Source of the DNA: an uncultured bacterium
GTDB taxonomy: Bacteria > Bacillota_I > Bacilli_A > RFN20 > CAG-826
Assembly: GCA_949299335.1 (NCBI GenBank)
Contig: CASGAD010000014.1
Location: forward strand, 1 to 64,000
DNA: 64,000 nucleotides
Direction: 5' to 3'
The notes beneath the pieces are model-generated. The model was given only the letters and a program-made list of their open reading frames with translations, searched no databases and was not told the DNA's origin. The translations under genes and the position numbers were made by a program. Positions 1 through 64,000 of the stretch are shown here, piece by piece (the stretch's first letter is position 1; every line of letters begins with the position of its first letter).

Positions 1-150
1 ACACCTTTTTTATCATAAGTTATGAACAACTAAATGCAACTTTCTGATTTGTTATGAAAAAGAAAATTAAACTTGAATATTGTGAAAGACTAAAATCAAT
101 TTTCGCGGGTTTACTGTTGAATTAACTTTTACACTTCACATTATAAATAT

Positions 151-159
151 TGATAAAAT
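151..159 (+). promoter_or_regulatory. Probable extended -10 promoter element of hup
   Basis: TG-a-TAAAAT at 151-159 fits an extended -10. No good -35 lies 16-18 nt upstream (TTTACA at 128-133 is 20 nt away). The start codon is 41 nt downstream, leaving room for a normal leader with the Shine-Dalgarno. The rest of bases 1-200 is AT-rich and shows nothing else recognisable. Confidence 0.4.
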
Positions 160-200
160 AAAATTTCTGTGTTTTAATAAAATCGAAAGAGGAGGGTAGT

Positions 201-476
201 ATGAATAAAGCTGAATTAGTGGTTGCTGTATCCGAGATTTGCGAACTTAGTAAAAAGGAAGTCGAGAGAGTTGTTGATGTTTTATTCGATCAAATGGAAA
301 ACGCATTACGCTCTGGCGATTCAGTTAAGATTTCTGGATTTGGTGTATTCCAAGTTAAAGCTAGAAAAGAAAGAGTAGGAACTAGTCCAGTAGGAGACCA
401 TGGTCGAATCACAATTCCTGCAACTAAAACTGTCGGATTCAAACCTAGTAAAAATTTAAAAGAATCAGTTAAATAA
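201..476 (+). CDS. hup: HU family DNA-binding protein
   Basis: Histone-like HU protein, a small dimer that bends and packages DNA in the nucleoid. The 91 residues match the usual family length of about 90. The start MNKAELV, the GFGVFQVKARKER turn that leads into the beta-arm, and the TKTVGFKPSKNLK end are typical HU/IHF signatures. The arm itself (GTSPVGDHGRITIPA) is less standard than the usual RNPxTG core. The ATG has a strong Shine-Dalgarno (GGAGGG at 191-196). It is transcribed alone: a hairpin terminator follows at once. One HU is usually the main nucleoid protein in small Firmicutes genomes; that role is inferred here. Confidence 0.95.
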   Translation: MNKAELVVAVSEICELSKKEVERVVDVLFDQMENALRSGDSVKISGFGVFQVKARKERVGTSPVGDHGRITIPATKTVGFKPSKNLKESVK

Positions 477-491
477 TTCTTGATGAATATT

Positions 492-517
492 AGAGGCTTT
501 AAATATGCCTCTTTTTT
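492..517 (+). terminator. Rho-independent terminator of hup
   Basis: AGAGGC, a 9-nt loop, then GCCTCT followed directly by a T run. The hairpin starts 15 nt after the hup stop. It covers the upstream in-frame TTG/ATG at 480-485, which argues that the next gene starts at 528 instead. Confidence 0.85.
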
Positions 518-527
518 GAAAGTTGAT

Positions 528-1151
528 ATGAACATCGAGATTTTTGATGTGCTTAAAAAGATATATAACTCTAATGGTTATAGGCTATACATGATTGGTA
601 GTACCAGTCGTGATTTTTTGCTTAGTAGGGAAATTAATGATTTTGATTTTGTAACTGATGCTACGCCTAGCGAATCATTAAAATTTTTAAAAGCCAATGA
701 AACTTTTAAACGTTTTGGAGTTTTAAAACTTAAAGTTAATAATAAAAATGTTGATATAGCAACTTTAAGAATAGAAAAAGATTACGAAGACTTTAGACAT
801 CCTAAAAAAATAGAGTTTATTAAAGATATATCTTTAGATTATTATCGTCGTGATTTCACAATTAATGCGATTTACATTAATGAAAATTATGAAGTAGAAA
901 AAATATCAACTTTAGGAGTAGAAGACCTTAAAAATAGAACATTAAGATTTATTGGTGACCCCTTAACTAGAATAAAAGAAGATCCTTTAAGAATTTTAAG
1001 AGCTAAAAGGTTTATAAAAGAATATGGTTTGAAAGTTGATGATTCTTTAATGAAAATTCTTAAAGATAATGAGTACCTAATCGAGCGCTTAAATAAGGAT
1101 AAAGTTAAAGAAGAAAATAGAAAATATGATTTAATAAAGGAGATTGAGTAA
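528..1151 (+). CDS. Short CCA tRNA nucleotidyltransferase / poly(A) polymerase head-domain protein
   Basis: Class II nucleotidyltransferase of the CCA-adding / poly(A) polymerase family. Visible motifs: GSTSRDFLL (family G-G-x-V-R-D), the metal-binding pair in DFDFVTDATP, RRDFTINAI, and EDPLRILRAKRF. These cover the catalytic head and neck. At 207 residues it is about half the usual 380-450: it stops just after the neck, so the body and tail that hold the tRNA elbow and acceptor stem are missing. The second glycine of the first motif is Ser. The ATG at 528 is chosen because the in-frame codons at 480 and 483 lie before or inside the hup terminator; no clear Shine-Dalgarno is present. It may be the organism's CCA enzyme in minimal form or have another nucleotidyl-transfer role. 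dnaD follows after 1 nt. Confidence 0.8.
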   Translation: MNIEIFDVLKKIYNSNGYRLYMIGSTSRDFLLSREINDFDFVTDATPSESLKFLKANETFKRFGVLKLKVNNKNVDIATLRIEKDYEDFRHPKKIEFIKDISLDYYRRDFTINAIYINENYEVEKISTLGVEDLKNRTLRFIGDPLTRIKEDPLRILRAKRFIKEYGLKVDDSLMKILKDNEYLIERLNKDKVKEENRKYDLIKEIE

Positions 1152-1152
1152 G

Positions 1153-1728
1153 ATGTTTAATGCTAATGCCATAAATTTTCAATATTTATTACTTGAATAT
1201 TATAAATATATGAATCTAGATGAAGTTGATCTAGTTGTTTTATTAATGATTGATCATTTAACAACTGAAGAGTGCAAATTTGTAAGTGCAGATGATATAT
1301 GTGTAAAAACAACTTTAGCTCATGATTTAGTTGATGAACATCTTTCTAATTTATTCTTAAAAAAATATATTGATATAGGTAATGATGGAAATACTGCCTA
1401 TACTAGTTTAGAACCAATTAAAAAAATATTATATAAACTATTTCAAAATACCATTTTTACTGAAGCGGAATTAGAACAAAATACCGAACTTGAAAACGCT
1501 AGAACTGAAGTTTTTGATGCCATGGAAGATTTGCTTGATAGATCTTTAACTCCTTTAGAAATTACTAGAGTAGAAGGGTGGATTACTAGTGGAACATCTA
1601 AAAAAATCATTTTAGATAGTTTAAAAGACGCAAAAGCTAAAAATATAACTAATATTAATCAAATTGACCGCTTAATTGTTAAAAAAATGAGAGAAGAAGA
1701 TAATTTTGGTAATGAACTTAAAGGATAA
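1153..1728 (+). CDS. dnaD: DnaD-family replication initiation / primosome protein
   Basis: DnaD helps load the replicative helicase with DnaB and DnaI during initiation and restart in Firmicutes. The protein has 191 residues. The N-terminal part (about 1-100) looks like the winged-helix domain, and the C-terminal part (about 115-175, with LTPLEITRVEGWITSG and the Lys-rich helix after it) matches the DnaD/DnaB C-terminal domain. The ATG at 1153 has AAGGAG at 1138-1143; the TTG at 1144 is too close to that site. It sits directly before nth, as in Bacillus subtilis, and its end overlaps nth by 17 nt, so the two are likely translationally coupled. Confidence 0.88.
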   Translation: MFNANAINFQYLLLEYYKYMNLDEVDLVVLLMIDHLTTEECKFVSADDICVKTTLAHDLVDEHLSNLFLKKYIDIGNDGNTAYTSLEPIKKILYKLFQNTIFTEAELEQNTELENARTEVFDAMEDLLDRSLTPLEITRVEGWITSGTSKKIILDSLKDAKAKNITNINQIDRLIVKKMREEDNFGNELKG

Positions 1729-2350
1729 AGCTTATATTATTCAAAAATATTTTGATGAAATATTACCTTTTGCTAGTTGTGAGTTAACTTATAATAGCGA
1801 TTATGGTTTTTTGATTAGCGTAATGCTTAGTGCTCAGTGCACAGATAAAAAAGTTAATAAAGTGACTGATATTTTATTTAACAAATATAAATCATTAGAA
1901 GAACTTGATGAAGCCTCATTAAGTGATATTGAAGAAACCATTAAATCTTTGGGATTATATAAAACCAAAGCTAAAAATATTAAAGTAATTACTCATGAAT
2001 TATTGACTCGATTTAATGGTAAAGTCCCTAGTGACAAAAATGAACTAATGAGTTTACCTGGAGTTGGCAATAAAACTAGTAATGTAGTGCGAGTTGAGCT
2101 TTTTAAAATACCTGAATTTCCAGTAGATACACATGTGATGAGAGCTTCTAAAAGACTTGGCTTGACTCTAGAAGAAGATGATGCTTTTACTATTGAAGAG
2201 AAATTAAAAAAGATTTTTCCTAAAGAAAAATGGATTTTACTTCACCATCAATTTATCCATTTTGGGAGATATTATTGTAAAGCCATTTCTCCTAAATGTC
2301 AGGGATGTAAATTAGAAGGAATATGTAAATTTCAAAAGTTATCTAAATGA
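1712..2350 (+). CDS. nth: Endonuclease III (DNA glycosylase / AP lyase)
   Basis: Base-excision repair enzyme that removes oxidised pyrimidines and cuts at abasic sites. The 212 residues are close to the E. coli length of 211. The helix-hairpin-helix LPGVGNKTSNVV carries the catalytic Lys, and VDTHVMRASKRLGL carries the catalytic Asp. Four cysteines spaced C-x6-C-x2-C-x5-C at the C-terminus bind the [4Fe-4S] cluster. The ATG at 1712 is preferred to an upstream TTG; its start lies inside the end of dnaD. The gene ends in TGA and its last 19 bases overlap the end of recU on the other strand. Confidence 0.95.
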   Translation: MNLKDKAYIIQKYFDEILPFASCELTYNSDYGFLISVMLSAQCTDKKVNKVTDILFNKYKSLEELDEASLSDIEETIKSLGLYKTKAKNIKVITHELLTRFNGKVPSDKNELMSLPGVGNKTSNVVRVELFKIPEFPVDTHVMRASKRLGLTLEEDDAFTIEEKLKKIFPKEKWILLHHQFIHFGRYYCKAISPKCQGCKLEGICKFQKLSK

Positions 2351-2883
2351 AGTTTTAAGACATTTAAATAATCTAAAGGAGGCATAAAGCCTCTTTTTAT
2401 TTCATAGGCATTTTTTAAAAAGTAACTTAGAGGAATAGAAGAAGTTGAGTTATTTTTAATAAACTCAAATAAGCTTTTGCTAGGCAAAATAAAATACTTA
2501 TTTAATAAAGCAAATTCTATGATAAAAAAAGATATTCCACCATGCAAAATTACTCTTTTTGCGTGCAAAACTTGATTATCTTTTATGTTTTTTAATGGAA
2601 AACTAGTTTTAGAATTTGTGCTTTTAGCTTCAAAATCTAAGTATTTTCCTTTATATAAGCCGTTATAATCAGTGGTGCTTTTACTTTCAAAATAAGCCTC
2701 AATTATTTTATTATTTTGACATTTAACTATATTAATTGGAGTAGCTTTTTTGTATATTAAAGCAATACTATTTTCTAAATAGTAATCATTAGAATCATTG
2801 ATTTCCTTTTCAAGAGTCATCCCTCTATTTTTATAATTTATAATCTCATTATTGTCATTAACATCAAAGTTAAATTTAATCAT
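2332..2883 (-). CDS. recU: Holliday junction resolvase RecU
   Basis: RecU cuts Holliday junctions during recombination in Firmicutes and also modulates RecA. It is 183 residues, a little shorter than the Bacillus subtilis protein of about 200. Recognisable segments: NRGMTLEKEINDSN near the start, ALIYKKATPINIV, and the nuclease core TTDYNGLYKGKYLDFEAK with the metal-binding D...D...ExK pattern. The start overlaps the end of the upstream exonuclease gene by 4 nt (ATGA type), so they form a two-gene operon. In B. subtilis recU is next to the cell-wall gene ponA; that gene is absent here and an exonuclease takes its place. Its end overlaps nth. Confidence 0.92.
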   Translation of the reverse strand: MIKFNFDVNDNNEIINYKNRGMTLEKEINDSNDYYLENSIALIYKKATPINIVKCQNNKIIEAYFESKSTTDYNGLYKGKYLDFEAKSTNSKTSFPLKNIKDNQVLHAKRVILHGGISFFIIEFALLNKYFILPSKSLFEFIKNNSTSSIPLSYFLKNAYEIKRGFMPPLDYLNVLKLHLDNF

Positions 2884-3605
2884 TGAATTTCCTCATCAAT
2901 ATATTTTAAGAGGTCATCAGTGGTTACAGTTCCTTCATCAACTAACTTAGTCATAATTTTTAATATTGGAGTTGGCAAATGAGGGTTATGAAGTAAAACT
3001 TTTAAATATTCTTCCTTTAAAATTCGTTTTTCAGTAATGAAAGCGTTATAAAGTAAAGATAAATTAATTGCATCGCTTTGGGGATCATGAGCATCTCCTA
3101 AAGGTGTGATTTCAAACTTTTTTAAGGCATCTAATAAAGAAATCATCTCATTTCTATTGCTTCGACAAAATTTAGATACAACATTAGAAAAATCGATGTT
3201 CTTTTTATAAATCATATGAATAAAATCATCATCATCTACATGATTAATTAAAGAAGTTTGATGTAATAAACGCATATCAAAATTACCATAAGTCATAAAG
3301 ACAGTTTGCTTTAAATTATTTCCACAATAAGAGCTAAATTTTTGTATGGCATCAGTAAAATTTTCACCATATTGAAAAAGATAAAGGTCAGTGATCCCAG
3401 TTAATTGTTCAACAACTGGACCAACAACACCTTCAGCTCGAATAAAAATTTTAAATGGTTTATGCGACTTTTTTATTCTTTTTTTATTGTCTAATTCAAC
3501 TTTTATGGCCCCAATTGCAATTATTTCTTGAGTCAATTGAGTACCTTCAAAGTCCATGAAGATAATTTGATTTGCATCGTTTAGTAACTTGTTTAAAAAC
3601 TTCAT
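2880..3605 (-). CDS. DEDD-family 3'-5' exonuclease
   Basis: Exonuclease of the DEDDh (RNase T / DNA polymerase III epsilon / KapD-like) superfamily. Visible: the D-x-E pair in IIFMDFEGTQ, the second acidic site in FMTYGNFDMRLL, and the last His...Asp pair in GDAHDPQSDAINLSLLY. The C-terminal 60 residues are not recognised. Substrate (DNA or RNA) cannot be told; it could be a KapD/ERI-1-like nuclease. I place the start at the ATG at 3605 (241 residues) because a good promoter (TTGAAA-17-TATAAT, minus strand) ends only 7 nt before it, so the in-frame GTG at 3644 lies upstream of transcription. No Shine-Dalgarno precedes the ATG, so translation is probably leaderless. It is coupled to recU. Confidence 0.8.
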   Translation of the reverse strand: MKFLNKLLNDANQIIFMDFEGTQLTQEIIAIGAIKVELDNKKRIKKSHKPFKIFIRAEGVVGPVVEQLTGITDLYLFQYGENFTDAIQKFSSYCGNNLKQTVFMTYGNFDMRLLHQTSLINHVDDDDFIHMIYKKNIDFSNVVSKFCRSNRNEMISLLDALKKFEITPLGDAHDPQSDAINLSLLYNAFITEKRILKEEYLKVLLHNPHLPTPILKIMTKLVDEGTVTTDDLLKYIDEEIQ

Positions 3606-3612
3606 AAAAAGA

Positions 3613-3641
3613 ATTATAAAAATTTTTGACCTCTCTTTCAA
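3613..3641 (-). promoter_or_regulatory. Promoter of the exonuclease-recU operon
   Basis: On the minus strand, TTGAAA (3641-3636), a 17-nt spacer, then TATAAT (3618-3613). The -10 ends 7 nt before the ATG at 3605, so the expected transcription start coincides with the start codon. Confidence 0.7.
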
Positions 3642-3759
3642 CACTAGTAAAACAACTAGTTTATTTATCTTTTTTTCAATTTTATTAAATTTAGTGAAAA
3701 GAGAAGAAATATTTTGCGATGCTCATCGAATTTTTGTAGTCAAATTAGCCCTTATTTTA

Positions 3760-3788
3760 TTGATAATATTAAAGTTCTTTAATATAAT
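3760..3788 (+). promoter_or_regulatory. Promoter of gpsB (and probably rnpB)
   Basis: TTGATA (3760-3765), 17-nt spacer, TATAAT (3783-3788). It lies 19 nt before the gpsB ATG and leaves room for the TTAGGA ribosome-binding site at 3796-3801. It is divergent from the exonuclease promoter. Confidence 0.75.
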
Positions 3789-3807
3789 TTATGTGTTAGG
3801 AATTACA

Positions 3808-4164
3808 ATGAAACTCAATTTAGATTGGAAAGATATTTTAAATAAAAAGTTCAAACAAAATCAAAAGGGCTATGACCCTGATGAGGTTGATGCTTTTTTA
3901 GATAAAGTTCTTGAAGATTATGAATCATTTGATAAAGAGATTGATTCCTTAAACGGCAAAATTATTTCTTTAAAAAGAGATAATGAAACACTTAAAGCTT
4001 CTTTAAGAGAAAAAGATACCGTGATTTCAATTCAAAAAAGCAAAAACATTGCTTTATCTACATCTCATCAATCATCGTTAGATAATTTAGAACTATTACA
4101 ACGTTGTAGTGCTTATGAGAAAAAACTTTATCAAATGGGCATTGATCCTAGCAAGATTAAATAA
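3808..4164 (+). CDS. gpsB: GpsB/DivIVA-domain cell division protein
   Basis: Cytosolic DivIVA-like protein that in Bacilli links the division machinery to wall synthesis. It has 118 residues, as usual for GpsB. The lipid-binding N-terminal motif (KFKQNQKGYDPDEVDAFLDKV, split around residues 11-31) is clear, followed by a coiled coil at about 32-70 and a short C-terminal trimerisation segment (LLQRCSAYEKKLYQ). The frame is open upstream to 3589, but the promoter at 3760-3788 and the Shine-Dalgarno fix the start at 3808. RNase P RNA follows with no gap, the same order as in B. subtilis. Confidence 0.9.
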   Translation: MKLNLDWKDILNKKFKQNQKGYDPDEVDAFLDKVLEDYESFDKEIDSLNGKIISLKRDNETLKASLREKDTVISIQKSKNIALSTSHQSSLDNLELLQRCSAYEKKLYQMGIDPSKIK

Positions 4165-4510
4165 ACTTCAGTCCATGCAATCGCTGGTTCTTTTATGAAT
4201 TAGAGGAAAGTCCATGCTCGCACTTCCTGTGATGGAAGTAGTGATTATGCTAGTCTAAAAAATAAGGCTAGGTACTTTGGAGAAAGTAACGGCAGATGAA
4301 GATCTAAAAGGAAACTCATGATTGGAATCTATAAAGTGCCACAGTGACGAATTTGCTTGAAAAGGCAAAATGAAACGTTGGTAAACCCCTTAAGCGAGAA
4401 ACTCAAATTTTGGTAGAGGAGATTGGGAAGGAGAAACGAATCCTAACTAGTAAACGAAAGTTTAGATAAATGATTGCATAAAACATAACATGGCTTACGG
4501 ACTGAGTACT
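4165..4510 (+). ncRNA. rnpB: RNase P RNA (type B)
   Basis: Catalytic RNA that matures tRNA 5' ends. The hallmark GAGGAAAGTCCATGCTCGCAC appears as two parts around 4202-4222, followed by AAAGTGCCACAGTGACGAA, GGTAAACCCC, GCGAGAAACTCAAATTTTGG and the closing CATGGCTTACGGACT. The first bases (CTTCAGTCC, 4166-4174) pair with GGACTGAGT (4499-4507) to close helix P1, which sets the ends. The length of about 345 nt is usual for the Firmicutes class. It begins right after the gpsB stop codon and is likely processed from or transcribed with that gene. No U-run terminator is visible before pgsA. Confidence 0.95.
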
Positions 4511-4532
4511 CATTAAAGAAAGTAAAATTATT

Positions 4533-5210
4533 ATGAAAAAAATTAATTTACCTACAAAAATAACTATCTGTCGAATAATCTTGGCAGTTGTTTTAATTTT
4601 TGGACTAATTATTTTATACCTTTTAGATGAATTTAAAGTTATTAGTATTGCTTCAATTGGCAATATTGCTTTAACTGATGGAATAAATCCCCCAACAATA
4701 AATTGGATAATGATTATTGTCTTTGTTGTTTTTGCAATTGCTAGTTTAACTGACACGCTTGATGGGTATTTAGCTCGTAAAAATAACGAAGTGACTGATT
4801 TAGGAAAATTTTTAGATCCTATCGCTGATAAGATGCTAGTAAATTCAGTAATGATATTTTTAGCATTGAATTTTGTAAGTTTAAGTGACGATGTTAAATT
4901 TCCTTTTTTCTGCGTTATTATAATGGTTGTTAGAGATTTAGTTGTTGATGGATTAAGATTTTTAGCGGCTCAAAAACAAGTTGTTATTGCTGCTAATGTT
5001 TTTGGGAAAGTGAAAACGATTACTCAAATGTTTGCTATTTTGATTGTTTTACTTAATGGTTTCCCATTTTCATACTTTGATTATAATTGGCCAATGTATC
5101 TACATATTAGTGATTGGCTTTGTTATATTGCCACATTCTTTAGTGTTTTAAGTGGTATCATTTATGTCAAACAAAACATTAATGTTTTAGGAGGGGAAAA
5201 TAATGAATAA
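4533..5210 (+). CDS. pgsA: CDP-diacylglycerol-glycerol-3-phosphate 3-phosphatidyltransferase
   Basis: Membrane enzyme that makes phosphatidylglycerol phosphate, the committed step to phosphatidylglycerol. The CDP-alcohol phosphotransferase signature is complete: D74-x2-D77-G-x2-A-R-x8-G91-x3-D95-x3-D99. Hydrophobic segments at about 10-30, 57-73, 103-120, 150-170 and 190-215 are likely membrane helices. At 225 residues it is slightly longer than the usual 180-200 because of an insertion at about 33-55. No Shine-Dalgarno precedes the ATG. It overlaps the next gene by 8 nt, and the order pgsA-cinA-recA is conserved in Firmicutes. Confidence 0.92.
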   Translation: MKKINLPTKITICRIILAVVLIFGLIILYLLDEFKVISIASIGNIALTDGINPPTINWIMIIVFVVFAIASLTDTLDGYLARKNNEVTDLGKFLDPIADKMLVNSVMIFLALNFVSLSDDVKFPFFCVIIMVVRDLVVDGLRFLAAQKQVVIAANVFGKVKTITQMFAILIVLLNGFPFSYFDYNWPMYLHISDWLCYIATFFSVLSGIIYVKQNINVLGGENNE

Positions 5211-5679
5211 TGTCCAAAAACTTATTGATGAATTAGCTAATAGAAATTTAACTATTGGTTCTGTTGAATCGTTTACTGGAGGACTTTTTGCTAAAGTCAT
5301 TACAGATGTTAGTGGAGCAAGCCAAGTATACAAAGGAAGTATAGTTGCTTATTCACCAGAAGTTAAAGTTAATGTTGTAGGAATTCCTCAAGAATACATC
5401 GATGAACATGGTGTTGTTAGTTATGAAGTTTGTCAACAAATGGCGATTAAAGGTCAAAAACTTTTAGGTGTCGATGTTTGTGTTGCTTTTACAGGCAATG
5501 CTGGACCAGCTGTATGTGAAGAAGGTACAGAAGTTGGTACTTGCTATATGTCAATTGTTTATCATGGTCAAGCTTGGCCAATCCCATTAAAACTTGAAAT
5601 GGAAAGAAACACTTTAAAACAATATTGTGTAGAGGCAGTTATTTCTACAGTTTTAAGTATTATCACTCAATCAAAATAA
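5203..5679 (+). CDS. pncC: CinA C-terminal domain protein (nicotinamide-nucleotide amidase)
   Basis: Stand-alone CinA C-terminal domain (158 residues), which in characterised members deamidates nicotinamide mononucleotide for pyridine nucleotide recycling. Motifs: VESFTGGLFAKVITDVSGAS with the catalytic Ser, the YKGSIVAYSPEVK segment, and AFTGNAGP (family usually G-x-A-G-P). The N-terminal molybdopterin-binding domain of full-length CinA is absent. AGGAGG precedes the ATG, which lies inside the end of pgsA. Its place just before recA is the classic cinA-recA pair; a recombination or competence link is suggested only by position. Confidence 0.87.
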   Translation: MNNVQKLIDELANRNLTIGSVESFTGGLFAKVITDVSGASQVYKGSIVAYSPEVKVNVVGIPQEYIDEHGVVSYEVCQQMAIKGQKLLGVDVCVAFTGNAGPAVCEEGTEVGTCYMSIVYHGQAWPIPLKLEMERNTLKQYCVEAVISTVLSIITQSK

Positions 5680-5741
5680 TTTTAAAAAAAATAGAAAAAA
5701 ATTATTATTGAGTATGTTGTGCATAGTGAAAGGAGTTTTTA

Positions 5742-6770
5742 ATGAGCGAAGAAAATAAAAAAACTGTAAGTAACGATGCACTTAAAAGTGTTTTATTCCA
5801 AGTCGAAAAAGAATTTGGAAAGGGCTCAGTTGTTCGTTTAGGAGATCATCCAAATGTTGATTGTGATTCAATTTCTAGTGGAAGTATATTACTAGATAAT
5901 TGTTTAGGTGTTGGAGGATATCCAAAAGGCAGGATAATTGAAATTTATGGTCCTGAGAGTAGTGGAAAGACTACTTTAGCATTAACTGCGGTTGCTGAAG
6001 TACAAGCAAAAGGTGGTTATGCGGCGTATATTGATGCTGAAAATAGTATCGATCCAGATTATGCAAAAGTTTTAGGAGTTGATATTGATAATTTAATATT
6101 AAGTCAACCTGATACCGGAGAAGAGGCTTTAGAAATTGTTGAAAGATTAGCAAAAAGTGGTGTCTTCTCATTAATAGTTGTTGATAGTGTTGCGGCTTTA
6201 GTACCTCAAGCTGAACTTGAAGGGCAAATGACTGATTCAAGTGTAGGATTACAAGCGCGAATGATGTCAAAGGCAATGCGTAAAATAACAGGTGTTTTAA
6301 ATAAAAATGGATGTACTGTTATTTTTATAAATCAACTTAGAGAAAAAGTTGGTGTAATTTATGGAAACAATGAAACGACTACTGGAGGAAGAGCTCTAAA
6401 ATTTTATTCAAGTGTCAGAATTGACATTAGAAGAAGTGAAGCGATTAAGGATGGAATAAACATTATAGGAAACGTTGTTACTATTAAAGTAGTTAAAAAT
6501 AAGGTTTCACCACCATTCAAGAGTTGTAAAGTTGACATAATCTATGGCAAGGGAATTTCAAAAGAAGGTGAACTATTAGATTTAGCGATCGAAAAAGGAA
6601 TTGTTAAAAAGAGTGGTTCATGGTATGAAGTTTATGGCCAAAGAATGGGACAAGGCAGAGAAACTGCTAAACAATTTTTAAGAGAAAACTCAGATATTTT
6701 TAAACAACTTAAAGATGAAATTATTAATGGAGTAATCCAAACTACCCCAGCAGAAAATCCTATTTTTTAA
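5742..6770 (+). CDS. recA: Recombinase A
   Basis: DNA strand-exchange ATPase for homologous recombination, with an SOS co-protease role where LexA exists. It has 342 residues, standard length. Walker A is GPESSGKTT (70-78), Walker B is [10 protein letters not shown], and loop L2 appears as [17 protein letters not shown]. The C-terminal tail ends NPIF without the usual run of acidic residues. AAAGGAG precedes the ATG. I saw no clear Bacillus-type LexA box (GAAC-N4-GTTC) in the 62 nt upstream. A 12-bp hairpin follows the gene. Confidence 0.97.
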
Positions 6771-6800
6771 TGTAGAAGACAAGTGGTATTTAAGTTATAA

Positions 6801-6829
6801 TTAATGAGTATCATGAAGATACTTATTAA
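6801..6829 (+). terminator. Hairpin after recA, possible weak terminator
   Basis: A 12-bp stem (TTAATGAGTATC / GATACTTATTAA, with one G-T pair) around a 5-nt loop, 31 nt after the recA stop. No T run follows, so it may be a weak terminator or a 3'-end stabiliser, not a strong stop. Confidence 0.5.
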
Positions 6830-6920
6830 TTAAGAATATAATTTGTTAAATATAGATAAATAAACTTTATTTTATTGATTTGTGTCTAGTGATACCTTTT
6901 GAATAAAAGGAGATTTTAAA

Positions 6921-8528
6921 ATGATTGATTTAACTGGCAGATTTAATACGCTAGTTGATAATTCATTACCTACTTATGTGTGGGTTTTACTGATTGTAAT
7001 TTGTGCTATTGTTGGCATTGTAATTGGATGTGTAATTTGTATATTATTACCTAATTTAAAAGCAAAAAGAGCGCAAAACAATGCAGAAAAGATTATTAAC
7101 GACGCAAATATTAAAGCTGAAAAAATTCAAAAAAACGCTCAAATCGATGCAAAACAAACTGTATTCGAAATGAAGCAAGAAGCTGAAAAAGATATTAAAG
7201 AAAGAAAGCAAGAAGTTGTTCAACAAGAAGCAAAACTTCTTCAAAGAGAGCAATCTATCGATGCTAGAGATCAAGCTCTATTAAAGAAAGAAAATAATCT
7301 TGAACTTAAAGAGCAACAAATTGATCAACAAATCGAAGAAAACAAGAAGAAAGCAAAAATTTTGGATGAAAAGATTAATTCAATACTTTCTGAACTTGAA
7401 AATATTGGAAAATTGACTGAAAAAGATGCTCGAGATGAGATCTTTAGAAGAGTTGAAGAAAAAGAACAACAAAACATTGCTAAGTACATGAAAGAGCGTG
7501 AAGAAGAAGCTGAAGCAAAGGCTGATGAAGAAGCGAAAGATATTATTTGTAATGCTATCGCTAGACACGCTCAAGAAGTTACAACTGAACGTACTGTTTC
7601 TACCGTTGCTCTTCCTAGCGATGAAATGAAAGGAAGAATTATTGGTAGAGAAGGAAGAAATATTAAATCTTTAGAGCAAATGTTAGGTGTTGACATTATT
7701 ATTGATGATACACCAGAAGCAATTACTGTTTCTTGCTTTAATCCTATAAGAAGAGAAGTTGCTACAAGAGCATTAAATGTTTTAATTAAAGATGGAAGAA
7801 TTCAACCAGGACGTATTGAAGAAGTTGTCGCTAAATGTCAAAAAGAAGTAAATGACACAATCAAAAAAGCTGGTGAAGATGCTGTATTTAAGCTTGGAAT
7901 TAGCAATATGAATAAAGAGTTAGTCGCTCTTGTTGGAAGATTAAAATATCGTACAAGTTATGGCCAAAATCAACTTGAACATAGTGTAGAAACTGCAAAA
8001 CTTTGTGGAGCTATGGCTGCTGAACTTGGATTAAATCAACAATTAGCTAAAAGAGCCGGTTTACTTCATGATTTAGGTAAAGGATTAGACTTTGAAGTTG
8101 AAGGTAGCCACATGGAGTTAGGCGCTAGAATGGCTAAAAAATATGGTGAAAATGATTTAGTTGTTAATGCAATCGAAGCTCACCATGGAGATGTACCTCC
8201 AAAATCAGTTATTGCTTATTTAGTAATCGCTGCTGATACATTAAGTGCTGCTAGACCTGGAGCAAGAAGCGAAACATTAGAAACATACATTAAAAGAGTT
8301 GAACAACTTGAATCAATTGCAAAATCTTATGATGGAGTTAGTCAATGCTACGCAATGCAAAGTGGTAGAGAAGTTAGAGTCATGGTTTTGCCAGAAAAAA
8401 TTGATGATTTACAAGCATTTAAACTTGCTAAGGATATAAAAGATAGAATCGAAAAAGAAATGACATATCCTGGCCAAATTAAGGTCAATGTCATTAGAGA
8501 ATATCGTGCACAAGAGACTGCTAAATAA
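6921..8528 (+). CDS. rny: Ribonuclease Y
   Basis: Membrane-anchored endoribonuclease that starts mRNA decay in many Firmicutes. Order along 535 residues: one N-terminal membrane helix (about 19-44), a long charged coiled coil (about 50-210), a KH RNA-binding domain ([16 protein letters not shown]), and an HD domain with HSVETAK and LLHDLGKG supplying metal ligands, then a C-terminal domain ending in VIREYRAQE. The ATG has AAAAGGAG at a good distance. The start of ymdB overlaps its stop by 1 nt. rny next to ymdB is conserved in Bacilli; a RicA-like domain, which in B. subtilis works with RNase Y, is encoded two genes downstream. Confidence 0.97.
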
Positions 8529-9322
8529 TGAATATTTTATTTGTAGGTGACATTGTTGGAAAAGTAGGAAGAAAGGCTCTATTAAAGAACCTTTCTTTTG
8601 TTAAAGAAAAATTTGAAATTGATTTTGCAATTGCTAATGGCGAAAACATTTCAAACGGCAGAGGAATGAATGAAAATCATTATAATTTTTTAGTGCAAAA
8701 CGGAGTGAACTGTATCACTTTAGGAAATCATTATAATGATAGAGATGAGATTAAGTCTTATATTAATTTTGCTGATGAAGTTGTGAGGCCATTAAATTTA
8801 AAAGATGAATATCCTGGAGAAGGAAGTAAAGTTTTTGAAGTGAATGGCATAAAGATTAGAGTTACAAATTTACTTGGTAGTGCTTTTAGTAAATTCGAAG
8901 TCAAGGATCCATATCAAGAAATTATAAAAATTATTAGTGAGGATGTAAGCGATATTCATATAATTGACTTTCACGCTGAAGCTACTGGAGAGAAAAAGGC
9001 CTTTGCTTATGCTTTAAAAGATACAGTTAGTGCTGTAATTGGTACACATACGCATGTTCAAACTAATGATGCGCAAATATTGAATACGGGAGTATTTTAT
9101 ATGTCTGATGTAGGAATGTGTGGTTCTTATAATAGCGTGTTAGGTGATGAAATTAATAGTGTCGTTGAGCGAGTTATTTTGCATAATGACAAAGCAAGGT
9201 TTAAACTTTTAGAGGATGATGATTCTCTTTTTAATGCAGTAGTATTAAAATTTGATGATATTACGTTAAGGCCACAAGAAATTGTTCCAATTAGTATATT
9301 AAATAGAAAGGTACAAGAATAG
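8528..9322 (+). CDS. ymdB: YmdB-family metallophosphoesterase
   Basis: Calcineurin-like phosphoesterase; the B. subtilis YmdB hydrolyses 2',3'-cyclic nucleotides and affects biofilm and motility decisions. It has 264 residues, as expected. Metal-site motifs in order: LFVGDIVG (Asp near the N-terminus), ANGENISNGRG, TLGNHYND, IDFHAEATGEK, and GTHTHVQTND. The ATG shares a base with the rny stop (TAATG), so translation is coupled. Pairing with rny is conserved in Firmicutes and suggests a role linked to RNA turnover, though the physiological substrate is unknown. Confidence 0.92.
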   Translation: MNILFVGDIVGKVGRKALLKNLSFVKEKFEIDFAIANGENISNGRGMNENHYNFLVQNGVNCITLGNHYNDRDEIKSYINFADEVVRPLNLKDEYPGEGSKVFEVNGIKIRVTNLLGSAFSKFEVKDPYQEIIKIISEDVSDIHIIDFHAEATGEKKAFAYALKDTVSAVIGTHTHVQTNDAQILNTGVFYMSDVGMCGSYNSVLGDEINSVVERVILHNDKARFKLLEDDDSLFNAVVLKFDDITLRPQEIVPISILNRKVQE

Positions 9323-9324
9323 TT

Positions 9325-11052
9325 ATGAAGAAAACAGTTATAGAAAATATGCCTGATATGAATCAAGCAAGAAAAAGAGTAGAAAGTATAAAAACGATTT
9401 ATTATAACTATGAACCTAGTCAAAAATTAATCGATAGATTTAAGGGAAAATACGCCTATATAAGAACTTTTGGCTGCCAGGCTAATGTAAGAGATGAAGA
9501 AACGATGATGGGTTTACTTTCTTCAATTGGAATGATAAAAACTGAAGATCCTACCAAAGCTAGCGTTGCTATTATTAATACTTGTGCCGTTAGAGAAAAT
9601 GCTGAAGACAAAGTTTTTGGCGAAATTGGTGAATTTAAAAACATCAAGGCTAAAAATAAAGATTTAGTTTTACTTTTATGTGGGTGCATGGTAGAGCAAA
9701 AACATATTATTGAAAAGACATTAGAAAAATATCCTCATGTTGATATCTTTTTTGGAACTCATAACATCCAAGATTTATTAAGATTACTTGATGAATTCAT
9801 TACTAAAAAGAGTCGCTATGTAGATGTATCTAGTTTTGAAGGTAATATCATTGAAAAAATGCCTGTTACTAGAATTGAAAACTATAAAGCTTATGTAAAT
9901 ATTACTTATGGATGTGATAAATTTTGTACTTATTGCATAGTTCCTTATACAAGAGGAAAAGAAAGAAGTAGAGATATTAATGATATTCTTGAAGAATGCA
10001 AAGTTTTAGTAGATGAAGGATTTAAAGAAATCACTTTACTTGGTCAAAATGTTGATAGTTATGGCAAAGATTTAAAAAATGGAGTGACTTTTGCACATCT
10101 TTTAGAAGAAGTAGCTAAATTAGGAATACCTAGATTAAGATTTTTAACTAGCTATCCAAGTGATTTTAAAGACGATGTAATTGATGTAATGGCTAAATAT
10201 CCTAACATTATGAAATACTTACATTTACCAATTCAAAGTGGTAGTGATGATGTTTTAAAAAGAATGGGTAGACGTTATACAAGTGAAGAATATTTAAACT
10301 TAGTTAATAGAATTAGAGCTAAAATTCCAAATATAGCTTTATCAACAGATATTATTGTAGGATTCCCTAATGAAACTTATGAAGATGTTTTAAAAACAAT
10401 AGATGTTTCATTAAAAGCTGACTACACAAGCGCTTTTACTTTTATTTATTCTCCTAGAAAAGGAACTCCAGCTGCTAGATTAGTAGATGATGTAACTTAT
10501 GAAGAAAAAAATAAGAGATTTAAAGAACTTGTTAGTGCCTTAGAAGTTAACTTTAAAAAACATGCTGATGAAATGGTTGGCAAAGTATATGAAGTATTAG
10601 TTGATGGTGAGTCTAAGAAAAATAAAGAATTATTAAGTGGCTACACTGAAAATAATAAAGTTGTTCATTTTAAAGGTGATGAATCGTTAATTGGACAAAT
10701 TGTTAAAGTTAAAATTTTAGAAAGTCATGTTTATTCATTATTTGGAGAATTAGTCGATGAAGATTCTTTAATTAAATCTAAATGTGAAGAAATTAAAAAG
10801 AATATCGAGTCATCAGCCTTAGTTAAGGAATATTTGCATTATAAAGGTATGATTGAAAATGATCACGAACTCGAACAAATGCATAATAAGTTACTTTTTA
10901 TGAAAAAATGTGACCTTAATGACGAAGAAAAAGTAGAATATTTAAAATTAAAAGAAGAGTACGACAATAATCCAATTGTTTCAAACTATAATCGTTTAAA
11001 AAAGGAAATCGACGACTTAAAAATAGAGGTTAAGAATCTTTTGAAATTATGA
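9325..11052 (+). CDS. miaB: MiaB tRNA methylthiotransferase fused to a YlbF/YmcA (RicA-like) domain
   Basis: Radical-SAM enzyme that adds the 2-methylthio group to N6-isopentenyladenosine-37 in tRNA. N-terminal cluster cysteines are C51, C87 and C121; the radical-SAM CxxxCxxC is C197, C201, C204; a TRAM domain ends near residue 475. At 575 residues it is longer than usual (about 440-510). The last 98 residues, with ESSALVKEYLHYKGMIENDH and NNPIVSNYNRLKKEIDDLK, look like the YlbF/YmcA family. In B. subtilis ymcA (ricA) is the separate gene just after miaB, so this looks like fusion of the two. The C-terminal cysteine tail of B. subtilis YmcA is not present. No Shine-Dalgarno; miaA overlaps by 4 nt. 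Confidence 0.93.
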   Translation: MKKTVIENMPDMNQARKRVESIKTIYYNYEPSQKLIDRFKGKYAYIRTFGCQANVRDEETMMGLLSSIGMIKTEDPTKASVAIINTCAVRENAEDKVFGEIGEFKNIKAKNKDLVLLLCGCMVEQKHIIEKTLEKYPHVDIFFGTHNIQDLLRLLDEFITKKSRYVDVSSFEGNIIEKMPVTRIENYKAYVNITYGCDKFCTYCIVPYTRGKERSRDINDILEECKVLVDEGFKEITLLGQNVDSYGKDLKNGVTFAHLLEEVAKLGIPRLRFLTSYPSDFKDDVIDVMAKYPNIMKYLHLPIQSGSDDVLKRMGRRYTSEEYLNLVNRIRAKIPNIALSTDIIVGFPNETYEDVLKTIDVSLKADYTSAFTFIYSPRKGTPAARLVDDVTYEEKNKRFKELVSALEVNFKKHADEMVGKVYEVLVDGESKKNKELLSGYTENNKVVHFKGDESLIGQIVKVKILESHVYSLFGELVDEDSLIKSKCEEIKKNIESSALVKEYLHYKGMIENDHELEQMHNKLLFMKKCDLNDEEKVEYLKLKEEYDNNPIVSNYNRLKKEIDDLKIEVKNLLKL

Positions 11053-11906
11053 TTTGTGCAATCTTAGGTCCAACTTGTTCAGGAAAAAGCGATTTAGCTG
11101 AAAAACTAAGCCAAAAATTGAATTTTCCAATTATTAATTTTGATGCTTTTCAGGTTTATAAAGAAATTGAAAAAGGTACTGCTAAGCCTTCAAATGACTT
11201 GATTAATAGTGGAAGATACTTTTTGTATAGTTTTAAAAGTGTTTTAGAACCATATGATGTAATGAATTATCAAAAAGATGCTAGAGAATTATTAGCTTCT
11301 TTTAATAATGATAATGTAATTTTAGTTGGTGGTACGGGATTATATTTAAAGGCTTTATTATTTGATTATAAATTTCTAGAAGAAGAAAAAATGCCTGAAG
11401 ATTTTTTAAGTGAATATAGTAATGAAGAACTTTTTATAATGCTAGAAAAAATCGATCCTGAAGATGCTAATAAAATTGGTAAAAATAATAGAAAAAGACT
11501 TATTCGAGCATTATATGTTTATAAGATTCATGGAAAAACTAAAAGTGATATAAACGATAATGGTAAAAACAAATTGCTTTATCCTAATGTTATATTTATA
11601 GGGTTAAATATTGATAGAGATTTACTTTATTCTAGAATTAATGATAGAGTTGACCAAATGTTTTTAGATGGCTTAAAAGAAGAAGTTGATAATTTATTTT
11701 CTTATTATGACAGTAGTTTAAGAGCCTTCCAAGCTATTGGCTATAAAGAATTTAAAGGTGACTTATCAAATAGCGAAATAAAAGAGTTAATAAAAAAGAA
11801 CACTAGAAACTATGCTAAAAGACAAATGACATTTTTTAAACATCAATTTGAAAATGTTAAATGGTTTAATTCTTTAAAAGAAGCTGAAAGCTATTTAGGT
11901 TTATAA
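11049..11906 (+). CDS. miaA: tRNA dimethylallyltransferase
   Basis: Transfers dimethylallyl from DMAPP to A37 of tRNAs reading UNN codons, giving the i6A that MiaB then methylthiolates. It is 285 residues, slightly short compared with about 300-315. The P-loop GPTCSGKS is at 7-14, followed by NFDAFQVYKEIEKGTAKPS (family D-S-x-Q-V-Y; Ser is Ala here), LVGGTGLYLKAL, and RRxxR-like NRKRLIRALYVY. The C-terminal KRQMTFFKHQ is typical. The ATGA overlap with miaB couples translation, so both steps of the ms2i6A pathway are co-expressed. Confidence 0.95.
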   Translation: MICAILGPTCSGKSDLAEKLSQKLNFPIINFDAFQVYKEIEKGTAKPSNDLINSGRYFLYSFKSVLEPYDVMNYQKDARELLASFNNDNVILVGGTGLYLKALLFDYKFLEEEKMPEDFLSEYSNEELFIMLEKIDPEDANKIGKNNRKRLIRALYVYKIHGKTKSDINDNGKNKLLYPNVIFIGLNIDRDLLYSRINDRVDQMFLDGLKEEVDNLFSYYDSSLRAFQAIGYKEFKGDLSNSEIKELIKKNTRNYAKRQMTFFKHQFENVKWFNSLKEAESYLGL

Positions 11907-11907
11907 A

Positions 11908-12585
11908 ATGGATATCGATGCAAGAACTAAATTATTATTAAAAGATGATTTTAATAGGTTAAAGGGCAAAAAAATCGTCGTAATTGGACTTGGTGGAGTT
12001 GGTTCTATCATCCCAATAGTTTTAGTTCGTACCGGTATTAAAAAATTAGTGATTATTGATAAAGATAAGGTGGAAGCCAGTAATTTGAATAGACAAATGG
12101 CTTATACCTTGAAAGACATCGGGAAATATAAATCGGATGCTTTAAAAGAAAAGCTATTTGAAATTCAAGATGACATAGAAATTTCAAATTATGCTAAAAG
12201 TATTGATGATAACTTTGATTTTTTAACATTGCAAGATGCAGATTATATTATAGATTGTATAGATGATCTTAATGCAAAAGTGAAAATTGCTAAATTTGCA
12301 TTCAATAAGAATATACCTTTAATTGCTAGTTTAGGTATGGGAAATCGTATTGATCCTAGCGAAGTCAAAATTACAAAACTTAACAAAACTTTTGATGATC
12401 CATTAGCTAGAAAATTTAGATATTTATTAAAGAAAGAAAATATAGATATATCTAAAATTGACGTGGCGTTTTCTTTTGAAAAACCTATAATTAAAGATAA
12501 GACAATTAGTTCCATAGCGTTTGCTCCAAATTCAGCAGGATTAAATATAGCAAGTTATGTAATTAAAAGAATAATAGGATGGTGA
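11908..12585 (+). CDS. tcdA: tRNA threonylcarbamoyladenosine dehydratase (TcdA/CsdL-type ThiF family)
   Basis: E1-like ATP-binding protein that probably cyclises t6A37 of tRNA to ct6A. The Rossmann nucleotide site GLGGVG is at 27-32, and DKDKVEASNLNRQ at 51-63 is the adenylation-site signature of the ThiF/MoeB/TcdA group. DCIDDLNAK and the later SLGMGNRIDP agree with TcdA more than with ThiF or MoeB. At 225 residues it is shorter than E. coli TcdA (268). It follows miaA by 1 nt, so the cluster holds three tRNA position-37 modification enzymes (miaB, miaA, tcdA). It ends in TGA. ThiF/MoeB remains an alternative, but no sulfur-carrier gene is near. Confidence 0.85.
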   Translation: MDIDARTKLLLKDDFNRLKGKKIVVIGLGGVGSIIPIVLVRTGIKKLVIIDKDKVEASNLNRQMAYTLKDIGKYKSDALKEKLFEIQDDIEISNYAKSIDDNFDFLTLQDADYIIDCIDDLNAKVKIAKFAFNKNIPLIASLGMGNRIDPSEVKITKLNKTFDDPLARKFRYLLKKENIDISKIDVAFSFEKPIIKDKTISSIAFAPNSAGLNIASYVIKRIIGW

Positions 12586-12590
12586 TAAAA

Positions 12591-14204
12591 ATGAGGTTAC
12601 AAAAAATTGAAAAAATAGCAGCTAAATTAAATATTCCAGAAAGTGCTTTAGAAAAATATGGAAATTATAAAGCTAAAATTTCTAGAGAATATATTAATAG
12701 TGTTAATAATAATAAAGATGGAAAACTAGTTTTAGTAACTGCAATTACACCTACTAAAGCTGGTGAAGGAAAAACAACTACCAGTATTGCATTATTAGAT
12801 GGATTAGCAAAAATTAATCAAAGCGCAATTTTATCATTGCGTGAACCTAGTTTAGGCCCAGTATTTGGCTTGAAAGGGGGAGCAACAGGTGGAGGAAAAG
12901 TAACTGTTGAACCTCAAGAAGATATTAATCTTCACTTTACTGGTGATATGCACGCCTTAACTAGTTCAATTAATTTAATTTCTGCTATTATTGACAATCA
13001 TATTTATCAAGGAAATGAATTAAGAATTAATCCTGAAAAAATAATGCGGAAGCGAGCATTAGATATTAATGAACGTGAACTTCGTGAAATTCAAATAGGA
13101 TTAGGTAGCGATAAAAATGGTATTAAAAGAATTGACCATTTTGAAATTACAGTTGCTAGTGAATTAATGGCAATTTTATGTATTGCAACTGATGAAAAAG
13201 ATTTTTGTGAAAGAGTAAAAAGAATAATTGTTGCTTATAATTACGATGATGAGCCAGTATATTTGGGTGATTTACAAATTTCAAACGCTATAATGAAGCT
13301 CATGAAAAACGCTTTATTGCCTAATTTAGTTCAAACCGCCGAAGGAAATCCAGCTTTGATTCATGGTGGACCATTTGCAAACATAGCTCATGGATGTTCT
13401 AGTTTAACTTCTATTAAATTAGCTTTAAAAATTTCACCAATTACCATTACTGAAGCTGGTTTTGGAGCTGACTTGGGTGCTGAGAAATTTTTAGATATCA
13501 CCGCAAAAGTCGGAAATTTAACTCCAAATGTAATTGTTTTAGTTGCAACTATCAGAGCATTAAAGCTTCATGGTGGAGTTAAATTTGAAGAATTAACAAA
13601 CGAAAATATTGATGCATTAACTAATGGATTTAAAAATCTTGAGCAACATTATTACAATTTAAGAAAATATGATGTTCCAGTTATTGTAGCAATTAATCAC
13701 TTTAAAGATGATACTAAACTTGAAGTAGAGACTTTAAAAGAATTATTGAATAAGCAAGGAATTAAATTTGCTTTTTTAGATGGATTTTTAAATGGTGGAG
13801 AAGGTAGTGTAGATCTTGCTAATAAAGTTGTTGAGGTATTAGAAACTACAAAATCTAAATATCATACTTTATATAATTATGAAGATACTATCGAAAATAA
13901 AATTGCCAAGATTGCTAAAGAAATCTATCATGCTAAAGATGTCATATATGAAGAAAAAGCATTAAAAGAAATAGAAAATATTAAAAAGTTAGGAAGAGAC
14001 AATCTTCCAATTTGTATAGCTAAAACTCAATCCAGTTTTTCAGATAATCCTACTTTATTAAACGCACCAAGAGATTTTGATTTACACATTAAAGATGTTC
14101 GCTTGTCTAATGGTGCAGGATTTATTGTTGTATTAACCGGAAATATTTTAACGATGCCAGGCTTACCAAAAGTTCCAACCGCAGTTAAAATGGAAAATCA
14201 ATAA
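12591..14204 (+). CDS. fhs: Formate-tetrahydrofolate ligase
   Basis: ATP-dependent enzyme making 10-formyl-tetrahydrofolate from formate for purine and fMet-tRNA synthesis. The start at 12591 gives 537 residues; the family is about 555-560, and the end here (MPGLPKVPTAVKMENQ) lacks the usual last 10-15 residues. Motifs: TPTKAGEGKTTTSIALLDGL (nucleotide site), REPSLGPVFGLKGGATGGG, and EAGFGADLGAEKF. The ATG at 12591 is preferred to 12579 because it has GGTG and spacing from the tcdA end. The stop codon touches the stop of the convergent ABC gene with no base between. Confidence 0.95.
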   Translation: MRLQKIEKIAAKLNIPESALEKYGNYKAKISREYINSVNNNKDGKLVLVTAITPTKAGEGKTTTSIALLDGLAKINQSAILSLREPSLGPVFGLKGGATGGGKVTVEPQEDINLHFTGDMHALTSSINLISAIIDNHIYQGNELRINPEKIMRKRALDINERELREIQIGLGSDKNGIKRIDHFEITVASELMAILCIATDEKDFCERVKRIIVAYNYDDEPVYLGDLQISNAIMKLMKNALLPNLVQTAEGNPALIHGGPFANIAHGCSSLTSIKLALKISPITITEAGFGADLGAEKFLDITAKVGNLTPNVIVLVATIRALKLHGGVKFEELTNENIDALTNGFKNLEQHYYNLRKYDVPVIVAINHFKDDTKLEVETLKELLNKQGIKFAFLDGFLNGGEGSVDLANKVVEVLETTKSKYHTLYNYEDTIENKIAKIAKEIYHAKDVIYEEKALKEIENIKKLGRDNLPICIAKTQSSFSDNPTLLNAPRDFDLHIKDVRLSNGAGFIVVLTGNILTMPGLPKVPTAVKMENQ

Positions 14205-16142
14205 TTATAAAGTGATATTTTTAGCTTCAATTTGTGACTCGTATGTTGAAATTTGATTTTCAATATTGAGCTCCTTAAATTGATTCATGTAAAGGGTATA
14301 GTAATACCCTTTTTGTTCCATTAATTGCTTATGGTTACCATCTTCAACGACTTTGCCATCCTTCATAACAAGGATTCTATCGCAATTTATAATTGTTGAA
14401 AGTCTATGAGCGATCATAATTGAAGTTCTTCCTTTTAAAATTTTATTGATTGCTGTTTGAATTGTATTTTCTGTTTCAGTATCAATTGAAGAAGTAGCTT
14501 CATCTAAAATTAAGATTCTTGGATTTCTAATAATTGCTCTAGCAAAGGAAATAAGTTGTTTTTGACCTTGGCTTAATTCATTGCCACCGTCTTCCAAATA
14601 AGTATTATATCCATCCTTTAAACTGAGAATAAAGCTATCAATATCAACAATTTTGCAAGCATTAATAATCTCTTCGTCAGTTGCATCATGCTTGCCGTAT
14701 CTAATGTTGTCTTTTACTGTTCCTTTAAATATAAATGGAGTTTGTTGAACGTACCCAATATTACTTCTAAGCCATCCTACGCTTCTTGTTTTATAATCAA
14801 TCCCATCAATTAATATTTTTCCCATAGTTGGTTCATAAAATCTACATAGTAAATTGACAGTGGTGGATTTTCCACTTCCAGTTTCACCAACAATGGCTAA
14901 ACTAGTTCCTTCTTTGACATCAATATTTAAATCATGAATAACTTCTAAATCTTTTTTATAAGAAAATGAGACGTGATCAAATTGAATATGACCGATTAGA
15001 GGTTCAAAATTTTCTGTTTTGTTTTTAAATATTGAACCATATTTTTCTATGACTTCAGGTGTATCAACTAAATCAGGTTCTTTATCAATTAATAAGAAAA
15101 TTTTTTCTACACTAGCTTGAGTCCCCATCAAATCGCTAAAAATTTCAGCTAGTGATTGAATAGGATTATAAACACTGCCAACAAAGCCAATAAATAAAAC
15201 AATTAAAGCGACTGTACTCGTAGTCTCATTACTAATTCCTAAAATAGGGAATAATAAGATAACTAAAGCAGTGGTTAAAGCGCTTAAAATATTGATTGAT
15301 GGTTGGAATAAAGCACTAACATAGCCAGCTTTAATTCTTTTCTTTTTAACATCTTCAGTGATTTCATCGCATTCATCATAAATAGTTTCTTCTATTGCTA
15401 ATGTTTTTATAGTTTTATTACCATTAATTGATTCAGCAAGCCATCTAACAAATTCGCTATATGCATTACGAGCAATTCTAAAGAATTTTAAAATCTGTCT
15501 TTCAAAGAATAAAACGATAACAAAAATTAAAGGAGTGGTTGCTAAAATAATTAAAGAAAGTCTCCGCTCATAACTGAACATCGTAACAAGAGTAAATAAA
15601 AGTTCGCAAACTATCCAAAAAATACGCAAAACCGAGTTAGAAATTACGTCTCCAATACTAGCAGCATCATTTTGTAATCGAGCAATTAACCATCCACTAG
15701 GAGTTTTGTCAAAGTAAGAAAAGCTTAACTCTTGTATCTTTTTAAAGGCGTCACGTCTTAATCCTGTCATGATTGTCATTTCAAAATAGTTAGTTAAAAA
15801 GAATGTAACAAAGATTGCTATACTTCTTAAAACTATCATTACGATATATAAAATGACGTATGTTAAAAATGTGACTGAAATATTAATTCCTAGAATTTTA
15901 ACATTTAACACAAAAGATAGAATGTTGTTAGAAGGTTGGAATGAGGACTCTTTAAATGCATCAATTAATCCAGCACTCATACTAGGTATAAAACTTGCAT
16001 CATAAAAAGAAGTAAAACACATAGTAATTAATATAAGAATAAGTAGAGGCCATTTAGGCAAAACATACTTAAAAGCTTTAGACCAAATGCCAATATTTAT
16101 CTTATTAGAAATAGATTCTTCTTCGAATACACGCTTTGCCAT
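14205..16142 (-). CDS. ABC exporter half-transporter, catalytically complete subunit
   Basis: Fused membrane and ATPase subunit of an exporter (645 residues). About six membrane helices lie at 30-350. The ATPase domain holds Walker A GETGSGKSTTV, signature LSQGQKQLISFARA, Walker B ILILDEATSSID with the catalytic Glu, and the H-loop AHRLST. It follows the other half-transporter by 3 nt, so the two form a heterodimer of the LmrCD / BmrCD / YheHI kind; this one carries the intact catalytic Glu. Such pairs export drugs, lipids or peptides; substrate is unknown. The N-terminal 30 residues are cytosolic. Confidence 0.9.
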   Translation of the reverse strand: MAKRVFEEESISNKINIGIWSKAFKYVLPKWPLLILILITMCFTSFYDASFIPSMSAGLIDAFKESSFQPSNNILSFVLNVKILGINISVTFLTYVILYIVMIVLRSIAIFVTFFLTNYFEMTIMTGLRRDAFKKIQELSFSYFDKTPSGWLIARLQNDAASIGDVISNSVLRIFWIVCELLFTLVTMFSYERRLSLIILATTPLIFVIVLFFERQILKFFRIARNAYSEFVRWLAESINGNKTIKTLAIEETIYDECDEITEDVKKKRIKAGYVSALFQPSINILSALTTALVILLFPILGISNETTSTVALIVLFIGFVGSVYNPIQSLAEIFSDLMGTQASVEKIFLLIDKEPDLVDTPEVIEKYGSIFKNKTENFEPLIGHIQFDHVSFSYKKDLEVIHDLNIDVKEGTSLAIVGETGSGKSTTVNLLCRFYEPTMGKILIDGIDYKTRSVGWLRSNIGYVQQTPFIFKGTVKDNIRYGKHDATDEEIINACKIVDIDSFILSLKDGYNTYLEDGGNELSQGQKQLISFARAIIRNPRILILDEATSSIDTETENTIQTAINKILKGRTSIMIAHRLSTIINCDRILVMKDGKVVEDGNHKQLMEQKGYYYTLYMNQFKELNIENQISTYESQIEAKNITL

Positions 16143-16145
16143 AGT

Positions 16146-17972
16146 TTATACCATCTTAGTTTGAATTTCATAGATCCTTTTATAAAGACCTTCTTGTTTA
16201 ATCAAACTTTCATGTTTACCTATTTGGGAAATTTTCCCATCCTCTAAAACGATAATTAAATCTGCATCTTTAGCAGTAGCAACTCTATGAGTAATTAAAA
16301 AAGTAGTACACTTTTCTATTCTTTCTTTCATTGCTTTTCTTATATTAAAATCAGTTTCCGTATCAACAGCTGATAAAGAATCATCAAAAACAAGAATTGG
16401 TGATTTTAGAATTAATGTTCTAGCAATAGCGACTCTTTGTTTTTGCCCACCACTTAATGTAGTTCCTTTTTCTCCGACAGCGGTGTCGTATCCTTTAGGG
16501 AAATTAATAATAGAATTATGAATTTGGCAAATAGAAGTTGCTTTAATTAAGTCATCATTATTTGCTTTTTGATTAGCGATAAGAACGTTATCTTTAATGG
16601 TTTTAGAAAAAAGGAATGGATCTTGTAAAACAATAGAAATATTTTGCCTTAAATAATGCTTTTGAATGGTTTTTATATCGACGCCATCGATATAAATTGT
16701 CCCACTAGTTGAGTCATATAATCTAGTTAATAGATAAGCTAAAGTAGATTTTCCACTTCCAGTTTTACCCATAATAGCGACTGTTTGACCTTCTTTAACA
16801 GAAAAACTAATATTTTTTAAAGTAGAGTCATTACTATCTGGATAATTAAAGGAAACATTTTCAAAAGTTACATTTCCATTTATTTCAGGTGTTTCACCTG
16901 TATCTACATCTTCAAGTGGCTCATTTAAAATTAAGCTAATTCTATCTAAACTGGCGTTAGCTCTTGCTAGATTACTTAAAACAGTTGCGACATCTCTAAT
17001 TGGCCAAACCATGAAGTTAACAAAAGTAAAACTCATATAAAGTGTACCTACACCAAATTCTTTATTGTAACAAAGTACAAAACCGACAATAGTTGTGATA
17101 GCGATTTGACCAAAAACAAAAATATCACTGCTTGAGAAGAAGAAAGCTCTTAATTTTCCCCAGTTCATATACTTAGTTCTATAGTCATCAACATATTTTT
17201 CAAAGTCATTAATTTCAAATTCTTCATTATTATATGCTTTAACTAATCTAACACTAGCTAAGTTTTCTTCAATTTTTGATGTCATTTCACCTTCGCTATC
17301 ATCAGTTTTTCTATATCTTTTTCTAACTTCTTTAATAACAAAGAAGGAATATATAAACATAAAAGGCATTAATAACATAGTTACTAAAGCTATTTTATAG
17401 TTTGTAATCCATAAGAAAACAAAAGAAATTCCAACAATAAAAACAGTATAAACAATCATCGAGGTATCAAAACTAGCGAATCTTTTTAAAACATCTTCAT
17501 CACGAGTACAAGTTTGAATGATATCGCCGTTTTTCATGCTTTTAATTTTAGAATATGGTAAACGCTCTATATGGTTAAATAAAAGCATTTGTAGGTTTTT
17601 ACTCATAGTGTTCATAAATTTTGTTCTAAAGAAAAATCTAATTGCCGAAACAATCGCAGATAAAAGAGCAAAACCTATTATTAAAATGGCAAAAAACCAT
17701 ATATTAGTACTTAAGAACTTAATTCCACCAAATGAGTTAATAAAAAATGCCGATAAAAAATTTACATCACTCCCTAGTTGTTCTAAATTGTCAATTGGAG
17801 TACCAATACCACCTAAATAATCCTGCGTTTGCAAAATATCGATAAGTATTTTTGAAATATAGGTTGTGGTAATTGAAAACAAAACTGAGAAGAACATTAA
17901 GACAAAATAGGAGTAATATAGAAATCGACATCCTTCTGTAATAATATGAAGCATCTTAAAGTATCGTTTCAT
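16146..17972 (-). CDS. ABC exporter half-transporter with degenerate catalytic site
   Basis: First gene of the exporter operon, 608 residues: six membrane helices (about 18-320) and an ATPase domain with GKTGSGKSTLA, signature LSGGQKQRVAIARTL and Walker B ILVFDDSLSAVD. Walker B has Asp where the catalytic Glu should be, the usual mark of the non-catalytic partner in heterodimeric exporters. Its ATG is 9 nt after a TATAAT on the minus strand and lacks a Shine-Dalgarno, so the message may be leaderless. It is divergent from the flippase-glycosyltransferase operon and shares a -35 box with it. Confidence 0.9.
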   Translation of the reverse strand: MKRYFKMLHIITEGCRFLYYSYFVLMFFSVLFSITTTYISKILIDILQTQDYLGGIGTPIDNLEQLGSDVNFLSAFFINSFGGIKFLSTNIWFFAILIIGFALLSAIVSAIRFFFRTKFMNTMSKNLQMLLFNHIERLPYSKIKSMKNGDIIQTCTRDEDVLKRFASFDTSMIVYTVFIVGISFVFLWITNYKIALVTMLLMPFMFIYSFFVIKEVRKRYRKTDDSEGEMTSKIEENLASVRLVKAYNNEEFEINDFEKYVDDYRTKYMNWGKLRAFFFSSSDIFVFGQIAITTIVGFVLCYNKEFGVGTLYMSFTFVNFMVWPIRDVATVLSNLARANASLDRISLILNEPLEDVDTGETPEINGNVTFENVSFNYPDSNDSTLKNISFSVKEGQTVAIMGKTGSGKSTLAYLLTRLYDSTSGTIYIDGVDIKTIQKHYLRQNISIVLQDPFLFSKTIKDNVLIANQKANNDDLIKATSICQIHNSIINFPKGYDTAVGEKGTTLSGGQKQRVAIARTLILKSPILVFDDSLSAVDTETDFNIRKAMKERIEKCTTFLITHRVATAKDADLIIVLEDGKISQIGKHESLIKQEGLYKRIYEIQTKMV

Positions 17973-17981
17973 ATAATAAAA

Positions 17982-18009
17982 ATTATACTTTTAATATAGT
18001 TTTTTGCAA
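17982..18009 (-). promoter_or_regulatory. Promoter of the ABC exporter operon
   Basis: Minus strand TTGCAA (18009-18004), 16-nt spacer, TATAAT (17987-17982). The ATG at 17972 begins 9 nt after the -10. The -35 hexamer is a palindrome and also serves the divergent promoter. Confidence 0.65.
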
Positions 18010-18032
18010 TCTTATTTGATAAAATTTATAAA
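18004..18032 (+). promoter_or_regulatory. Promoter of the flippase-glycosyltransferase operon
   Basis: TTGCAA (18004-18009), 17-nt spacer, TATAAA (18027-18032). The ATG at 18045 is 12 nt after the -10 with no Shine-Dalgarno. It uses the same TTGCAA as the divergent promoter. Confidence 0.6.
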
Positions 18033-18044
18033 GCAAGAATTATT

Positions 18045-19637
18045 ATGATAAATGAAGAAAAAAACAAAGAATTGCAAGAAAATAAGTTGTTAAATGAAAA
18101 AAAAGAAAATGAGTTTAGCAATGATTTTATTGTGCAAGGCGAAGATGGAATAGAAATCAACGAAGAAGATGAAAAAGAGATAAATCTAGGTGAATCTATT
18201 AATGAAGATGTCGTTGAAGAATTACATAGTAAAGAAGAAAAAGAAAAGACTGCTATTGGTGAAAAGAAAAATGATAATTATAAATATTTTATTTATCTTT
18301 TTCTTATTCTTTTAATTACTGGGCTTGTTTTATGGTACAACTTAGCTAGTGCCACAGGAATGACTGATGAAACCGGTGAACCAATCTATGTTTATCAAAC
18401 AATTGGTGATGTTTTTAAATCAATGAATTGGTGGTATTTTGCTTTATTTATTGGTTTTGTTTTATTAAATTACCTAATATCATCATTAATTATCTTTTTA
18501 TTTGCTAGGTTGTATACTCGTCACTATAAATATCATCAAGCGTATGCTAATAATGCGATTGGAGCTTTTTATAGTGCAATTACTCCTGGATCAAGTGGAG
18601 GTCAATTTGCTCAAGTTTATACTTTTAAAAAGCAAGGGATTCCAGTTAGTAATAGCGCCTCAATTTTTGTAATGAGTTTTATTATTAGCCAATCTGTCTT
18701 GATTGTTGTTGGACTAATTTCTTTAATTACAAGTTTTAATTTGATTATTACTTTAAATGCAATACCTATTACAATTGGGGACATTAGTTTTTCTATTCCT
18801 ATTTGGGCATTTATTATTTTAGGATTTGGATTAAATTTACTTGTAATATTCTTATTATTATTTATGTCTTATTCTAAGCGTTTTTTAGGCTTTGTTTCTA
18901 ATAATATTATTAATTTATTAGCGAAAATTAGACTTGTTAAAAATCCAGATGAAAAGCGCAAAAACATTCGTATACAAGTTGAAAATTATCGTATAGAACT
19001 TAGACGTTTACAAAGTAATATACCTTTTACAACGCTTGTTGTATTTTTAATGTTCTTAAATTTAGTAATAAGCCAATTATCACCATTTTTTAGTGGTTTA
19101 GCCTTAAATGCTTTTGACTTATCAAACATTAATGTTGCTCAAAAAATATATGATTGCGTTGTGTTTTGTAATTTCCACCAAATGGTCACTGGTTTAATTC
19201 CTTTGCCAGGAAGTGCAGGTATTAGTGAAATTGTTTTTGCTTCTCTATTTGGCTCATCAAGTAATTACTATAGTCAAGATTTCTATTTACATGGAGGATT
19301 AAATATTATCTTACTTGTTTGGAGATTTGGCACTTTCTATATTCCATTTTTTATTAATGGCATATTTGCTGCTACATATAAAACTAGAGGTCTTCCTGTT
19401 AAAGATAGAATTATTCCAGTCGGAAACAGGAAAACAATGCTTACTATTCAATTAGAAACTTATACTGAAAGAAAAGCTAGTAGTGATACTTTATATGAAA
19501 CTAAAGCATTAGAAAGAAAACAAGTGTTAGAAAAAATAATGCGTCATGACAAAACAAAAAAGAACACCACAAGTATAGAAACTAAAAAAGAAGTAAAAGA
19601 ATATGAAGATAAAATTGTTATAGGAGATGATGAATAA
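18045..19637 (+). CDS. Lysylphosphatidylglycerol synthase TM-region / flippase-like membrane protein
   Basis: Polytopic membrane protein of the UPF0104 / MprF N-terminal (LPG_synthase_TM) family, 530 residues. An acidic, Lys/Glu-rich cytosolic segment (about 1-80) comes first, then about eight membrane helices. Family motifs: ITPGSSGGQFAQVYTFKKQG and TGLIPLPGSAGISE. The last 70 residues are hydrophilic. It lacks the MprF synthase domain, so it is probably a lipid flippase-like carrier, not an aminoacyl-lipid synthase. The next gene is a glycosyltransferase overlapping by 1 nt (TAATG), which suggests that the pair handles a glycolipid; that link is an inference. No Shine-Dalgarno precedes the ATG. 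Confidence 0.85.
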   Translation: MINEEKNKELQENKLLNEKKENEFSNDFIVQGEDGIEINEEDEKEINLGESINEDVVEELHSKEEKEKTAIGEKKNDNYKYFIYLFLILLITGLVLWYNLASATGMTDETGEPIYVYQTIGDVFKSMNWWYFALFIGFVLLNYLISSLIIFLFARLYTRHYKYHQAYANNAIGAFYSAITPGSSGGQFAQVYTFKKQGIPVSNSASIFVMSFIISQSVLIVVGLISLITSFNLIITLNAIPITIGDISFSIPIWAFIILGFGLNLLVIFLLLFMSYSKRFLGFVSNNIINLLAKIRLVKNPDEKRKNIRIQVENYRIELRRLQSNIPFTTLVVFLMFLNLVISQLSPFFSGLALNAFDLSNINVAQKIYDCVVFCNFHQMVTGLIPLPGSAGISEIVFASLFGSSSNYYSQDFYLHGGLNIILLVWRFGTFYIPFFINGIFAATYKTRGLPVKDRIIPVGNRKTMLTIQLETYTERKASSDTLYETKALERKQVLEKIMRHDKTKKNTTSIETKKEVKEYEDKIVIGDDE

Positions 19638-20809
19638 TGAATATAGCGATTTTTTCCGATACTTTCCTCCCTGAAATTAATGGAGTAGCTACTAGTGTTA
19701 ATTCCTTATTTTTACTATTAAGAAAAAACGGACATAATGCTTATGTAGTTACAACTAGTAAAGATAAAAATGTCACTTTCAAAGACAACGTTTTACGTAT
19801 TCCTGGATTAGAGTTAAAAAAACTATATGGATATCGTGCTTCGTTTTTCTATAACAAAGAAGCTTTTAAAATTTTAAAAGGGCTAAACTTAGATTTAGTT
19901 CATATAAATACTGAATTTGGCATTTCTCAATTTGGCTTTATTGTTGCTTCAAAATTACGTATACCATCAGTTTATACATATCACACAATGTATGAAGATT
20001 ATACTTATTATGCAACTAAAGGTTATTTTGACCGTTTCTCTAAATGGGCAATTAGAGAATTTGATAAGACTTGTATGAATAGAGCAACAGAAATTATCTC
20101 GCCATCAAATAAAACTTTAACTTATATTAAATCTATTGGAGTAGAAAAATACGTAAATGTAGTTCCTACTGGTTTTGAATTTAAAAGATTTTTAAAAAAC
20201 GAGGAAAATTTAAAAAAAGTTAGTGATTTGCGAGAAAAAATAGGAATTTCTCAAGATAAAAAGGTTTTACTTTGTCTAGGAAGAATCGCTAAAGAGAAAA
20301 GTTTTGATGTCATATTAAAAGGCTATAAGAATTATCTAGATGAATATGAAGATCAAAATACAATATTACTTTTTGTTGGAGATGGGCCTGAAAGAGGCGA
20401 ATTAGAAAACTTAGCCTCTTCTTTAGGAATTAGTAAAAAAGTTAAATTTATTGGAAAAGTATTAAATGAAGATGTATATAAGTATTATCTTATTTCTGAC
20501 TTATTTTTAAATGCTTCAATCAGTGAAACTCAAGGCTTAACTTTTATGGAAGCAATGGCAAGTAGTGTCCCTGTTTTATGTAGATTTGATAACAATTTAG
20601 TGGGTGTTATCAATAACAATAAAACTGGATTTTTCTTCATTGATGAGCAAGATTTTTCAGAAAAGCTTTATTTTGTGTTAAACTTATCAAAAGAGAAACT
20701 AGACGTTATTTGTGAAAATGCTTTAAAATCCATCGATTGTTTTGATGAGAAAAGCTTCTATTTAAATGTAATTGAGGTATATAAACGTGCTATTAGAAGA
20801 TACTGGTAG
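19637..20809 (+). CDS. GT4 family glycosyltransferase, diacylglycerol glucosyltransferase-like
   Basis: GT-B fold glycosyltransferase of family 4 (390 residues), close in style to 1,2-diacylglycerol 3-glucosyltransferases of Firmicutes and Acholeplasma. The N-terminus MNIAIFSDTFLPEINGVATS is the typical acceptor-domain start; the middle has VVPTGFE and LCLGRIAKEKS; the E-x7-E donor site is in ETQGLTFMEAMASS. Its gene shares a base with the stop of the flippase-like gene before it and has AGGAGATG upstream. Likely role: glycosylating diacylglycerol for membrane glycolipid or lipoteichoic anchor. The exact sugar and acceptor cannot be read from the sequence. Confidence 0.87.
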   Translation: MNIAIFSDTFLPEINGVATSVNSLFLLLRKNGHNAYVVTTSKDKNVTFKDNVLRIPGLELKKLYGYRASFFYNKEAFKILKGLNLDLVHINTEFGISQFGFIVASKLRIPSVYTYHTMYEDYTYYATKGYFDRFSKWAIREFDKTCMNRATEIISPSNKTLTYIKSIGVEKYVNVVPTGFEFKRFLKNEENLKKVSDLREKIGISQDKKVLLCLGRIAKEKSFDVILKGYKNYLDEYEDQNTILLFVGDGPERGELENLASSLGISKKVKFIGKVLNEDVYKYYLISDLFLNASISETQGLTFMEAMASSVPVLCRFDNNLVGVINNNKTGFFFIDEQDFSEKLYFVLNLSKEKLDVICENALKSIDCFDEKSFYLNVIEVYKRAIRRYW

Positions 20810-21593
20810 AAAAATATTATCAATTAAGGAAAAAGGTAATAAGTATATTATTGAGTTCCCATTAGCTAAAGTTAAACTTCATAAATCTACTTTTGATAAA
20901 TTTGAGCTTAAAGTAGGTGATGTTTTAAGTGATTCTTTAACTTATGAAATCGCTAGTTTCGAAAAAAAAGAAGAAATTTTAAGTTACGCTAGAAAATTAT
21001 CATCTAAAAAACCATATAGTGAAAAAGAGTTAATTAGATTAATTAATAGAAAATTCGCTTGCCCAAAAGAATTAAGAGTAGCCTTACAAGAATTAAAGAA
21101 GACTAATATCTTAGATGATGAAGATTTTTTAAAAAACTATTTAAATTATTTTAATAAAAATTTTTATGGCAAATATTTTATTATCAATTTTTGTAAAAGT
21201 CATGGTGTCAAAGAAGTATCGATTAAATCGCTAGTTTTTGATGATGATAATGAATTAGAAAAAGCTAAAAGTTACTTAGAAACTATCCAAAATAAGTATA
21301 TTCATTTTGGATTTGCTAAGCAAAAAAGGAAACTCTACGACCTAATGCTTGAAAGAGGATTTAGTGTAGACGTTATTTTAAAAGTATTAGATGGATTAAA
21401 AATTGATGTTGAAAAAGAACAACGACAATTAATTAAAGAATATAAAAAAATAAAAAATAAAGTTACTGCTAAAGAAAGTAAAGGTGTTGATAAGGACAGC
21501 AAAATTGTTAATCGCTTGATTGATAAAGGATATGCTCTTACTTTAATTAGTAAAGTAATGAATTTAGATAAAGAGGGTAAATTAAATGATTAA
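20787..21593 (+). CDS. recX: RecX-family regulator of RecA
   Basis: RecX binds RecA filaments and usually limits them. It has 268 residues from the GTG at 20787, in the range of long Bacilli forms. Three-helix repeats are visible: SSKKPYSEKELIRLINRKF, TNILDDEDFLKNYLNYF, and the later KRKLYDLMLERGFSVDVI and NRLIDKGYALTLISK segments. The GTG is chosen because GAGG at 20774-20777 is 9 nt upstream and the reading frame before it lies inside the glycosyltransferase. The gene overlaps both neighbours (23 nt before, 8 nt after). recA itself is 15 kb away. Confidence 0.85.
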   Translation: MLLEDTGRKILSIKEKGNKYIIEFPLAKVKLHKSTFDKFELKVGDVLSDSLTYEIASFEKKEEILSYARKLSSKKPYSEKELIRLINRKFACPKELRVALQELKKTNILDDEDFLKNYLNYFNKNFYGKYFIINFCKSHGVKEVSIKSLVFDDDNELEKAKSYLETIQNKYIHFGFAKQKRKLYDLMLERGFSVDVILKVLDGLKIDVEKEQRQLIKEYKKIKNKVTAKESKGVDKDSKIVNRLIDKGYALTLISKVMNLDKEGKLND

Positions 21594-22521
21594 AGATTTA
21601 ATTATAAATAATGTAAAAGAAGTTGATGGTGATTTTAAGATAAAAACAATGGATGATCCTAAACCATCAAGAACTAATCCAACTTCAAAATATGTTCATT
21701 TAATCTTAACTGATGGTTCACTTGATATCGATGCCTACAAATGGGATTATGATGAAAGTAGCGAAAAAGATGTGATTAAAGCAGGAAATACAGTTAAGGT
21801 AAAAGGTGAGCTTAGACTTTATCAAAATAAGCATCAAATTACTATTAAACGAATTGAGAAGTCGTCAAAAGATCCTAAAGATTTTGATAGACACGCACCT
21901 GTTTCTAAAGATGAATTAGTCGCTGAATATAAAAACTTCTTAAATAGCATCAATGATAAATCACTTAAAGCCATAGTTAATGAAGTTTTTAGTAAATATG
22001 GTGATAAGTTTGTAGAATATCCTGCGGCTGTAAAAAATCATCATGAATTTATTAATGGATTATTATTTCATACAGTAACTATGTGTAAAGTTGCTGATAG
22101 TGTTTCAAATATCTATCCTAATGTAAATCGTGATTTATTAATAAGTGGATGTTTATTGCATGATATAGGAAAAGTTGTTGAATTAAGTGGAACCGAAGGA
22201 ACTAAATATACCGATGAAGGTAATTTACTTGGACACTTAGTTATCGGAATGACTATTGTAAAAGAAGCTGCAGATAAATTAGGTATTACTGGTAATGCAC
22301 CTTTATTACTTGAGCATATGTTATTATCTCATCATGGCAAACTTGAATATGGTTCCCCAGTATTACCACTTACTAAAGAAGCTTTATTATTATCAATGAT
22401 TGATGATATGGATGCCAAAATGGTAATGCTTGAGAAAGCTTATGATACAACAAAAGATAATGAATATACTGAAAGAATATTTGGATTAGATAATAGAAGT
22501 TTCTTTAAAGGAAATTTATAA
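21586..22521 (+). CDS. yhaM: YhaM-family 3'-5' exoribonuclease
   Basis: Metal-dependent exonuclease with an OB-fold and an HD domain; the Bacillus enzyme trims RNA 3' ends and can act on single-stranded DNA. It has 311 residues, as in B. subtilis (314). The N-terminal half (about 10-90) is the OB fold; the HD domain shows FINGLLFHTVTMCKVADS, LLHDIGKV, LEHMLLSHHGKLEYGSP and MIDDMDAKM. The start overlaps recX by 8 nt. A bidirectional hairpin terminator follows. With rny and the RicA-like domain it forms part of the RNA-decay set in this window. Confidence 0.93.
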   Translation: MIKDLIINNVKEVDGDFKIKTMDDPKPSRTNPTSKYVHLILTDGSLDIDAYKWDYDESSEKDVIKAGNTVKVKGELRLYQNKHQITIKRIEKSSKDPKDFDRHAPVSKDELVAEYKNFLNSINDKSLKAIVNEVFSKYGDKFVEYPAAVKNHHEFINGLLFHTVTMCKVADSVSNIYPNVNRDLLISGCLLHDIGKVVELSGTEGTKYTDEGNLLGHLVIGMTIVKEAADKLGITGNAPLLLEHMLLSHHGKLEYGSPVLPLTKEALLLSMIDDMDAKMVMLEKAYDTTKDNEYTERIFGLDNRSFFKGNL

Positions 22522-22533
22522 GATAAAAACAAC

Positions 22534-22583
22534 AAAAAAAGAATCGATAAATCGAATTATGACGATTCAGTCGATTCTTTTTT
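22534..22583. terminator. Bidirectional terminator between yhaM and the HIT gene
   Basis: Outer stem AAAAAAGAATCGA (22535-22547) with TCGATTCTTTTTT (22571-22583), and an inner AATCG/CGATT stem. A runs on one side and T runs on the other make it work for both converging genes. Confidence 0.85.
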
Positions 22584-22587
22584 GCGT

Positions 22588-23010
22588 CTATTTATTTAAA
22601 CTATCTTTTAATTCTTGAGCTAGAACAGGCAAATTCACATTCTTTAACTCTTTCATTTCAAGTTTAAATCCATCGTTTGCTTCATATCTAGGTATTACAT
22701 GGATATGGAAGTGAGGAATTGATTGTCCAGCAGCTTCATAGCAATTAGTTAAGATGTTTACTCCTTTTGCGCCAAGTTGTTTAATTGCAACTTGACCTAT
22801 TCTTTGTGCTAAATCAAATGCCTTATGAAGGACATCTTTAGGACAAGATAAGAAGGACTCGTAGTGTTTTTTAGGGATGACTAATGTGTGACCATATGTT
22901 ACAGGATTAACATCTAAAAATGCGAGAACATCTTCATCTTCATAAACGATTGTAGAAGGAATTACCTTGTTTGCAATTTTACAAAATATACAGTTTTTAT
23001 CAAAATCCAT
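22588..23010 (-). CDS. HIT family nucleotide hydrolase
   Basis: Histidine-triad protein (140 residues) of the HinT/Hit branch, which hydrolyses adenosine phosphoramidates or related nucleotides. The N-terminal CIFCKIANKVIPS contains the CxxC seen in many members, and the triad is SIPHFHIHVIPR. AAGGAG lies before the ATG on the minus strand. The Shine-Dalgarno comes right after the hairpin that ends the upstream lipoprotein operon, with no room for a separate promoter in between, so expression may depend on read-through or on a promoter inside the upstream gene. Confidence 0.93.
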   Translation of the reverse strand: MDFDKNCIFCKIANKVIPSTIVYEDEDVLAFLDVNPVTYGHTLVIPKKHYESFLSCPKDVLHKAFDLAQRIGQVAIKQLGAKGVNILTNCYEAAGQSIPHFHIHVIPRYEANDGFKLEMKELKNVNLPVLAQELKDSLNK

Positions 23011-23028
23011 TTTGTATCTCCTTTATAA

Positions 23029-23055
23029 AAAACTGCTTCAAAATGAAGCAGTTTT
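23029..23055 (-). terminator. Terminator of the lipoprotein operon
   Basis: Stem AAAACTGCTTC / GAAGCAGTTTT with a 5-nt loop and T run on the minus strand, 10 nt after the stop of the 626-residue lipoprotein and directly before the ribosome-binding site of the HIT gene. Confidence 0.8.
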
Positions 23056-23064
23056 AATTAACGA

Positions 23065-24945
23065 TTATTCAAATAATCTTGGATATGTTGATTCGAAGTA
23101 ATCGTAGACATCTTGATCGTGGTAATTAATATTACATTGTTCAAGATAGTAAATCATAGCGTTAGTAGTGTATGTTGACCCACTTGCTAAGGTATATGCT
23201 GCTTCTCTGGAATTAACTTCGATATTGCTCTTTTGTTCCTTAGTTAAGGTATCTGTAATAGCAGTTGAGTCTGGAGTAATAATGTCTTCAACTTGGACAA
23301 CATAGTAAGCTCCGCTTGCTTCCCATAAGATTGATTCATTTAAATTTGAATATGTATCTTTTCTTAATAAGTATTTACCTGTATTACCGATTTCATATAA
23401 GTAAGAGCCTTGGTATTGTCTATCATCACTATTAATTGCTGAATTCCATTCATTGATGAAACCATAAGCAAATAATTTGTTTTTGATATCATCTGGTAAG
23501 TTAGATGAATCTCTAGTTTGCCAGCCATAAGTTGTGTAATCAGTGACTCTATTAGAATCTGTCTTGATTGCTAAACCAACAATTGGTTCGTATGAGATGC
23601 TATCAATTTCAGTAAATGATGAATAGTTTGTAGCATTATTTGTTGCGATATTATTTGTTAAAGTTGAGTAGTCTTCAATAATATCAGCATATGGTGTATC
23701 CTCAAAGTAACTGAATGTTTCACTTGAAGCATAAGTTGCGATGTAACCTTTATTTCCTTCAGCACCAGCATTATGACCATCAGCATTTCTTGAAGGGTTT
23801 AAATCTGTTGCTTCACCAAATACACTTTCAGCTAATGTTAAAACATCTTCGTTTGAGTTAATAATTGCTGGATCACCTTTCCAAGCATCACTAGCAATTG
23901 TGAATTTTTCATCAGTTGATAATGATAAATTGTCATTATCAGAACCAGTGAAGTAAGTTGTTAAGAACTTATCGAAGAAGTTATCACCATCTTTTGCTTC
24001 GTTATTAGTAATAGAAATGTAGTTAACTTTTCTAGAACCTGTATTACCGATTGCGATATATTGTTCTTCTAAAACATATTGTTCGATAAGTAAATTCTTC
24101 ATGATGGTTGGCATAATTGAAGAATTGATGTAATCGGTATAGTAATTTAAGTGAAGTACTGATTTAATTTTATCTCTACCTTCTTCGGTAGCAGAGTCAT
24201 AAGTACCATCAATTAAAATATATTGTGAGAAGTAACCACCAAATAAATTTTCACCTGGTTTATATTCGTTGAATCCATCGAAATCGCCATTTACATCTTT
24301 ATAAAGTGCGTTTTCACCATATTCATAATTGATTTGATCATCATAGATAATGTCATCGCTAATGGTTTTACCAGCTCCATCTGTGATGTCATAAAGTTTA
24401 TCACTTAAGTTTCTAGCGTATAAAACTTCGTAGAATCTATTGTTTCTCTTATATGAACTTGAATTTGCTTCACTCCACATAGTAGAAACGATTTGTTTGT
24501 CAATTAAGTTTTTAATAATGTTAATTCTTGCTTCAAATTCATCCTTAGAAGGAGCAGAAGTATCAAGAGTTAATTTGTAAGAACTGCTTGACCAGTTGTT
24601 ATAAGCTGAATGGCTATTAATGAAAGCAGTTTTTGTTGCATCGTCTTCGCCATCATATCCATTTAATACAACTTTATATCCTCCAGTTGCTTCAGAGTCT
24701 AAAACAACAGAGTAATTTCCTAAAACAGCATCAGCAATTGCTTGAGTTAAAATATCGTTTACATTGCTTGCATAGCTATCTCCACCTTTAATTGTTTCAT
24801 AAATTCTAGAGAGAGTGTTGTGGTCAATTTCGATATTTGAAACTAATTTATCATCACCATTTGGTAATGTAGCTGTAATTTTGTCACATGAAGTGAGTAA
24901 TAAGGCTGAACAAGCTAATGTGACAAGTAAATTTCTCTTTTTCAT
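23065..24945 (-). CDS. Large lipoprotein, PrsA/SurA-like chaperone paralogue without visible PPIase core
   Basis: Exported lipoprotein of 626 residues: a Lys/Arg start, a hydrophobic stretch and lipobox LLTSC with the lipidated Cys at 20. I do not recognise a catalytic parvulin domain (no HILV...GG...EF pattern). It resembles its upstream neighbour in layout and in local motifs: YEIGNTGKY here versus TDIGDTGHY there, and SGAYYVVQVED versus GGVHFIIVERS. It may be a non-catalytic holdase partner of that foldase. AGGAGG lies inside the end of the upstream gene and the start overlaps that gene's stop by 1 nt. Function is not proven. Confidence 0.75.
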   Translation of the reverse strand: MKKRNLLVTLACSALLLTSCDKITATLPNGDDKLVSNIEIDHNTLSRIYETIKGGDSYASNVNDILTQAIADAVLGNYSVVLDSEATGGYKVVLNGYDGEDDATKTAFINSHSAYNNWSSSSYKLTLDTSAPSKDEFEARINIIKNLIDKQIVSTMWSEANSSSYKRNNRFYEVLYARNLSDKLYDITDGAGKTISDDIIYDDQINYEYGENALYKDVNGDFDGFNEYKPGENLFGGYFSQYILIDGTYDSATEEGRDKIKSVLHLNYYTDYINSSIMPTIMKNLLIEQYVLEEQYIAIGNTGSRKVNYISITNNEAKDGDNFFDKFLTTYFTGSDNDNLSLSTDEKFTIASDAWKGDPAIINSNEDVLTLAESVFGEATDLNPSRNADGHNAGAEGNKGYIATYASSETFSYFEDTPYADIIEDYSTLTNNIATNNATNYSSFTEIDSISYEPIVGLAIKTDSNRVTDYTTYGWQTRDSSNLPDDIKNKLFAYGFINEWNSAINSDDRQYQGSYLYEIGNTGKYLLRKDTYSNLNESILWEASGAYYVVQVEDIITPDSTAITDTLTKEQKSNIEVNSREAAYTLASGSTYTTNAMIYYLEQCNINYHDQDVYDYFESTYPRLFE

Positions 24946-27041
24946 TAGTTGTTACCTCCTGCATTGTAATTTCCATTAATTGAATAATATTTAGCATTAT
25001 AACCTGGAGCGCCTTCTTTATATAAATTAGGATTACCAAAGTCAGCAGCTAAGATTTCAGGTAATAAGTTATATTTTCTTTCCCAAGTTTGTTCTCTAAT
25101 TGAAGCGACATATTGTGTCCATTTTTCTTGCATTGATTTTGCAGAACTTCTTTCTTGAGAATTCATTTGAGTACTGATATATCTATCAACTAATCCTTGG
25201 ACATCAACCTTATCATCAGTGAATTCATTAAGGCTTAAATTAAGTGTGCTATTCAACCACTCATATTTACTGAATTGGGTAGTTGAAGCCATACCGCTAA
25301 TTTCTTCACTAATTGTGCCCACTCTATCATCATAATTTTGAACTGTGTCGTTGACATAGTTATTTTCAGATGGAGTTACAATATTTTGTTGAACATATGT
25401 TTTCTTTGGAACATATTTCTCCTTTGCATATTCATATGCAGGGAATGCATCTCCACCGACATAATATGGCTTATTAGTGCTTTGATCTATTCCGTCTTTA
25501 GATTTAGGGTTAGCAGCAGCATAGTATTCGTTTAATGTAGTAGAGTAATTAGCTCTAATTTCTTCATCACTGCCTTCAGCACCTGCAGCTTCATAGCCAG
25601 CAAGATCAAAATATTTATCACTTTCATCGAAGGCGGATCTTTCAACAATAATGAAGTGGACACCACCAGATGATTCTTGATTTCTAACAACTAATATTGG
25701 ATTTCCTTCAGTATCACATAAGACATCTTTTGTAACTTGTTCGCCATTAATGTTAAATGTCATTGTTTTGAACATATTAGCTTCAGATGTTCCTTCAGTG
25801 AATACTTTTTCGCCTGAAGTCTTGTAGTGACCAGTGTCACCAATATCAGTGAAAACTTTTTCACCAGATACTTTATCTTCTATTTTTGTATAGCCAACAG
25901 CGTTAGTTGTAGGGTTATTAATATCTGATCCAAAATCACTTAATTCAAATGCAGTTTCATTTGTAATAAATCCAACATTACGATTTTGGAAGTATTTATT
26001 AAAGTAAATGTTTCTTGGATAGTAATCTTCATCACCATCATAAATTGTTAAACCTTTATCAGTAGTAGTTTTATCTTTGACATCGTTTAACTTTTGAACA
26101 ACGCCATAAGGAATGAAAGTAACACCGAAATCAGTTAATTCTTCTTTAGCGTCTTCAGTAATATTTAAAACTTCGAGTTTTGAATCGTAATTTTCTTCTT
26201 CTGTGAAGTTAGGTTGAAGTAGTGTGTCATAAGCATAAATGCCAAGTTGGAATTCATTAACGAATCCAGCTTCAGTATCCATAATGTATTCACCACCAGT
26301 ACTAGCACTGCTTGAGTCATCAGTATAGTTTTTAGCAACGTTGCTGAATGAATTACCCTTAACTAAACTTGTTATAGTGTTATAAAGTTTTGCAGCGTTA
26401 TCGCTTGAAATATGGCCACGAGAATAACCATTATCATCAGAAGCATCAACTTTTACAAGAATATGTCTTACGTGATAAGGAAGCTTTTTATTGATATATC
26501 CGTTTTCGCCCCAAAGTGCATTGTACTCTTTTTGAATTTCATCGTCGCTTAAAACCCAAGTGTTAAATAAGCTGTCAAATTCATCATTAACTCTACTAGT
26601 CATTTGAGTGTAGAGGTTATCAAGATACAATTCGTTTTCTCTTTCTGAATCAGTTGCGTTTGGATCATCGTAGCCTTGATTTATTAAATAATCATGCCAG
26701 CTTGTACCAGATTCGTCTGCTGAATCTTTGGCGCTTTCGACTGCTTCAGTAGCGTCTGACTCAACAAGATCTTTATAACTTGCTAGTGCGCCGCCTTCTT
26801 CAAAACTAGCACGGACAACGATTTCATAAAGTGCATCATAGAATGCTTTTGCATGCTCATCTCTGGACTCATTTAAATATTTTTGGATGATGTCATCGGT
26901 GGAAATATCTAAATTTTGACCATTATAAGTGTAGGTTAATATTTTACCTTCGCTATTGGAAGTAACATCGCTACACCCTGAGAGTGAAACAACAGCTAAA
27001 GCAGTAAACACTAAACTTATCGCTTTTTTTCCTTTCATCAT
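24945..27041 (-). CDS. PrsA-like foldase lipoprotein with parvulin-type PPIase domain
   Basis: Lipoprotein (698 residues) with lipobox SLSGC, Cys at 23. About residues 188-275 match a parvulin/rotamase domain: YHVRHILVKV, a KLYNTITSLVKGNSFSNVAK helix, DSSSASTGGEYI and EAGFVNEFQLG. PrsA-type proteins fold secreted proteins outside the membrane. It is more than twice the usual PrsA length (about 290); the added C-terminal 400 residues hold a short repeat of SGEKVFT 16 residues apart. The ATG has AAAGGA upstream; a second ATG follows at once and either could be used. It leads a two-gene operon with its apparent paralogue. Confidence 0.85.
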   Translation of the reverse strand: MMKGKKAISLVFTALAVVSLSGCSDVTSNSEGKILTYTYNGQNLDISTDDIIQKYLNESRDEHAKAFYDALYEIVVRASFEEGGALASYKDLVESDATEAVESAKDSADESGTSWHDYLINQGYDDPNATDSERENELYLDNLYTQMTSRVNDEFDSLFNTWVLSDDEIQKEYNALWGENGYINKKLPYHVRHILVKVDASDDNGYSRGHISSDNAAKLYNTITSLVKGNSFSNVAKNYTDDSSSASTGGEYIMDTEAGFVNEFQLGIYAYDTLLQPNFTEEENYDSKLEVLNITEDAKEELTDFGVTFIPYGVVQKLNDVKDKTTTDKGLTIYDGDEDYYPRNIYFNKYFQNRNVGFITNETAFELSDFGSDINNPTTNAVGYTKIEDKVSGEKVFTDIGDTGHYKTSGEKVFTEGTSEANMFKTMTFNINGEQVTKDVLCDTEGNPILVVRNQESSGGVHFIIVERSAFDESDKYFDLAGYEAAGAEGSDEEIRANYSTTLNEYYAAANPKSKDGIDQSTNKPYYVGGDAFPAYEYAKEKYVPKKTYVQQNIVTPSENNYVNDTVQNYDDRVGTISEEISGMASTTQFSKYEWLNSTLNLSLNEFTDDKVDVQGLVDRYISTQMNSQERSSAKSMQEKWTQYVASIREQTWERKYNLLPEILAADFGNPNLYKEGAPGYNAKYYSINGNYNAGGNN

Positions 27042-27094
27042 ATAGTTTTCCTTTCAAAATAAAAAAATATTGCTCAATCAAATAGCGTTATTAT

Positions 27095-27113
27095 TTTATA
27101 CTTTAAGTATAAA
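27095..27113. promoter_or_regulatory. Palindrome overlapping a possible -10 upstream of the lipoprotein operon
   Basis: TTTATACTT-T-AAGTATAAA, a perfect 9-bp inverted repeat around one base. Each arm contains TATAAA in opposite directions, so it could be paired -10 elements or an operator. The rest of the 269-nt gap (27042-27310) is AT-rich; TATAAT at 27287-27292 before sufC is a likely -10 for the suf operon, without a convincing -35. Confidence 0.45.
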
Positions 27114-27310
27114 TAACACAATAACTTTTTTGATTCTTAACTATTATACAAGAAGTTTCTAACTTTTTAATAAAATATAGAAAATGATTTTGCTTTTTAA
27201 GTCGTTTTTAAGTTTAAATTTCAGAAAAATGCAAAATTATTAAAAAAATGGTCATAATATTTCCATTAATTCTAAAATTGATTTAATATAATAAACTTGA
27301 GGAAACTAAA

Positions 27311-28147
27311 ATGAAGAAATTAGTTATTAAAGATTTACATGTTGAAGTAGAAGGACAAGAGATTCTTAAAGGGATTAATTTAGAAATTAACGAAGGAGAA
27401 AAGGTTGCACTTTTAGGGCCAAACGGTCATGGAAAAAGTACACTTTTTAACGCAATTATGGGGAATCCACGCTATAAAATTACAAAAGGCGAGATTTTTC
27501 TAGATGGTGAAAATGTCCTTGAAATGGACATTCCTACTAGAAGCAAAAAGGGGTTATTTTTATGTTTCCAAAATCCTAGTGAGATTCCTGGAGTTAATAG
27601 TGCTGATTTTCTAAAAGCAGCTATTAATGAGCATAGCGAAAAACGAATTTCTTTATATCAATTTTATAAAGTTTTAGATGATGCTACTAAAAAAGTAAAA
27701 ATCCCATTTGATATGTTTAATAGAGCTTTGAACGATGGATTTAGTGGTGGAGAAAAGAAAAGAAACGAAATTTTGCAAATGATTTTATTAAATCCTCAAA
27801 TTGCAATGCTTGATGAAATTGATAGTGGACTTGATGTTGATGCTATAAACATTGTTAGTGATTGCATTAATAGACAATTTGAAGAAAAACATACTGGATT
27901 TTTAATTATTTCCCATTATGCTAGATTATTTGAACTCGTTAAGCCTACTAGATCAGTCGTTATTGTTAATGGTAAGGTTGCTTGCGAAGGCGGACCAGAA
28001 ATCTATAAGCGTATTGATAAAGAAGGATACGAATGGATTAAAGATGAATATGGCATAGATATAGAAAAAGAAAAGCAACCAATGAATAAAGTATCAATTG
28101 GTGTCTGTGCCACTAAAGAGTATATAAAAAATGGAACAAACAACTAG
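27311..28147 (+). CDS. sufC: Fe-S cluster assembly ATPase SufC
   Basis: ABC-type ATPase of the SufBCD scaffold that builds iron-sulfur clusters. Walker A GPNGHGKST, signature FSGGEKKRNEI, and Walker B MLDEIDSGLDVDA are as in SufC, including the Lys-rich KKR after the signature. At 278 residues it is about 25 longer than usual because of a C-terminal tail. GAGG precedes the ATG. It is the first gene of a five-gene operon sufC-D-S-U-B, the common Firmicutes order, which is probably the only Fe-S assembly system here given no other isc/nif genes in view. Confidence 0.95.
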   Translation: MKKLVIKDLHVEVEGQEILKGINLEINEGEKVALLGPNGHGKSTLFNAIMGNPRYKITKGEIFLDGENVLEMDIPTRSKKGLFLCFQNPSEIPGVNSADFLKAAINEHSEKRISLYQFYKVLDDATKKVKIPFDMFNRALNDGFSGGEKKRNEILQMILLNPQIAMLDEIDSGLDVDAINIVSDCINRQFEEKHTGFLIISHYARLFELVKPTRSVVIVNGKVACEGGPEIYKRIDKEGYEWIKDEYGIDIEKEKQPMNKVSIGVCATKEYIKNGTNN

Positions 28148-28925
28148 TATGGCAAATAAAATACTTATAGATAAAAATGGTGAGTATATTTTTGATTTAG
28201 CATCTATATCTCAAGATGTAAGTTTAAATATTAAAAAAGGAGTTATTACTAGTATTAATTTAAAAGGATTTAAAGATAAAACAAGTCTTACTTTTAATTT
28301 AGAAAAAGATGCTATTTGTGATTTAAAATTTTTACTTGAAAACGACAAAAAAGATATAGATTTGCAGGGAAATTTATATTTTAATGCTTGTTTTAACGTG
28401 TTTTTTGCTGATTATACTAATGATAATTTATTCCTTAAAAGCATGATTAATTTAAAAGAAGAAAACTCAAAAACTAATGTTAATTTTACTTCTTTAGGCA
28501 AAGCAAATAATTTAAAGAAATTTGATATTTCTTTTAATCATTTAGTTCCAAAAACTACTTCAAATTTTGAAGGCTACGCTGTTTCAATGAAAGATAGTTT
28601 TATTAAAATTAATGGAGTATCTCATATTGTCAAAGATGCTATTAGTAGTGAAGCACATCAAAAGGTTAAATGCTTACTTTTTGATGAAAAATCTAGAGCT
28701 ATTGCTAATCCTGTATTAAAGATAGATTGTGATGATATTATTGCTAGTCACGCATGCGCTATTGGTTCATTAAATAACGACCATATCTTCTATTTATTAA
28801 GTAGAGGTCTTTCTTTAGAAGAGGCTCGTAGATTGATTATTACTGGTTATTTATTGCCTATTAAAGAACACTTTAATGACGATGATAAAAAGAAGATTAT
28901 TGAATATGTGGAAGGAGATTTTTAA
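28131..28925 (+). CDS. sufD: Fe-S cluster assembly protein SufD (short form)
   Basis: Scaffold partner of SufB and SufC. The C-terminal part is clear: ASHACAIGSLNNDHIFYLLS, then RGLSLEEARRLIITGYLLP, which is the SufB/SufD signature; the middle is the beta-helix core. It has 264 residues against about 420-440 in most species, so much of the N-terminal domain is missing. Start is either the ATG at 28131, overlapping sufC, or the ATG at 28149 just after the sufC stop. The gene shares a base with the sufS start. SufD short forms occur in reduced genomes. Confidence 0.87.
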   Translation: MEQTTSMANKILIDKNGEYIFDLASISQDVSLNIKKGVITSINLKGFKDKTSLTFNLEKDAICDLKFLLENDKKDIDLQGNLYFNACFNVFFADYTNDNLFLKSMINLKEENSKTNVNFTSLGKANNLKKFDISFNHLVPKTTSNFEGYAVSMKDSFIKINGVSHIVKDAISSEAHQKVKCLLFDEKSRAIANPVLKIDCDDIIASHACAIGSLNNDHIFYLLSRGLSLEEARRLIITGYLLPIKEHFNDDDKKKIIEYVEGDF

Positions 28926-30157
28926 TGTTTGATGTTTATGAAATAAGAAAAGACTTTCCAATGTTAAATAAAACGACTAAAGATGGTTCTAAACCTTTAA
29001 TCTATTTTGATAATGCGGCAACAACTTTTAAACCTCAAAGCGTTATTGAAGCAACTTCTAGATATTATTTAGAAGATTCTGTCAATTCACATAGAGGAGA
29101 TTACGATTTAGCTTATAGAGTTGATAGCGAAGTAGATCATGCTAGGAATAATGTTGCTAAATTTATTAATGCTAATAAATCAGAAATTGTTTTTACTAGC
29201 GGATGTTCAATGTCAATGAATTTAGTTGCTTATGGATATGGCGTAAAGTACTTAAAAAAAGGTGATGAAATTTTATTAACTGAAGCTGAACATGCTAGTA
29301 ATGTTTTGCCTTGGTTCAAAGTTGCTGAAATGACTGGAGCAGTCATTAAATATATTCCTTTAACTAAAGAAGGTAGATTAACTAGTGAAAATCTAAAAAA
29401 AGCTATGACTAGTAACACAAAAGTTGTTAGTGTTGCTCAAGTTACTAATGTTTTAGGTTTTATAAACGATATAAAAGCTTTATCTAAAGTGGCTCATGAA
29501 GGTGGAGCAATCATAGTTTGTGATGCCGCTCAAAGCGCACCTCACTTAAAAATAGACGTTAAAGATATAGATTGTGATTTCCTTGCCTTTAGTGGTCATA
29601 AAATGTGTGGTCCTACTGGAATCGGGGTTTTATATGGTAAGTTTGATTTATTAAAAAAGACTGAGCCGTTTATGACTGGTGGAGGAGATAATGCTAGATT
29701 TGACATGTGTGGCAATGTTGCATATTTAGAACCACCTGCTAAATTCGAAGCCGGTACTATGAATTTAGCTGGCATTTATGGACTTAATGCTGCAATTGAT
29801 TATTTAAATAAAATAGGTATGGAAAATATTGAATTATATGAAAAAGAACTCCATGACTATGCTATATCTAAATTAAAAACAATTGATAATTTAGTCATTT
29901 ATAACGAAACTGCAGATACCGGAATTATTACTGTAAATGTTAAAGATGTATTCGCACAAGATGAAGCAAGTTATCTTAATAGCAAAGGAATTTGCGTAAG
30001 AAGCGGAGAACATTGTGCAAAACTTCTTAAAGATATATTAAAAACTGTTGCTACCGTTAGAATTAGTTTATATTTTTATAACACTAAAGAAGAAGTTGAC
30101 GCTTTATATGAAGCGTTAAAAAATGGAGGAAATTTCTTAGATGCCTATTTCTCTTGA
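28925..30157 (+). CDS. sufS: Cysteine desulfurase SufS
   Basis: PLP enzyme that takes sulfur from cysteine for Fe-S assembly (410 residues, usual length). The PLP Lys is in FSGHKMCGPTG; the active-site Cys is in CVRSGEHCAKLL, the group II type; YFDNAATTFKP and VNSHRG near the N-terminus are typical. GGAG precedes the ATG, which overlaps the sufD stop by 1 nt. SufU, its sulfur acceptor in Firmicutes, overlaps its end by 17 nt. Confidence 0.96.
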   Translation: MFDVYEIRKDFPMLNKTTKDGSKPLIYFDNAATTFKPQSVIEATSRYYLEDSVNSHRGDYDLAYRVDSEVDHARNNVAKFINANKSEIVFTSGCSMSMNLVAYGYGVKYLKKGDEILLTEAEHASNVLPWFKVAEMTGAVIKYIPLTKEGRLTSENLKKAMTSNTKVVSVAQVTNVLGFINDIKALSKVAHEGGAIIVCDAAQSAPHLKIDVKDIDCDFLAFSGHKMCGPTGIGVLYGKFDLLKKTEPFMTGGGDNARFDMCGNVAYLEPPAKFEAGTMNLAGIYGLNAAIDYLNKIGMENIELYEKELHDYAISKLKTIDNLVIYNETADTGIITVNVKDVFAQDEASYLNSKGICVRSGEHCAKLLKDILKTVATVRISLYFYNTKEEVDALYEALKNGGNFLDAYFS

Positions 30158-30596
30158 TGCAAACATGATGCGTGAAATTATTATGGATCATTATAGTCAT
30201 CCATTAAATAAATATGTGCCTAGTGATCCAACTGGATATGAAAGTATTAGAATGGATAGTGATTCATGCATTGATGATATTACAATTTATTTAAAAATTG
30301 AAAACGATAAAATTATTGAAGCTTGTTTTGATGGAGTGGCATGTGCAATTTCTACTGCTAGCACTGATATACTTTGTGAATTAATTAAAGGTAAAACTTT
30401 AAAGGAGACAAAATATATCATTGAGCAATATAAAAATATGATTTTTGAAAAAGAATTTGATGCAGAATGTCTCGATGAACTCATTGCTTTTATCAATACT
30501 CATAAACAAGCTGCACGAATTAAATGTGCCACAATAGGCTTTAATGGTGTTGATGAATTAGTTTGTAATCACCATCATCACGAGGAGAAAAAATGA
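30141..30596 (+). CDS. sufU: SufU sulfur-transfer protein
   Basis: Zn-binding IscU-like protein that accepts persulfide sulfur from SufS. It has 151 residues. Cysteines: [16 protein letters not shown] and ARIKCA give the three conserved positions. The first site is usually NPxCGD; here Gly is Ile, the rest of the Zn site being kept. A His/Glu-rich tail ([10 protein letters not shown]) ends the protein and is unusual; it could bind metal. GGAGG at 30125-30129 precedes the ATG, inside sufS. sufB overlaps by 4 nt. Confidence 0.9.
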
Positions 30597-31996
30597 GTAA
30601 AGATCAAAATCTTAAATTAGATAAAGAATATCAATATGATTTTAAAGATGATGTTGAGAGCATTTTTTCAACTGGAAAAGGATTAAATGAAGAAGTTGTT
30701 AAAGCAATTTCTAAAGCTAAAAATGAACCTGAATGGATGTTAAATTATCGATTAGATGCATATAAAAAATTCAAAGTTATGCCTTTTCCTAGCTTCGGAC
30801 CTGATGTTTCACATCTCGATTTTGATAGTTTTACTTATTTTACTCGTTATGTAAAAAGTGATAAAAACGATTGGGATGAGGTTCCAGAAACAATCAAAAA
30901 TACATTTAATAAATTAGGTATTCCTGAAGCTGAACAAAAATATTTAAGTGGTGCTGCCACTCAATATGAAAGTGAAATGGTTTACCATAATATGCTTAAA
31001 GAAGTTGAAGAAAAAGGTGTTATATTTCTTTCAACCGACATGGCTCTACAAATGTATCCGGATTTGGTTAAGAAGTTTTTTGGAACTGTAATAAATGTTG
31101 CTGACAACAAATTTAGTGCTTTAAATGGCGCTGTTTGGAGCGGAGGAAGTTTTATTTATGTTCCTAAAGGAGTAAAGTTAGAAAAACCTCTTCAATCATA
31201 TTTTAGAATTAATAACGAAAAAACAGGACAATTCGAAAGAACACTTATTATTTGTGATGAAGATAGTGATGTACATTATGTTGAAGGATGTACAGCTCCT
31301 ATATATAGTAAAGAAAGTTTACATGCTGCTGTTGTTGAAATAATTGTTATGAAAGGTGCTAAATGTAGGTATTCAACTGTCCAAAATTGGTCAAATAATA
31401 TCGTTAATTTAGTCACAAAAAGAGCCGTTTGTTATGAAAATGCAACTATGGAATGGATTGATGGAAATATTGGTAGTCAAATAAATATGAAATATCCAGC
31501 CTGCATTTTAAAAGGTGAAGGTGCTAAAGGACTTTGTATTTCAATTGCTGTAGCCGGAAAAGGTCAATATCAAGATGCTGGAGCAAGAATGATTCATGAG
31601 GCTCCAAATACGACTAGTTCAATTATTTCTAAGTCTATTGTTAAAAATGGTGGAATTAGTAACTATAGAGGTACAGCTAGAATTAAAAAAGAGGCTACTA
31701 ATAGTAAAACTCATATAGAGTGTGACACTTTAATTTTAGATTCGATATCAAAAAGTGATACAATTCCAAAAAATGAATGCCAAAATAATTCCTCTTACTT
31801 AGAGCATGAAGCAACTGTAAGTAAAATTGATGAAGATCAATTATTCTACCTAATGAGTAGAGGTATAAAAGAAAAAGATGCTATACAGATGATTGTTATG
31901 GGTTTTATAGAACCATTCTCAAAAGAGTTACCAATGGAATATGCTGTTGAACTTAATCAATTAATCAAAATGGATATGGAAGGAAGTGTAGGTTAA
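30593..31996 (+). CDS. sufB: Fe-S cluster assembly protein SufB
   Basis: Main scaffold of the SufBCD complex (467 residues, standard). Typical segments: [18 protein letters not shown], the [20 protein letters not shown] block with a conserved Cys, [17 protein letters not shown] near the start, [20 protein letters not shown] and the C-terminal [16 protein letters not shown] precedes the ATG. It closes the operon; a small hairpin (31993-32018) follows. Confidence 0.97.
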
Positions 31997-32018
31997 TGCC
32001 TGCACTTTCTTGCATTAA
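31993..32018 (+). terminator. Weak hairpin after sufB
   Basis: TTAATGC and GCATTAA form a 7-bp stem with a 12-nt loop starting at the sufB stop codon. There is no T run, and its right arm contains the mnmG -35 (TTGCAT). It may be a weak terminator or chance. Confidence 0.3.
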
Positions 32019-32038
32019 TTAGTTAATAAAGATAAAAT
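32010..32038 (+). promoter_or_regulatory. Promoter of mnmG-rsmG-parA-parB
   Basis: TTGCAT (32010-32015), 17-nt spacer, TAAAAT (32033-32038). The mnmG ATG at 32049 starts 10 nt later with no Shine-Dalgarno, so the leader would be only a few bases. Confidence 0.6.
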
Positions 32039-32048
32039 ACTATTCGCT

Positions 32049-33923
32049 ATGCAAAAAAATTACGATGTTATTGTTGTTGGTGGAGGCCACGCTGGAAGCG
32101 AGGCTGCTTTAGCGTGCGCTCATCGTGGTGATAAAACTTTATTAATTTCTTTAAATATTAAAATGATAGCTAATATGCCTTGCAATCCTTCAATTGGGGG
32201 AAGTGCTAAAGGAATAGTTGTTAGAGAAGTTGATGCTCTTGGTGGTTTCATGGGCAAAGTTTGTGATTCTGAATATTTGCAAATGAAGATGCTAAATACT
32301 AAAAAAGGACCTGGTGTTCAATGTTTAAGAGCTCAAGCGGATAAAAAGCGTTATCCGCATCATATGCAAGAAGTACTTTTAAATACACCAAATTTAGATA
32401 TTTTAGAAGATGAAGTTAAAGGAATTTTATACGAAGGCAATAAAATTTTAGGTGTTTATACTCCTGATAAAAAAATCTATTCAAAAGCTGTAATTTTAAC
32501 TACTGGAACTTATATGAATAGCGATATTTTAAGAGGGCATACTAAAATTTCTGAAGGTCCAGATGGAGAAAAACCTTCTATCGGATTAAGTGATTGCTTA
32601 AGAGAAATGGGCATTAAACTTCAAAGATTAAAGACTGGCACACCTCAAAGAATAGCAAAAGAATCAATCGATTATTCTCAAACTGAGGTTCAATATGGAA
32701 ATGTAGAAGACCAAGCTTTTAGTTATGAAACCCATTCGTTTATAAAAATTAAAGATCAGATTCCTTGTTACTTAATATATACAACTCCTGAAACTCATGA
32801 GATTATTAGAGCGCATTTAGGAGAAAGTGCTATGTATGGAGGAATGGTCGAAGGAGTTGGCCCTAGATATTGTCCTTCAATCGAAGATAAAATAGTCAGA
32901 TTTAGTGATAAACCTAGACATCAATTATTTTTAGAACCTGAAAGTTACGATACAAATAGTATATATTTGCAGGGTTTTTCTACAAGTATGCCAGAATATG
33001 TACAAGACTTAATGGTTCATTCTTTACCTGGATTACAAAATGCTAAAATTTTAAAATACGCTTATGCGATTGAATATGATGCTTTAGAAACCGAAGAGTT
33101 TGATTCTACTTTAATGGTTAAAAAATATCCTGGACTATTCATTGGTGGACAAATTTGTGGTACTAGTGGATATGAAGAAGCAGCTGGACTAGGTTTAATG
33201 GCAGGAATTAACGCTTCATTATATATAAAAAACGAAGAACCATTTATTTTAAAACGTGATGAAGCTTATATAGGTGTCATGATTGATGATTTAATTACTA
33301 AAGGAGCTAAAGAACCATATAGATTATTATCAAGTAGAGCTGAATATCGATTACTTCTTAGAAGCGATAACGCTGACCTTAGGCTTACTGAATATGGCTA
33401 TAAATATGGATTAATTGGTAAAGAAAGATATACTAATTTCTTAGAAAAGAAAGCAAAATTTGAGCGAATTTCTAAAATTTTAGAAGAAACTTATTTTGGA
33501 GCAACCAGTAAAGTTAATGATTACTTAATTAAATTAGGCTATGAAAAACTTACCTATGGAGTTAATGGGAAAGACTTACTTAAAAGAAATGGCGTGGCTT
33601 ATAGTGAATTAAAGAATTACTTGAATTTAGATGAAAATTTGTCACTAGATACTTTAAGTGAATTTGAACTCGAAGTAAGTATTAAATATGAAGGCTATAT
33701 TGAAAGTGAACGTAAGGAAGCTCAAAAGTTTAGAAAATTAGAGGATATTAAACTTAGTAAAGAAACTGACTATTCTTTAATGGACGGATTACGTTTAGAG
33801 GCTAGACAAAAATTAAACGCAGTTAAACCTTTAACGATTGGACAGGCAAGTAGAATAAGTGGTGTAAATCCTAGTGATATTTCGATACTAGTTATGAATT
33901 TAAAAAAGGGTAAAAAAATATGA
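32049..33923 (+). CDS. mnmG: tRNA uridine-5-carboxymethylaminomethyl modification protein MnmG (GidA)
   Basis: FAD enzyme that, with MnmE, modifies wobble U34 of tRNAs. It has 624 residues, the standard length. The dinucleotide site VVGGGHAGSEAA is at the N-terminus; CNPSIGGSAKG, TTGTYMNS, RLKTGTPQR, GGQICGTSGYEEAAGLG and the C-terminal SRISGVNPSDIS are family hallmarks. No ribosome-binding site is visible; the promoter -10 ends 10 nt before the ATG. It leads mnmG-rsmG-parA-parB, the order found near the replication origin in many Firmicutes. Confidence 0.97.
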   Translation: MQKNYDVIVVGGGHAGSEAALACAHRGDKTLLISLNIKMIANMPCNPSIGGSAKGIVVREVDALGGFMGKVCDSEYLQMKMLNTKKGPGVQCLRAQADKKRYPHHMQEVLLNTPNLDILEDEVKGILYEGNKILGVYTPDKKIYSKAVILTTGTYMNSDILRGHTKISEGPDGEKPSIGLSDCLREMGIKLQRLKTGTPQRIAKESIDYSQTEVQYGNVEDQAFSYETHSFIKIKDQIPCYLIYTTPETHEIIRAHLGESAMYGGMVEGVGPRYCPSIEDKIVRFSDKPRHQLFLEPESYDTNSIYLQGFSTSMPEYVQDLMVHSLPGLQNAKILKYAYAIEYDALETEEFDSTLMVKKYPGLFIGGQICGTSGYEEAAGLGLMAGINASLYIKNEEPFILKRDEAYIGVMIDDLITKGAKEPYRLLSSRAEYRLLLRSDNADLRLTEYGYKYGLIGKERYTNFLEKKAKFERISKILEETYFGATSKVNDYLIKLGYEKLTYGVNGKDLLKRNGVAYSELKNYLNLDENLSLDTLSEFELEVSIKYEGYIESERKEAQKFRKLEDIKLSKETDYSLMDGLRLEARQKLNAVKPLTIGQASRISGVNPSDISILVMNLKKGKKI

Positions 33924-34618
33924 ACATTAACGATTTAGAAAAAGTAAGTTATTTAAATCTTGATGAAGATATGCTTTCTAAATTAAATGAATATATGAAT
34001 ATTACTCTTAAAGAGAATGAAAAGTTTAATTTAACTAGAAACGATACAATTGATGAATTCATCATTAAAAATATTTTAGATTCATTAATTATTGTTAAGC
34101 ATGTTGATTTGTCAAAAGGCAAGGTTCTTGATATAGGAAGTGGAGCTGGTTTACCTGGAATACCTTTAGCAATTTATTTTAAAGATGCTAAATTTACTTT
34201 ATTAGAACCTACTTTAAAAAGAGCTAATTTTTTAGCGATGGTTTGTGATAAATTAAAGTTAAATAACGTAAAAGTTGTAGCTAAAAGAGCTGAAGATTAT
34301 ATTAACGAAAATCAAAGAGAAAAATTTGATTTTGTTATATCTAGAGCAGTTTCTAAACTTAATATACTTTTAGAATTATCTATCCCTTATTTAAAAATAA
34401 ATGGAAAATTAATTGCCTACAAAGGTTTAAACTATTTAGAAGAAATTGAAGAAAGTAAAAATGCATTAATAGTTCTTAATTCAGAAATTAGTGAAGTTAA
34501 CGAGGATGATTTGGATTTTACTACTGAAAATAGATTTAATGTGATTATCACTAAAAAGAAATCAACTATTGCTAAATATCCTAGATTATATAAAGATATA
34601 AAAAAGAGACCATTATGA
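33920..34618 (+). CDS. rsmG: 16S rRNA (guanine-527-N7)-methyltransferase RsmG (GidB)
   Basis: SAM-dependent methyltransferase for G527 of 16S rRNA. It has 232 residues. The SAM motif [17 protein letters not shown] and the [11 protein letters not shown] and [14 protein letters not shown] segments are typical. The start overlaps mnmG by 4 nt and the TGA stop overlaps the parA start by 4 nt, so the operon is tightly packed. Confidence 0.96.
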
Positions 34619-35385
34619 AAACGAAAATAATTGCAATCGCTAATCAAAAAGGCGGTGTCGGAAAAACAACCACAGCCATTAATTTGGCTGCTAGTTTAGC
34701 TAATCTTCATAAGAAGGTTCTTTTGATTGACTTTGATCCTCAAGGAAATTCATCTAGAGGTTATGGAATTGATATTACATTGGTTAATAAAACTATCTAC
34801 GATGTTTTATTAGGCAAGATAAAAATTGAAGACGCAATTAAAAAAACGTTATTAAAAAATGTCGATATAGTCGCAGCAAATTTAAAATTATCAAATTTTG
34901 AAAGCGATATTACCACATCTAGTTTAGATCCTTTTTATTCTTTAAAAAAAGGAATTGCTTCTTTAAGCAAAAACTATGATTTTATTTTAATAGATTGTCC
35001 ACCTTCATTAGGTGCCTTATGTTTAAATGCTTTATCTTGTGCGGATTCAGTTTTAATTCCCGTTCAATGTGAATATTTTGCAATGGAAGGAGTTGCTCAA
35101 ATCTTAGCTACAATTACAAAAGTCCAAGCTAACTACAACAAAAATTTAACTATTGAGGGATTTTTGCTTACAATGTATGAAAATAGAGCAAAATTAGGAA
35201 AAGAAGTTGTAGATCAAGTTAGGGGTTTATTTAGAGAATCAACTTTTAATGTAATGATTCCTAGAAATATTGCCTTAAGTGAAGCGACTGCAAGAGGAAT
35301 GCCTTGTAATTTATATAAGCCAACAAGCGCTGGTTCTTTAGCTTATAACCAACTTGCTAGAGAGGTTATAGATAATGTCAGATAA
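34615..35385 (+). CDS. parA: Chromosome partitioning ATPase ParA (Soj)
   Basis: Deviant Walker ATPase for chromosome segregation (256 residues). [17 protein letters not shown] holds the signature Lys, [13 protein letters not shown] the switch I Asp, and [12 protein letters not shown] Walker B. AAGAGA lies upstream of the ATG. It overlaps rsmG by 4 nt and parB by 11 nt, as in Soj-Spo0J pairs. Confidence 0.95.
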
Positions 35386-36193
35386 ACTTTTAAAAACCAA
35401 TTTAGAAGAATTAATTGAAAAGTTTTCTAAATCTGATGTTATTTCTCATATTGAAGGAAATTATAAAATTGAGAATATACGTCATGTTTCATATAAAAGT
35501 TTATGTGATAATCATTTTGTTAAGAAAATTAAATATGATGATACACAAATTGAAGCCATTATGGATTCAATTAAAAAGAACGGACTATATAATCCATTAA
35601 TAGTTAAAAAACTTAATAATCAAGACAAATTTGAAGTTTTAATTGGTAGAAAAAGATGGGTTGCCTGTAAAAGAATGAAGCTTGAAAGTATCCCAGTTAT
35701 TATTTCAAATTATAATGATGAAGAAAGCTTATTAATTTTACTAGCAGATTCTAGAGAAAATAAAAATGTTAACGCTATTGAAATAGCAATCATTATCAAG
35801 CAATTAAATGAGCAATTTCATTACAAAAAAACTGATTTAGCTCGTCTTTTACATGAATCGTGTGCTCAAGTTTCGAATTATTTAAGTTTATTAAAATTGC
35901 CTCAAGATATCATTGATGATGTTTCTAAAAATAAATTAAGTTATGGACATGCTAAAGCGATTTCAAGATTATCTAGTGATGAAATAGAACATGTAATTAA
36001 AGAAATTTATGATAAAAATTTAAGTGTTAGAGATACTGAATCCTTAGTTCAAAGATATAAAATTAAAGATAAAAGAAGTAAAGGTGGATTAAGAATTAGT
36101 ATTGAAGACAATAAAATAATAATTAGAGGAAAATCTAAGACCAAAATGGCTAAAGCTTATCGATTAATTAAAAAATCTTTAAAAAATCTTTAA
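35375..36193 (+). CDS. parB: Chromosome partitioning protein ParB (Spo0J/Noc type)
   Basis: parS-binding CTPase that forms the partition complex with ParA (272 residues). The CTP-binding N-terminal domain has [11 protein letters not shown] and [13 protein letters not shown] (family G-x-R-R; here G-R-K-R-W), the HTH lies near [20 protein letters not shown], and [13 protein letters not shown] is typical. GAGAGG precedes the ATG. I did not see a clear parS copy (TGTTTCACGTGAAACA-like) in the window. Confidence 0.92.
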
Positions 36194-36312
36194 GCGTTAA
36201 AGTGATGTTGTAATCGAGCAAAATTTAATTATTTGAAAAAATAGTGCATAAACTTTTTAAGCTTTTATTAAAAATTCGTGTTATTAGATTAAATTAGTAG
36301 TATTATTTAATT

Positions 36313-36420
36313 ACTTCAGGGAAGGTGTAAGTCCTTATTGGTGGTAAACCCCACGAGATTATGATTAATCCGAGTAGGTGAAATTCCTACGGCAACAGTT
36401 AAAGTCTGGATGGAAGAAGT
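36313..36420 (+). promoter_or_regulatory. FMN riboswitch (RFN element)
   Basis: Conserved RFN blocks in order: AGGGAAGGTGTAAGTCCT, TTGGTGGTAA, CCCACGAG, ATCCGAG, then CAACAGTTAAAGTCTGGATGG and AAGAAG. ACTTC (36313-36317) pairs with GAAGT (36416-36420) to close P1. It lies before a riboflavin transporter gene. TATTAT at 36301-36306 is a plausible -10 that would start transcription at the first riboswitch base. Confidence 0.95.
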
Positions 36421-36433
36421 TATTTTTCTTTTT

Positions 36434-36464
36434 AATGACCTGAAGCTATGGAGGTCATTTTTTT
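36434..36464 (+). terminator. Riboswitch-controlled terminator that also covers the ribU Shine-Dalgarno
   Basis: AATGACCT (36434-36441) pairs with AGGTCATT (36452-36459), followed by a T run that ends right at the ATG. GGAGG (36450-36454) is the only ribosome-binding site and lies in the 3' arm. CCTGAAG (36439-36445) can instead pair with CTTCAGG (36314-36320), the 5' strand of riboswitch P1, giving an antiterminator. Confidence 0.8.
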
Positions 36465-37085
36465 ATGAAATCAAATGTCGTTATTAATTATATAACGAGA
36501 ACAGCAATTTTTGGCGGGTTAGCAGCAATTTTATATTGTGCACCAGGGCTACAATTTAATTTGCCGTTTGCACCATCATTTATGAGTGTACATCTTGATG
36601 ATATACCAATACTCATTTCGAGTTTGGCGTATGGTCCTTTTTTAGGTGTGTTGGAGATAATTCTAAAAACTTTAATTAAATTGCCTATGACATCAACTGT
36701 TTGTATTGGTGAAATTGGTGATATGATTTATTCCTTGGCGTTAATCTTACCAGCGTCTCTAATCTACAAGTATAATAGAACAATCAAAGGAGCCTTTATA
36801 GGGGTTTCGGTTGGTTTAATTTCTACTTTGTTTTTTTCAACAATAGTTAATTTGTATACTATTTTTCCTCTTTATAAAATGATTTTAAATATGAAAGAAG
36901 GTGATATTGCCAATACATTTGGAGGTATATTTAATTGGCTTAATTGGCATTTAACTAGTGATTACGATCCACGAATTGCGATATTATTATTACCTTTTAA
37001 TTTAGTTAAAAATGGAATTGTCATCTTTGTAACTTTTATTGCATATAAACCTTTAAGATATTTTTTAGAAAAAGCACATTTATAA
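36465..37085 (+). CDS. ribU: Riboflavin ECF transporter S component (RibU-like)
   Basis: Membrane substrate-binding subunit of an energy-coupling-factor vitamin transporter, 206 residues with about six hydrophobic segments. The start region with TRTAIFGGLAAILYCAPG and FAPSFMSVHLDDIPILIS is typical of RibU (conserved Asp/Pro segment), and the FMN riboswitch upstream fixes riboflavin as the likely substrate. The energising A, A' and T subunits are not in the window. Translation starts at the ATG that ends the terminator T run. No riboflavin synthesis gene is near, so uptake may be the main source. Confidence 0.9.
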   Translation: MKSNVVINYITRTAIFGGLAAILYCAPGLQFNLPFAPSFMSVHLDDIPILISSLAYGPFLGVLEIILKTLIKLPMTSTVCIGEIGDMIYSLALILPASLIYKYNRTIKGAFIGVSVGLISTLFFSTIVNLYTIFPLYKMILNMKEGDIANTFGGIFNWLNWHLTSDYDPRIAILLLPFNLVKNGIVIFVTFIAYKPLRYFLEKAHL

Positions 37086-37093
37086 GACAAAAT

Positions 37094-37132
37094 AAAATTC
37101 CCTAATCCGATGTGTGATTAGGGAATTTTTTT
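37094..37132. terminator. Bidirectional terminator between ribU and ferredoxin
   Basis: A 14-bp stem, AAAATTCCCTAATC (37094-37107) with GATTAGGGAATTTT (37116-37129), an 8-nt loop, T run after and A run before. It serves both converging genes. Confidence 0.88.
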
Positions 37133-37147
37133 ATAAGCAAATTTAAA

Positions 37148-37330
37148 TTAATCTTTTTCAATAGCTCCGACTGGGCAGCCTTCAATAGCTTCTTCAACTG
37201 ATGCTTCATCGAGATCCCCGATTACGATTGCTTTGCCTTCGTCATCGATTGAAAATGCTTCAGGATAATTCCCGACACACATCCCACAACCGAGACATAC
37301 ATCTTGATTAACTTTTAATTTTGTTGCCAT
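37148..37330 (-). CDS. Ferredoxin, single [4Fe-4S]
   Basis: Small electron carrier of 60 residues. CLGCGMC gives three cluster cysteines and EGCPVGAI the fourth; the pattern matches Bacillus-type mono-cluster ferredoxins. The stretch between (SIDDEGKAIVIGDLDEASVE) is acidic, as usual. AGGAGG precedes the ATG on the minus strand and a promoter (TTGAAT-17-TACAAT) lies 45 nt upstream. Its redox partner cannot be told from the neighbours. Confidence 0.94.
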   Translation of the reverse strand: MATKLKVNQDVCLGCGMCVGNYPEAFSIDDEGKAIVIGDLDEASVEEAIEGCPVGAIEKD

Positions 37331-37375
37331 TTTGTCTTCCTCCTAAAAAGTTACAACTTTGATAACTTCACGCAT

Positions 37376-37404
37376 ATTGTAAACATATATTAAGTAAAAT
37401 TCAA
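37376..37404 (-). promoter_or_regulatory. Promoter of the ferredoxin gene
   Basis: Minus strand TTGAAT (37404-37399), 17-nt spacer, TACAAT (37381-37376). The leader would be about 40 nt and includes the AGGAGG site. Confidence 0.7.
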
Positions 37405-37798
37405 TATAAATCGTGTGTTAACAGTGACTAAACTAATAGATATTATGCAACTTATATATTAGGCTTTTATATTGTTAATATTTTGAGTAGAGAATCCTTG
37501 ATTATTAATAATTTTTCAATATATTTATAAATGATTTCATTTTAATTTTTTCAATAAATAAATTGCAATTAATGAAAACAAATATCTCAAAATTTACAAT
37601 TTTTATACTCGCTATAATTATTGTATAAGTCATAAATTAACGATATAATCATGCTTATTTAAATTTTACGTTCAATTAATGAATAATTTTTTAGGTAGAA
37701 AAATTGCGATAATAATTTACCCATATTTTAGTATTTTTTCACTCAAAAATACCGAATTAGTTAATATCAGTAAAAAGAGAGCCAAAAAACGATGTAAT
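37405..37798. other. AT-rich intergenic region upstream of gap
   Basis: About 390 nt without a supported gene. It holds a promoter-like pair (37621-37649), a hairpin (GTATTTTT / AAAAATAC, 37731-37752, 6-nt loop) and an 18-codon open frame (37572-37628) without a ribosome-binding site. The rest shows no recognised motif. Confidence 0.6.
37621..37649 (+). promoter_or_regulatory. Candidate distal promoter toward gap
   Basis: TTGTAT (37621-37626), 17-nt spacer, TATAAT (37644-37649). It would give a leader of about 210 nt before gap, or a small RNA. A second, closer promoter may lie at 37799-37830 (TGaTATATACT region). Confidence 0.5.
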
Positions 37799-37867
37799 TT
37801 GTTTCATTTTAAAAAAGTTTGATATATACTATTAATGATAAAATTCTAAAGGAGGAATTTAAAAATT

Positions 37868-38902
37868 ATGGCATTAAAAGTTGCTATTAACGGATTCGGA
37901 AGAATCGGACGTCTTGCATTCAGACGCTGTGCTGAAACAGGAATTGAAGTTGTCGCTATCAACGATTTAGTCGACGCAAAAACACTTGCTTACTTATTAA
38001 AGTATGATACAGCTCATGGAAAATGGAATGCTGACAAAATTGGCTATGATGAAGCTACAAATAGTTTAGTATTTGATGGAAGAAAAGTCCCAGTCTTAGG
38101 ACAACCTGATCCAACAAAATTGAATTGGAAAGACTATGGTGCAGAAATCGTCCTCGAATGTACAGGAAGATTTAAAGGAAAAGCAGATGCTAGTGTTCAT
38201 ATGACATGTGGCGGAGCTAAAGGTGTTGTTATCAGCGCACCAAGTGATAAAGAAACTCCAACATTCGTCTATGGTGTTAATAGTGAATCATTAACAAAAG
38301 CAGATACAATTATTAGTGGTGCTTCATGTACTACAAACTGCTTAGGACCTGTCTGTAAAGTTCTTGAAGCAAAATTCGGAATTGATGCAGGTTATATGAC
38401 AACTGTCCACGCATATACAAACGATCAAACAACACTTGACCTTGCTAAGAAAGGTAATTTAAGAAGAGGAAGAGCAGCAGCTGCTAATATCGTTCCTACT
38501 TCAACAGGTGCTGCAAAAGCTATCAACCTTGTCATCCCAAGCTTAAAAGGAAGAATGCAAGGTGGTGCTATCAGAGTTCCAGTCTGTGATGGTTCATTAG
38601 TTGACTTAAGCTTAGTCTTAAAGACTAAAGGTGTCACAGCTGAAGAAATCAATGCTGCTATGAAAGAAGCTAGCGAAACATACTTAAAAGATGTTTTAGC
38701 TTATACAGAAGATGAAATCGTTTCAAGCGATATCTTAGGTGAAACACACGGTTCAATCTTTGATGCAACAGGTACAAAAGTCTTCACTTCACCAGATGGA
38801 ACTGAATTAGTCAAAGTAGTTTCTTGGTATGATAATGAATATTCATATACCTGCCAAATGATTAGACTTGTTGCTCACATGGGCAAAGTTCTCGGACTTT
38901 AA
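37868..38902 (+). CDS. gapA: Glyceraldehyde-3-phosphate dehydrogenase
   Basis: NAD-dependent glycolytic enzyme (344 residues). GFGRIGRLAFR starts the Rossmann fold, SGASCTTNCLGP holds the catalytic Cys, TVHAYTNDQ the His region, and WYDNEYSYTCQM the C-terminal signature. AAGGAGG precedes the ATG. Codon use differs from neighbours, with many GTC, ATC and CTT codons, as expected of a very highly expressed gene. The leader region upstream is unusually long. A terminator follows, then pgk and tpiA. Confidence 0.98.
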   Translation: MALKVAINGFGRIGRLAFRRCAETGIEVVAINDLVDAKTLAYLLKYDTAHGKWNADKIGYDEATNSLVFDGRKVPVLGQPDPTKLNWKDYGAEIVLECTGRFKGKADASVHMTCGGAKGVVISAPSDKETPTFVYGVNSESLTKADTIISGASCTTNCLGPVCKVLEAKFGIDAGYMTTVHAYTNDQTTLDLAKKGNLRRGRAAAANIVPTSTGAAKAINLVIPSLKGRMQGGAIRVPVCDGSLVDLSLVLKTKGVTAEEINAAMKEASETYLKDVLAYTEDEIVSSDILGETHGSIFDATGTKVFTSPDGTELVKVVSWYDNEYSYTCQMIRLVAHMGKVLGL

Positions 38903-38915
38903 TTTGATTAACTCG

Positions 38916-38955
38916 AATGCTCTAAATGGGAAGAGACCCCTTTAGAGCATTTTTT
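38916..38955 (+). terminator. Terminator between gap and pgk
   Basis: AATGCTCTAAA (38916-38926) pairs with TTTAGAGCATT (38941-38951), with an inner GGG/CCC extension and a T run to 38955. pgk starts 19 nt later, so pgk probably depends on partial read-through. Confidence 0.85.
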
Positions 38956-38973
38956 ATAATAGGAGAAAAAATA

Positions 38974-40191
38974 ATGAATACTATCGACGGTTTAAAGAAC
39001 CTTGAAGGCAAAAAAATACTCGTAAGAGTTGACTTCAATGTCCCATTAAAGGGTCAAGAAGTTAGAGATGACAATAGAATTGTGCAAGCTTTACCTACAA
39101 TTAAAGCTCTTTTAGAAAAAGGTGCTGCTTTAGTTCTAATGTCACACTTAGGAAAAATTAAATGGGGTAAAGTAGACGATGCTGAAATTGCTAATGAAAA
39201 AGCAAAGAATAATATGGAATTTGTTTATCCTGTATTAGCAAAATATTTAGCAGGCTACACAGTCAAATTTACACCAGCAACAAGTGGTCCAGAATTAAAG
39301 AAAGCAATTGAAGATTTAAAAGCAAAAGAAGTCTTACTTGTTCAAAACACAAGATATGAAAAAGGTGAAAGCAAAAATAATGCTGACTTATCGAAAGAAT
39401 GGGCAAGTTATGTTGATGGCTTTGTAATGGATGCATTTGGTAGTGCACATAGAGCACACGCTTCTACATATGGTGTACCAGAAGTCTTAAAAGCAGAAGG
39501 AAAGCCAGTTGCATTAGGCTACTTAATGGAAAAGGAAGTCAAGAATTTAGGTGCTTGTGTTACAGGTGATGCCCATCCATATGTTGCTATTTTAGGTGGA
39601 TTCAAAGTTTCTGATAAGATTAAAGTTATTGATGCATTACTTAAAAAATGTGACAAGATTTTAATTGGTGGAGCTATGTCTTATACTTTCAAGAAAGCAT
39701 TAGGCGCTCATGTTGGAAATTGTCCAGTTGAAGATGATCAATTAGACTATGCAAGAAAATGTTATGAAAGTGGTAAGATTGTTTTGCCAATCGATAATGT
39801 AATTGCAGATGGATTTGATGATTATCATAAAGAAAATATTAGAGTTGTTGGACGAAGTGAAGATATTCCAGATGGATATCAAGGATTAGATATTGGACCT
39901 GCAACAATTAAGTTATTCTCAGATGAAATTGCTAAAGCAAAATTAATTTTCTGGAACGGACCAATGGGTGTTTTCGAAGATGCTAATTTCCAAACTGGAA
40001 CAATTGGTGTTTGTAAAGCAATTACTGAAAATAAGAAAGCATTCTCAGTAATCGGTGGTGGAGATAGTGCTGCTGCTGCAAAACAATTTGGTTATGCAGA
40101 TAAATTCTCACATGTTTCTACAGGTGGTGGTGCTTCATTAGAAATGATTGAAAATGATGGACATCTCCCAGGAATTGATATCATTGGATAG
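38974..40191 (+). CDS. pgk: Phosphoglycerate kinase
   Basis: Glycolytic kinase that makes ATP from 1,3-bisphosphoglycerate. From the ATG at 38974 it has 405 residues, usual length. RVDFNVPLKGQEVRDDNRI is the N-terminal signature; MSHLGK, NTRYEKGE, DAFGSAHRAHAS, ILGGFKVSDKI, IGGAMSYTFKKALG, FWNGPMGVFE and GGGDSAAA follow. AGGAG at 38961-38965 fits the chosen start; the frame upstream runs through the gap terminator and is not coding. tpiA starts 2 nt after its stop. Confidence 0.98.
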   Translation: MNTIDGLKNLEGKKILVRVDFNVPLKGQEVRDDNRIVQALPTIKALLEKGAALVLMSHLGKIKWGKVDDAEIANEKAKNNMEFVYPVLAKYLAGYTVKFTPATSGPELKKAIEDLKAKEVLLVQNTRYEKGESKNNADLSKEWASYVDGFVMDAFGSAHRAHASTYGVPEVLKAEGKPVALGYLMEKEVKNLGACVTGDAHPYVAILGGFKVSDKIKVIDALLKKCDKILIGGAMSYTFKKALGAHVGNCPVEDDQLDYARKCYESGKIVLPIDNVIADGFDDYHKENIRVVGRSEDIPDGYQGLDIGPATIKLFSDEIAKAKLIFWNGPMGVFEDANFQTGTIGVCKAITENKKAFSVIGGGDSAAAAKQFGYADKFSHVSTGGGASLEMIENDGHLPGIDIIG

Positions 40192-40193
40192 TT

Positions 40194-40952
40194 ATGAGAA
40201 GAAAATTATTATTAGGTAACTGGAAAATGAACAAAACTCCTAGCGAAGCTGTTGAGTTTTGTAAAGAAGCTAAAGAATTAGGGAAATTAGCTCGTTCAAA
40301 TAAAATTGATATGGGTGTTTGTGTTCCTTATGTCGATTTAGTCCCAGTTAAAAAGATTTTAAAAAAGAGTTTAATTGTTGGTGCTGAAAATTGCCACTAT
40401 TTAAATAACGGTGCTTACACTGGTGAAATTTCAATTCCTATGTTAAAAGACATTGGTATTGATTGGTGCATTATAGGGCATTCAGAAAGAAGAACCTATG
40501 ACAATGAAACTAGTGAAAAATGTAACAAAAAGATTTTAGCTTTATTAGCTAATGGTATTGTTCCTGTTTATTGCTGTGGCGAATCTTTAGAAACTTTTGA
40601 AGCTAATAAAACAAAAGAATTTGTTGAAGAACAAATTATTACTGGCTTTAAAGATGTAAAGGCTGAAGATGCTACTAAAGTCGTTATCGCTTATGAACCA
40701 ATTTGGGCTATTGGAACTGGCAAAAACGCTTCAAAGGAAATTGCTGAAGATGTTTGTAAATTTATTAGAAATGTTTTAGCAAAACTTTATGATAGAAAAA
40801 CAGCTAATAGAGTAAGAATATTATATGGCGGAAGTGTTAAGCCTGCTACAGTTAAAGAATATTTAACTCAACCAGATATTGATGGTGCATTGGTTGGTGG
40901 CGCATCACTTGATGTCAATTCTTATAAAGAATTATTAACTTCTTTACTTTAA
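40194..40952 (+). CDS. tpiA: Triosephosphate isomerase
   Basis: Glycolytic isomerase (252 residues). GNWKMNKT holds the active-site Asn and Lys, IIGHSERR the catalytic His, AYEPIWAIGTGK the catalytic Glu and the flexible loop, and ILYGGSVKP the phosphate site. No separate ribosome-binding site is seen; it is probably translated by coupling to pgk. A strong hairpin terminator closes the gap-pgk-tpi cluster. Confidence 0.98.
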   Translation: MRRKLLLGNWKMNKTPSEAVEFCKEAKELGKLARSNKIDMGVCVPYVDLVPVKKILKKSLIVGAENCHYLNNGAYTGEISIPMLKDIGIDWCIIGHSERRTYDNETSEKCNKKILALLANGIVPVYCCGESLETFEANKTKEFVEEQIITGFKDVKAEDATKVVIAYEPIWAIGTGKNASKEIAEDVCKFIRNVLAKLYDRKTANRVRILYGGSVKPATVKEYLTQPDIDGALVGGASLDVNSYKELLTSLL

Positions 40953-40961
40953 TATCTAATT

Positions 40962-41007
40962 AAGAACCACTTATTATTCACTACGAATTAATAGTGGTTC
41001 TTTTTTT
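40962..41007 (+). terminator. Terminator after tpiA
   Basis: AAGAACCACT (40962-40971) pairs with AGTGGTTCTT (40993-41002), with further A-T pairs inside and a T run to 41007. Confidence 0.88.
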
Positions 41008-41096
41008 CTTAATATTATCTTAAATATATAAAAACAACTGATATTTATTTTAAAAATATTTTAAATGCCATATCATTATACATAGGAGGAAATGTT

Positions 41097-41897
41097 ATGG
41101 AAGGAAATGTTAATTTAAATTCTAATGGTAACTTCAATAGTGAAGTTGTAAACGATATTTTAAATAAAGATAAAGTAACTGCTTCTAAGTTCTATTCCAA
41201 AGTCTTTCTTTATTTTGGATTAGGAGTTTTATTAACTTCAGTTGTAACTTTATTATTGAGTTGGATTTTCCAAGTTACAATGCTAAATAATGGTGGATAT
41301 GGCGAGTTCTTTGTTACTTACATGGTGATTCTTATAGCAAGTTTTATAACATTGCTTGTTTTAGATTTTGTTATCCAAGCTAGAGTTATGAAAAATAACA
41401 AATCAGTTTTAGTGCCTTATTTACTTTATTCTACAATTTATGGAGTTTTATTTGGTGCCATTGCGGCTCTAATTGATGATCCTATGGTTTTAGGGGTTTC
41501 TTTATTAATGACTTCGTTATTATTTTTATCGATGTGTGGATTTGGTTATCTATCACATAATAAAATGAATGCATTATTAAAGATAGTTTCAACTTTATTT
41601 ATCGCCGTTATGCTACTTTGCTTAATAAACTTTTTGATTTTACCATTTGCATTATTTAGCGGAGATTATGACGCTTATTTTGCTTATGGTCTAATTTATT
41701 GGGTAATTGAAGCAGTTGTTTTAATTGCCTTTTTGCTACTAACCGCAATTGATTTTGCTCGTATTAGAAAAATTGCAGAACACGGCGCACAAAATGAAAA
41801 TATTGCTTTATTCTGTGCATTAAATATTTATAGTGATTTTATTACTATATTCCTTTATATTCTTAGATTTGTTTTAATATTCTCAAGAAGAGATTAA
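41097..41897 (+). CDS. Bax inhibitor-1 / YccA family membrane protein
   Basis: Seven-helix membrane protein of the BI-1 (UPF0005) family, 266 residues. A hydrophilic, Asn-rich start (about 1-30) is followed by helices at about 38-60, 70-92, 103-123, 127-147, 158-178, 190-210 and 240-260. The segments KFYSKVFLYFGLGVLLTS and CALNIYSDFITIFLYILRFV match the family. Members have been linked to pH-sensitive calcium leak and to membrane protease control; no specific role can be read here. AGGAGG precedes the ATG. It is a single-gene unit between two terminators. Confidence 0.85.
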   Translation: MEGNVNLNSNGNFNSEVVNDILNKDKVTASKFYSKVFLYFGLGVLLTSVVTLLLSWIFQVTMLNNGGYGEFFVTYMVILIASFITLLVLDFVIQARVMKNNKSVLVPYLLYSTIYGVLFGAIAALIDDPMVLGVSLLMTSLLFLSMCGFGYLSHNKMNALLKIVSTLFIAVMLLCLINFLILPFALFSGDYDAYFAYGLIYWVIEAVVLIAFLLLTAIDFARIRKIAEHGAQNENIALFCALNIYSDFITIFLYILRFVLIFSRRD

Positions 41898-41917
41898 ATA
41901 ACTAATTTAAGAGAAAT

Positions 41918-41957
41918 AAAAATAAGCACCTCATGATATAATGGTGCTTATTTTTTT
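41918..41957. terminator. Bidirectional terminator between the BI-1 gene and rarA
   Basis: AAAAATAAGCACC (41918-41930) pairs with GGTGCTTATTTTT (41943-41955), T run to 41957. The last codons of rarA lie inside the stem. Confidence 0.85.
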
Positions 41958-43234
41958 ATTGGAAACTTACTTTTTAATTCTCTTAAATTTGAAGAACGTT
42001 TAATAGTTTTTAAATTAGCGTATATTTCATTTAAACCTTTTTCATATTTAGAAGTAGAAGCGCTATTTGGTATATAAAATTCTTTATTTTTAATAACTTC
42101 AGGAAGATATTGCATATATTTCCAAATGTCTGGATTATCATATGGATATTTGTCTATTTCTTGAACATTGACTGGGGTTAATCTTAAATAATCTAGGACA
42201 TCAAGAGGTGAGTTGGCAGCTTCTTCATAGGCTCTATCCATAGCCTTACAAGCAGCTTTTGATTTTGGGGAAAGTGCTAAATCCACAATCGCTACAGATA
42301 ATGGAATTAAAGCCTCAGGAAGACCAACTTCATAGGCACTTTCAATAGCAATTTTAGTTCTCATAGCAGCCTGAGGATTAGCAATGCCTATATCTTCATA
42401 AGCAGTAACTAATAACCTTCTAGTCAAACTTTCCATATCACCACTAGCTAATATTCTAGCAGCATAATAAAGGGCAGCATTTACATCACTTCCACGAATA
42501 GATTTTTGCATCGCACTAACAGCATCATAATGACCATTTTCATCATTATCTATCGATGAATTGGCAACTTTTACGACACTTGAAACTTTAGGCAAATCAA
42601 TTTTATCTTCACCATAAGTAATTGATAAAATCTCTAAATAGTTTAAGGCAAAACGAATATCTCCATTTGATTTTTTAGCGATATAATTTAATGATTCATC
42701 ATCAATATCCATCTTGGAAGCTAAGCCCTTTTTACTTGTAATTGCTCTTTTTAAGGCTAAAACAACTTCATCATTAGATAAACGTTTAACTTCTAATAGA
42801 TGTAATCTAGATCTTATAGCCTTATTTATTGAAATATATGGGTTAGCAGTGGTTGCGCCAATTAAATAGATTGTTCCATCTTCAACTGAAGGCAATAAAA
42901 TATCTTGTTTATCTTTATTTAAACGATGAATTTCGTCAATAATTATGATTGAACAATTGTAGTTTTTACTATTTTCAATAGCATCTACTAAATCTTTTTT
43001 ATTTGAAGTAACTGCATTTATTAAAGTGTAGTGAGCACCTAAAGAATTAGCATAGCATTCGGCAATTGTTGTTTTTCCAGTTCCAGGTTCACCAAATAGT
43101 ATAAAAGAAAGAGGAATACCTTTTTTAACACTACTTGTTAAAAAGCCATTTTCTCCAACTAAATCTTTTTGTCCAATTACTTCATCTAAAGAAGTAGGTC
43201 TCATTCTAAAAGCTAATGGTTTAATCATATACAT
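41948..43234 (-). CDS. rarA: Replication-associated recombination protein A (MgsA/RarA AAA ATPase)
   Basis: AAA+ ATPase acting at stalled forks (428 residues). FRMRPTSLDEVIGQ is the N-terminal family start; Walker A is GEPGTGKTT, Walker B IIIIDEIHRLNK, sensor 1 GATTANP, and arginine finger AIRSRLHLLEV. The C-terminal tetramerisation part contains RGSDVNAALYYAARIL and EDIGIANPQA. The ATG at 43234 or the one at 43228 could start; the second matches the usual M-x-K-P-L-A-F beginning. No ribosome-binding site is visible; TATAAG (43245-43240) is 5 or 11 nt before. Confidence 0.93.
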   Translation of the reverse strand: MYMIKPLAFRMRPTSLDEVIGQKDLVGENGFLTSSVKKGIPLSFILFGEPGTGKTTIAECYANSLGAHYTLINAVTSNKKDLVDAIENSKNYNCSIIIIDEIHRLNKDKQDILLPSVEDGTIYLIGATTANPYISINKAIRSRLHLLEVKRLSNDEVVLALKRAITSKKGLASKMDIDDESLNYIAKKSNGDIRFALNYLEILSITYGEDKIDLPKVSSVVKVANSSIDNDENGHYDAVSAMQKSIRGSDVNAALYYAARILASGDMESLTRRLLVTAYEDIGIANPQAAMRTKIAIESAYEVGLPEALIPLSVAIVDLALSPKSKAACKAMDRAYEEAANSPLDVLDYLRLTPVNVQEIDKYPYDNPDIWKYMQYLPEVIKNKEFYIPNSASTSKYEKGLNEIYANLKTIKRSSNLRELKSKFPIKK

Positions 43235-43241
43235 ATTATCT

Positions 43242-43265
43242 TATATCTTTTTATTAAAAGATATA
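43242..43265. repeat. Inverted repeat between rarA and dtd
   Basis: TATATCTTTT and AAAAGATATA form a perfect 10-bp inverted repeat around TATT, 8 bp upstream of rarA. It overlaps the likely rarA -10 and could be an operator. Confidence 0.5.
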
Positions 43266-43280
43266 ATAAAAAGTTATGTA

Positions 43281-43309
43281 TACACAATAGGCTCACTTTT
43301 TTGTATAAT
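43281..43309 (+). promoter_or_regulatory. Promoter of dtd-mnmA
   Basis: TACACA (43281-43286), 17-nt spacer, TATAAT (43304-43309). The dtd ATG at 43316 is 6 nt later, right where transcription should start. Confidence 0.7.
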
Positions 43310-43315
43310 TTTTGC

Positions 43316-43768
43316 ATGAAAATTGTTTTACAAGAAGTTTTGAAAGCTAGTGTTACTATAGATGAAAAAGAATACTCCTCAATTAATAAAGGGTTTCTTT
43401 TACTTGTGAGTTTTAAAGAAGGTGACAAGCTAGAGACAATAAAAAAGATGGCGTTAAAAGTAAGTAAATTACGTGTTTTTTTGGATGAAAACGGAAAAAC
43501 TAATCTTTCTTTAAACGATGTTGGAGGAGAAATTTTATCTGTTTCACAATTTACTCTTTATGCTGACTTAAAAAAGGCAAATAGACCTGGTTATACATAT
43601 TGTATGAAGAGTGAATTTGCTACTAAATATTATGATTTATTTAATGAAGAATTACGTAATTTGGGTTTTGTAGTAAAAACTGGGATTTTTGGCGCTGATA
43701 TGAAGGTAAATCTTATTAATGACGGACCTTATACTTTAGTCATTGATAGTGATGAATTAGGATATTAA
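43316..43768 (+). CDS. dtd: D-aminoacyl-tRNA deacylase
   Basis: Removes D-amino acids (and glycine misloaded on tRNA-Ala) from tRNAs. It has 150 residues. MKIVLQEVLKASVTID matches the family start, SVSQFTLYADLKKANRPG the Ser-Gln motif, and LINDGPYTLVIDS the C-terminal NxGP-T motif (here N-D-G-P-Y-T). The ATG at 43316 is fixed by family alignment and lies 6 nt after the -10, with no Shine-Dalgarno, so the message looks leaderless. mnmA follows after 2 nt. Confidence 0.93.
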   Translation: MKIVLQEVLKASVTIDEKEYSSINKGFLLLVSFKEGDKLETIKKMALKVSKLRVFLDENGKTNLSLNDVGGEILSVSQFTLYADLKKANRPGYTYCMKSEFATKYYDLFNEELRNLGFVVKTGIFGADMKVNLINDGPYTLVIDSDELGY

Positions 43769-43770
43769 AA

Positions 43771-44901
43771 ATGAAAGTAATGTTAGGATTAAGTGGTGGT
43801 GTAGATAGCGCTGTTGCTGCTTACTTATTAAAAAAAGAAGGGCATGAAGTAATTTGTTGCTTTATGAGAAATTGGGATTCGATGCTTAATAACGATGTTT
43901 TAGGTAATCCTACTGTTAATAATGATATGTGTCCTCAAGAAAAAGACTACCAAGATGCTTGTAAAGTCGCAGAAAAATTAGGTTTAAAAATGATGCGAAT
44001 TGATTTTGTTAAAGAGTACTGGGACAATGTTTTCACTTATTTTTTAGATGAATATAAAAAAGGAAGAACGCCTAATCCTGATATCTTTTGTAATAAATAC
44101 ATAAAATTTGGTCCATTTTTAGATTTTGCTAAGAAAAATGGCTGCGACATGATTGCAATGGGACACTATGCAAAACGTGTCGATAAAGATGAAAAAACAT
44201 ATTTATTAAAAGCTAGAGATTTAAATAAAGATCAAACTTATTTTTTAAGCCAAATTTCTAACTATCAACTTAAGTCATGCTTATTCCCTTTAGGTGATAT
44301 TACAAAGCCAGAAGTTAGAAAAATTGCTCATGAATTAGATTTAGAGAGTGTTGAAGATAAAAAGGACTCGACCGGAGTATGCTTTATTGGTGAAAGAAAT
44401 TTTAAAGATTTTTTAAAAAATTATATTCCTGCTAGACCTGGTAATATAGTAGATATAGAAACTAATACTATTTTAGGAACACATGATGGGGTCATGTATT
44501 ATACTTTAGGACAAAGAAAAGGATTAGGTATTGGTGGAATTAATGGTTTACCAACGCATGGGTGGTTTGTTTGCAAAAAAGATGTAAAAAATAACATTTT
44601 GTATGTAGCTAGCGGAAGTGAAGATGAGCATTTATTTAGTGATAAATGTACTGTCACAAATATAAATTTGTTTAATGAAAAATTAAATGATGGGACTCAC
44701 ATAAATGTTAAATTTAGATATCGTCAGCAAGATCAAGGTGTAACTTTATATAATAATGACGACAGTTCAGTTACATTGATTTTTGATAAGCCTTATAAGG
44801 CTGTCACACCTGGACAAGCATGTGTTTTTTATGATGGTGATGTTTGCTTAGGTGGCGGACTTATTGACAAAGTATATAGGAATGATAAGTTATTAAACTA
44901 A
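43771..44901 (+). CDS. mnmA: tRNA 2-thiouridylase MnmA
   Basis: ATP-dependent enzyme that thiolates U34 of tRNA Lys, Glu and Gln (376 residues). The PP-loop GLSGGVDSAVAAYLL is at the N-terminus; the catalytic cysteines lie in NPDIFCNKYIKF and STGVCFIGERNF; YYTLGQRKGLGIGG follows. It works on the same nucleotide as MnmG, encoded at 32 kb. It forms a two-gene unit with dtd; no ribosome-binding site is obvious. Confidence 0.97.
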   Translation: MKVMLGLSGGVDSAVAAYLLKKEGHEVICCFMRNWDSMLNNDVLGNPTVNNDMCPQEKDYQDACKVAEKLGLKMMRIDFVKEYWDNVFTYFLDEYKKGRTPNPDIFCNKYIKFGPFLDFAKKNGCDMIAMGHYAKRVDKDEKTYLLKARDLNKDQTYFLSQISNYQLKSCLFPLGDITKPEVRKIAHELDLESVEDKKDSTGVCFIGERNFKDFLKNYIPARPGNIVDIETNTILGTHDGVMYYTLGQRKGLGIGGINGLPTHGWFVCKKDVKNNILYVASGSEDEHLFSDKCTVTNINLFNEKLNDGTHINVKFRYRQQDQGVTLYNNDDSSVTLIFDKPYKAVTPGQACVFYDGDVCLGGGLIDKVYRNDKLLN

Positions 44902-45010
44902 ATTCTTCGCAAATATGATATTTTTTTCTCGTTTTGCTTTATATTTTTTATTAAGTTGCTAAAATATTATTAGAAAGGATTTATCATACTTGATAAAGAA
45001 GGGATAATTT

Positions 45011-45607
45011 ATGACAAAGGTGAAAAAAAGAAAACCAGGTATTTTCTCATTAATTTTAAGTATTTTAATAATCGTTTTATTTGTTGCTAGTATTATATGT
45101 TTATTAGCATTGGATGCAAATGGTGGAGTCATGGTAACAGGCACGACCACATTACTAAATGTTGTCGTAGGAGTCGGATTTACTTTCATCGGTTTGGGTG
45201 CTTTATTTGGTGGTGAAGTTAATATAGGAACTTTTGCAATCACTAATGGCGAAACATCAGAAGTTGTTGATAGCGGATTGAAACTAGAGCTTAATTCAAA
45301 TATTGGAGCAATTATTGGATTAGTTTTACTAGTTGTTGGAGTTTTAGCTTTAGTATTATTAAGAAGTAGAAAACTTGGTTTACTTATAGGAACACTTTTA
45401 ACTTTAGTTGGAGCAATTTTGCTTTTATGCGGTGGACAATTCTTCTCAATGGCTAATACTGATTCCATTGGTGGTTTAGATTTTAAAGATTATGGAACAA
45501 TGAGTTATTTAGATGTCGGCTGCTTAGTTGCTGGAGTAATGGGATTAGGAATCTTTGTTCTCGGAACTATCCAAACTATCATCGGATTTGTTAAAAAATT
45601 TAAATAA
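45011..45607 (+). CDS. Unknown four-helix membrane protein
   Basis: Not recognised. It has 198 residues with a basic N-terminus (KVKKRKPG) and four clear hydrophobic segments at about 11-33, 44-66, 98-115 plus 120-140, and 168-190. A polar loop at about 67-97 (INIGTFAITNGETSE-like, with SGLKLELNSN) and another at about 145-165 would lie on the same side. No catalytic or binding motif is seen. AAGGG precedes the ATG and a 7-bp hairpin (44980-44997) lies just upstream of it. It stands alone, with a terminator after it. Confidence 0.75.
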   Translation: MTKVKKRKPGIFSLILSILIIVLFVASIICLLALDANGGVMVTGTTTLLNVVVGVGFTFIGLGALFGGEVNIGTFAITNGETSEVVDSGLKLELNSNIGAIIGLVLLVVGVLALVLLRSRKLGLLIGTLLTLVGAILLLCGGQFFSMANTDSIGGLDFKDYGTMSYLDVGCLVAGVMGLGIFVLGTIQTIIGFVKKFK

Positions 45608-45619
45608 GTCATTAACTTA

Positions 45620-45659
45620 GAAACTTAAAAAAGCTTGAGACATCAGGCTTTTTTAAGTT
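45620..45659 (+). terminator. Terminator after the membrane protein gene
   Basis: AAACTTAAAAAAGC (45620-45633) pairs with GCTTTTTTAAGTTT (45646-45659) around a 12-nt loop. Confidence 0.8.
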
Positions 45660-45688
45660 TAAGAAAAAGGTTAGGTTAATAATATTAC

Positions 45689-45717
45689 TTTACAAGTAAT
45701 TTATTAAAAATTATAAT
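45689..45717 (+). promoter_or_regulatory. Promoter of the alaS T-box transcript
   Basis: TTTACA (45689-45694), 17-nt spacer, TATAAT (45712-45717). The -35 is inside a palindrome, ATTACTT-TAC-AAGTAAT (45684-45700). The start is predicted near 45724, where the T-box RNA begins. Confidence 0.75.
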
Positions 45718-45723
45718 TCTATG

Positions 45724-45927
45724 CAGGAAACAAAGTTTAAAGTCACTTTTTAGAGATTATACGTTTGGTGAAAGTATAAATTTGATGATAAACAAGCCAG
45801 TCCTTTTAAAAGGTTAAGAGCCCGTTAAACGCGTTAAGTTTATTAAATTGAGTGCTTATTTTATTAAGAAATAGGATGGTACCGCGATATATTCGTTCCT
45901 AGTTAGTTTTTACTAGGAATTTTTTTA
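45724..45927 (+). promoter_or_regulatory. T-box leader, alanine type, upstream of alaS
   Basis: The T-box sequence AGGATGGTACCGCG (45873-45886) is clear. Stem I closes with AGGA (45725-45728) / TCCT (45801-45804) and continues with GTTTA / TAAAC; GCC (45796-45798) followed by A sits in the internal loop and is the likely Ala specifier. The terminator is TTCCTAGT (45896-45903) / ACTAGGAA (45912-45919) plus a T run to 45927. Uncharged tRNA-Ala should favour the antiterminator and turn alaS on. Confidence 0.93.
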
Positions 45928-45942
45928 TTAAAGGAGAAATTT

Positions 45943-48534
45943 ATGCATTACATGACTTCACAACAAATTAGAGAAACATGGTTAAATTTTTTCAAAGAGA
46001 GAGGACACATGATTGAACCAGGCGCAAGCCTTATTCCTCATAATGATCCAAGTTTACTTTGGATTAATGCTGGTGTCGCTGCTTTAAAAAAGTATTTTGA
46101 TGGTAGTGAAATACCTGAATCAAAAAGAATCACTAATGTTCAAAAATGTATTAGAACAAACGATATCGAAAATGTTGGTAAAACTGCTAGACATCATACA
46201 TTTTTTGAAATGTTAGGTAACTTTTCAATCGGTGATTATTTTAGAAAAGAGGTAATACCTTGGGCTTATGATATATTAACCAATCCTAAATATTTTGATT
46301 TACCAAAAGAAAAGATCTATGTTACATATCACCCAGATGATTTAGAAACAAGAGATCTTTGGATTAAAGCAGGACTTGATGCAAGTCATTTAATTGCTTT
46401 AGAAGGAAATTATTGGCAAATTGGTGAAGGACCATGTGGACCTAATACAGAAGTCTTCTTCGATAGAGGTGAAAAGTGGGATAAGGACAATATTGGAATA
46501 GATTTACTTAAAAACGATATTGAAAACGATAGATATATTGAAATTTGGGGTATTGTTTTCTCTCAATTTAACGCTGTTAATGGAGTTAAAAGAGAAGATT
46601 ATAAGGAATTACCACATAAAAATATTGATACAGGAGCTGGACTTGAAAGAATATCTTGCGTAATTCAAGGAACAGATACAAATTTTGAAACAGATTTATT
46701 CCTTCCAATTATTAAAGCAACAATTGAAATTTGTAACAAGCCTTATGAAGGTCAATATTTGATGCCTTATAGAGTTATTGCTGATCATATTAGAACATGT
46801 ACTTTTGCTTTAGCTGATGGAGAAACTTTTTCTAATGAAGGAAGAGGCTATGTCTTAAGAAGATTGCTTCGTAGAGCAATGAGATATGGTCAAAAATTAG
46901 GTTTATATGAGCCATTCTTATATAAACTTGTTGATACAGTTGTTTCTATTATGAAACCATACTACCCATATTTAGTTGGAAAAGAGGATTCTATTAAAAA
47001 GACAATTGAAAATGAAGAAAAGAGATTTATTAAAACTCTATCAACAGGTGAAAATATTCTTAACACAATGATTAAAGATAAAAAAGAGTTATCTGGCGAA
47101 GATGCTTTTAAACTCTATGATACTTATGGTTTCCCAATTGAATTAACTGTTGAGATGTGTAAAGAAGAGGGAGTTAAAGTTGATTTAGATGGCTTTAAAG
47201 ATGCTTTAGAAAAGCAAAAAGAATTAGCAAGAGCTTCAAGAAAAAATATAGAGTCATTTAATAAACAATCTAAAGATTTGTTAGATTTTAATCTTCCAAG
47301 TGAATATACATATAGCGATGAAACTATTGAAGCCAAAGTCATTGGTATATTTAAAGATGGTGTAAAAGTAGAAATGATTGATGATGAAGGCGAACTTGCT
47401 TTTGATAAAACTAATTTCTACGCTGAAATGGGTGGACAAGTTGCAGACACCGGATATATTGAAAACGTTGAAACTAAAGCGAATGTTTTAAATGTCACAA
47501 AAGCACCTAACAAAGAACACTTGCATCACGTAAAAGTGCTCTATGGATCGATTAAAATTGGTGATTCTTTAAAATTAGTTGTCGACAAAGAAAAGCATAC
47601 TGCAATTCAAAAAAATCATAGTGCAACACACCTTTTACAAGCTGCTTTAATTAGTGTTTTAGGCGATGAATGTAGGCAAAAAGGAAGTTTTGTAAACGAT
47701 AGTTATTTAAGATTTGACTTCTCATTTAATAGAAAGATTTCTCAACTTGAATTAAATAGAGTTGAAAAGAAAGTTAATGAATTTATTAAAGAAGCTATCG
47801 ATAATAATACCTTAGTTCTTGCTATTGAAAAAGCTAAAGAACTTGGAGCATTATCATTATTTGATGAAAAATATGGTAAGGAAGTTAGAGTAGTTTGCTT
47901 TGGGGATGTTTCTAAAGAATTCTGCGGTGGAAGCCACGTTAAAAATAGCAAAGATATAGGTTGCTTCGCTATAGTAAGTGAAGGCGCTATTGCTAGTGGA
48001 GTTAGAAGAATTGAAGCAAGAACAAGCTATGAAGCTTATGAATATTTAAAGAGTAAAGATGACTTGTTAAACGAAGTTAAAGATTCATTAGGCTCAAAAG
48101 GAAATTCAGAAATTTTGCCTAGAATTGCGACTTTAAATGAAGAAAACACACAATTAAATCAAAAGCTTAATGCTTTATTAAAAGAGTTATCTATCTTAAA
48201 ATCTAAGGAAGTTTTAGACAGTGTAAAAACAAATGGTTATGCTGTTAAGTATTTTGACGATTTAAATAGACAAGGCTTAATGAATGTAATTGATTACATC
48301 AAAGCAAATACTAATGATTATGTTTTGGTCTTAATCGGAAAAGAAGGAGATAAACATCCATTAATGGTTGCATCTTCAAAGTCCAACGTTGAAAAAGGAA
48401 TATCAAGTGGTAAATTAATTAAAAAGATTACTGGTGTACTTGGTGGAAATGGTGGTGGTAAAGATGACCGTGCCCAAGGTAGCGTTTTAGATATTTCTAA
48501 ACTTGATAAAATTAATAAAGCATTCTTATTCTAA
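45943..48534 (+). CDS. alaS: Alanyl-tRNA synthetase
   Basis: Class II synthetase (863 residues, near the usual 870-880). The N-terminus TSQQIRETWLNFFKERGH is typical; the editing domain shows HSATHLLQAAL and the metal site CGGSHVKN; a C-Ala domain follows, ending with GGNGGGKDDRAQG. AAAGGAG precedes the ATG. Expression is set by the T-box leader. ruvX starts 1 nt after the stop. B. subtilis has ireB (yrzL) between them; here it is missing. Confidence 0.98.
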   Translation: MHYMTSQQIRETWLNFFKERGHMIEPGASLIPHNDPSLLWINAGVAALKKYFDGSEIPESKRITNVQKCIRTNDIENVGKTARHHTFFEMLGNFSIGDYFRKEVIPWAYDILTNPKYFDLPKEKIYVTYHPDDLETRDLWIKAGLDASHLIALEGNYWQIGEGPCGPNTEVFFDRGEKWDKDNIGIDLLKNDIENDRYIEIWGIVFSQFNAVNGVKREDYKELPHKNIDTGAGLERISCVIQGTDTNFETDLFLPIIKATIEICNKPYEGQYLMPYRVIADHIRTCTFALADGETFSNEGRGYVLRRLLRRAMRYGQKLGLYEPFLYKLVDTVVSIMKPYYPYLVGKEDSIKKTIENEEKRFIKTLSTGENILNTMIKDKKELSGEDAFKLYDTYGFPIELTVEMCKEEGVKVDLDGFKDALEKQKELARASRKNIESFNKQSKDLLDFNLPSEYTYSDETIEAKVIGIFKDGVKVEMIDDEGELAFDKTNFYAEMGGQVADTGYIENVETKANVLNVTKAPNKEHLHHVKVLYGSIKIGDSLKLVVDKEKHTAIQKNHSATHLLQAALISVLGDECRQKGSFVNDSYLRFDFSFNRKISQLELNRVEKKVNEFIKEAIDNNTLVLAIEKAKELGALSLFDEKYGKEVRVVCFGDVSKEFCGGSHVKNSKDIGCFAIVSEGAIASGVRRIEARTSYEAYEYLKSKDDLLNEVKDSLGSKGNSEILPRIATLNEENTQLNQKLNALLKELSILKSKEVLDSVKTNGYAVKYFDDLNRQGLMNVIDYIKANTNDYVLVLIGKEGDKHPLMVASSKSNVEKGISSGKLIKKITGVLGGNGGGKDDRAQGSVLDISKLDKINKAFLF

Positions 48535-48535
48535 G

Positions 48536-48970
48536 ATGGAAAGATATATTGGATTAGATTTAGGCACTAAAAGTCTAGGGATAGCTACTAGCGATTCACT
48601 TGGTATTGTTCATCCTAGAGAAAACTTTAATTTCGAAAAAGGAAACTATAAAAAAGCTAGGGAGAGATTACTCGAATATTTAATTGATGAAAATATTAAA
48701 AACGTTGTCATAGGTTTACCTAGAAGATTAGATTTAACTGAAGGAGACCGATGTGAATCTGTACGTAGATTTATTGATGATGTGTTAAAATTAAAAAGCG
48801 ACATTAATGTATATTACGTTGATGAAAGCTTTACAACTATAGAAGCTCGAGAGAGACTTCGTGATGAAGGTTTGAAAGAAGAAAAAATCAAAAAGATTAT
48901 TGATATGATGAGCGCTGTAGTTATATTAGAAGATTTTTTAAGGAGTAAACAAAATGGAACCAAAAACTGA
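48536..48970 (+). CDS. ruvX: RuvX/YqgF family nuclease
   Basis: RNase H-fold protein (144 residues) linked to 16S rRNA 5'-end maturation and annotated also as a resolvase. The N-terminal YIGLDLGTKSLGIATSD holds the first Asp, NVVIGLPRRLDL the next block (usually GLP-x-N), and YVDESFTTIEARERL the D-E-R-xx-S/T-x2-A region (here D-E-S-F-T-T). The ATG at 48536 is chosen by alignment and lies directly after alaS. It overlaps the next gene by 17 nt. Confidence 0.92.
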   Translation: MERYIGLDLGTKSLGIATSDSLGIVHPRENFNFEKGNYKKARERLLEYLIDENIKNVVIGLPRRLDLTEGDRCESVRRFIDDVLKLKSDINVYYVDESFTTIEARERLRDEGLKEEKIKKIIDMMSAVVILEDFLRSKQNGTKN

Positions 48971-49229
48971 TGATGAAATCGTTATTTACGATGAAGATGG
49001 CAATGAATTCTTGATGAATATTTTATTTACTTATGAAAACGAAGAACGTGGTGCAGAGTATGTATTTTTATATGATAACGCTTCCCCTGAAGACATCATT
49101 GTTATGAAATATAATGAAGACCATGAGCTATTTGAAGTTACAGATGAAGAGGAATTAAGTGAGGCTGAAGAAGTCTTAGAAGCTTATAACGAAGATCCTA
49201 ATATTCAAGAAATTAAGGACAATGATTAA
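48954..49229 (+). CDS. DUF1292 (YrzB-family) acidic protein
   Basis: Small, very acidic protein of 91 residues matching the DUF1292 family: EIVIYDEDGNEFLMNILFTY at the start and EYVFLYDNASPEDIIVMKYN in the middle, then an Asp/Glu-rich tail. Function is unknown. It sits after ruvX just as YrzB does in B. subtilis (alaS-yrzL-yrrK-yrzB). AAGGAG at 48939-48944 precedes the ATG, inside ruvX. Confidence 0.88.
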   Translation: MEPKTDDEIVIYDEDGNEFLMNILFTYENEERGAEYVFLYDNASPEDIIVMKYNEDHELFEVTDEEELSEAEEVLEAYNEDPNIQEIKDND

Positions 49230-49255
49230 TTTTAATTCAAAAATGTTTTAAATAT

Positions 49256-49264
49256 TGATATAAT
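49256..49264 (+). promoter_or_regulatory. Extended -10 promoter of greA
   Basis: TGaTATAAT (49256-49264) with TTCAAA (49236-49241) 17 nt before the hexamer. The leader is about 20 nt and includes GAGG (49279-49282). Confidence 0.65.
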
Positions 49265-49289
49265 CAATAGGATTTATAGAGGTAATTAT

Positions 49290-49772
49290 ATGGCAAACGC
49301 AAAAGATATTATTTTAACTCAAGAAGGTGTTGATCAATTAAATAAAGAATATAGACATTTAATTGATGTTGAAAGACCTGCTGTTATTGAAGCTTTACAA
49401 AATGCTAGAGCAATGGGCGACTTAAGTGAAAACGCAGACTATGATGCAGCAAGAAATAAACAAGCAGAAATTGAAGGCAGAATTAATGAAATTGAAGCTA
49501 TTTTAGCTAATGCTAAAGTCGTTTCTGAAACAGGAAAATCTAAAACTATTAATATTTCCAATGTCGTCACATATTTAGATTTATCTACTAACGAAGAAGT
49601 TACAGTTAAAATTGTTTCATCAATCGAAAGTGACCCATTGAGCGATCCTAATAACATTAAGATTTCAAATGTTTGCGCTTTAGGTGAAGCATTAATCGGA
49701 CATAAAGTTGGTGAAGAAATTACTGTTAAAGCAGTTCACCCTTATAAAGTTAAAGTAATAAGTTTTAAATAA
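49290..49772 (+). CDS. greA: Transcription elongation factor GreA
   Basis: Releases backtracked RNA polymerase by stimulating transcript cleavage (160 residues, standard). The N-terminal coiled coil contains ARAMGDLSENADYDAARNKQ, with the conserved acidic tip D-L-S-E-N-A-D-Y; the C-terminal FKBP-like domain ends in HPYKVKVISFK. GAGG precedes the ATG. The terminator that ends this gene contains the ribosome-binding site of comEA. Confidence 0.97.
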   Translation: MANAKDIILTQEGVDQLNKEYRHLIDVERPAVIEALQNARAMGDLSENADYDAARNKQAEIEGRINEIEAILANAKVVSETGKSKTINISNVVTYLDLSTNEEVTVKIVSSIESDPLSDPNNIKISNVCALGEALIGHKVGEEITVKAVHPYKVKVISFK

Positions 49773-49790
49773 TTTTTTAAAAGAAAATAG

Positions 49791-49838
49791 AAAAGATCTC
49801 CTTTCGTAGATGTTGTACTAATGAAAGGAGATTTTTTT
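49791..49838 (+). terminator. greA terminator that includes the comEA Shine-Dalgarno
   Basis: ATCTCCTTTC (49796-49805) pairs with GAAAGGAGAT (49823-49832), extended by A-T pairs, followed by seven T and then directly the comEA ATG. AAAGGAG (49824-49830), the comEA ribosome-binding site, is in the 3' arm. Confidence 0.8.
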
Positions 49839-50381
49839 ATGATTAAATTAATAATTGGCGTTTGTATCGCCACATTAATTGGCATTATTGCATTTACTTT
49901 TATTCCTAAAATTACAAATAGTACGAGTACTGGTGATGATGATACTACATTAGTTGACGATACTAATAAAATGACAATTGGAATTAGTGGAGAGGTTGTA
50001 AGACCTGGAAATTATGTTCTAGATGAAGGCTCTACGATGCAGGATTTAATAGATAAAGCAGGAGGTACAAATAATAATGCTGATGAAAGAGCTTATTATG
50101 CAAATGCTGAAATTGAGATGAATCAAGAGTACTATATTGCCCCTAAATATGATGTTAAAGATGTCTGTTCCGAGACACCAATTGAAAAGATTAACATTAA
50201 CGATGCAGATAAAGAAACTTTAATGACTATCAATGGCTTTGGAGATGCTGTTTCAACTCAAATTATTCAATATAGAAACGATAATGGAATCTTTTATACA
50301 TTAGAGAGCTTGATGGATGTTAATGGCATTGGCAATGCAACTTTTGCGAAAGTAAGAGACTACGTTTATTTGCACGAATAA
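49839..50381 (+). CDS. comEA: ComEA-family DNA uptake protein
   Basis: Membrane-anchored DNA receptor of the competence machine (180 residues). One N-terminal helix (about 2-22), an SLBB-like domain (about 45-110, GISGEVVRPGNYVLDEGSTM), and two helix-hairpin-helix motifs at the C-terminus (ININDADKETLMTINGFGDA and LMDVNGIGNATFAKVRDYV). The ATG at 49839 is right after the terminator T run. comEC follows after 5 nt; comEB is absent. Confidence 0.92.
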   Translation: MIKLIIGVCIATLIGIIAFTFIPKITNSTSTGDDDTTLVDDTNKMTIGISGEVVRPGNYVLDEGSTMQDLIDKAGGTNNNADERAYYANAEIEMNQEYYIAPKYDVKDVCSETPIEKININDADKETLMTINGFGDAVSTQIIQYRNDNGIFYTLESLMDVNGIGNATFAKVRDYVYLHE

Positions 50382-50386
50382 TTTCA

Positions 50387-52417
50387 ATGAAATTGTTTTT
50401 AATTTTATTGACAGTTATTTCTGGACTTATCTTATTTAATGAGGAGAGTTATTTAATTTCTATTGCTCTCCTCATTTTCATTATTATCGTTTTATTTAAA
50501 AAATTTAAAAGTAATAAGCGTTTGATGATTGCTTTATTAAGTATTTTTGTTTTTACGCTATTAATAAGCTTGATAAAACTGGAATCATTTCAAAATAATG
50601 GTTATTTTAGTGGTTTAGTTATCGAGAAGAAAAATAGTTATGTAATACTTTTTGATGGAATAGAGAAAATTTATTATAAATGTTCAGATTCTAAAATAGA
50701 TTTATTTGACATTATTAAAGTTAAAGGGGAAATAAGCGAACTAAGTTTTAAGAAACCATTAGAAAGTTCTTTTGACTTCAAATCATATTTGAATTATTCA
50801 GGAGTTAATAGACAAATAGTAAGCAATGAATATACAACATTATTAAATTTACCAATAAATATAGTAGAAATAAAATGTAATATTTTAGACACTTTCAATA
50901 ACGAAAAGTGTCGTGAATTGGTTAGTTGTTTTATATTGAATTCAAAAGACTATGAAAGCGAATTAATTTTGCATTTAAAAAATCTTGGGTTAATAAATTT
51001 ATTATCTTTATCTGGCCTTTATATTAGTGGAATACATTACCTATTTTTCAAGATACTAAATAAAAAATTAAGTAAACCAAAAGCTTATCTGGTTTCGTTA
51101 TTTATATTATTGCCTTTAATTTTTTTAAATATAAATAGAATGTCAATTTTAAGAGTTTTTATTAATCAAATTATAACGTTAATTGCATTATTTAAAGGGG
51201 CAAAAATGGACAGATTATCAATAAGATCTTTTTCTTACCTTCTTATTTTATTATTTGATCGATACATGATATTTAATCAATCAATTATTATTTCTTTGAT
51301 AATAGGATATCCAATGTATTTCTCTGGTCTTTTACTATATAAAAAGAAAAAAGTTACTAAAAAGATTGTAAGTAGTCTTATATTTATAGTTTTAATAATC
51401 CCTTTTAATATTTATTACAACTATTCTTTTAATATTTTAAATTTGCTTGTTTTTATCGCATTAACTCCAACATTAAAATTTGTTGTTATAGGGTTATACT
51501 CGATAATATTTTTTCCGAAAATAGGTGTTATTGAAACAATATTTTCATATTATTATGACTTTTTAATCCTTATAGATTTTAAAACTTTAAATATTAATTT
51601 AAATTGTTTTAATCAAATTGAATATCTTATTTATTACTTGATTGTGTTCTCATCGTTATATTTTTTTGAAGTTAATTATAAGAAAATCGGTAGAAGATTT
51701 TCCTTGTCTTTAATTGCGATTGTGCTTTTTAGATGCATACCAATGAATAGCTTTTATTACTATGAAGTGTATTTTATTAATGTTGGTCAAGGTGATTCTA
51801 CTTTAATAAGAGTAAATGGGGAAAATATATTAATTGATACAGGCGGAAATCTATATAATGATTTAGCCATTAATTCGTTAATTCCCTTTTTTAGAAAAAA
51901 TAAAATATATCAAATTGATAGAGTGTATATAACCCATTATGATAATGATCATTATTATGCTTTAGATAGTCTAAAGAAAAATTTCATAGTTAAAAATATA
52001 TATGATTATAACAATTTTAAAAGTTCTCTAAATTATAATTTTAAAATATACAACTATAATGATATATATTTAAATTATGTAGATGAAAATATGAAAAGTT
52101 TAATACTGGGTTTTCAACTAAAAAATATGTCTTTTTTAATTATGGGTGATGCGCCAAAAGAAGTCGAAATGGAAGTCCTTTCTAAGCATCCTAATTTAAC
52201 TGCTGATATTCTAAAGGTAGGACATCACGGAAGTAAAACAAGTACAGATGAACGTTTTATTAAAGCTATTAAGCCTAAAGAAGCAATAATAAGTTGTGGT
52301 GAAAATAATATTTATCATCATCCTAACGAAGAAGTCATCAAAATATTAGAAACTAATAATGTAAAAATAAGGAGAACGGATATAGAAGGTACAATTAGTT
52401 ATAAAATTTTTAAATGA
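50387..52417 (+). CDS. comEC: ComEC/Rec2 DNA uptake channel
   Basis: Polytopic protein that carries single-stranded DNA across the membrane (676 residues). N-terminal helices and an OB-like region (about 80-130), the Competence domain with many helices (about 170-450), and a C-terminal metallo-beta-lactamase domain with INVGQGDSTLIR, ITHYDNDHYYAL (H-x-D-x-D-H), LKVGHHGSKTSTD and ISCGENNIYHHP. It seems complete, so competence for DNA uptake is possible, though no pilus genes are in view. It ends in TGA. Confidence 0.94.
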   Translation: MKLFLILLTVISGLILFNEESYLISIALLIFIIIVLFKKFKSNKRLMIALLSIFVFTLLISLIKLESFQNNGYFSGLVIEKKNSYVILFDGIEKIYYKCSDSKIDLFDIIKVKGEISELSFKKPLESSFDFKSYLNYSGVNRQIVSNEYTTLLNLPINIVEIKCNILDTFNNEKCRELVSCFILNSKDYESELILHLKNLGLINLLSLSGLYISGIHYLFFKILNKKLSKPKAYLVSLFILLPLIFLNINRMSILRVFINQIITLIALFKGAKMDRLSIRSFSYLLILLFDRYMIFNQSIIISLIIGYPMYFSGLLLYKKKKVTKKIVSSLIFIVLIIPFNIYYNYSFNILNLLVFIALTPTLKFVVIGLYSIIFFPKIGVIETIFSYYYDFLILIDFKTLNINLNCFNQIEYLIYYLIVFSSLYFFEVNYKKIGRRFSLSLIAIVLFRCIPMNSFYYYEVYFINVGQGDSTLIRVNGENILIDTGGNLYNDLAINSLIPFFRKNKIYQIDRVYITHYDNDHYYALDSLKKNFIVKNIYDYNNFKSSLNYNFKIYNYNDIYLNYVDENMKSLILGFQLKNMSFLIMGDAPKEVEMEVLSKHPNLTADILKVGHHGSKTSTDERFIKAIKPKEAIISCGENNIYHHPNEEVIKILETNNVKIRRTDIEGTISYKIFK

Positions 52418-52436
52418 TTTAGTGTAAAATGATTAC

Positions 52437-53396
52437 ATGATTTATATTTTATTTGGTGAACAAGAATTAATGATAAAAAACAGAATAAAAAGAATAATTA
52501 AGGATGATTTTTCTTTAAATTCTGAAGTTATAAAAATGAGCATGAATGATAATAAAATCGGCAAATTAATCGATGAATACGATCAATTTTCGATTACTGG
52601 CGAACCTAAAATTATTATTGCAAATGATGCTTATTTTATTGAATCAACCACTAGAATAAAAAATAAAAATTTTGAGAAAAAAGAATTAGAAGAACTTTAT
52701 GAATGCATTTCAAGTGGTGTTAACTCAAATTCAATCATTTTTGTTATAAATTCAGATAAAATAGATCAAAAATCTAACATTGTTAAATATGCTAAAACTA
52801 ATGGCAAAATATATGAGTTTAAAAATGTAAGCAAAAACGACTGGCCCATCTACATTAAGGAATATTTTAATAAAAGAAACGTAAAAATAAGTGATGATGC
52901 TGTTGAAGAACTTGTTCGTAGAGTTCATGGTGATTTATATACATTTTCAAATGAAGCAACTAAATTAATACTGTATAAGGGCTATCAAATAACAAAGGAA
53001 GATGTTTTAAATCTAGTTAGTAATGTCTTAGAAGATGATGTTTTTAATATATTAAATAGTTTATTAGCGAATAATAAGGAAGCGGCTTTAAAAACGTATA
53101 GAGATTTAAGAGTTCAAGGAGTAGAACCAGTTAGTTTAATTTCTTTAATTAGTAGTTCTATTATTTATATTCTAAATGTCAAAAATTTATCTAGTTTAGG
53201 TTTAAAAGCGGATGAAATTGCAACTAAAACAGGAAGTAGTACTGGTAGAGTCTTTATGGCTTTTAAAAATATTAAGTTAAGCAGCGAAAATAAATTATTT
53301 TCTGCACTAGATAATCTTTACGACATCGATTTTAAAATAAAGCATAATTTAGTCGATAGATTCGTTGCTTTTGAGATGTTCATAGCAAATTTCTAA
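52437..53396 (+). CDS. holA: DNA polymerase III delta subunit
   Basis: Clamp-loader subunit that opens the beta clamp (319 residues). The start MIYILFGEQELMIKNRIKRI, VKNVSKNDWPIYIKEYF-like middle and the LVRRVHGDLYTFSNEATKL segment match HolA (YqeN). It lies after comEC as in B. subtilis. The ATG is 6 nt after TAAAAT (52425-52430) and has no Shine-Dalgarno; there is no convincing -35, so a promoter here is possible but less sure than at other loci. Confidence 0.9.
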   Translation: MIYILFGEQELMIKNRIKRIIKDDFSLNSEVIKMSMNDNKIGKLIDEYDQFSITGEPKIIIANDAYFIESTTRIKNKNFEKKELEELYECISSGVNSNSIIFVINSDKIDQKSNIVKYAKTNGKIYEFKNVSKNDWPIYIKEYFNKRNVKISDDAVEELVRRVHGDLYTFSNEATKLILYKGYQITKEDVLNLVSNVLEDDVFNILNSLLANNKEAALKTYRDLRVQGVEPVSLISLISSSIIYILNVKNLSSLGLKADEIATKTGSSTGRVFMAFKNIKLSSENKLFSALDNLYDIDFKIKHNLVDRFVAFEMFIANF

Positions 53397-53406
53397 TTCT
53401 AAATAA

Positions 53407-53438
53407 AAAGCTTAGGTGATGAACCTAAGCTTTATTTT
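53407..53438. terminator. Bidirectional terminator between holA and rpsT
   Basis: AAAGCTTAGGT (53407-53417) pairs with ACCTAAGCTTT (53423-53433), 5-nt loop, with A and T runs on either side. Confidence 0.88.
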
Positions 53439-53454
53439 TTAATTATTAACTTAA

Positions 53455-53721
53455 CTACTTGTTTAAGCTATTAACAAGAAGTTGAAGATTTGATTTTTGT
53501 CTTTTTGCTGTTCCTTTATGTTCAATACCTTTAACTACAGCTCTATCGATAATAGAAAAAGCTTTTACTAAAGCTTCATTTGCTTTAGCGGCATCTTTTG
53601 CTTCAACAGCAACTCTAACAGCTTTCATGGATGTTCTTAATTTTGATTTATAAGAAACATTTCTTAATCTTGCTTTCTCGTTTGTAATAACTCTTTTCTT
53701 TTGTGACTTAATATTTGCCAT
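53455..53721 (-). CDS. rpsT: 30S ribosomal protein S20
   Basis: Basic primary rRNA-binding protein (88 residues). MANIKSQKKRVITNEKARLR is the usual S20 start, and the C-terminal helix contains IDRAVVKGIEHKGTAKRQKS. AGAGGT precedes the ATG. It is a single gene on the minus strand with its own promoter, in the same place and orientation as in B. subtilis (between holA and lepA). Confidence 0.97.
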   Translation of the reverse strand: MANIKSQKKRVITNEKARLRNVSYKSKLRTSMKAVRVAVEAKDAAKANEALVKAFSIIDRAVVKGIEHKGTAKRQKSNLQLLVNSLNK

Positions 53722-53749
53722 AACTGTTACCTCTTTCGATACGATTGAA

Positions 53750-53779
53750 ATAATATCATAAATATAATAGCAAATGCAA
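53750..53779 (-). promoter_or_regulatory. Promoter of rpsT
   Basis: Minus strand TTGCAT (53779-53774), 18-nt spacer, TATTAT (53755-53750). The leader of about 20 nt contains the AGAGGT site. Confidence 0.6.
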
Positions 53780-53818
53780 TCATTAATTGATAAAATATTT
53801 AAACGAAAAGAGTGGTTT

Positions 53819-54772
53819 ATGGATAAAAAAGAATTAAGAATTGTTTATTTAGGTACGCCTGATATAAGTGCAGTAGTTTTATCGAAGTTAGTTGAAGCTG
53901 GTTATAAGATTGTAGGAGTAGTTTCTCAATGTGATAAACCAGTTGGTAGAAAGCAAGTTATAATGCCTACACCCGTTAAGGAAGTGGCTTTAAAACATAA
54001 TATTCCTGTTTTTCAACCAAGTAAAATTAAATTAGAATATGAGTTTTTATATGATTTAAAGCCAGATATTCTTTTAACAATGGCTTATGGGCAAATAATA
54101 CCTCATATTGTCTTAGAAATACCTCAAATTAAAGCTTTAAATCTCCATGGATCCTTATTGCCTAAATATCGTGGAGCAAGTCCTATACAAGCTGCTTTAT
54201 TAAACGGAGATAAAACAACTGGTGTTACATTAATGGAAATGGTTGATGAGATGGATGCTGGTAATATGTTTTATAAAGAAATTATAGAAGTAGATCCTAA
54301 TGATAACTATGATTCTTTAAAAGAAAAAATCGCTCTAGCCGCTTTTAATTCTTTTGACAAAGGAATAGATAAAATTATTAACGAAAATTATAAAGGTGAA
54401 ACTCAAAATATAAATGAAGTAAGTTTTACTAAAAAAATAAAACCAGAAGATCAAATAATTAATTTTAATTCAAAAAGTTTCGATATAATCAATAAAATTC
54501 GTGCTCTTACTAGCGAACCAGGAGCATATTTTAATTATCATAATGAAAAGATTAAGGTGCAAAAAGCAACTTTAAATTCTTTAAAAAATAACACCATTCC
54601 TGGAAGAATTAATTCTTTTAATAAACATGAATTATTAATTGAAACAGTGGATGGAATAATTTCAATTGAACTATTACAAAAACCAGGTAAAAAATCTATG
54701 TCTATAAGAGATTTTTATAATGGCAATCAGAACTTTTTCATTGTTGGAGAAGTGATTAATGCCAACAATTGA
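53819..54772 (+). CDS. fmt: Methionyl-tRNA formyltransferase
   Basis: Makes fMet-tRNA for initiation, using the 10-formyl-THF that fhs supplies (317 residues). IVYLGTPDISAVVLSKL is the start, NLHGSLLPKYRGASPIQ the catalytic Asn-His region, and GVTLMEMVDEMDAG the Asp region; the C-terminal domain has KPGKKSMSIRDFYNG. The ATG at 53819 is fixed by alignment; upstream frame is not coding. TAAAAT at 53791-53796 may be the -10. The end overlaps the next gene by 14 nt. Confidence 0.96.
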   Translation: MDKKELRIVYLGTPDISAVVLSKLVEAGYKIVGVVSQCDKPVGRKQVIMPTPVKEVALKHNIPVFQPSKIKLEYEFLYDLKPDILLTMAYGQIIPHIVLEIPQIKALNLHGSLLPKYRGASPIQAALLNGDKTTGVTLMEMVDEMDAGNMFYKEIIEVDPNDNYDSLKEKIALAAFNSFDKGIDKIINENYKGETQNINEVSFTKKIKPEDQIINFNSKSFDIINKIRALTSEPGAYFNYHNEKIKVQKATLNSLKNNTIPGRINSFNKHELLIETVDGIISIELLQKPGKKSMSIRDFYNGNQNFFIVGEVINANN

Positions 54773-57092
54773 CATTAGTGTACATCAATTAGTAGATTTT
54801 GTTTTGCGTAAAGGTGATATAGATACGCGTCTTTTTAATTCGGAAACAATGCAAGAAGGAACTAGACTTCATGCTATCTATCAATCAAAGCAAAAAGCAA
54901 ATTATTTAACAGAAGTAAATCTAAATACAGAAATAAATTATGGTGACTATATTATCAAGTTAAATGGAAGAGCTGATGGAATCATTATTGAAAATATACC
55001 TATAATTGATGAAATTAAAACAACTAATGGTGATTTAGAAACATTTTTTCAAACGAATAAGGAATGGCATTTGGGACAAGCAATTTGTTACGCATATATG
55101 TATTCAAATGAAAAAAACATCGATGAAATCGAAGTTATGCTGACATATATCAGTCAAATTACCGAAGAAAAAATGTTTAAAAAATTTCATTTTAGTAGGA
55201 ACGAATTGCTCGAAAAAATTTTAGGATACGTTTCAGTATTTTTAGATTTTTACAAGATATTAAATAGAAGAATTGAATTAAGAAATGAGTCTTTAAAAAA
55301 TATGTCTTTTCCGTTTGAAATAAAGCGTGATGGACAAGAAGAGATGATTAAAGCTGTCCAATCAACCTATCTAAATAGAGAATATTATTTTATTGAGGCT
55401 AGTACTGGAATAGGGAAAACTATGTCAGCTATATATGGCTCTTTAGATGGATTAAGTAAAGGAATAATTAATAAAATTTTTTACTTAACTCCTAAAAATG
55501 TTGGTTTTATTAATTCTTTTCACGCTTTAAAGATACTACAGGATAAAAATATACTTGTTAATGCAGTGGAAATATTAGGCAAAGAAAAAATGTGCCCTCA
55601 CCATAAGGAGAAAAATTGTAATCCTGATGATTGTCCTTTGACTAGAGATTATTACAATAAGTTAAATGATGTTATTAAGGAAATATTGGTTAAAGAAAGT
55701 TTAATAACTTCCGAAGTTATCAAGGAATATGCTTTTAAAAATTCCATTTGTCCTTTTGAATTATCGTTAGATATTTCTTTATATACTGATTTTGTTGTTT
55801 GCGATTATAATTTCGCATTTCATCCAATAGCATTATTAAAAAGATTTTTTGAAAATCCAGTTATTCAATATAGGAAATTAGCCTTAATTGATGAAGCTCA
55901 TAATCTTATTAGTAGAGCAAGGGATATGTATAGCGCTACATTTGATTCAAAATATTTTGACGATATGAAAAAAGCTCTAAGTAAGGTAAAAGATAAAAAC
56001 GAAATATCTAAATGCTTAAGGCAATTAACTAAAGATATAAATTCATTTAAAGAATTTGATTTTGAAGAGCGTGATTTTTATATTTTAGAAACTTTAGATT
56101 CACATTTTATCCGTTATCTTAGAGAACTTGATAAAGCAATTAGAAAATATAATAATGATCATCCTAAATTTAAATGCAAAGAAATGGAGCTTTTTTCACG
56201 AGAAAATTTTAAATTTTTAAAAATTTTAGATGAGCTTAATTCATATTACAAAATTTTGTTAAAACAGAGTAAAAGTGGCTTTACAATCACACTTTTTTGT
56301 ATTAATCCAGCCCCATATATTAATGAAAAAATGCATAATTTCGAAGGAGCGACTCTATTTAGTGCAACCTTATCGCCTATTGATTATTTTGAAACAATCC
56401 TATTAGAGAAATCTATTTATAAATCAATGGAATTAGAAAGTCCTTTTAATCCAAATAATCTAAAGGTTTTAGTTAATAATAAAATCTCAATTAAGTACAA
56501 AGATAGAAACAAAACCTTTAATGAAGTAGTAAATGAAATTAAAGCCTTTATTGATGTAAAAAAAGGTAATTACATGGTCTTTGCGCCTAGTTTTGAGTAT
56601 TTAAATATGCTTAAAGTCGAATTTATTCATGATGAAAGATTTATTTTTCAATCACAAAAGATGAATTCTGATGAAAAAGAAGAGTTTTTAAATAAATTTG
56701 AAGAAAATCCATTAAATACAAATGTTGGAGTTTGTGTAATGGGTGGATCTTTTAGTGAAGGAATTGATTTAGTTGGAGATAGATTAATTGGGGTAGTCAT
56801 AATAGGAGTTAGCATGTCGTCAGTTTGTATTGAAAATGATTTATTGTCTGAATACTTTACTAGTTCAGGACTTAATGGTTTTGATTATGCCTATGTTAAT
56901 CCAGGAATTTCTAGAATTATGCAAGCTGTAGGGAGAGTCATCAGAAAAGAGAATGATAAAGGCGCAGCTTTATTAATTGATAGTCGATATTATACTAAAA
57001 AATATCAAATTTTATTTAGTAAGCACTGGAAGGATAGCTTTCCAGTGGAAACTAGCGAAGATATTTATTATGTGCTTAAAGATTTCTATTAA
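54759..57092 (+). CDS. DinG/XPD-like helicase with N-terminal RecB-type nuclease domain
   Basis: Fusion of a PD-(D/E)XK nuclease and a superfamily 2 Rad3/DinG-type Fe-S helicase, 777 residues. Nuclease: H38, D73 in GRADGII, D84-E85-I-K87 and the Q107-x3-Y111 motif, the RecB/Cas4 pattern. Helicase: Walker A EASTGIGKTMSA (about 213-224), four likely cluster cysteines in CPHHKEKNC, DDCPL and ICPFE, the DEAH box LIDEAHNL, ATLSPIDYFE, and the final QAVGRVIRKENDKG. Probably a repair helicase-nuclease. GGAGA precedes the ATG. It is coupled to fmt. Confidence 0.87.
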   Translation: MPTIDISVHQLVDFVLRKGDIDTRLFNSETMQEGTRLHAIYQSKQKANYLTEVNLNTEINYGDYIIKLNGRADGIIIENIPIIDEIKTTNGDLETFFQTNKEWHLGQAICYAYMYSNEKNIDEIEVMLTYISQITEEKMFKKFHFSRNELLEKILGYVSVFLDFYKILNRRIELRNESLKNMSFPFEIKRDGQEEMIKAVQSTYLNREYYFIEASTGIGKTMSAIYGSLDGLSKGIINKIFYLTPKNVGFINSFHALKILQDKNILVNAVEILGKEKMCPHHKEKNCNPDDCPLTRDYYNKLNDVIKEILVKESLITSEVIKEYAFKNSICPFELSLDISLYTDFVVCDYNFAFHPIALLKRFFENPVIQYRKLALIDEAHNLISRARDMYSATFDSKYFDDMKKALSKVKDKNEISKCLRQLTKDINSFKEFDFEERDFYILETLDSHFIRYLRELDKAIRKYNNDHPKFKCKEMELFSRENFKFLKILDELNSYYKILLKQSKSGFTITLFCINPAPYINEKMHNFEGATLFSATLSPIDYFETILLEKSIYKSMELESPFNPNNLKVLVNNKISIKYKDRNKTFNEVVNEIKAFIDVKKGNYMVFAPSFEYLNMLKVEFIHDERFIFQSQKMNSDEKEEFLNKFEENPLNTNVGVCVMGGSFSEGIDLVGDRLIGVVIIGVSMSSVCIENDLLSEYFTSSGLNGFDYAYVNPGISRIMQAVGRVIRKENDKGAALLIDSRYYTKKYQILFSKHWKDSFPVETSEDIYYVLKDFY

Positions 57093-57148
57093 TAGGACTT
57101 AAATAGATTAAAAAAGTGAATTAATTATTAAAATAATTAGAAATTTAA

Positions 57149-57157
57149 TGATATACT
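57149..57157 (+). promoter_or_regulatory. Extended -10 promoter of lepA
   Basis: TGaTATACT at 57149-57157; the ATG at 57167 is 9 nt later without a Shine-Dalgarno. The -35 region is weak, as is allowed with an extended -10. Confidence 0.55.
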
Positions 57158-57166
57158 TATTCAGTT

Positions 57167-58978
57167 ATGAAATATGATCAATCAAAAATAAGGAATTTTA
57201 GTGTTATTGCCCACATAGATCATGGTAAATCTACTCTTTGTGATCGAATTTTAGAATTAACTAAAGCGGTAGAACAACGTGAAATGAAATCACAAATATT
57301 GGATTCGTTAGATTTAGAAAGAGAAAGAGGCATTACAATTAAATTAAATGCGGTAACTGTAAATTATCATGCTGATGATGGTGAAGATTATATTTTTAAT
57401 TTAATTGACACTCCAGGGCATGTTGATTTTAGCTATGAAGTTAGTAGGTCTTTAGCAGCTTGCGAAGGAGCTGTTTTAGTAGTTGATGCTACTCAAGGAG
57501 TTGAAGCCCAAACTTTAGCTAATGTTTATTTAGCTGTTGATAATGACTTATATATTGTTCCAGTTATTAATAAGATCGATTTACCAAGTGCTTCAATTAA
57601 TCTTTGTAAGGAAGAAATAAGAGATAAAATTGGTTTAGATGGCGATAATGCAGTTTTAGTAAGTGCTAAAACTGGTCAAAACGTTAAAGAAGTATTAGAA
57701 AAAATTGTTAAAGAAGTTCCAGCACCTAGTGGAAACAATGATGCTCCTTTAAAGGCACTTATTTTCGATAGTTTTTATGATTCTTACCGTGGAGTCGTTG
57801 TTTTAATTAGGATAAAAGAAGGACAAGTCCATGTTGGTGATACAATTCATTTGATGAAAACGAATTGTGATTTTTTAGTCACAGAACTTGGAATTAGAAC
57901 ACCAAAAGAATTGCCTTGTGACACATTATATTGTGGAGAAGTCGGCTATTTATGTGCTCAAATTAAAGATATTAGAGATGTAAGTGTAGGTGATACTATC
58001 ACTTTAAAAGATAATCCCGCCTTATTGCCTTTACCTGGTTATCGTAAGATAAATCCAATGGTTTATTGTGGAATTTATCCTACTGATAGCAAAAAATACG
58101 AAGACTTAAAAGAATCATTAGAAAAATTAGCGTTAAATGATGCGAGTTTACGTTTTGAACCTGAAACATCTCAAGCTTTAGGTTTTGGATTTAGATGTGG
58201 CTTTTTAGGCTTGCTTCATATGGATGTTGTTCAAGAGAGACTCGAACGTGAATTTGGATTAGATTTAATTTTAACTGCACCAAGTGTTATCTATAAAATT
58301 TATTTAACTGATGGAAGTGTAATAGATCTTGATAATCCTAGTAAAATGCCTGAACCAACCACAATTAAAAAAATTGAAGAACCTTATGTTAAAGCAAAAA
58401 TAATGACACCAAAAGATTATGTAGGGGATATTATGCAACTATGTATGGATAGAAGAGGCATTTATATTGACCTAGAATATTTTGATGAAACTAGAATGAT
58501 TTTAACTTATGATATGCCTTTAAACGAAATAATCTATAATTTCTTTGATAAATTAAAATCATATACAAAAGGTTATGCTAGTTTGGATTATGAAATTGAT
58601 GAATATAAAGAAAGTAATCTAACAAAAATGGATATTCTTTTAAATGGACATCCAATTGATGCTTTATCTAGCATTGTATATAAGCCATTTGCTTTTAAGC
58701 GTGGATTGAAGATAGTTTCTAAATTAAAAGAAGTGATCCCACGTCAACAATTTGAAATTCCTGTTCAAGCTGCGATTAATGGCAAAGTAATCGCTAGATC
58801 TGATATTAAAGCAGTGAGGAAAGATGTCTTAGCGAAATGTTATGGTGGAGATATAACACGAAAAAAGAAACTTTTAGAGAAACAAAAAGAAGGCAAAAAG
58901 AGAATGAAGTCAATCGGTTCGGTTGATGTTCCACAAGATGCTTTTATGTCAATTTTGAGCATAGATAGCGAAGATTAG
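57167..58978 (+). CDS. lepA: Elongation factor 4 (LepA)
   Basis: Ribosome-bound GTPase that can back-translocate and aids 30S biogenesis (603 residues, standard). G1 AHIDHGKST, the RGITIK switch, G3 DTPGHVD and G4 NKIDLP are present; the C-terminal family domain ends with [17 protein letters not shown]. The ATG lies 9 nt after an extended -10 with no ribosome-binding site. In B. subtilis rpsT-gpr-spoIIP-lepA are adjacent; the spore genes are absent here. Confidence 0.98.
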
Positions 58979-59080
58979 TATATATTTAGTCATAAAGTAG
59001 TAGTTTTTTAGTAAGTATTTGCTTTTAAAATATTCTAAATAAGTTATAATTATATTAGTTAATTTAGCGGAGGAATAATT

Positions 59081-60673
59081 ATGGGTGGTCAAGAATTATC
59101 CATGAAGTTTAGTAATGATATCTACGCTACTAGAGCGGATGTCAAACGTGAAATGAAAACTGGATTAATTGATGGGATTTGGAATGAGATATTAAAATAT
59201 AGATCAAATTTTAATAATGTTTTAAAACTTAGACATGTTGATTCAACAGCATATGTAGTATGTTTAACTCCTAAAATCGCTGAAAGAGTTAATACAATTG
59301 AAAGAAAACTTTTAAAACTTTCTAAAAATTATACTGACTTATGCAAAATTAGAACTGAAAAAGAGTTTGATATAATTTCTAAAACAAAAATATTAAAAAC
59401 AATTGGTAAGCTTTATAACATTGAAACTAATGAATCATTACTTTATTCAATTTCTAATGGTTCATTAACTAATGTCTCTCCTGAATTTTTAATCTTAACT
59501 AGATATTTAAAATGTCTCGATGAAATCGGCAATTTTGCTTCAAAAGAGATTGATGATAATACAATAGGGACATTCTATAGTTATTTATTAGGTACAGAAG
59601 ATTTAACTGAATACTATAGAACTAAAGATTTTGAAAATAAATTTTCAAAATATATTACTGGAAGAGTTTATTTAGGCATTCCTTATGGCATAATCGATAG
59701 ATCAATGGAACAACTACTTAACTTTATTCAATATAGTGATATAAGTGGATTTATTAAAGCAATTTGTACTTTCTATTACCTTTATTATGTCAAACCATTT
59801 GAGACTCATAATGAAGAAATTGCTATTTTAATGCTTAAAAAAATACTTGCATTTAACGATTATGATAAAGTTGCTTCTTTAATTAATTTTGAAGAACTTT
59901 TGATGAATAAAGATGAACTTGAATCAGTAGTTTTTGAATGTCAAAGAACCTATGATTTAACTTATTTTTTATCATATTGTTTGAATGCAATTGATAAATT
60001 AGTAGCAGATGCATTAGACGATGTTGCTAATGCTGAGAAAATTGGTGTAAGACACGATTTTTATCAAAATGATAGTTATCAAAACAATATTCCTTCATTA
60101 AATAGAACTAATATGCTTGATGATGGAGTTACTAAAGTTGAAGGAACTAAAGTAAATGAAAGTGTAACCACGATTCCTAAAGAAACTATTCAACCTCAAG
60201 AACCAGTAAGTTCTTCTTTCGAAACTAAACCAACTGAAGTAGTTCCTCCAGTTCAAGAAGCTAATAAAACAGTGGTTCAAAATGTAGAAAAAATTGATGA
60301 AAGCGAATTTAAAACTACTCCAAGTCAACAAACATTTGCTCATGAATCAGTTTCTAATGAACCAGGAGTAATGGTAAATTTTGCCCAAAATATCGCAATT
60401 TCTAATTTACCAACTGGGTTAAGTGAAGAAGAAGCATCTAAACTTGAAAATCATTTATTAGAACTTAATCCATACTTAACTCGAGGACAAGCTTATTTTT
60501 ACGCTAGACACTGCACAATTGGTATGTGCTATACTATTTCTCAGTATAAAAAAGAAGTTGGATGTGCTTATGAAACTGCTAGATGCAGCATGGATAATTT
60601 AGTAACCCTTGGTTATTACGTTAAAAAGCAACTTAAAAACAAATATATTTATACACCAGTTAAAAAAGGATAA
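59081..60673 (+). CDS. Degenerate Fic-domain protein with C-terminal winged helix
   Basis: Fic-fold protein (530 residues) that has probably lost AMP-transfer activity. The flap strand (GRVYLGIPYGIIDRSMEQLL, about 194-213) and helix before the active site (GFIKAICTFYYLYYV) fit the fold, but the catalytic HPFxxGNGRxxR is VKPFETHNEEIAIL at 237-250: the His is Lys238, the GNGR is HNEE. The N-terminal 190 residues are not recognised. A Gln/Thr/Pro-rich linker (about 325-446) leads to a winged helix (about 465-525, SQYKKEVGCAYETARCSMDN) as in Fic transcription-linked proteins. GGAGG precedes the ATG. Could be DNA-binding or a scaffold; function is unknown. Confidence 0.72.
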   Translation: MGGQELSMKFSNDIYATRADVKREMKTGLIDGIWNEILKYRSNFNNVLKLRHVDSTAYVVCLTPKIAERVNTIERKLLKLSKNYTDLCKIRTEKEFDIISKTKILKTIGKLYNIETNESLLYSISNGSLTNVSPEFLILTRYLKCLDEIGNFASKEIDDNTIGTFYSYLLGTEDLTEYYRTKDFENKFSKYITGRVYLGIPYGIIDRSMEQLLNFIQYSDISGFIKAICTFYYLYYVKPFETHNEEIAILMLKKILAFNDYDKVASLINFEELLMNKDELESVVFECQRTYDLTYFLSYCLNAIDKLVADALDDVANAEKIGVRHDFYQNDSYQNNIPSLNRTNMLDDGVTKVEGTKVNESVTTIPKETIQPQEPVSSSFETKPTEVVPPVQEANKTVVQNVEKIDESEFKTTPSQQTFAHESVSNEPGVMVNFAQNIAISNLPTGLSEEEASKLENHLLELNPYLTRGQAYFYARHCTIGMCYTISQYKKEVGCAYETARCSMDNLVTLGYYVKKQLKNKYIYTPVKKG

Positions 60674-60679
60674 AAAATT

Positions 60680-60934
60680 ATGAGAGTATTTGATTCAATT
60701 TTCAATTCAACAGGAATGTATTTCCTCTATATCGTTTTAGTTTTTGGAGCAATTGTTGTTGCGGTCATCCTTTTAAAGAAGTATGTCTTTAATAAAAACA
60801 AAACTAAAGAAGAAATTGATGAAGAGAAAGCTGCTGATGAAACAGTAAGTAGATTTTTAGAAGATGTAAATGATCCAAAGGCACAAAAAGAGTTTGATGA
60901 ATATAACGAAAAGCAAAATAAAGAGGATAAATAG
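60680..60934 (+). CDS. Small single-pass membrane protein, unknown
   Basis: Not recognised. It has 84 residues: one hydrophobic helix (about 11-33, MYFLYIVLVFGAIVVAVILL), a Lys/Asn-rich stretch, and an acidic, Glu/Asp-rich cytosolic tail (about 43-84). AAAGGA lies about 10 nt before the ATG. It starts 6 nt after the Fic-like gene and its end overlaps hemW by 38 nt, so all three are likely one operon. A role as a membrane anchor or partner of the Fic-like protein is possible but only positional. Confidence 0.65.
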   Translation: MRVFDSIFNSTGMYFLYIVLVFGAIVVAVILLKKYVFNKNKTKEEIDEEKAADETVSRFLEDVNDPKAQKEFDEYNEKQNKEDK

Positions 60935-62009
60935 TCTATATATTCATATTCCGTTTTGTACAAAAATATGTCCTTATTGTGATTTTGTCAAAGTATTAGA
61001 TATTCCTTCTTTTAGAATAAAATATGTTGACGAAATCATTAAGGACATTTCTTTTTTGTATTCATTAGATGCTAAATTTAAGACAATTTATATTGGCGGA
61101 GGAACGCCTTCAATTTTAACTTATGATGAATTAGAAAAATTATTAAGTGCCTTAAAACCTTTATTAAAAACTAATTATGAATTCACTATTGAAGCTAATC
61201 CTGAATCAATTGATGAAACTAAGTTAAAAATAATGAAAAAATATGGTATTAATCGTATTTCTATTGGTATCCAATCGTTTAATAAAAGCTTACTTGAATC
61301 TATTAATAGAGATTTTAATATTGATTACTTTAAATTAATTAATTTAGTTAAAAAATATATTACTAATATAAATGTAGATTTAATTTATGGTTTACCTAAT
61401 CAATCTTTAGAGATGATTAAAGAGGATTTAGAATTCTTTATTAAGTTAGATATTAATCACATTTCAACTTATAGCTTAATTTTAGAAAAAAACACAGTCT
61501 TTAGCTTAAAAGGAGTTAAAGAAGTTGATGATGAAACTAGCAGAACTTATTACGACTATATATTAAGTTATCTTAGAAAACATAATTTCAAGCGTTACGA
61601 AGTATCTAATTTTGCTAAAGAAGGTTATGAAAGTAAACATAACTTAACTTATTGGAAAGATAAGGAATATTTAGCTTTAGGTGTTGGAGCAAGTGGATAT
61701 ATAGGTAATATAAGATATAAAAATTCCAGTTCACTTTCTAAATATCTTAATGGAATTAGGGATTATAAAAGTGAAGTGGTAACACCTAAAGATGAGTTAG
61801 AATATTACTTTATTTGTAATTTAAGACTAGAAAAAGGGTTTACTTTTAAAAATTTTCAAAATAAATTTAACTTTGATTTTTTAAAGAGATATAAAGATAT
61901 TATTGTATCTCTTAAAAATAAAAATTTAGTTGATTATAATGGTACAAATTTCTATTGTACAGATGAAGGAATTATGCTTTTAGATGAGGTTTTAAGGGAG
62001 CTAATTTGA
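60897..62009 (+). CDS. hemW: Radical-SAM heme chaperone HemW-like protein
   Basis: Radical-SAM protein of the HemW/HemN group (370 residues). LYIHIPFCTKICPYCDF holds the CxxxCxxC cluster cysteines, IYIGGGTPSIL the SAM region, and RISIGIQSFNKSLLESINR, VDLIYGLPNQS and RYEVSNFAKEGYESKHNLTY follow; the extra Cys of true HemN is absent, which favours HemW. There is no start codon just before the core; the ATG at 60897, inside the small membrane protein gene, with AAAAAGAG 4-5 nt upstream is the best start. Ends TGA. Position before hrcA is conserved. No heme genes are in view. Confidence 0.9.
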   Translation: MNITKSKIKRINSLYIHIPFCTKICPYCDFVKVLDIPSFRIKYVDEIIKDISFLYSLDAKFKTIYIGGGTPSILTYDELEKLLSALKPLLKTNYEFTIEANPESIDETKLKIMKKYGINRISIGIQSFNKSLLESINRDFNIDYFKLINLVKKYITNINVDLIYGLPNQSLEMIKEDLEFFIKLDINHISTYSLILEKNTVFSLKGVKEVDDETSRTYYDYILSYLRKHNFKRYEVSNFAKEGYESKHNLTYWKDKEYLALGVGASGYIGNIRYKNSSSLSKYLNGIRDYKSEVVTPKDELEYYFICNLRLEKGFTFKNFQNKFNFDFLKRYKDIIVSLKNKNLVDYNGTNFYCTDEGIMLLDEVLRELI

Positions 62010-62024
62010 CTATTATAATGACAG

Positions 62025-62059
62025 AAAGTGCTAAAAAAATAAAAAATTAGCACTTTTTT
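62025..62059 (+). terminator. Terminator of hemW
   Basis: AAAGTGCTAA (62025-62034) pairs with TTAGCACTTT (62047-62056), with a 12-nt A-rich loop and T run to 62059. The 3' arm is also the left half of CIRCE 1. Confidence 0.8.
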
Positions 62060-62073
62060 ATTGACAGTGCTAA
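62047..62073 (+). promoter_or_regulatory. CIRCE operator 1 (HrcA binding site)
   Basis: TTAGCACTT-N9-CAGTGCTAA, one mismatch per half from the CIRCE consensus TTAGCACTC-N9-GAGTGCTAA. It contains the -35 TTGACA (62061-62066). Confidence 0.85.
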
Positions 62074-62088
62074 AGTTTGTAATAAAAT
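62061..62088 (+). promoter_or_regulatory. Promoter of hrcA-grpE-dnaK
   Basis: TTGACA (62061-62066), 16-nt spacer, TAAAAT (62083-62088). The start of transcription is predicted near 62095, inside CIRCE 2, so both operators can block it. Confidence 0.75.
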
Positions 62089-62092
62089 ATAC

Positions 62093-62119
62093 TTAGCACT
62101 TGAGAAAAAAGAGTGCTAG
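62093..62119 (+). promoter_or_regulatory. CIRCE operator 2 (HrcA binding site)
   Basis: TTAGCACTT-N9-GAGTGCTAG, one mismatch per half. It lies in the first bases of the transcript, 11 nt before the hrcA start codon, and also makes an RNA hairpin before the ribosome-binding site (AAAGG at 62120-62124). Confidence 0.93.
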
Positions 62120-62130
62120 AAAGGTAGATT

Positions 62131-63186
62131 ATGTCATTAACTAGAAAAGAAAAAATATTAAAACTCATAGTTGAAGATTTTATAAGAACAGCTCAACCAG
62201 TTGGCAGTAATTATCTTATTGAGAAATATCATTTAGAATTTTCTAGTGCTACAATCCGTAATGAAATGAATCAACTAGAAAAAGATGGTTTACTTGAAAA
62301 AACACATACTTCTAGTGGAAGAGTTCCATCTACAAAAGGATATAAGTATTACATCGAGAACTTAAGAAATCAAACTGTTGATGAAAAGTTCATGAATCAA
62401 ATTAGTGATATCTTTGAAACATCGACAACTGTAGAAGAAATCTTAGGAAAAAGTTGTGAAATACTTAGTCATATGACAAATCTTGCTAGTGCAGTTTTAG
62501 GACCTGGTGCTGATGCAGAGAGATTAGTAAGTGTTCAACTTGTACCATTAAGTGAAAACACTGTTACAGCTATCTTTATTACCGATAAAGGATATGTCGA
62601 AAATAAAACATTTGTAATGAATGGCAAAGCAGAAATACAAGATGTTAAAAAGACTGTTGAAATCTTAAATGATAGATTAATCGGTACTAAAGTTAGTGAA
62701 CTAGTACCAAAACTTGAAGGTATTAAGCCAATTATATCTGATTATATCTCTGATTATACGTTCATCTATAATGCGTTACTTAAAACTTTTTATGAATTTT
62801 CTTCAAAAAGAAAAGAATTCTATGGTAAAGAAAATTTGCTTAATCAACCAGAGTTTGAAAATGATCCAGATGAATTGAAGAAATTATTCGATTTATTCGA
62901 TAATCCAAATCATCTTGAAAGACTCATTAACGGAGCAAGTTCAAATTTACTTATAAATTGTGGAGAGGTAGATGAAGAATTCGATGATGTTAGCGTTGTT
63001 TCTAAGGAAATTGTCGCTAACGGAGAAAACATCGGTAGAATTGCTATTATTGGACCAACTAGAATGGATTATTCAAAAGTGTTGAATAATTTAGACTATC
63101 TTGCGAAAAGAATTATGGAGCATTTAAACTATGAAGATATTCAAAAAGAGGAGGGCAACAATGGAGGAAAAGGAACTAAAGAGTGA
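62131..63186 (+). CDS. hrcA: Heat-inducible transcription repressor HrcA
   Basis: Repressor of class I heat-shock genes that binds CIRCE and needs GroEL to fold (351 residues). The N-terminal winged helix is RKEKILKLIVEDFIRTAQPV and SSATIRNEMNQLEKDGLLEK with HTSSGRVPSTKGYKYYI; the GAF-like domain and dimer domain follow, ending with IGPTRMDYSKVLNNLDYLAK. AAAGG precedes the ATG. Two CIRCE sites upstream show autoregulation. Overlaps grpE by 26 nt and ends TGA. Confidence 0.97.
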   Translation: MSLTRKEKILKLIVEDFIRTAQPVGSNYLIEKYHLEFSSATIRNEMNQLEKDGLLEKTHTSSGRVPSTKGYKYYIENLRNQTVDEKFMNQISDIFETSTTVEEILGKSCEILSHMTNLASAVLGPGADAERLVSVQLVPLSENTVTAIFITDKGYVENKTFVMNGKAEIQDVKKTVEILNDRLIGTKVSELVPKLEGIKPIISDYISDYTFIYNALLKTFYEFSSKRKEFYGKENLLNQPEFENDPDELKKLFDLFDNPNHLERLINGASSNLLINCGEVDEEFDDVSVVSKEIVANGENIGRIAIIGPTRMDYSKVLNNLDYLAKRIMEHLNYEDIQKEEGNNGGKGTKE

Positions 63187-63799
63187 AGAAAGTTCTTCAA
63201 ATAAAAATGAAGAAACTAAGGAAGTTCAAAAAGAAGAACCAAAAGAAAACCTTTCAAGAAAAGAACAATCACTCTTAAAGAAAAAAGAAGAAGAACTTGA
63301 AAAAGCACTTCATGATGTCGAGTATTGGAAAAATGAGTATTATAGAGCCTATGCAGATATGGCTAACTTAAGAAAAGATATCGAAAAAGATCATAAAGAA
63401 GCTATCAAGTATCGATTAGAAGATTTTGTAGAAAATATACTTGGTGTTTTAGATGCGTTTGATATGGCATTTAGAGCGAAACCTCAAAATGAAGAGACAC
63501 AAAATTATTTAAAAGGTTTCGAATATGTCTATAGACAACTTCTAAGTGTCTTAGAAAGTGAAGGTATTAAAGAAATAACACCAAATATTAATGATAAATT
63601 CGATGAAAAAACAATGCACGCTGTTGATACAGTTAAAGATGATGGTGAGGAAAACTTAGTTAAATCCGTTACCTTAAGAGGATATAAACTTCACGATCAC
63701 CTTGTGAGAGCAGCGATGGTTGTAGTTTCAAAACATCCAAGTTCAAACGATGTAAAAGAGAACGAAACTGAAAAAGATGATGAAGCTAAAAATGCTTAA
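63161..63799 (+). CDS. grpE: Nucleotide exchange factor GrpE
   Basis: DnaK co-chaperone (212 residues). A charged, Glu/Lys-rich N-terminal coil (about 1-60) is followed by the GrpE signature: EYYRAYADMANLRKDIEKDH, ENILGVLDAFDMAFRA, YRQLLSVLESEGIKEI and the C-terminal beta domain with VTLRGYKLHDHLVRAAMVVV. The ATG at 63161 with GAGGAGGG upstream is chosen; an upstream in-frame ATG at 63131 has no such site and is inside hrcA. Confidence 0.96.
   Translation: MEEKELKSEESSSNKNEETKEVQKEEPKENLSRKEQSLLKKKEEELEKALHDVEYWKNEYYRAYADMANLRKDIEKDHKEAIKYRLEDFVENILGVLDAFDMAFRAKPQNEETQNYLKGFEYVYRQLLSVLESEGIKEITPNINDKFDEKTMHAVDTVKDDGEENLVKSVTLRGYKLHDHLVRAAMVVVSKHPSSNDVKENETEKDDEAKNA

Positions 63800-64000
<201 letters not shown>

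Follow-up and report, generated by a model that had tools for sequence, protein, structure and literature searches.

The dtd gene raises a question of start architecture, since a TATAAT hexamer ends only 6 nt before its ATG and no Shine-Dalgarno (SD) motif precedes it. The initial annotation had reported such arrangements at several unlinked operon heads. Is leaderless transcription a regular mode for the first genes of operons in this organism, operating side by side with SD-dependent starts? The elements at this locus are the following:

43281..43286, + strand: dtd promoter, -35-like TACACA (direct reading)
43304..43309, + strand: dtd -10 TATAAT, 6 nt before ATG (TACACA-17-TATAAT-6-ATG; close -10 in 18/25 genus orthologues)
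43316..43768, + strand: dtd, predicted leaderless gene for a D-aminoacyl-tRNA deacylase (TIGR00256, alignment beginning at residue 1, score above the cut-off)

The comparisons described below suggest that a fixed fraction of the genes at operon heads is very probably leaderless, beside a normal SD mode.

Genomes, gene calls and counts

The window is the whole stretch of 64,000 nucleotides analysed, comprising bases 1-64000 of contig 14 of an assembly of 1.42 Mb in 37 contigs with a GC content of 29%, from an uncultured gut bacterium related to the mycoplasmas. Its RarA protein has named relatives in metagenome assemblies labelled as uncultured 'Bacilli' and 'Mollicutes'. Orthologues were compared in a genus set of 26 genomes. 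Position statistics were obtained for three genomes, namely the window genome (G000), represented by sampled stretches totalling 758 kb rather than by the entire assembly, G018, and G076. One family (f1) spans GC contents from 29% (G000) to 61% (G076) at similar genome sizes of 1.3-1.4 Mb.

Genes were called with our own coding-potential model, which is blind to upstream signals. At least two gene starts in the window were misplaced by this caller and corrected by homology, a correction applied to only some genes. The primary count registered exact TATAAT hexamers ending 5-9 nt before the start, with intergenic ATGs that are not starts as controls; a wider count took as a close -10 any hexamer 5-10 nt before the start that differed from TATAAT at no more than one position.

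Promoters close to start codons in the window

When the sequence was re-read, all the -10 and -35 boxes claimed at operon heads in the initial annotation were found in place, and the absence of an SD at dtd, exonuclease, ABC exporter, mnmG, lepA, and holA was confirmed. The SD motifs ascribed to hup, recA, rny, gap, alaS, and greA were likewise recognised, as was one at the gene starting at 59081. The elements outside the dtd locus are:

2880..3605, - strand: 3'-5' exonuclease-like gene, predicted leaderless
3613..3618, - strand: exonuclease -10 TATAAT, 7 nt before ATG at 3605 (TTGAAA-17-TATAAT-7-ATG)
3636-3641, - strand: exonuclease -35 TTGAAA
17982..17987, - strand: ABC exporter -10 TATAAT, 9 nt before ATG at 17972 (TTGCAA-16-TATAAT-9-ATG)
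18004..18009, no strand assigned: TTGCAA, self-reverse-complementary, a possible shared -35 for the ABC exporter (-) and the flippase-like gene (+) (direct reading)
18027..18032, + strand: flippase-like gene, weak -10 TATAAA, 12 nt before ATG at 18045 (left out of the leaderless counts)
32010-32015, + strand: mnmG -35 TTGCAT
32033..32038, + strand: mnmG -10 TAAAAT, 10 nt before ATG at 32049 (TTGCAT-17-TAAAAT-10-ATG)
52425..52430, + strand: holA -10 TAAAAT, 6 nt before ATG at 52437
57149..57157, + strand: lepA extended -10 TGATATACT, 9 nt before ATG (direct reading)
57167..58978, + strand: lepA (elongation factor 4), predicted leaderless (TIGR01393)
59069..59073, + strand: SD GGAGG of the gene at 59081, adjoining lepA (leadered control)

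The sites differ in quality: those of exonuclease, ABC exporter, dtd, and lepA are strong, whereas those of mnmG, holA, the flippase-like gene, and rarA are weaker. The operon-head status of holA is doubtful, as it lies 19 nt after the preceding gene; in G018, a TAAAAT is found 9 nt before its start. Altogether, 6 of the 29 heads in the window have a close -10 that departs from the consensus at no more than one position; among these six, fmt (53774) was left off the leaderless list because of its doubtful start.

Starts called by coding potential, two of them wrong in the window before homology correction, could in principle be misassigned, with the true starts lying downstream behind a leader and an SD. 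This explanation appears extremely improbable. Indeed, orthologous proteins align from their first residues, the exonuclease start at 3605 being backed by all 26 genus genomes, whose sequences nearly all align from residue 1-2. Moreover, a downstream in-frame ATG with an SD was found in only 0/51, 1/28, and 2/34 candidates in the three genomes, not above controls.

Excess and spacing of -10 boxes at operon heads

In the window genome, 23 of 291 heads (7.9%) have an exact TATAAT ending 5-9 nt upstream of the start, compared with 20 of 2781 non-start intergenic ATGs (0.72%), an eleven-fold excess (p = 2e-13); the corresponding counts in G018 are 14/149 and 12/1087. Dinucleotide shuffles of the G000 upstream regions gave a mean of 4.2 (+/- 1.8) and a maximum of 10 exact matches against 22 observed, and TATAAT outscored all 19 of its anagrams at the close -10 positions. 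The proposed signal therefore withstood both comparisons suggested along with it, with random ATGs and with shuffled controls: -10 boxes occur 6-12 nt before the start above chance, as they should in leaderless genes. Two further properties of such genes were also found. A close -10 is present at 51/291 heads but at only 7/240 inner genes (G000), marking the first gene of a unit, and the in-frame codon at 6 or 7 nt after TATAAT is ATG in 37 cases, GTG in one and TTG in none (three genomes).

The spacer histogram of G000 peaks at 6-9 nt, with 11 of 22 boxes at exactly 6. It is nearly empty at 2-4 and 11-14 nt, and a separate broad class begins at 15 nt; thus, the distribution consists of two classes and not of a tail. 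This distance profile was preferred over counts of TATAATN{5,8}ATG across whole genomes, since any genome with promoters before ATG shows some of the latter; these counts were in excess in most genomes, with mild ratios in AT-rich ones. In G254, G239, and G273, of the same class, the motif is clearly rarer than its reversed control (e.g., 88/84 vs. 200/178), a pattern opposite to that of the window genome's family.

DNA of 29% GC is full of -10-like hexamers, and fitting ones might have been picked by chance. Such a background is real: shuffled upstream regions of G000 yield 24 one-mismatch matches against 47 observed, so that about half of the one-mismatch matches in this AT-rich genome are background and individual calls, such as those of mnmG, rarA, and the flippase-like gene, are uncertain. 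Nevertheless, chance is very improbable as a general explanation. It is refuted for the class as a whole by the excess over non-start ATGs, the sharp spacer peak, the recurrence of this peak at 61% GC and the footprints among orthologues (see below), and applies at most to single weak sites.

The -10 hexamer spans positions -12 to -7, and a 6-nt spacer therefore sets +1 on the A of the ATG. The mode of 6-7 nt, found in G000 and G076, is what a true 5'-terminal AUG requires, which supports the leaderless reading. From the observed positional signal, its conservation and the missing SD, we infer the transcript ends and the ribosome pathway as follows. Ordinary sigma-70-type promoters would place the -10 box 6-9 nt before the start codon, and RNA polymerase would start on the A of the ATG or 1-3 nt before it, producing an mRNA devoid of leader and SD. 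Translation would then start from the 5'-terminal AUG, to which a 70S ribosome would probably bind directly, while the remaining heads and most operon-internal genes would rely on SD pairing with an intact anti-SD.

A variant with +1 a few bases upstream of the ATG, giving very short leaders (2-8 nt) that are not strictly leaderless, is a possibility of lower probability, though not a negligible one. RNA polymerase scans a few positions, and the spacers of lepA (8-11 nt) and part of the other genes are above 7; however, the mode in G000 and G076 matches +1 on the A, and leaders of this size would also be too short for an SD, making this mostly a difference of definition.

SD exclusion and promoter features

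Motifs for SD pairing were found at only 2 of the 44 heads with a close -10, compared with 143 of 245 others (G000, p = 2e-12). This lack is partly mechanical because the hexamer occupies the place of the SD, and SD motifs were therefore recounted with the hexamer masked and controls masked equally. The exclusion persisted in G000 (0/51 vs. 29/240, p = 0.004) and G018 (0/28 vs. 17/121, p = 0.04), and was weaker in G076 (2/36 vs. 30/170, p = 0.08). The genes with a close -10 thus lack an SD, as leaderless genes do. About half of the heads carry an SD; among operon-internal genes the frequency is about 70-80% in two genomes and about half in G018. No 16S gene was found in the window's own MAG, and the anti-SD was read from relatives: five relatives within the order, including three genus members, retain an intact CCTCC in their 16S, and therefore SD starts work too.

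The candidate promoters also show other features beyond the hexamer. In each of the three genomes, their -35 matches are better than those of shuffled upstream sequence (p = 1e-5, 0.001, and 0.003), and a TGn extended -10 is present at 29%, 14%, and 21% of the candidates in the three genomes, compared with 3-4% locally.

The same spacing in a GC-rich relative

At 61% GC, G076 offers almost no background of -10-like hexamers. Here, 14 of 206 heads have an exact TATAAT at a distance of 5-9 nt, against 2 of 1613 non-start intergenic ATGs, and the same spacer peak is seen; AT-richness is therefore not the cause. One-mismatch boxes are present 5-10 nt before the start at 33 of 198 heads and 11-16 nt before it at a single head, from which a nearly background-free share of about 16% of heads is estimated. 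The same profile in G000 contains 51 matches at 5-10 nt and 22 at 11-16 nt, bringing the corrected share near 10%. The predicted leaderless share would accordingly range from about 10% of heads in the window genome up to about 16% in G076.

Conservation of start modes within the genus

Among orthologues, -10 boxes are kept while their flanks are not. A close -10 precedes lepA in 24 of 25 orthologues, at spacers of 8-11 nt and with TGn in all 24; the corresponding figures are 20/22 for rarA and 13/16 for the ABC exporter, and an SD was found in none of these three sets (0/25 for lepA). The gene downstream of lepA (59081) has the reverse pattern, with an SD in 24/24 orthologues, a close -10 in 0/24 and usually a TATAAT-like box further upstream. 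Both start modes thus appear to adjoin at the lepA locus, each conserved across the genus. This downstream gene (59081-60673, + strand) encodes a 530-aa protein with no Pfam or NCBIfam match, which directly follows lepA at 24 of 25 genus lepA loci and diverges fast (34-49% identity to most relatives).

Changes in gene context are accompanied by changes at the start. Three genomes lack the divergent rarA-dtd arrangement; in these, the close -10 of dtd is gone and the gene seems to follow another open frame. Similarly, mnmG overlaps or abuts the preceding gene in most genomes, and a close -10 was found in 5 of 25, only where the two are separated. These cases fit a rule by which genes are leaderless at the head of an operon and use an SD or coupling inside it.

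The start class tends to be kept within the genus (seven leaderless/leaderless pairs, odds ratio 9.8, p = 0.003). The same expectation failed across genera, with 2 leaderless/leaderless pairs among 46 ortholog pairs between G000 and G076 (p = 0.28).

The two start modes of the initial annotation are consequently backed, as a prediction from sequence, by position statistics, SD exclusion, enrichment of -35 and extended -10 elements, orthologue footprints and the 61%-GC relative.

A palindromic -10 between rarA and dtd in four relatives

The partner of dtd is divergently oriented, and its own -10 is weak in the window genome:

41948..43228, - strand: rarA (MgsA/RarA AAA+ ATPase), divergent partner of dtd
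43238..43243, - strand: rarA weak -10 candidate TAAGAT, 9 nt before ATG at 43228 (strong TATAAT here in most relatives)

In most genus members, the start codons of rarA and dtd are 46-53 bp apart, each gene having its own -10 at 5-12 nt, and the -35-like stretch of dtd in relatives (TTATACAC) reads as the rarA -10 on the opposite strand. The gap shrinks to 23-24 bp in G001, G004, G005, and G014, where it is filled by a single palindrome, ATTATATAAT, lying 6-7 nt from both ATGs. A -10 readable on both strands is thus present in these four genomes and absent from the window genome. With such a gap, an SD leader cannot fit on either side. The longer gap of the window genome contains a perfect inverted repeat (11-bp arms, 4-nt loop; TTATATCTTTT-TATT-AAAAGATATAA, 43241-43266), immediately upstream of rarA; a similar sequence and gap are found in the nearest relative, G013, and not in other genus members.

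These gaps also bear on whether the close -10 boxes could be secondary or unused, the main promoters lying further upstream and giving leaders with no SD. Between roughly a quarter and a third of heads lack both an SD and a close -10, and SD-less leadered genes therefore probably exist. For the genes with a close -10, however, this explanation is quite improbable, as such promoters would sit inside the opposite gene at rarA-dtd gaps of 23-24 bp (four genomes) or 46-53 bp (most others), and as the boxes are conserved while their flanks are not.

Returning to leaderless starts, divergent pairs in which both genes are leaderless lie nearer to each other (median 74 vs. 183 bp, p = 6e-5) and are commoner than expected (odds ratio 3.5, p = 0.006) in the three genomes. 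We lean towards the view that packing with no leader lets one palindromic -10 serve as the whole promoter and start region for rarA and dtd within 23-24 bp, and that genes also switch between SD-coupled and leaderless states on moving into or out of an operon. The palindromic-pair geometry was matched, with one mismatch allowed, about 69 times in 279 genomes, against about 17 in the reversed control. Of three matches whose flanks were inspected, a single one (L191) lies between correctly placed open frames, the forward frame being short (57 aa); no general class is therefore claimed.

In E. coli, bidirectional promoters have start sites on either side of or within a shared -10 (PMC12825309). 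These symmetric promoters combine a pseudo-symmetric shared -10 with divergent transcription; ATTATATAAT has the form of such a -10 in the four relatives and would be a candidate for transcription in both directions. We know of no case in which the two products of one symmetric -10 are leaderless mRNAs of neighbouring genes, and an open-access literature search returned nothing evidently joining a symmetric -10 to a leaderless pair. The rarA-dtd spacer would thus offer a compact natural test of two leaderless genes sharing one -10.

Comparison with known leaderless systems

Leaderless genes are an already known kind, predicted by GeneMarkS-2 in 21.6% of bacterial species (PMC9581028). Within Firmicutes, they have been predicted in Lactobacillales and Mycoplasma, reaching 18.3% in five Mycoplasma genomes (PMC3160421). 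By dRNA-seq, leaderless mRNAs amount to 8.6% in S. pyogenes and 9% in two further Streptococcus species, and are conserved between species (PMC6431027). In M. pneumoniae, 16% of transcripts have leaders of 8 nt or less and are translated as well as leadered ones, and only 8.1% of genes have an SD (PMC10568206). Measured figures also exist for M. gallisepticum (nine leaderless transcripts; PMC4245973), Mesoplasma florum (a few; PMC7745072), and Enterococcus (under 1%; PMC7724050). The initial annotation's statement that leaderless starts are rare in most Firmicutes is thus too strong in view of the values of about 9% in streptococci and 16-18% in some mycoplasmas.

The window genome resembles M. 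pneumoniae in that both are related low-GC, reduced-genome Bacilli with a leaderless class, a predicted one here; however, SD motifs are rare there, whereas here they are common and the two modes are cleanly separate. Streptococci have a similar share but belong to another order, Lactobacillales, and their share was measured whereas ours is predicted. Leaderless starts are predicted here throughout the genus and in a distant relative of high GC content, which would add an uncultured order of Bacilli to the groups where leaderless initiation is a regular mode. Since one family was sampled from 29% to 61% GC, the trait does not follow from AT-richness or from the loss of SD sites. Gene-finding programs relying solely on SD sites will misplace such starts.

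Structured RNAs in the window

Two structured RNAs were recognised in the window. An FMN riboswitch (RF00050, 93.6 bits; 36308-36425, + strand) precedes the membrane protein gene at 36465, and a short hairpin directly before its ATG, ending GGAGGTCATTTTTTT, may act as terminator and SD mask at once. A class B RNase P RNA (RF00011, 252.8 bits) lies at 4169-4501 (+ strand), between divIVA-like and pgsA-like genes.
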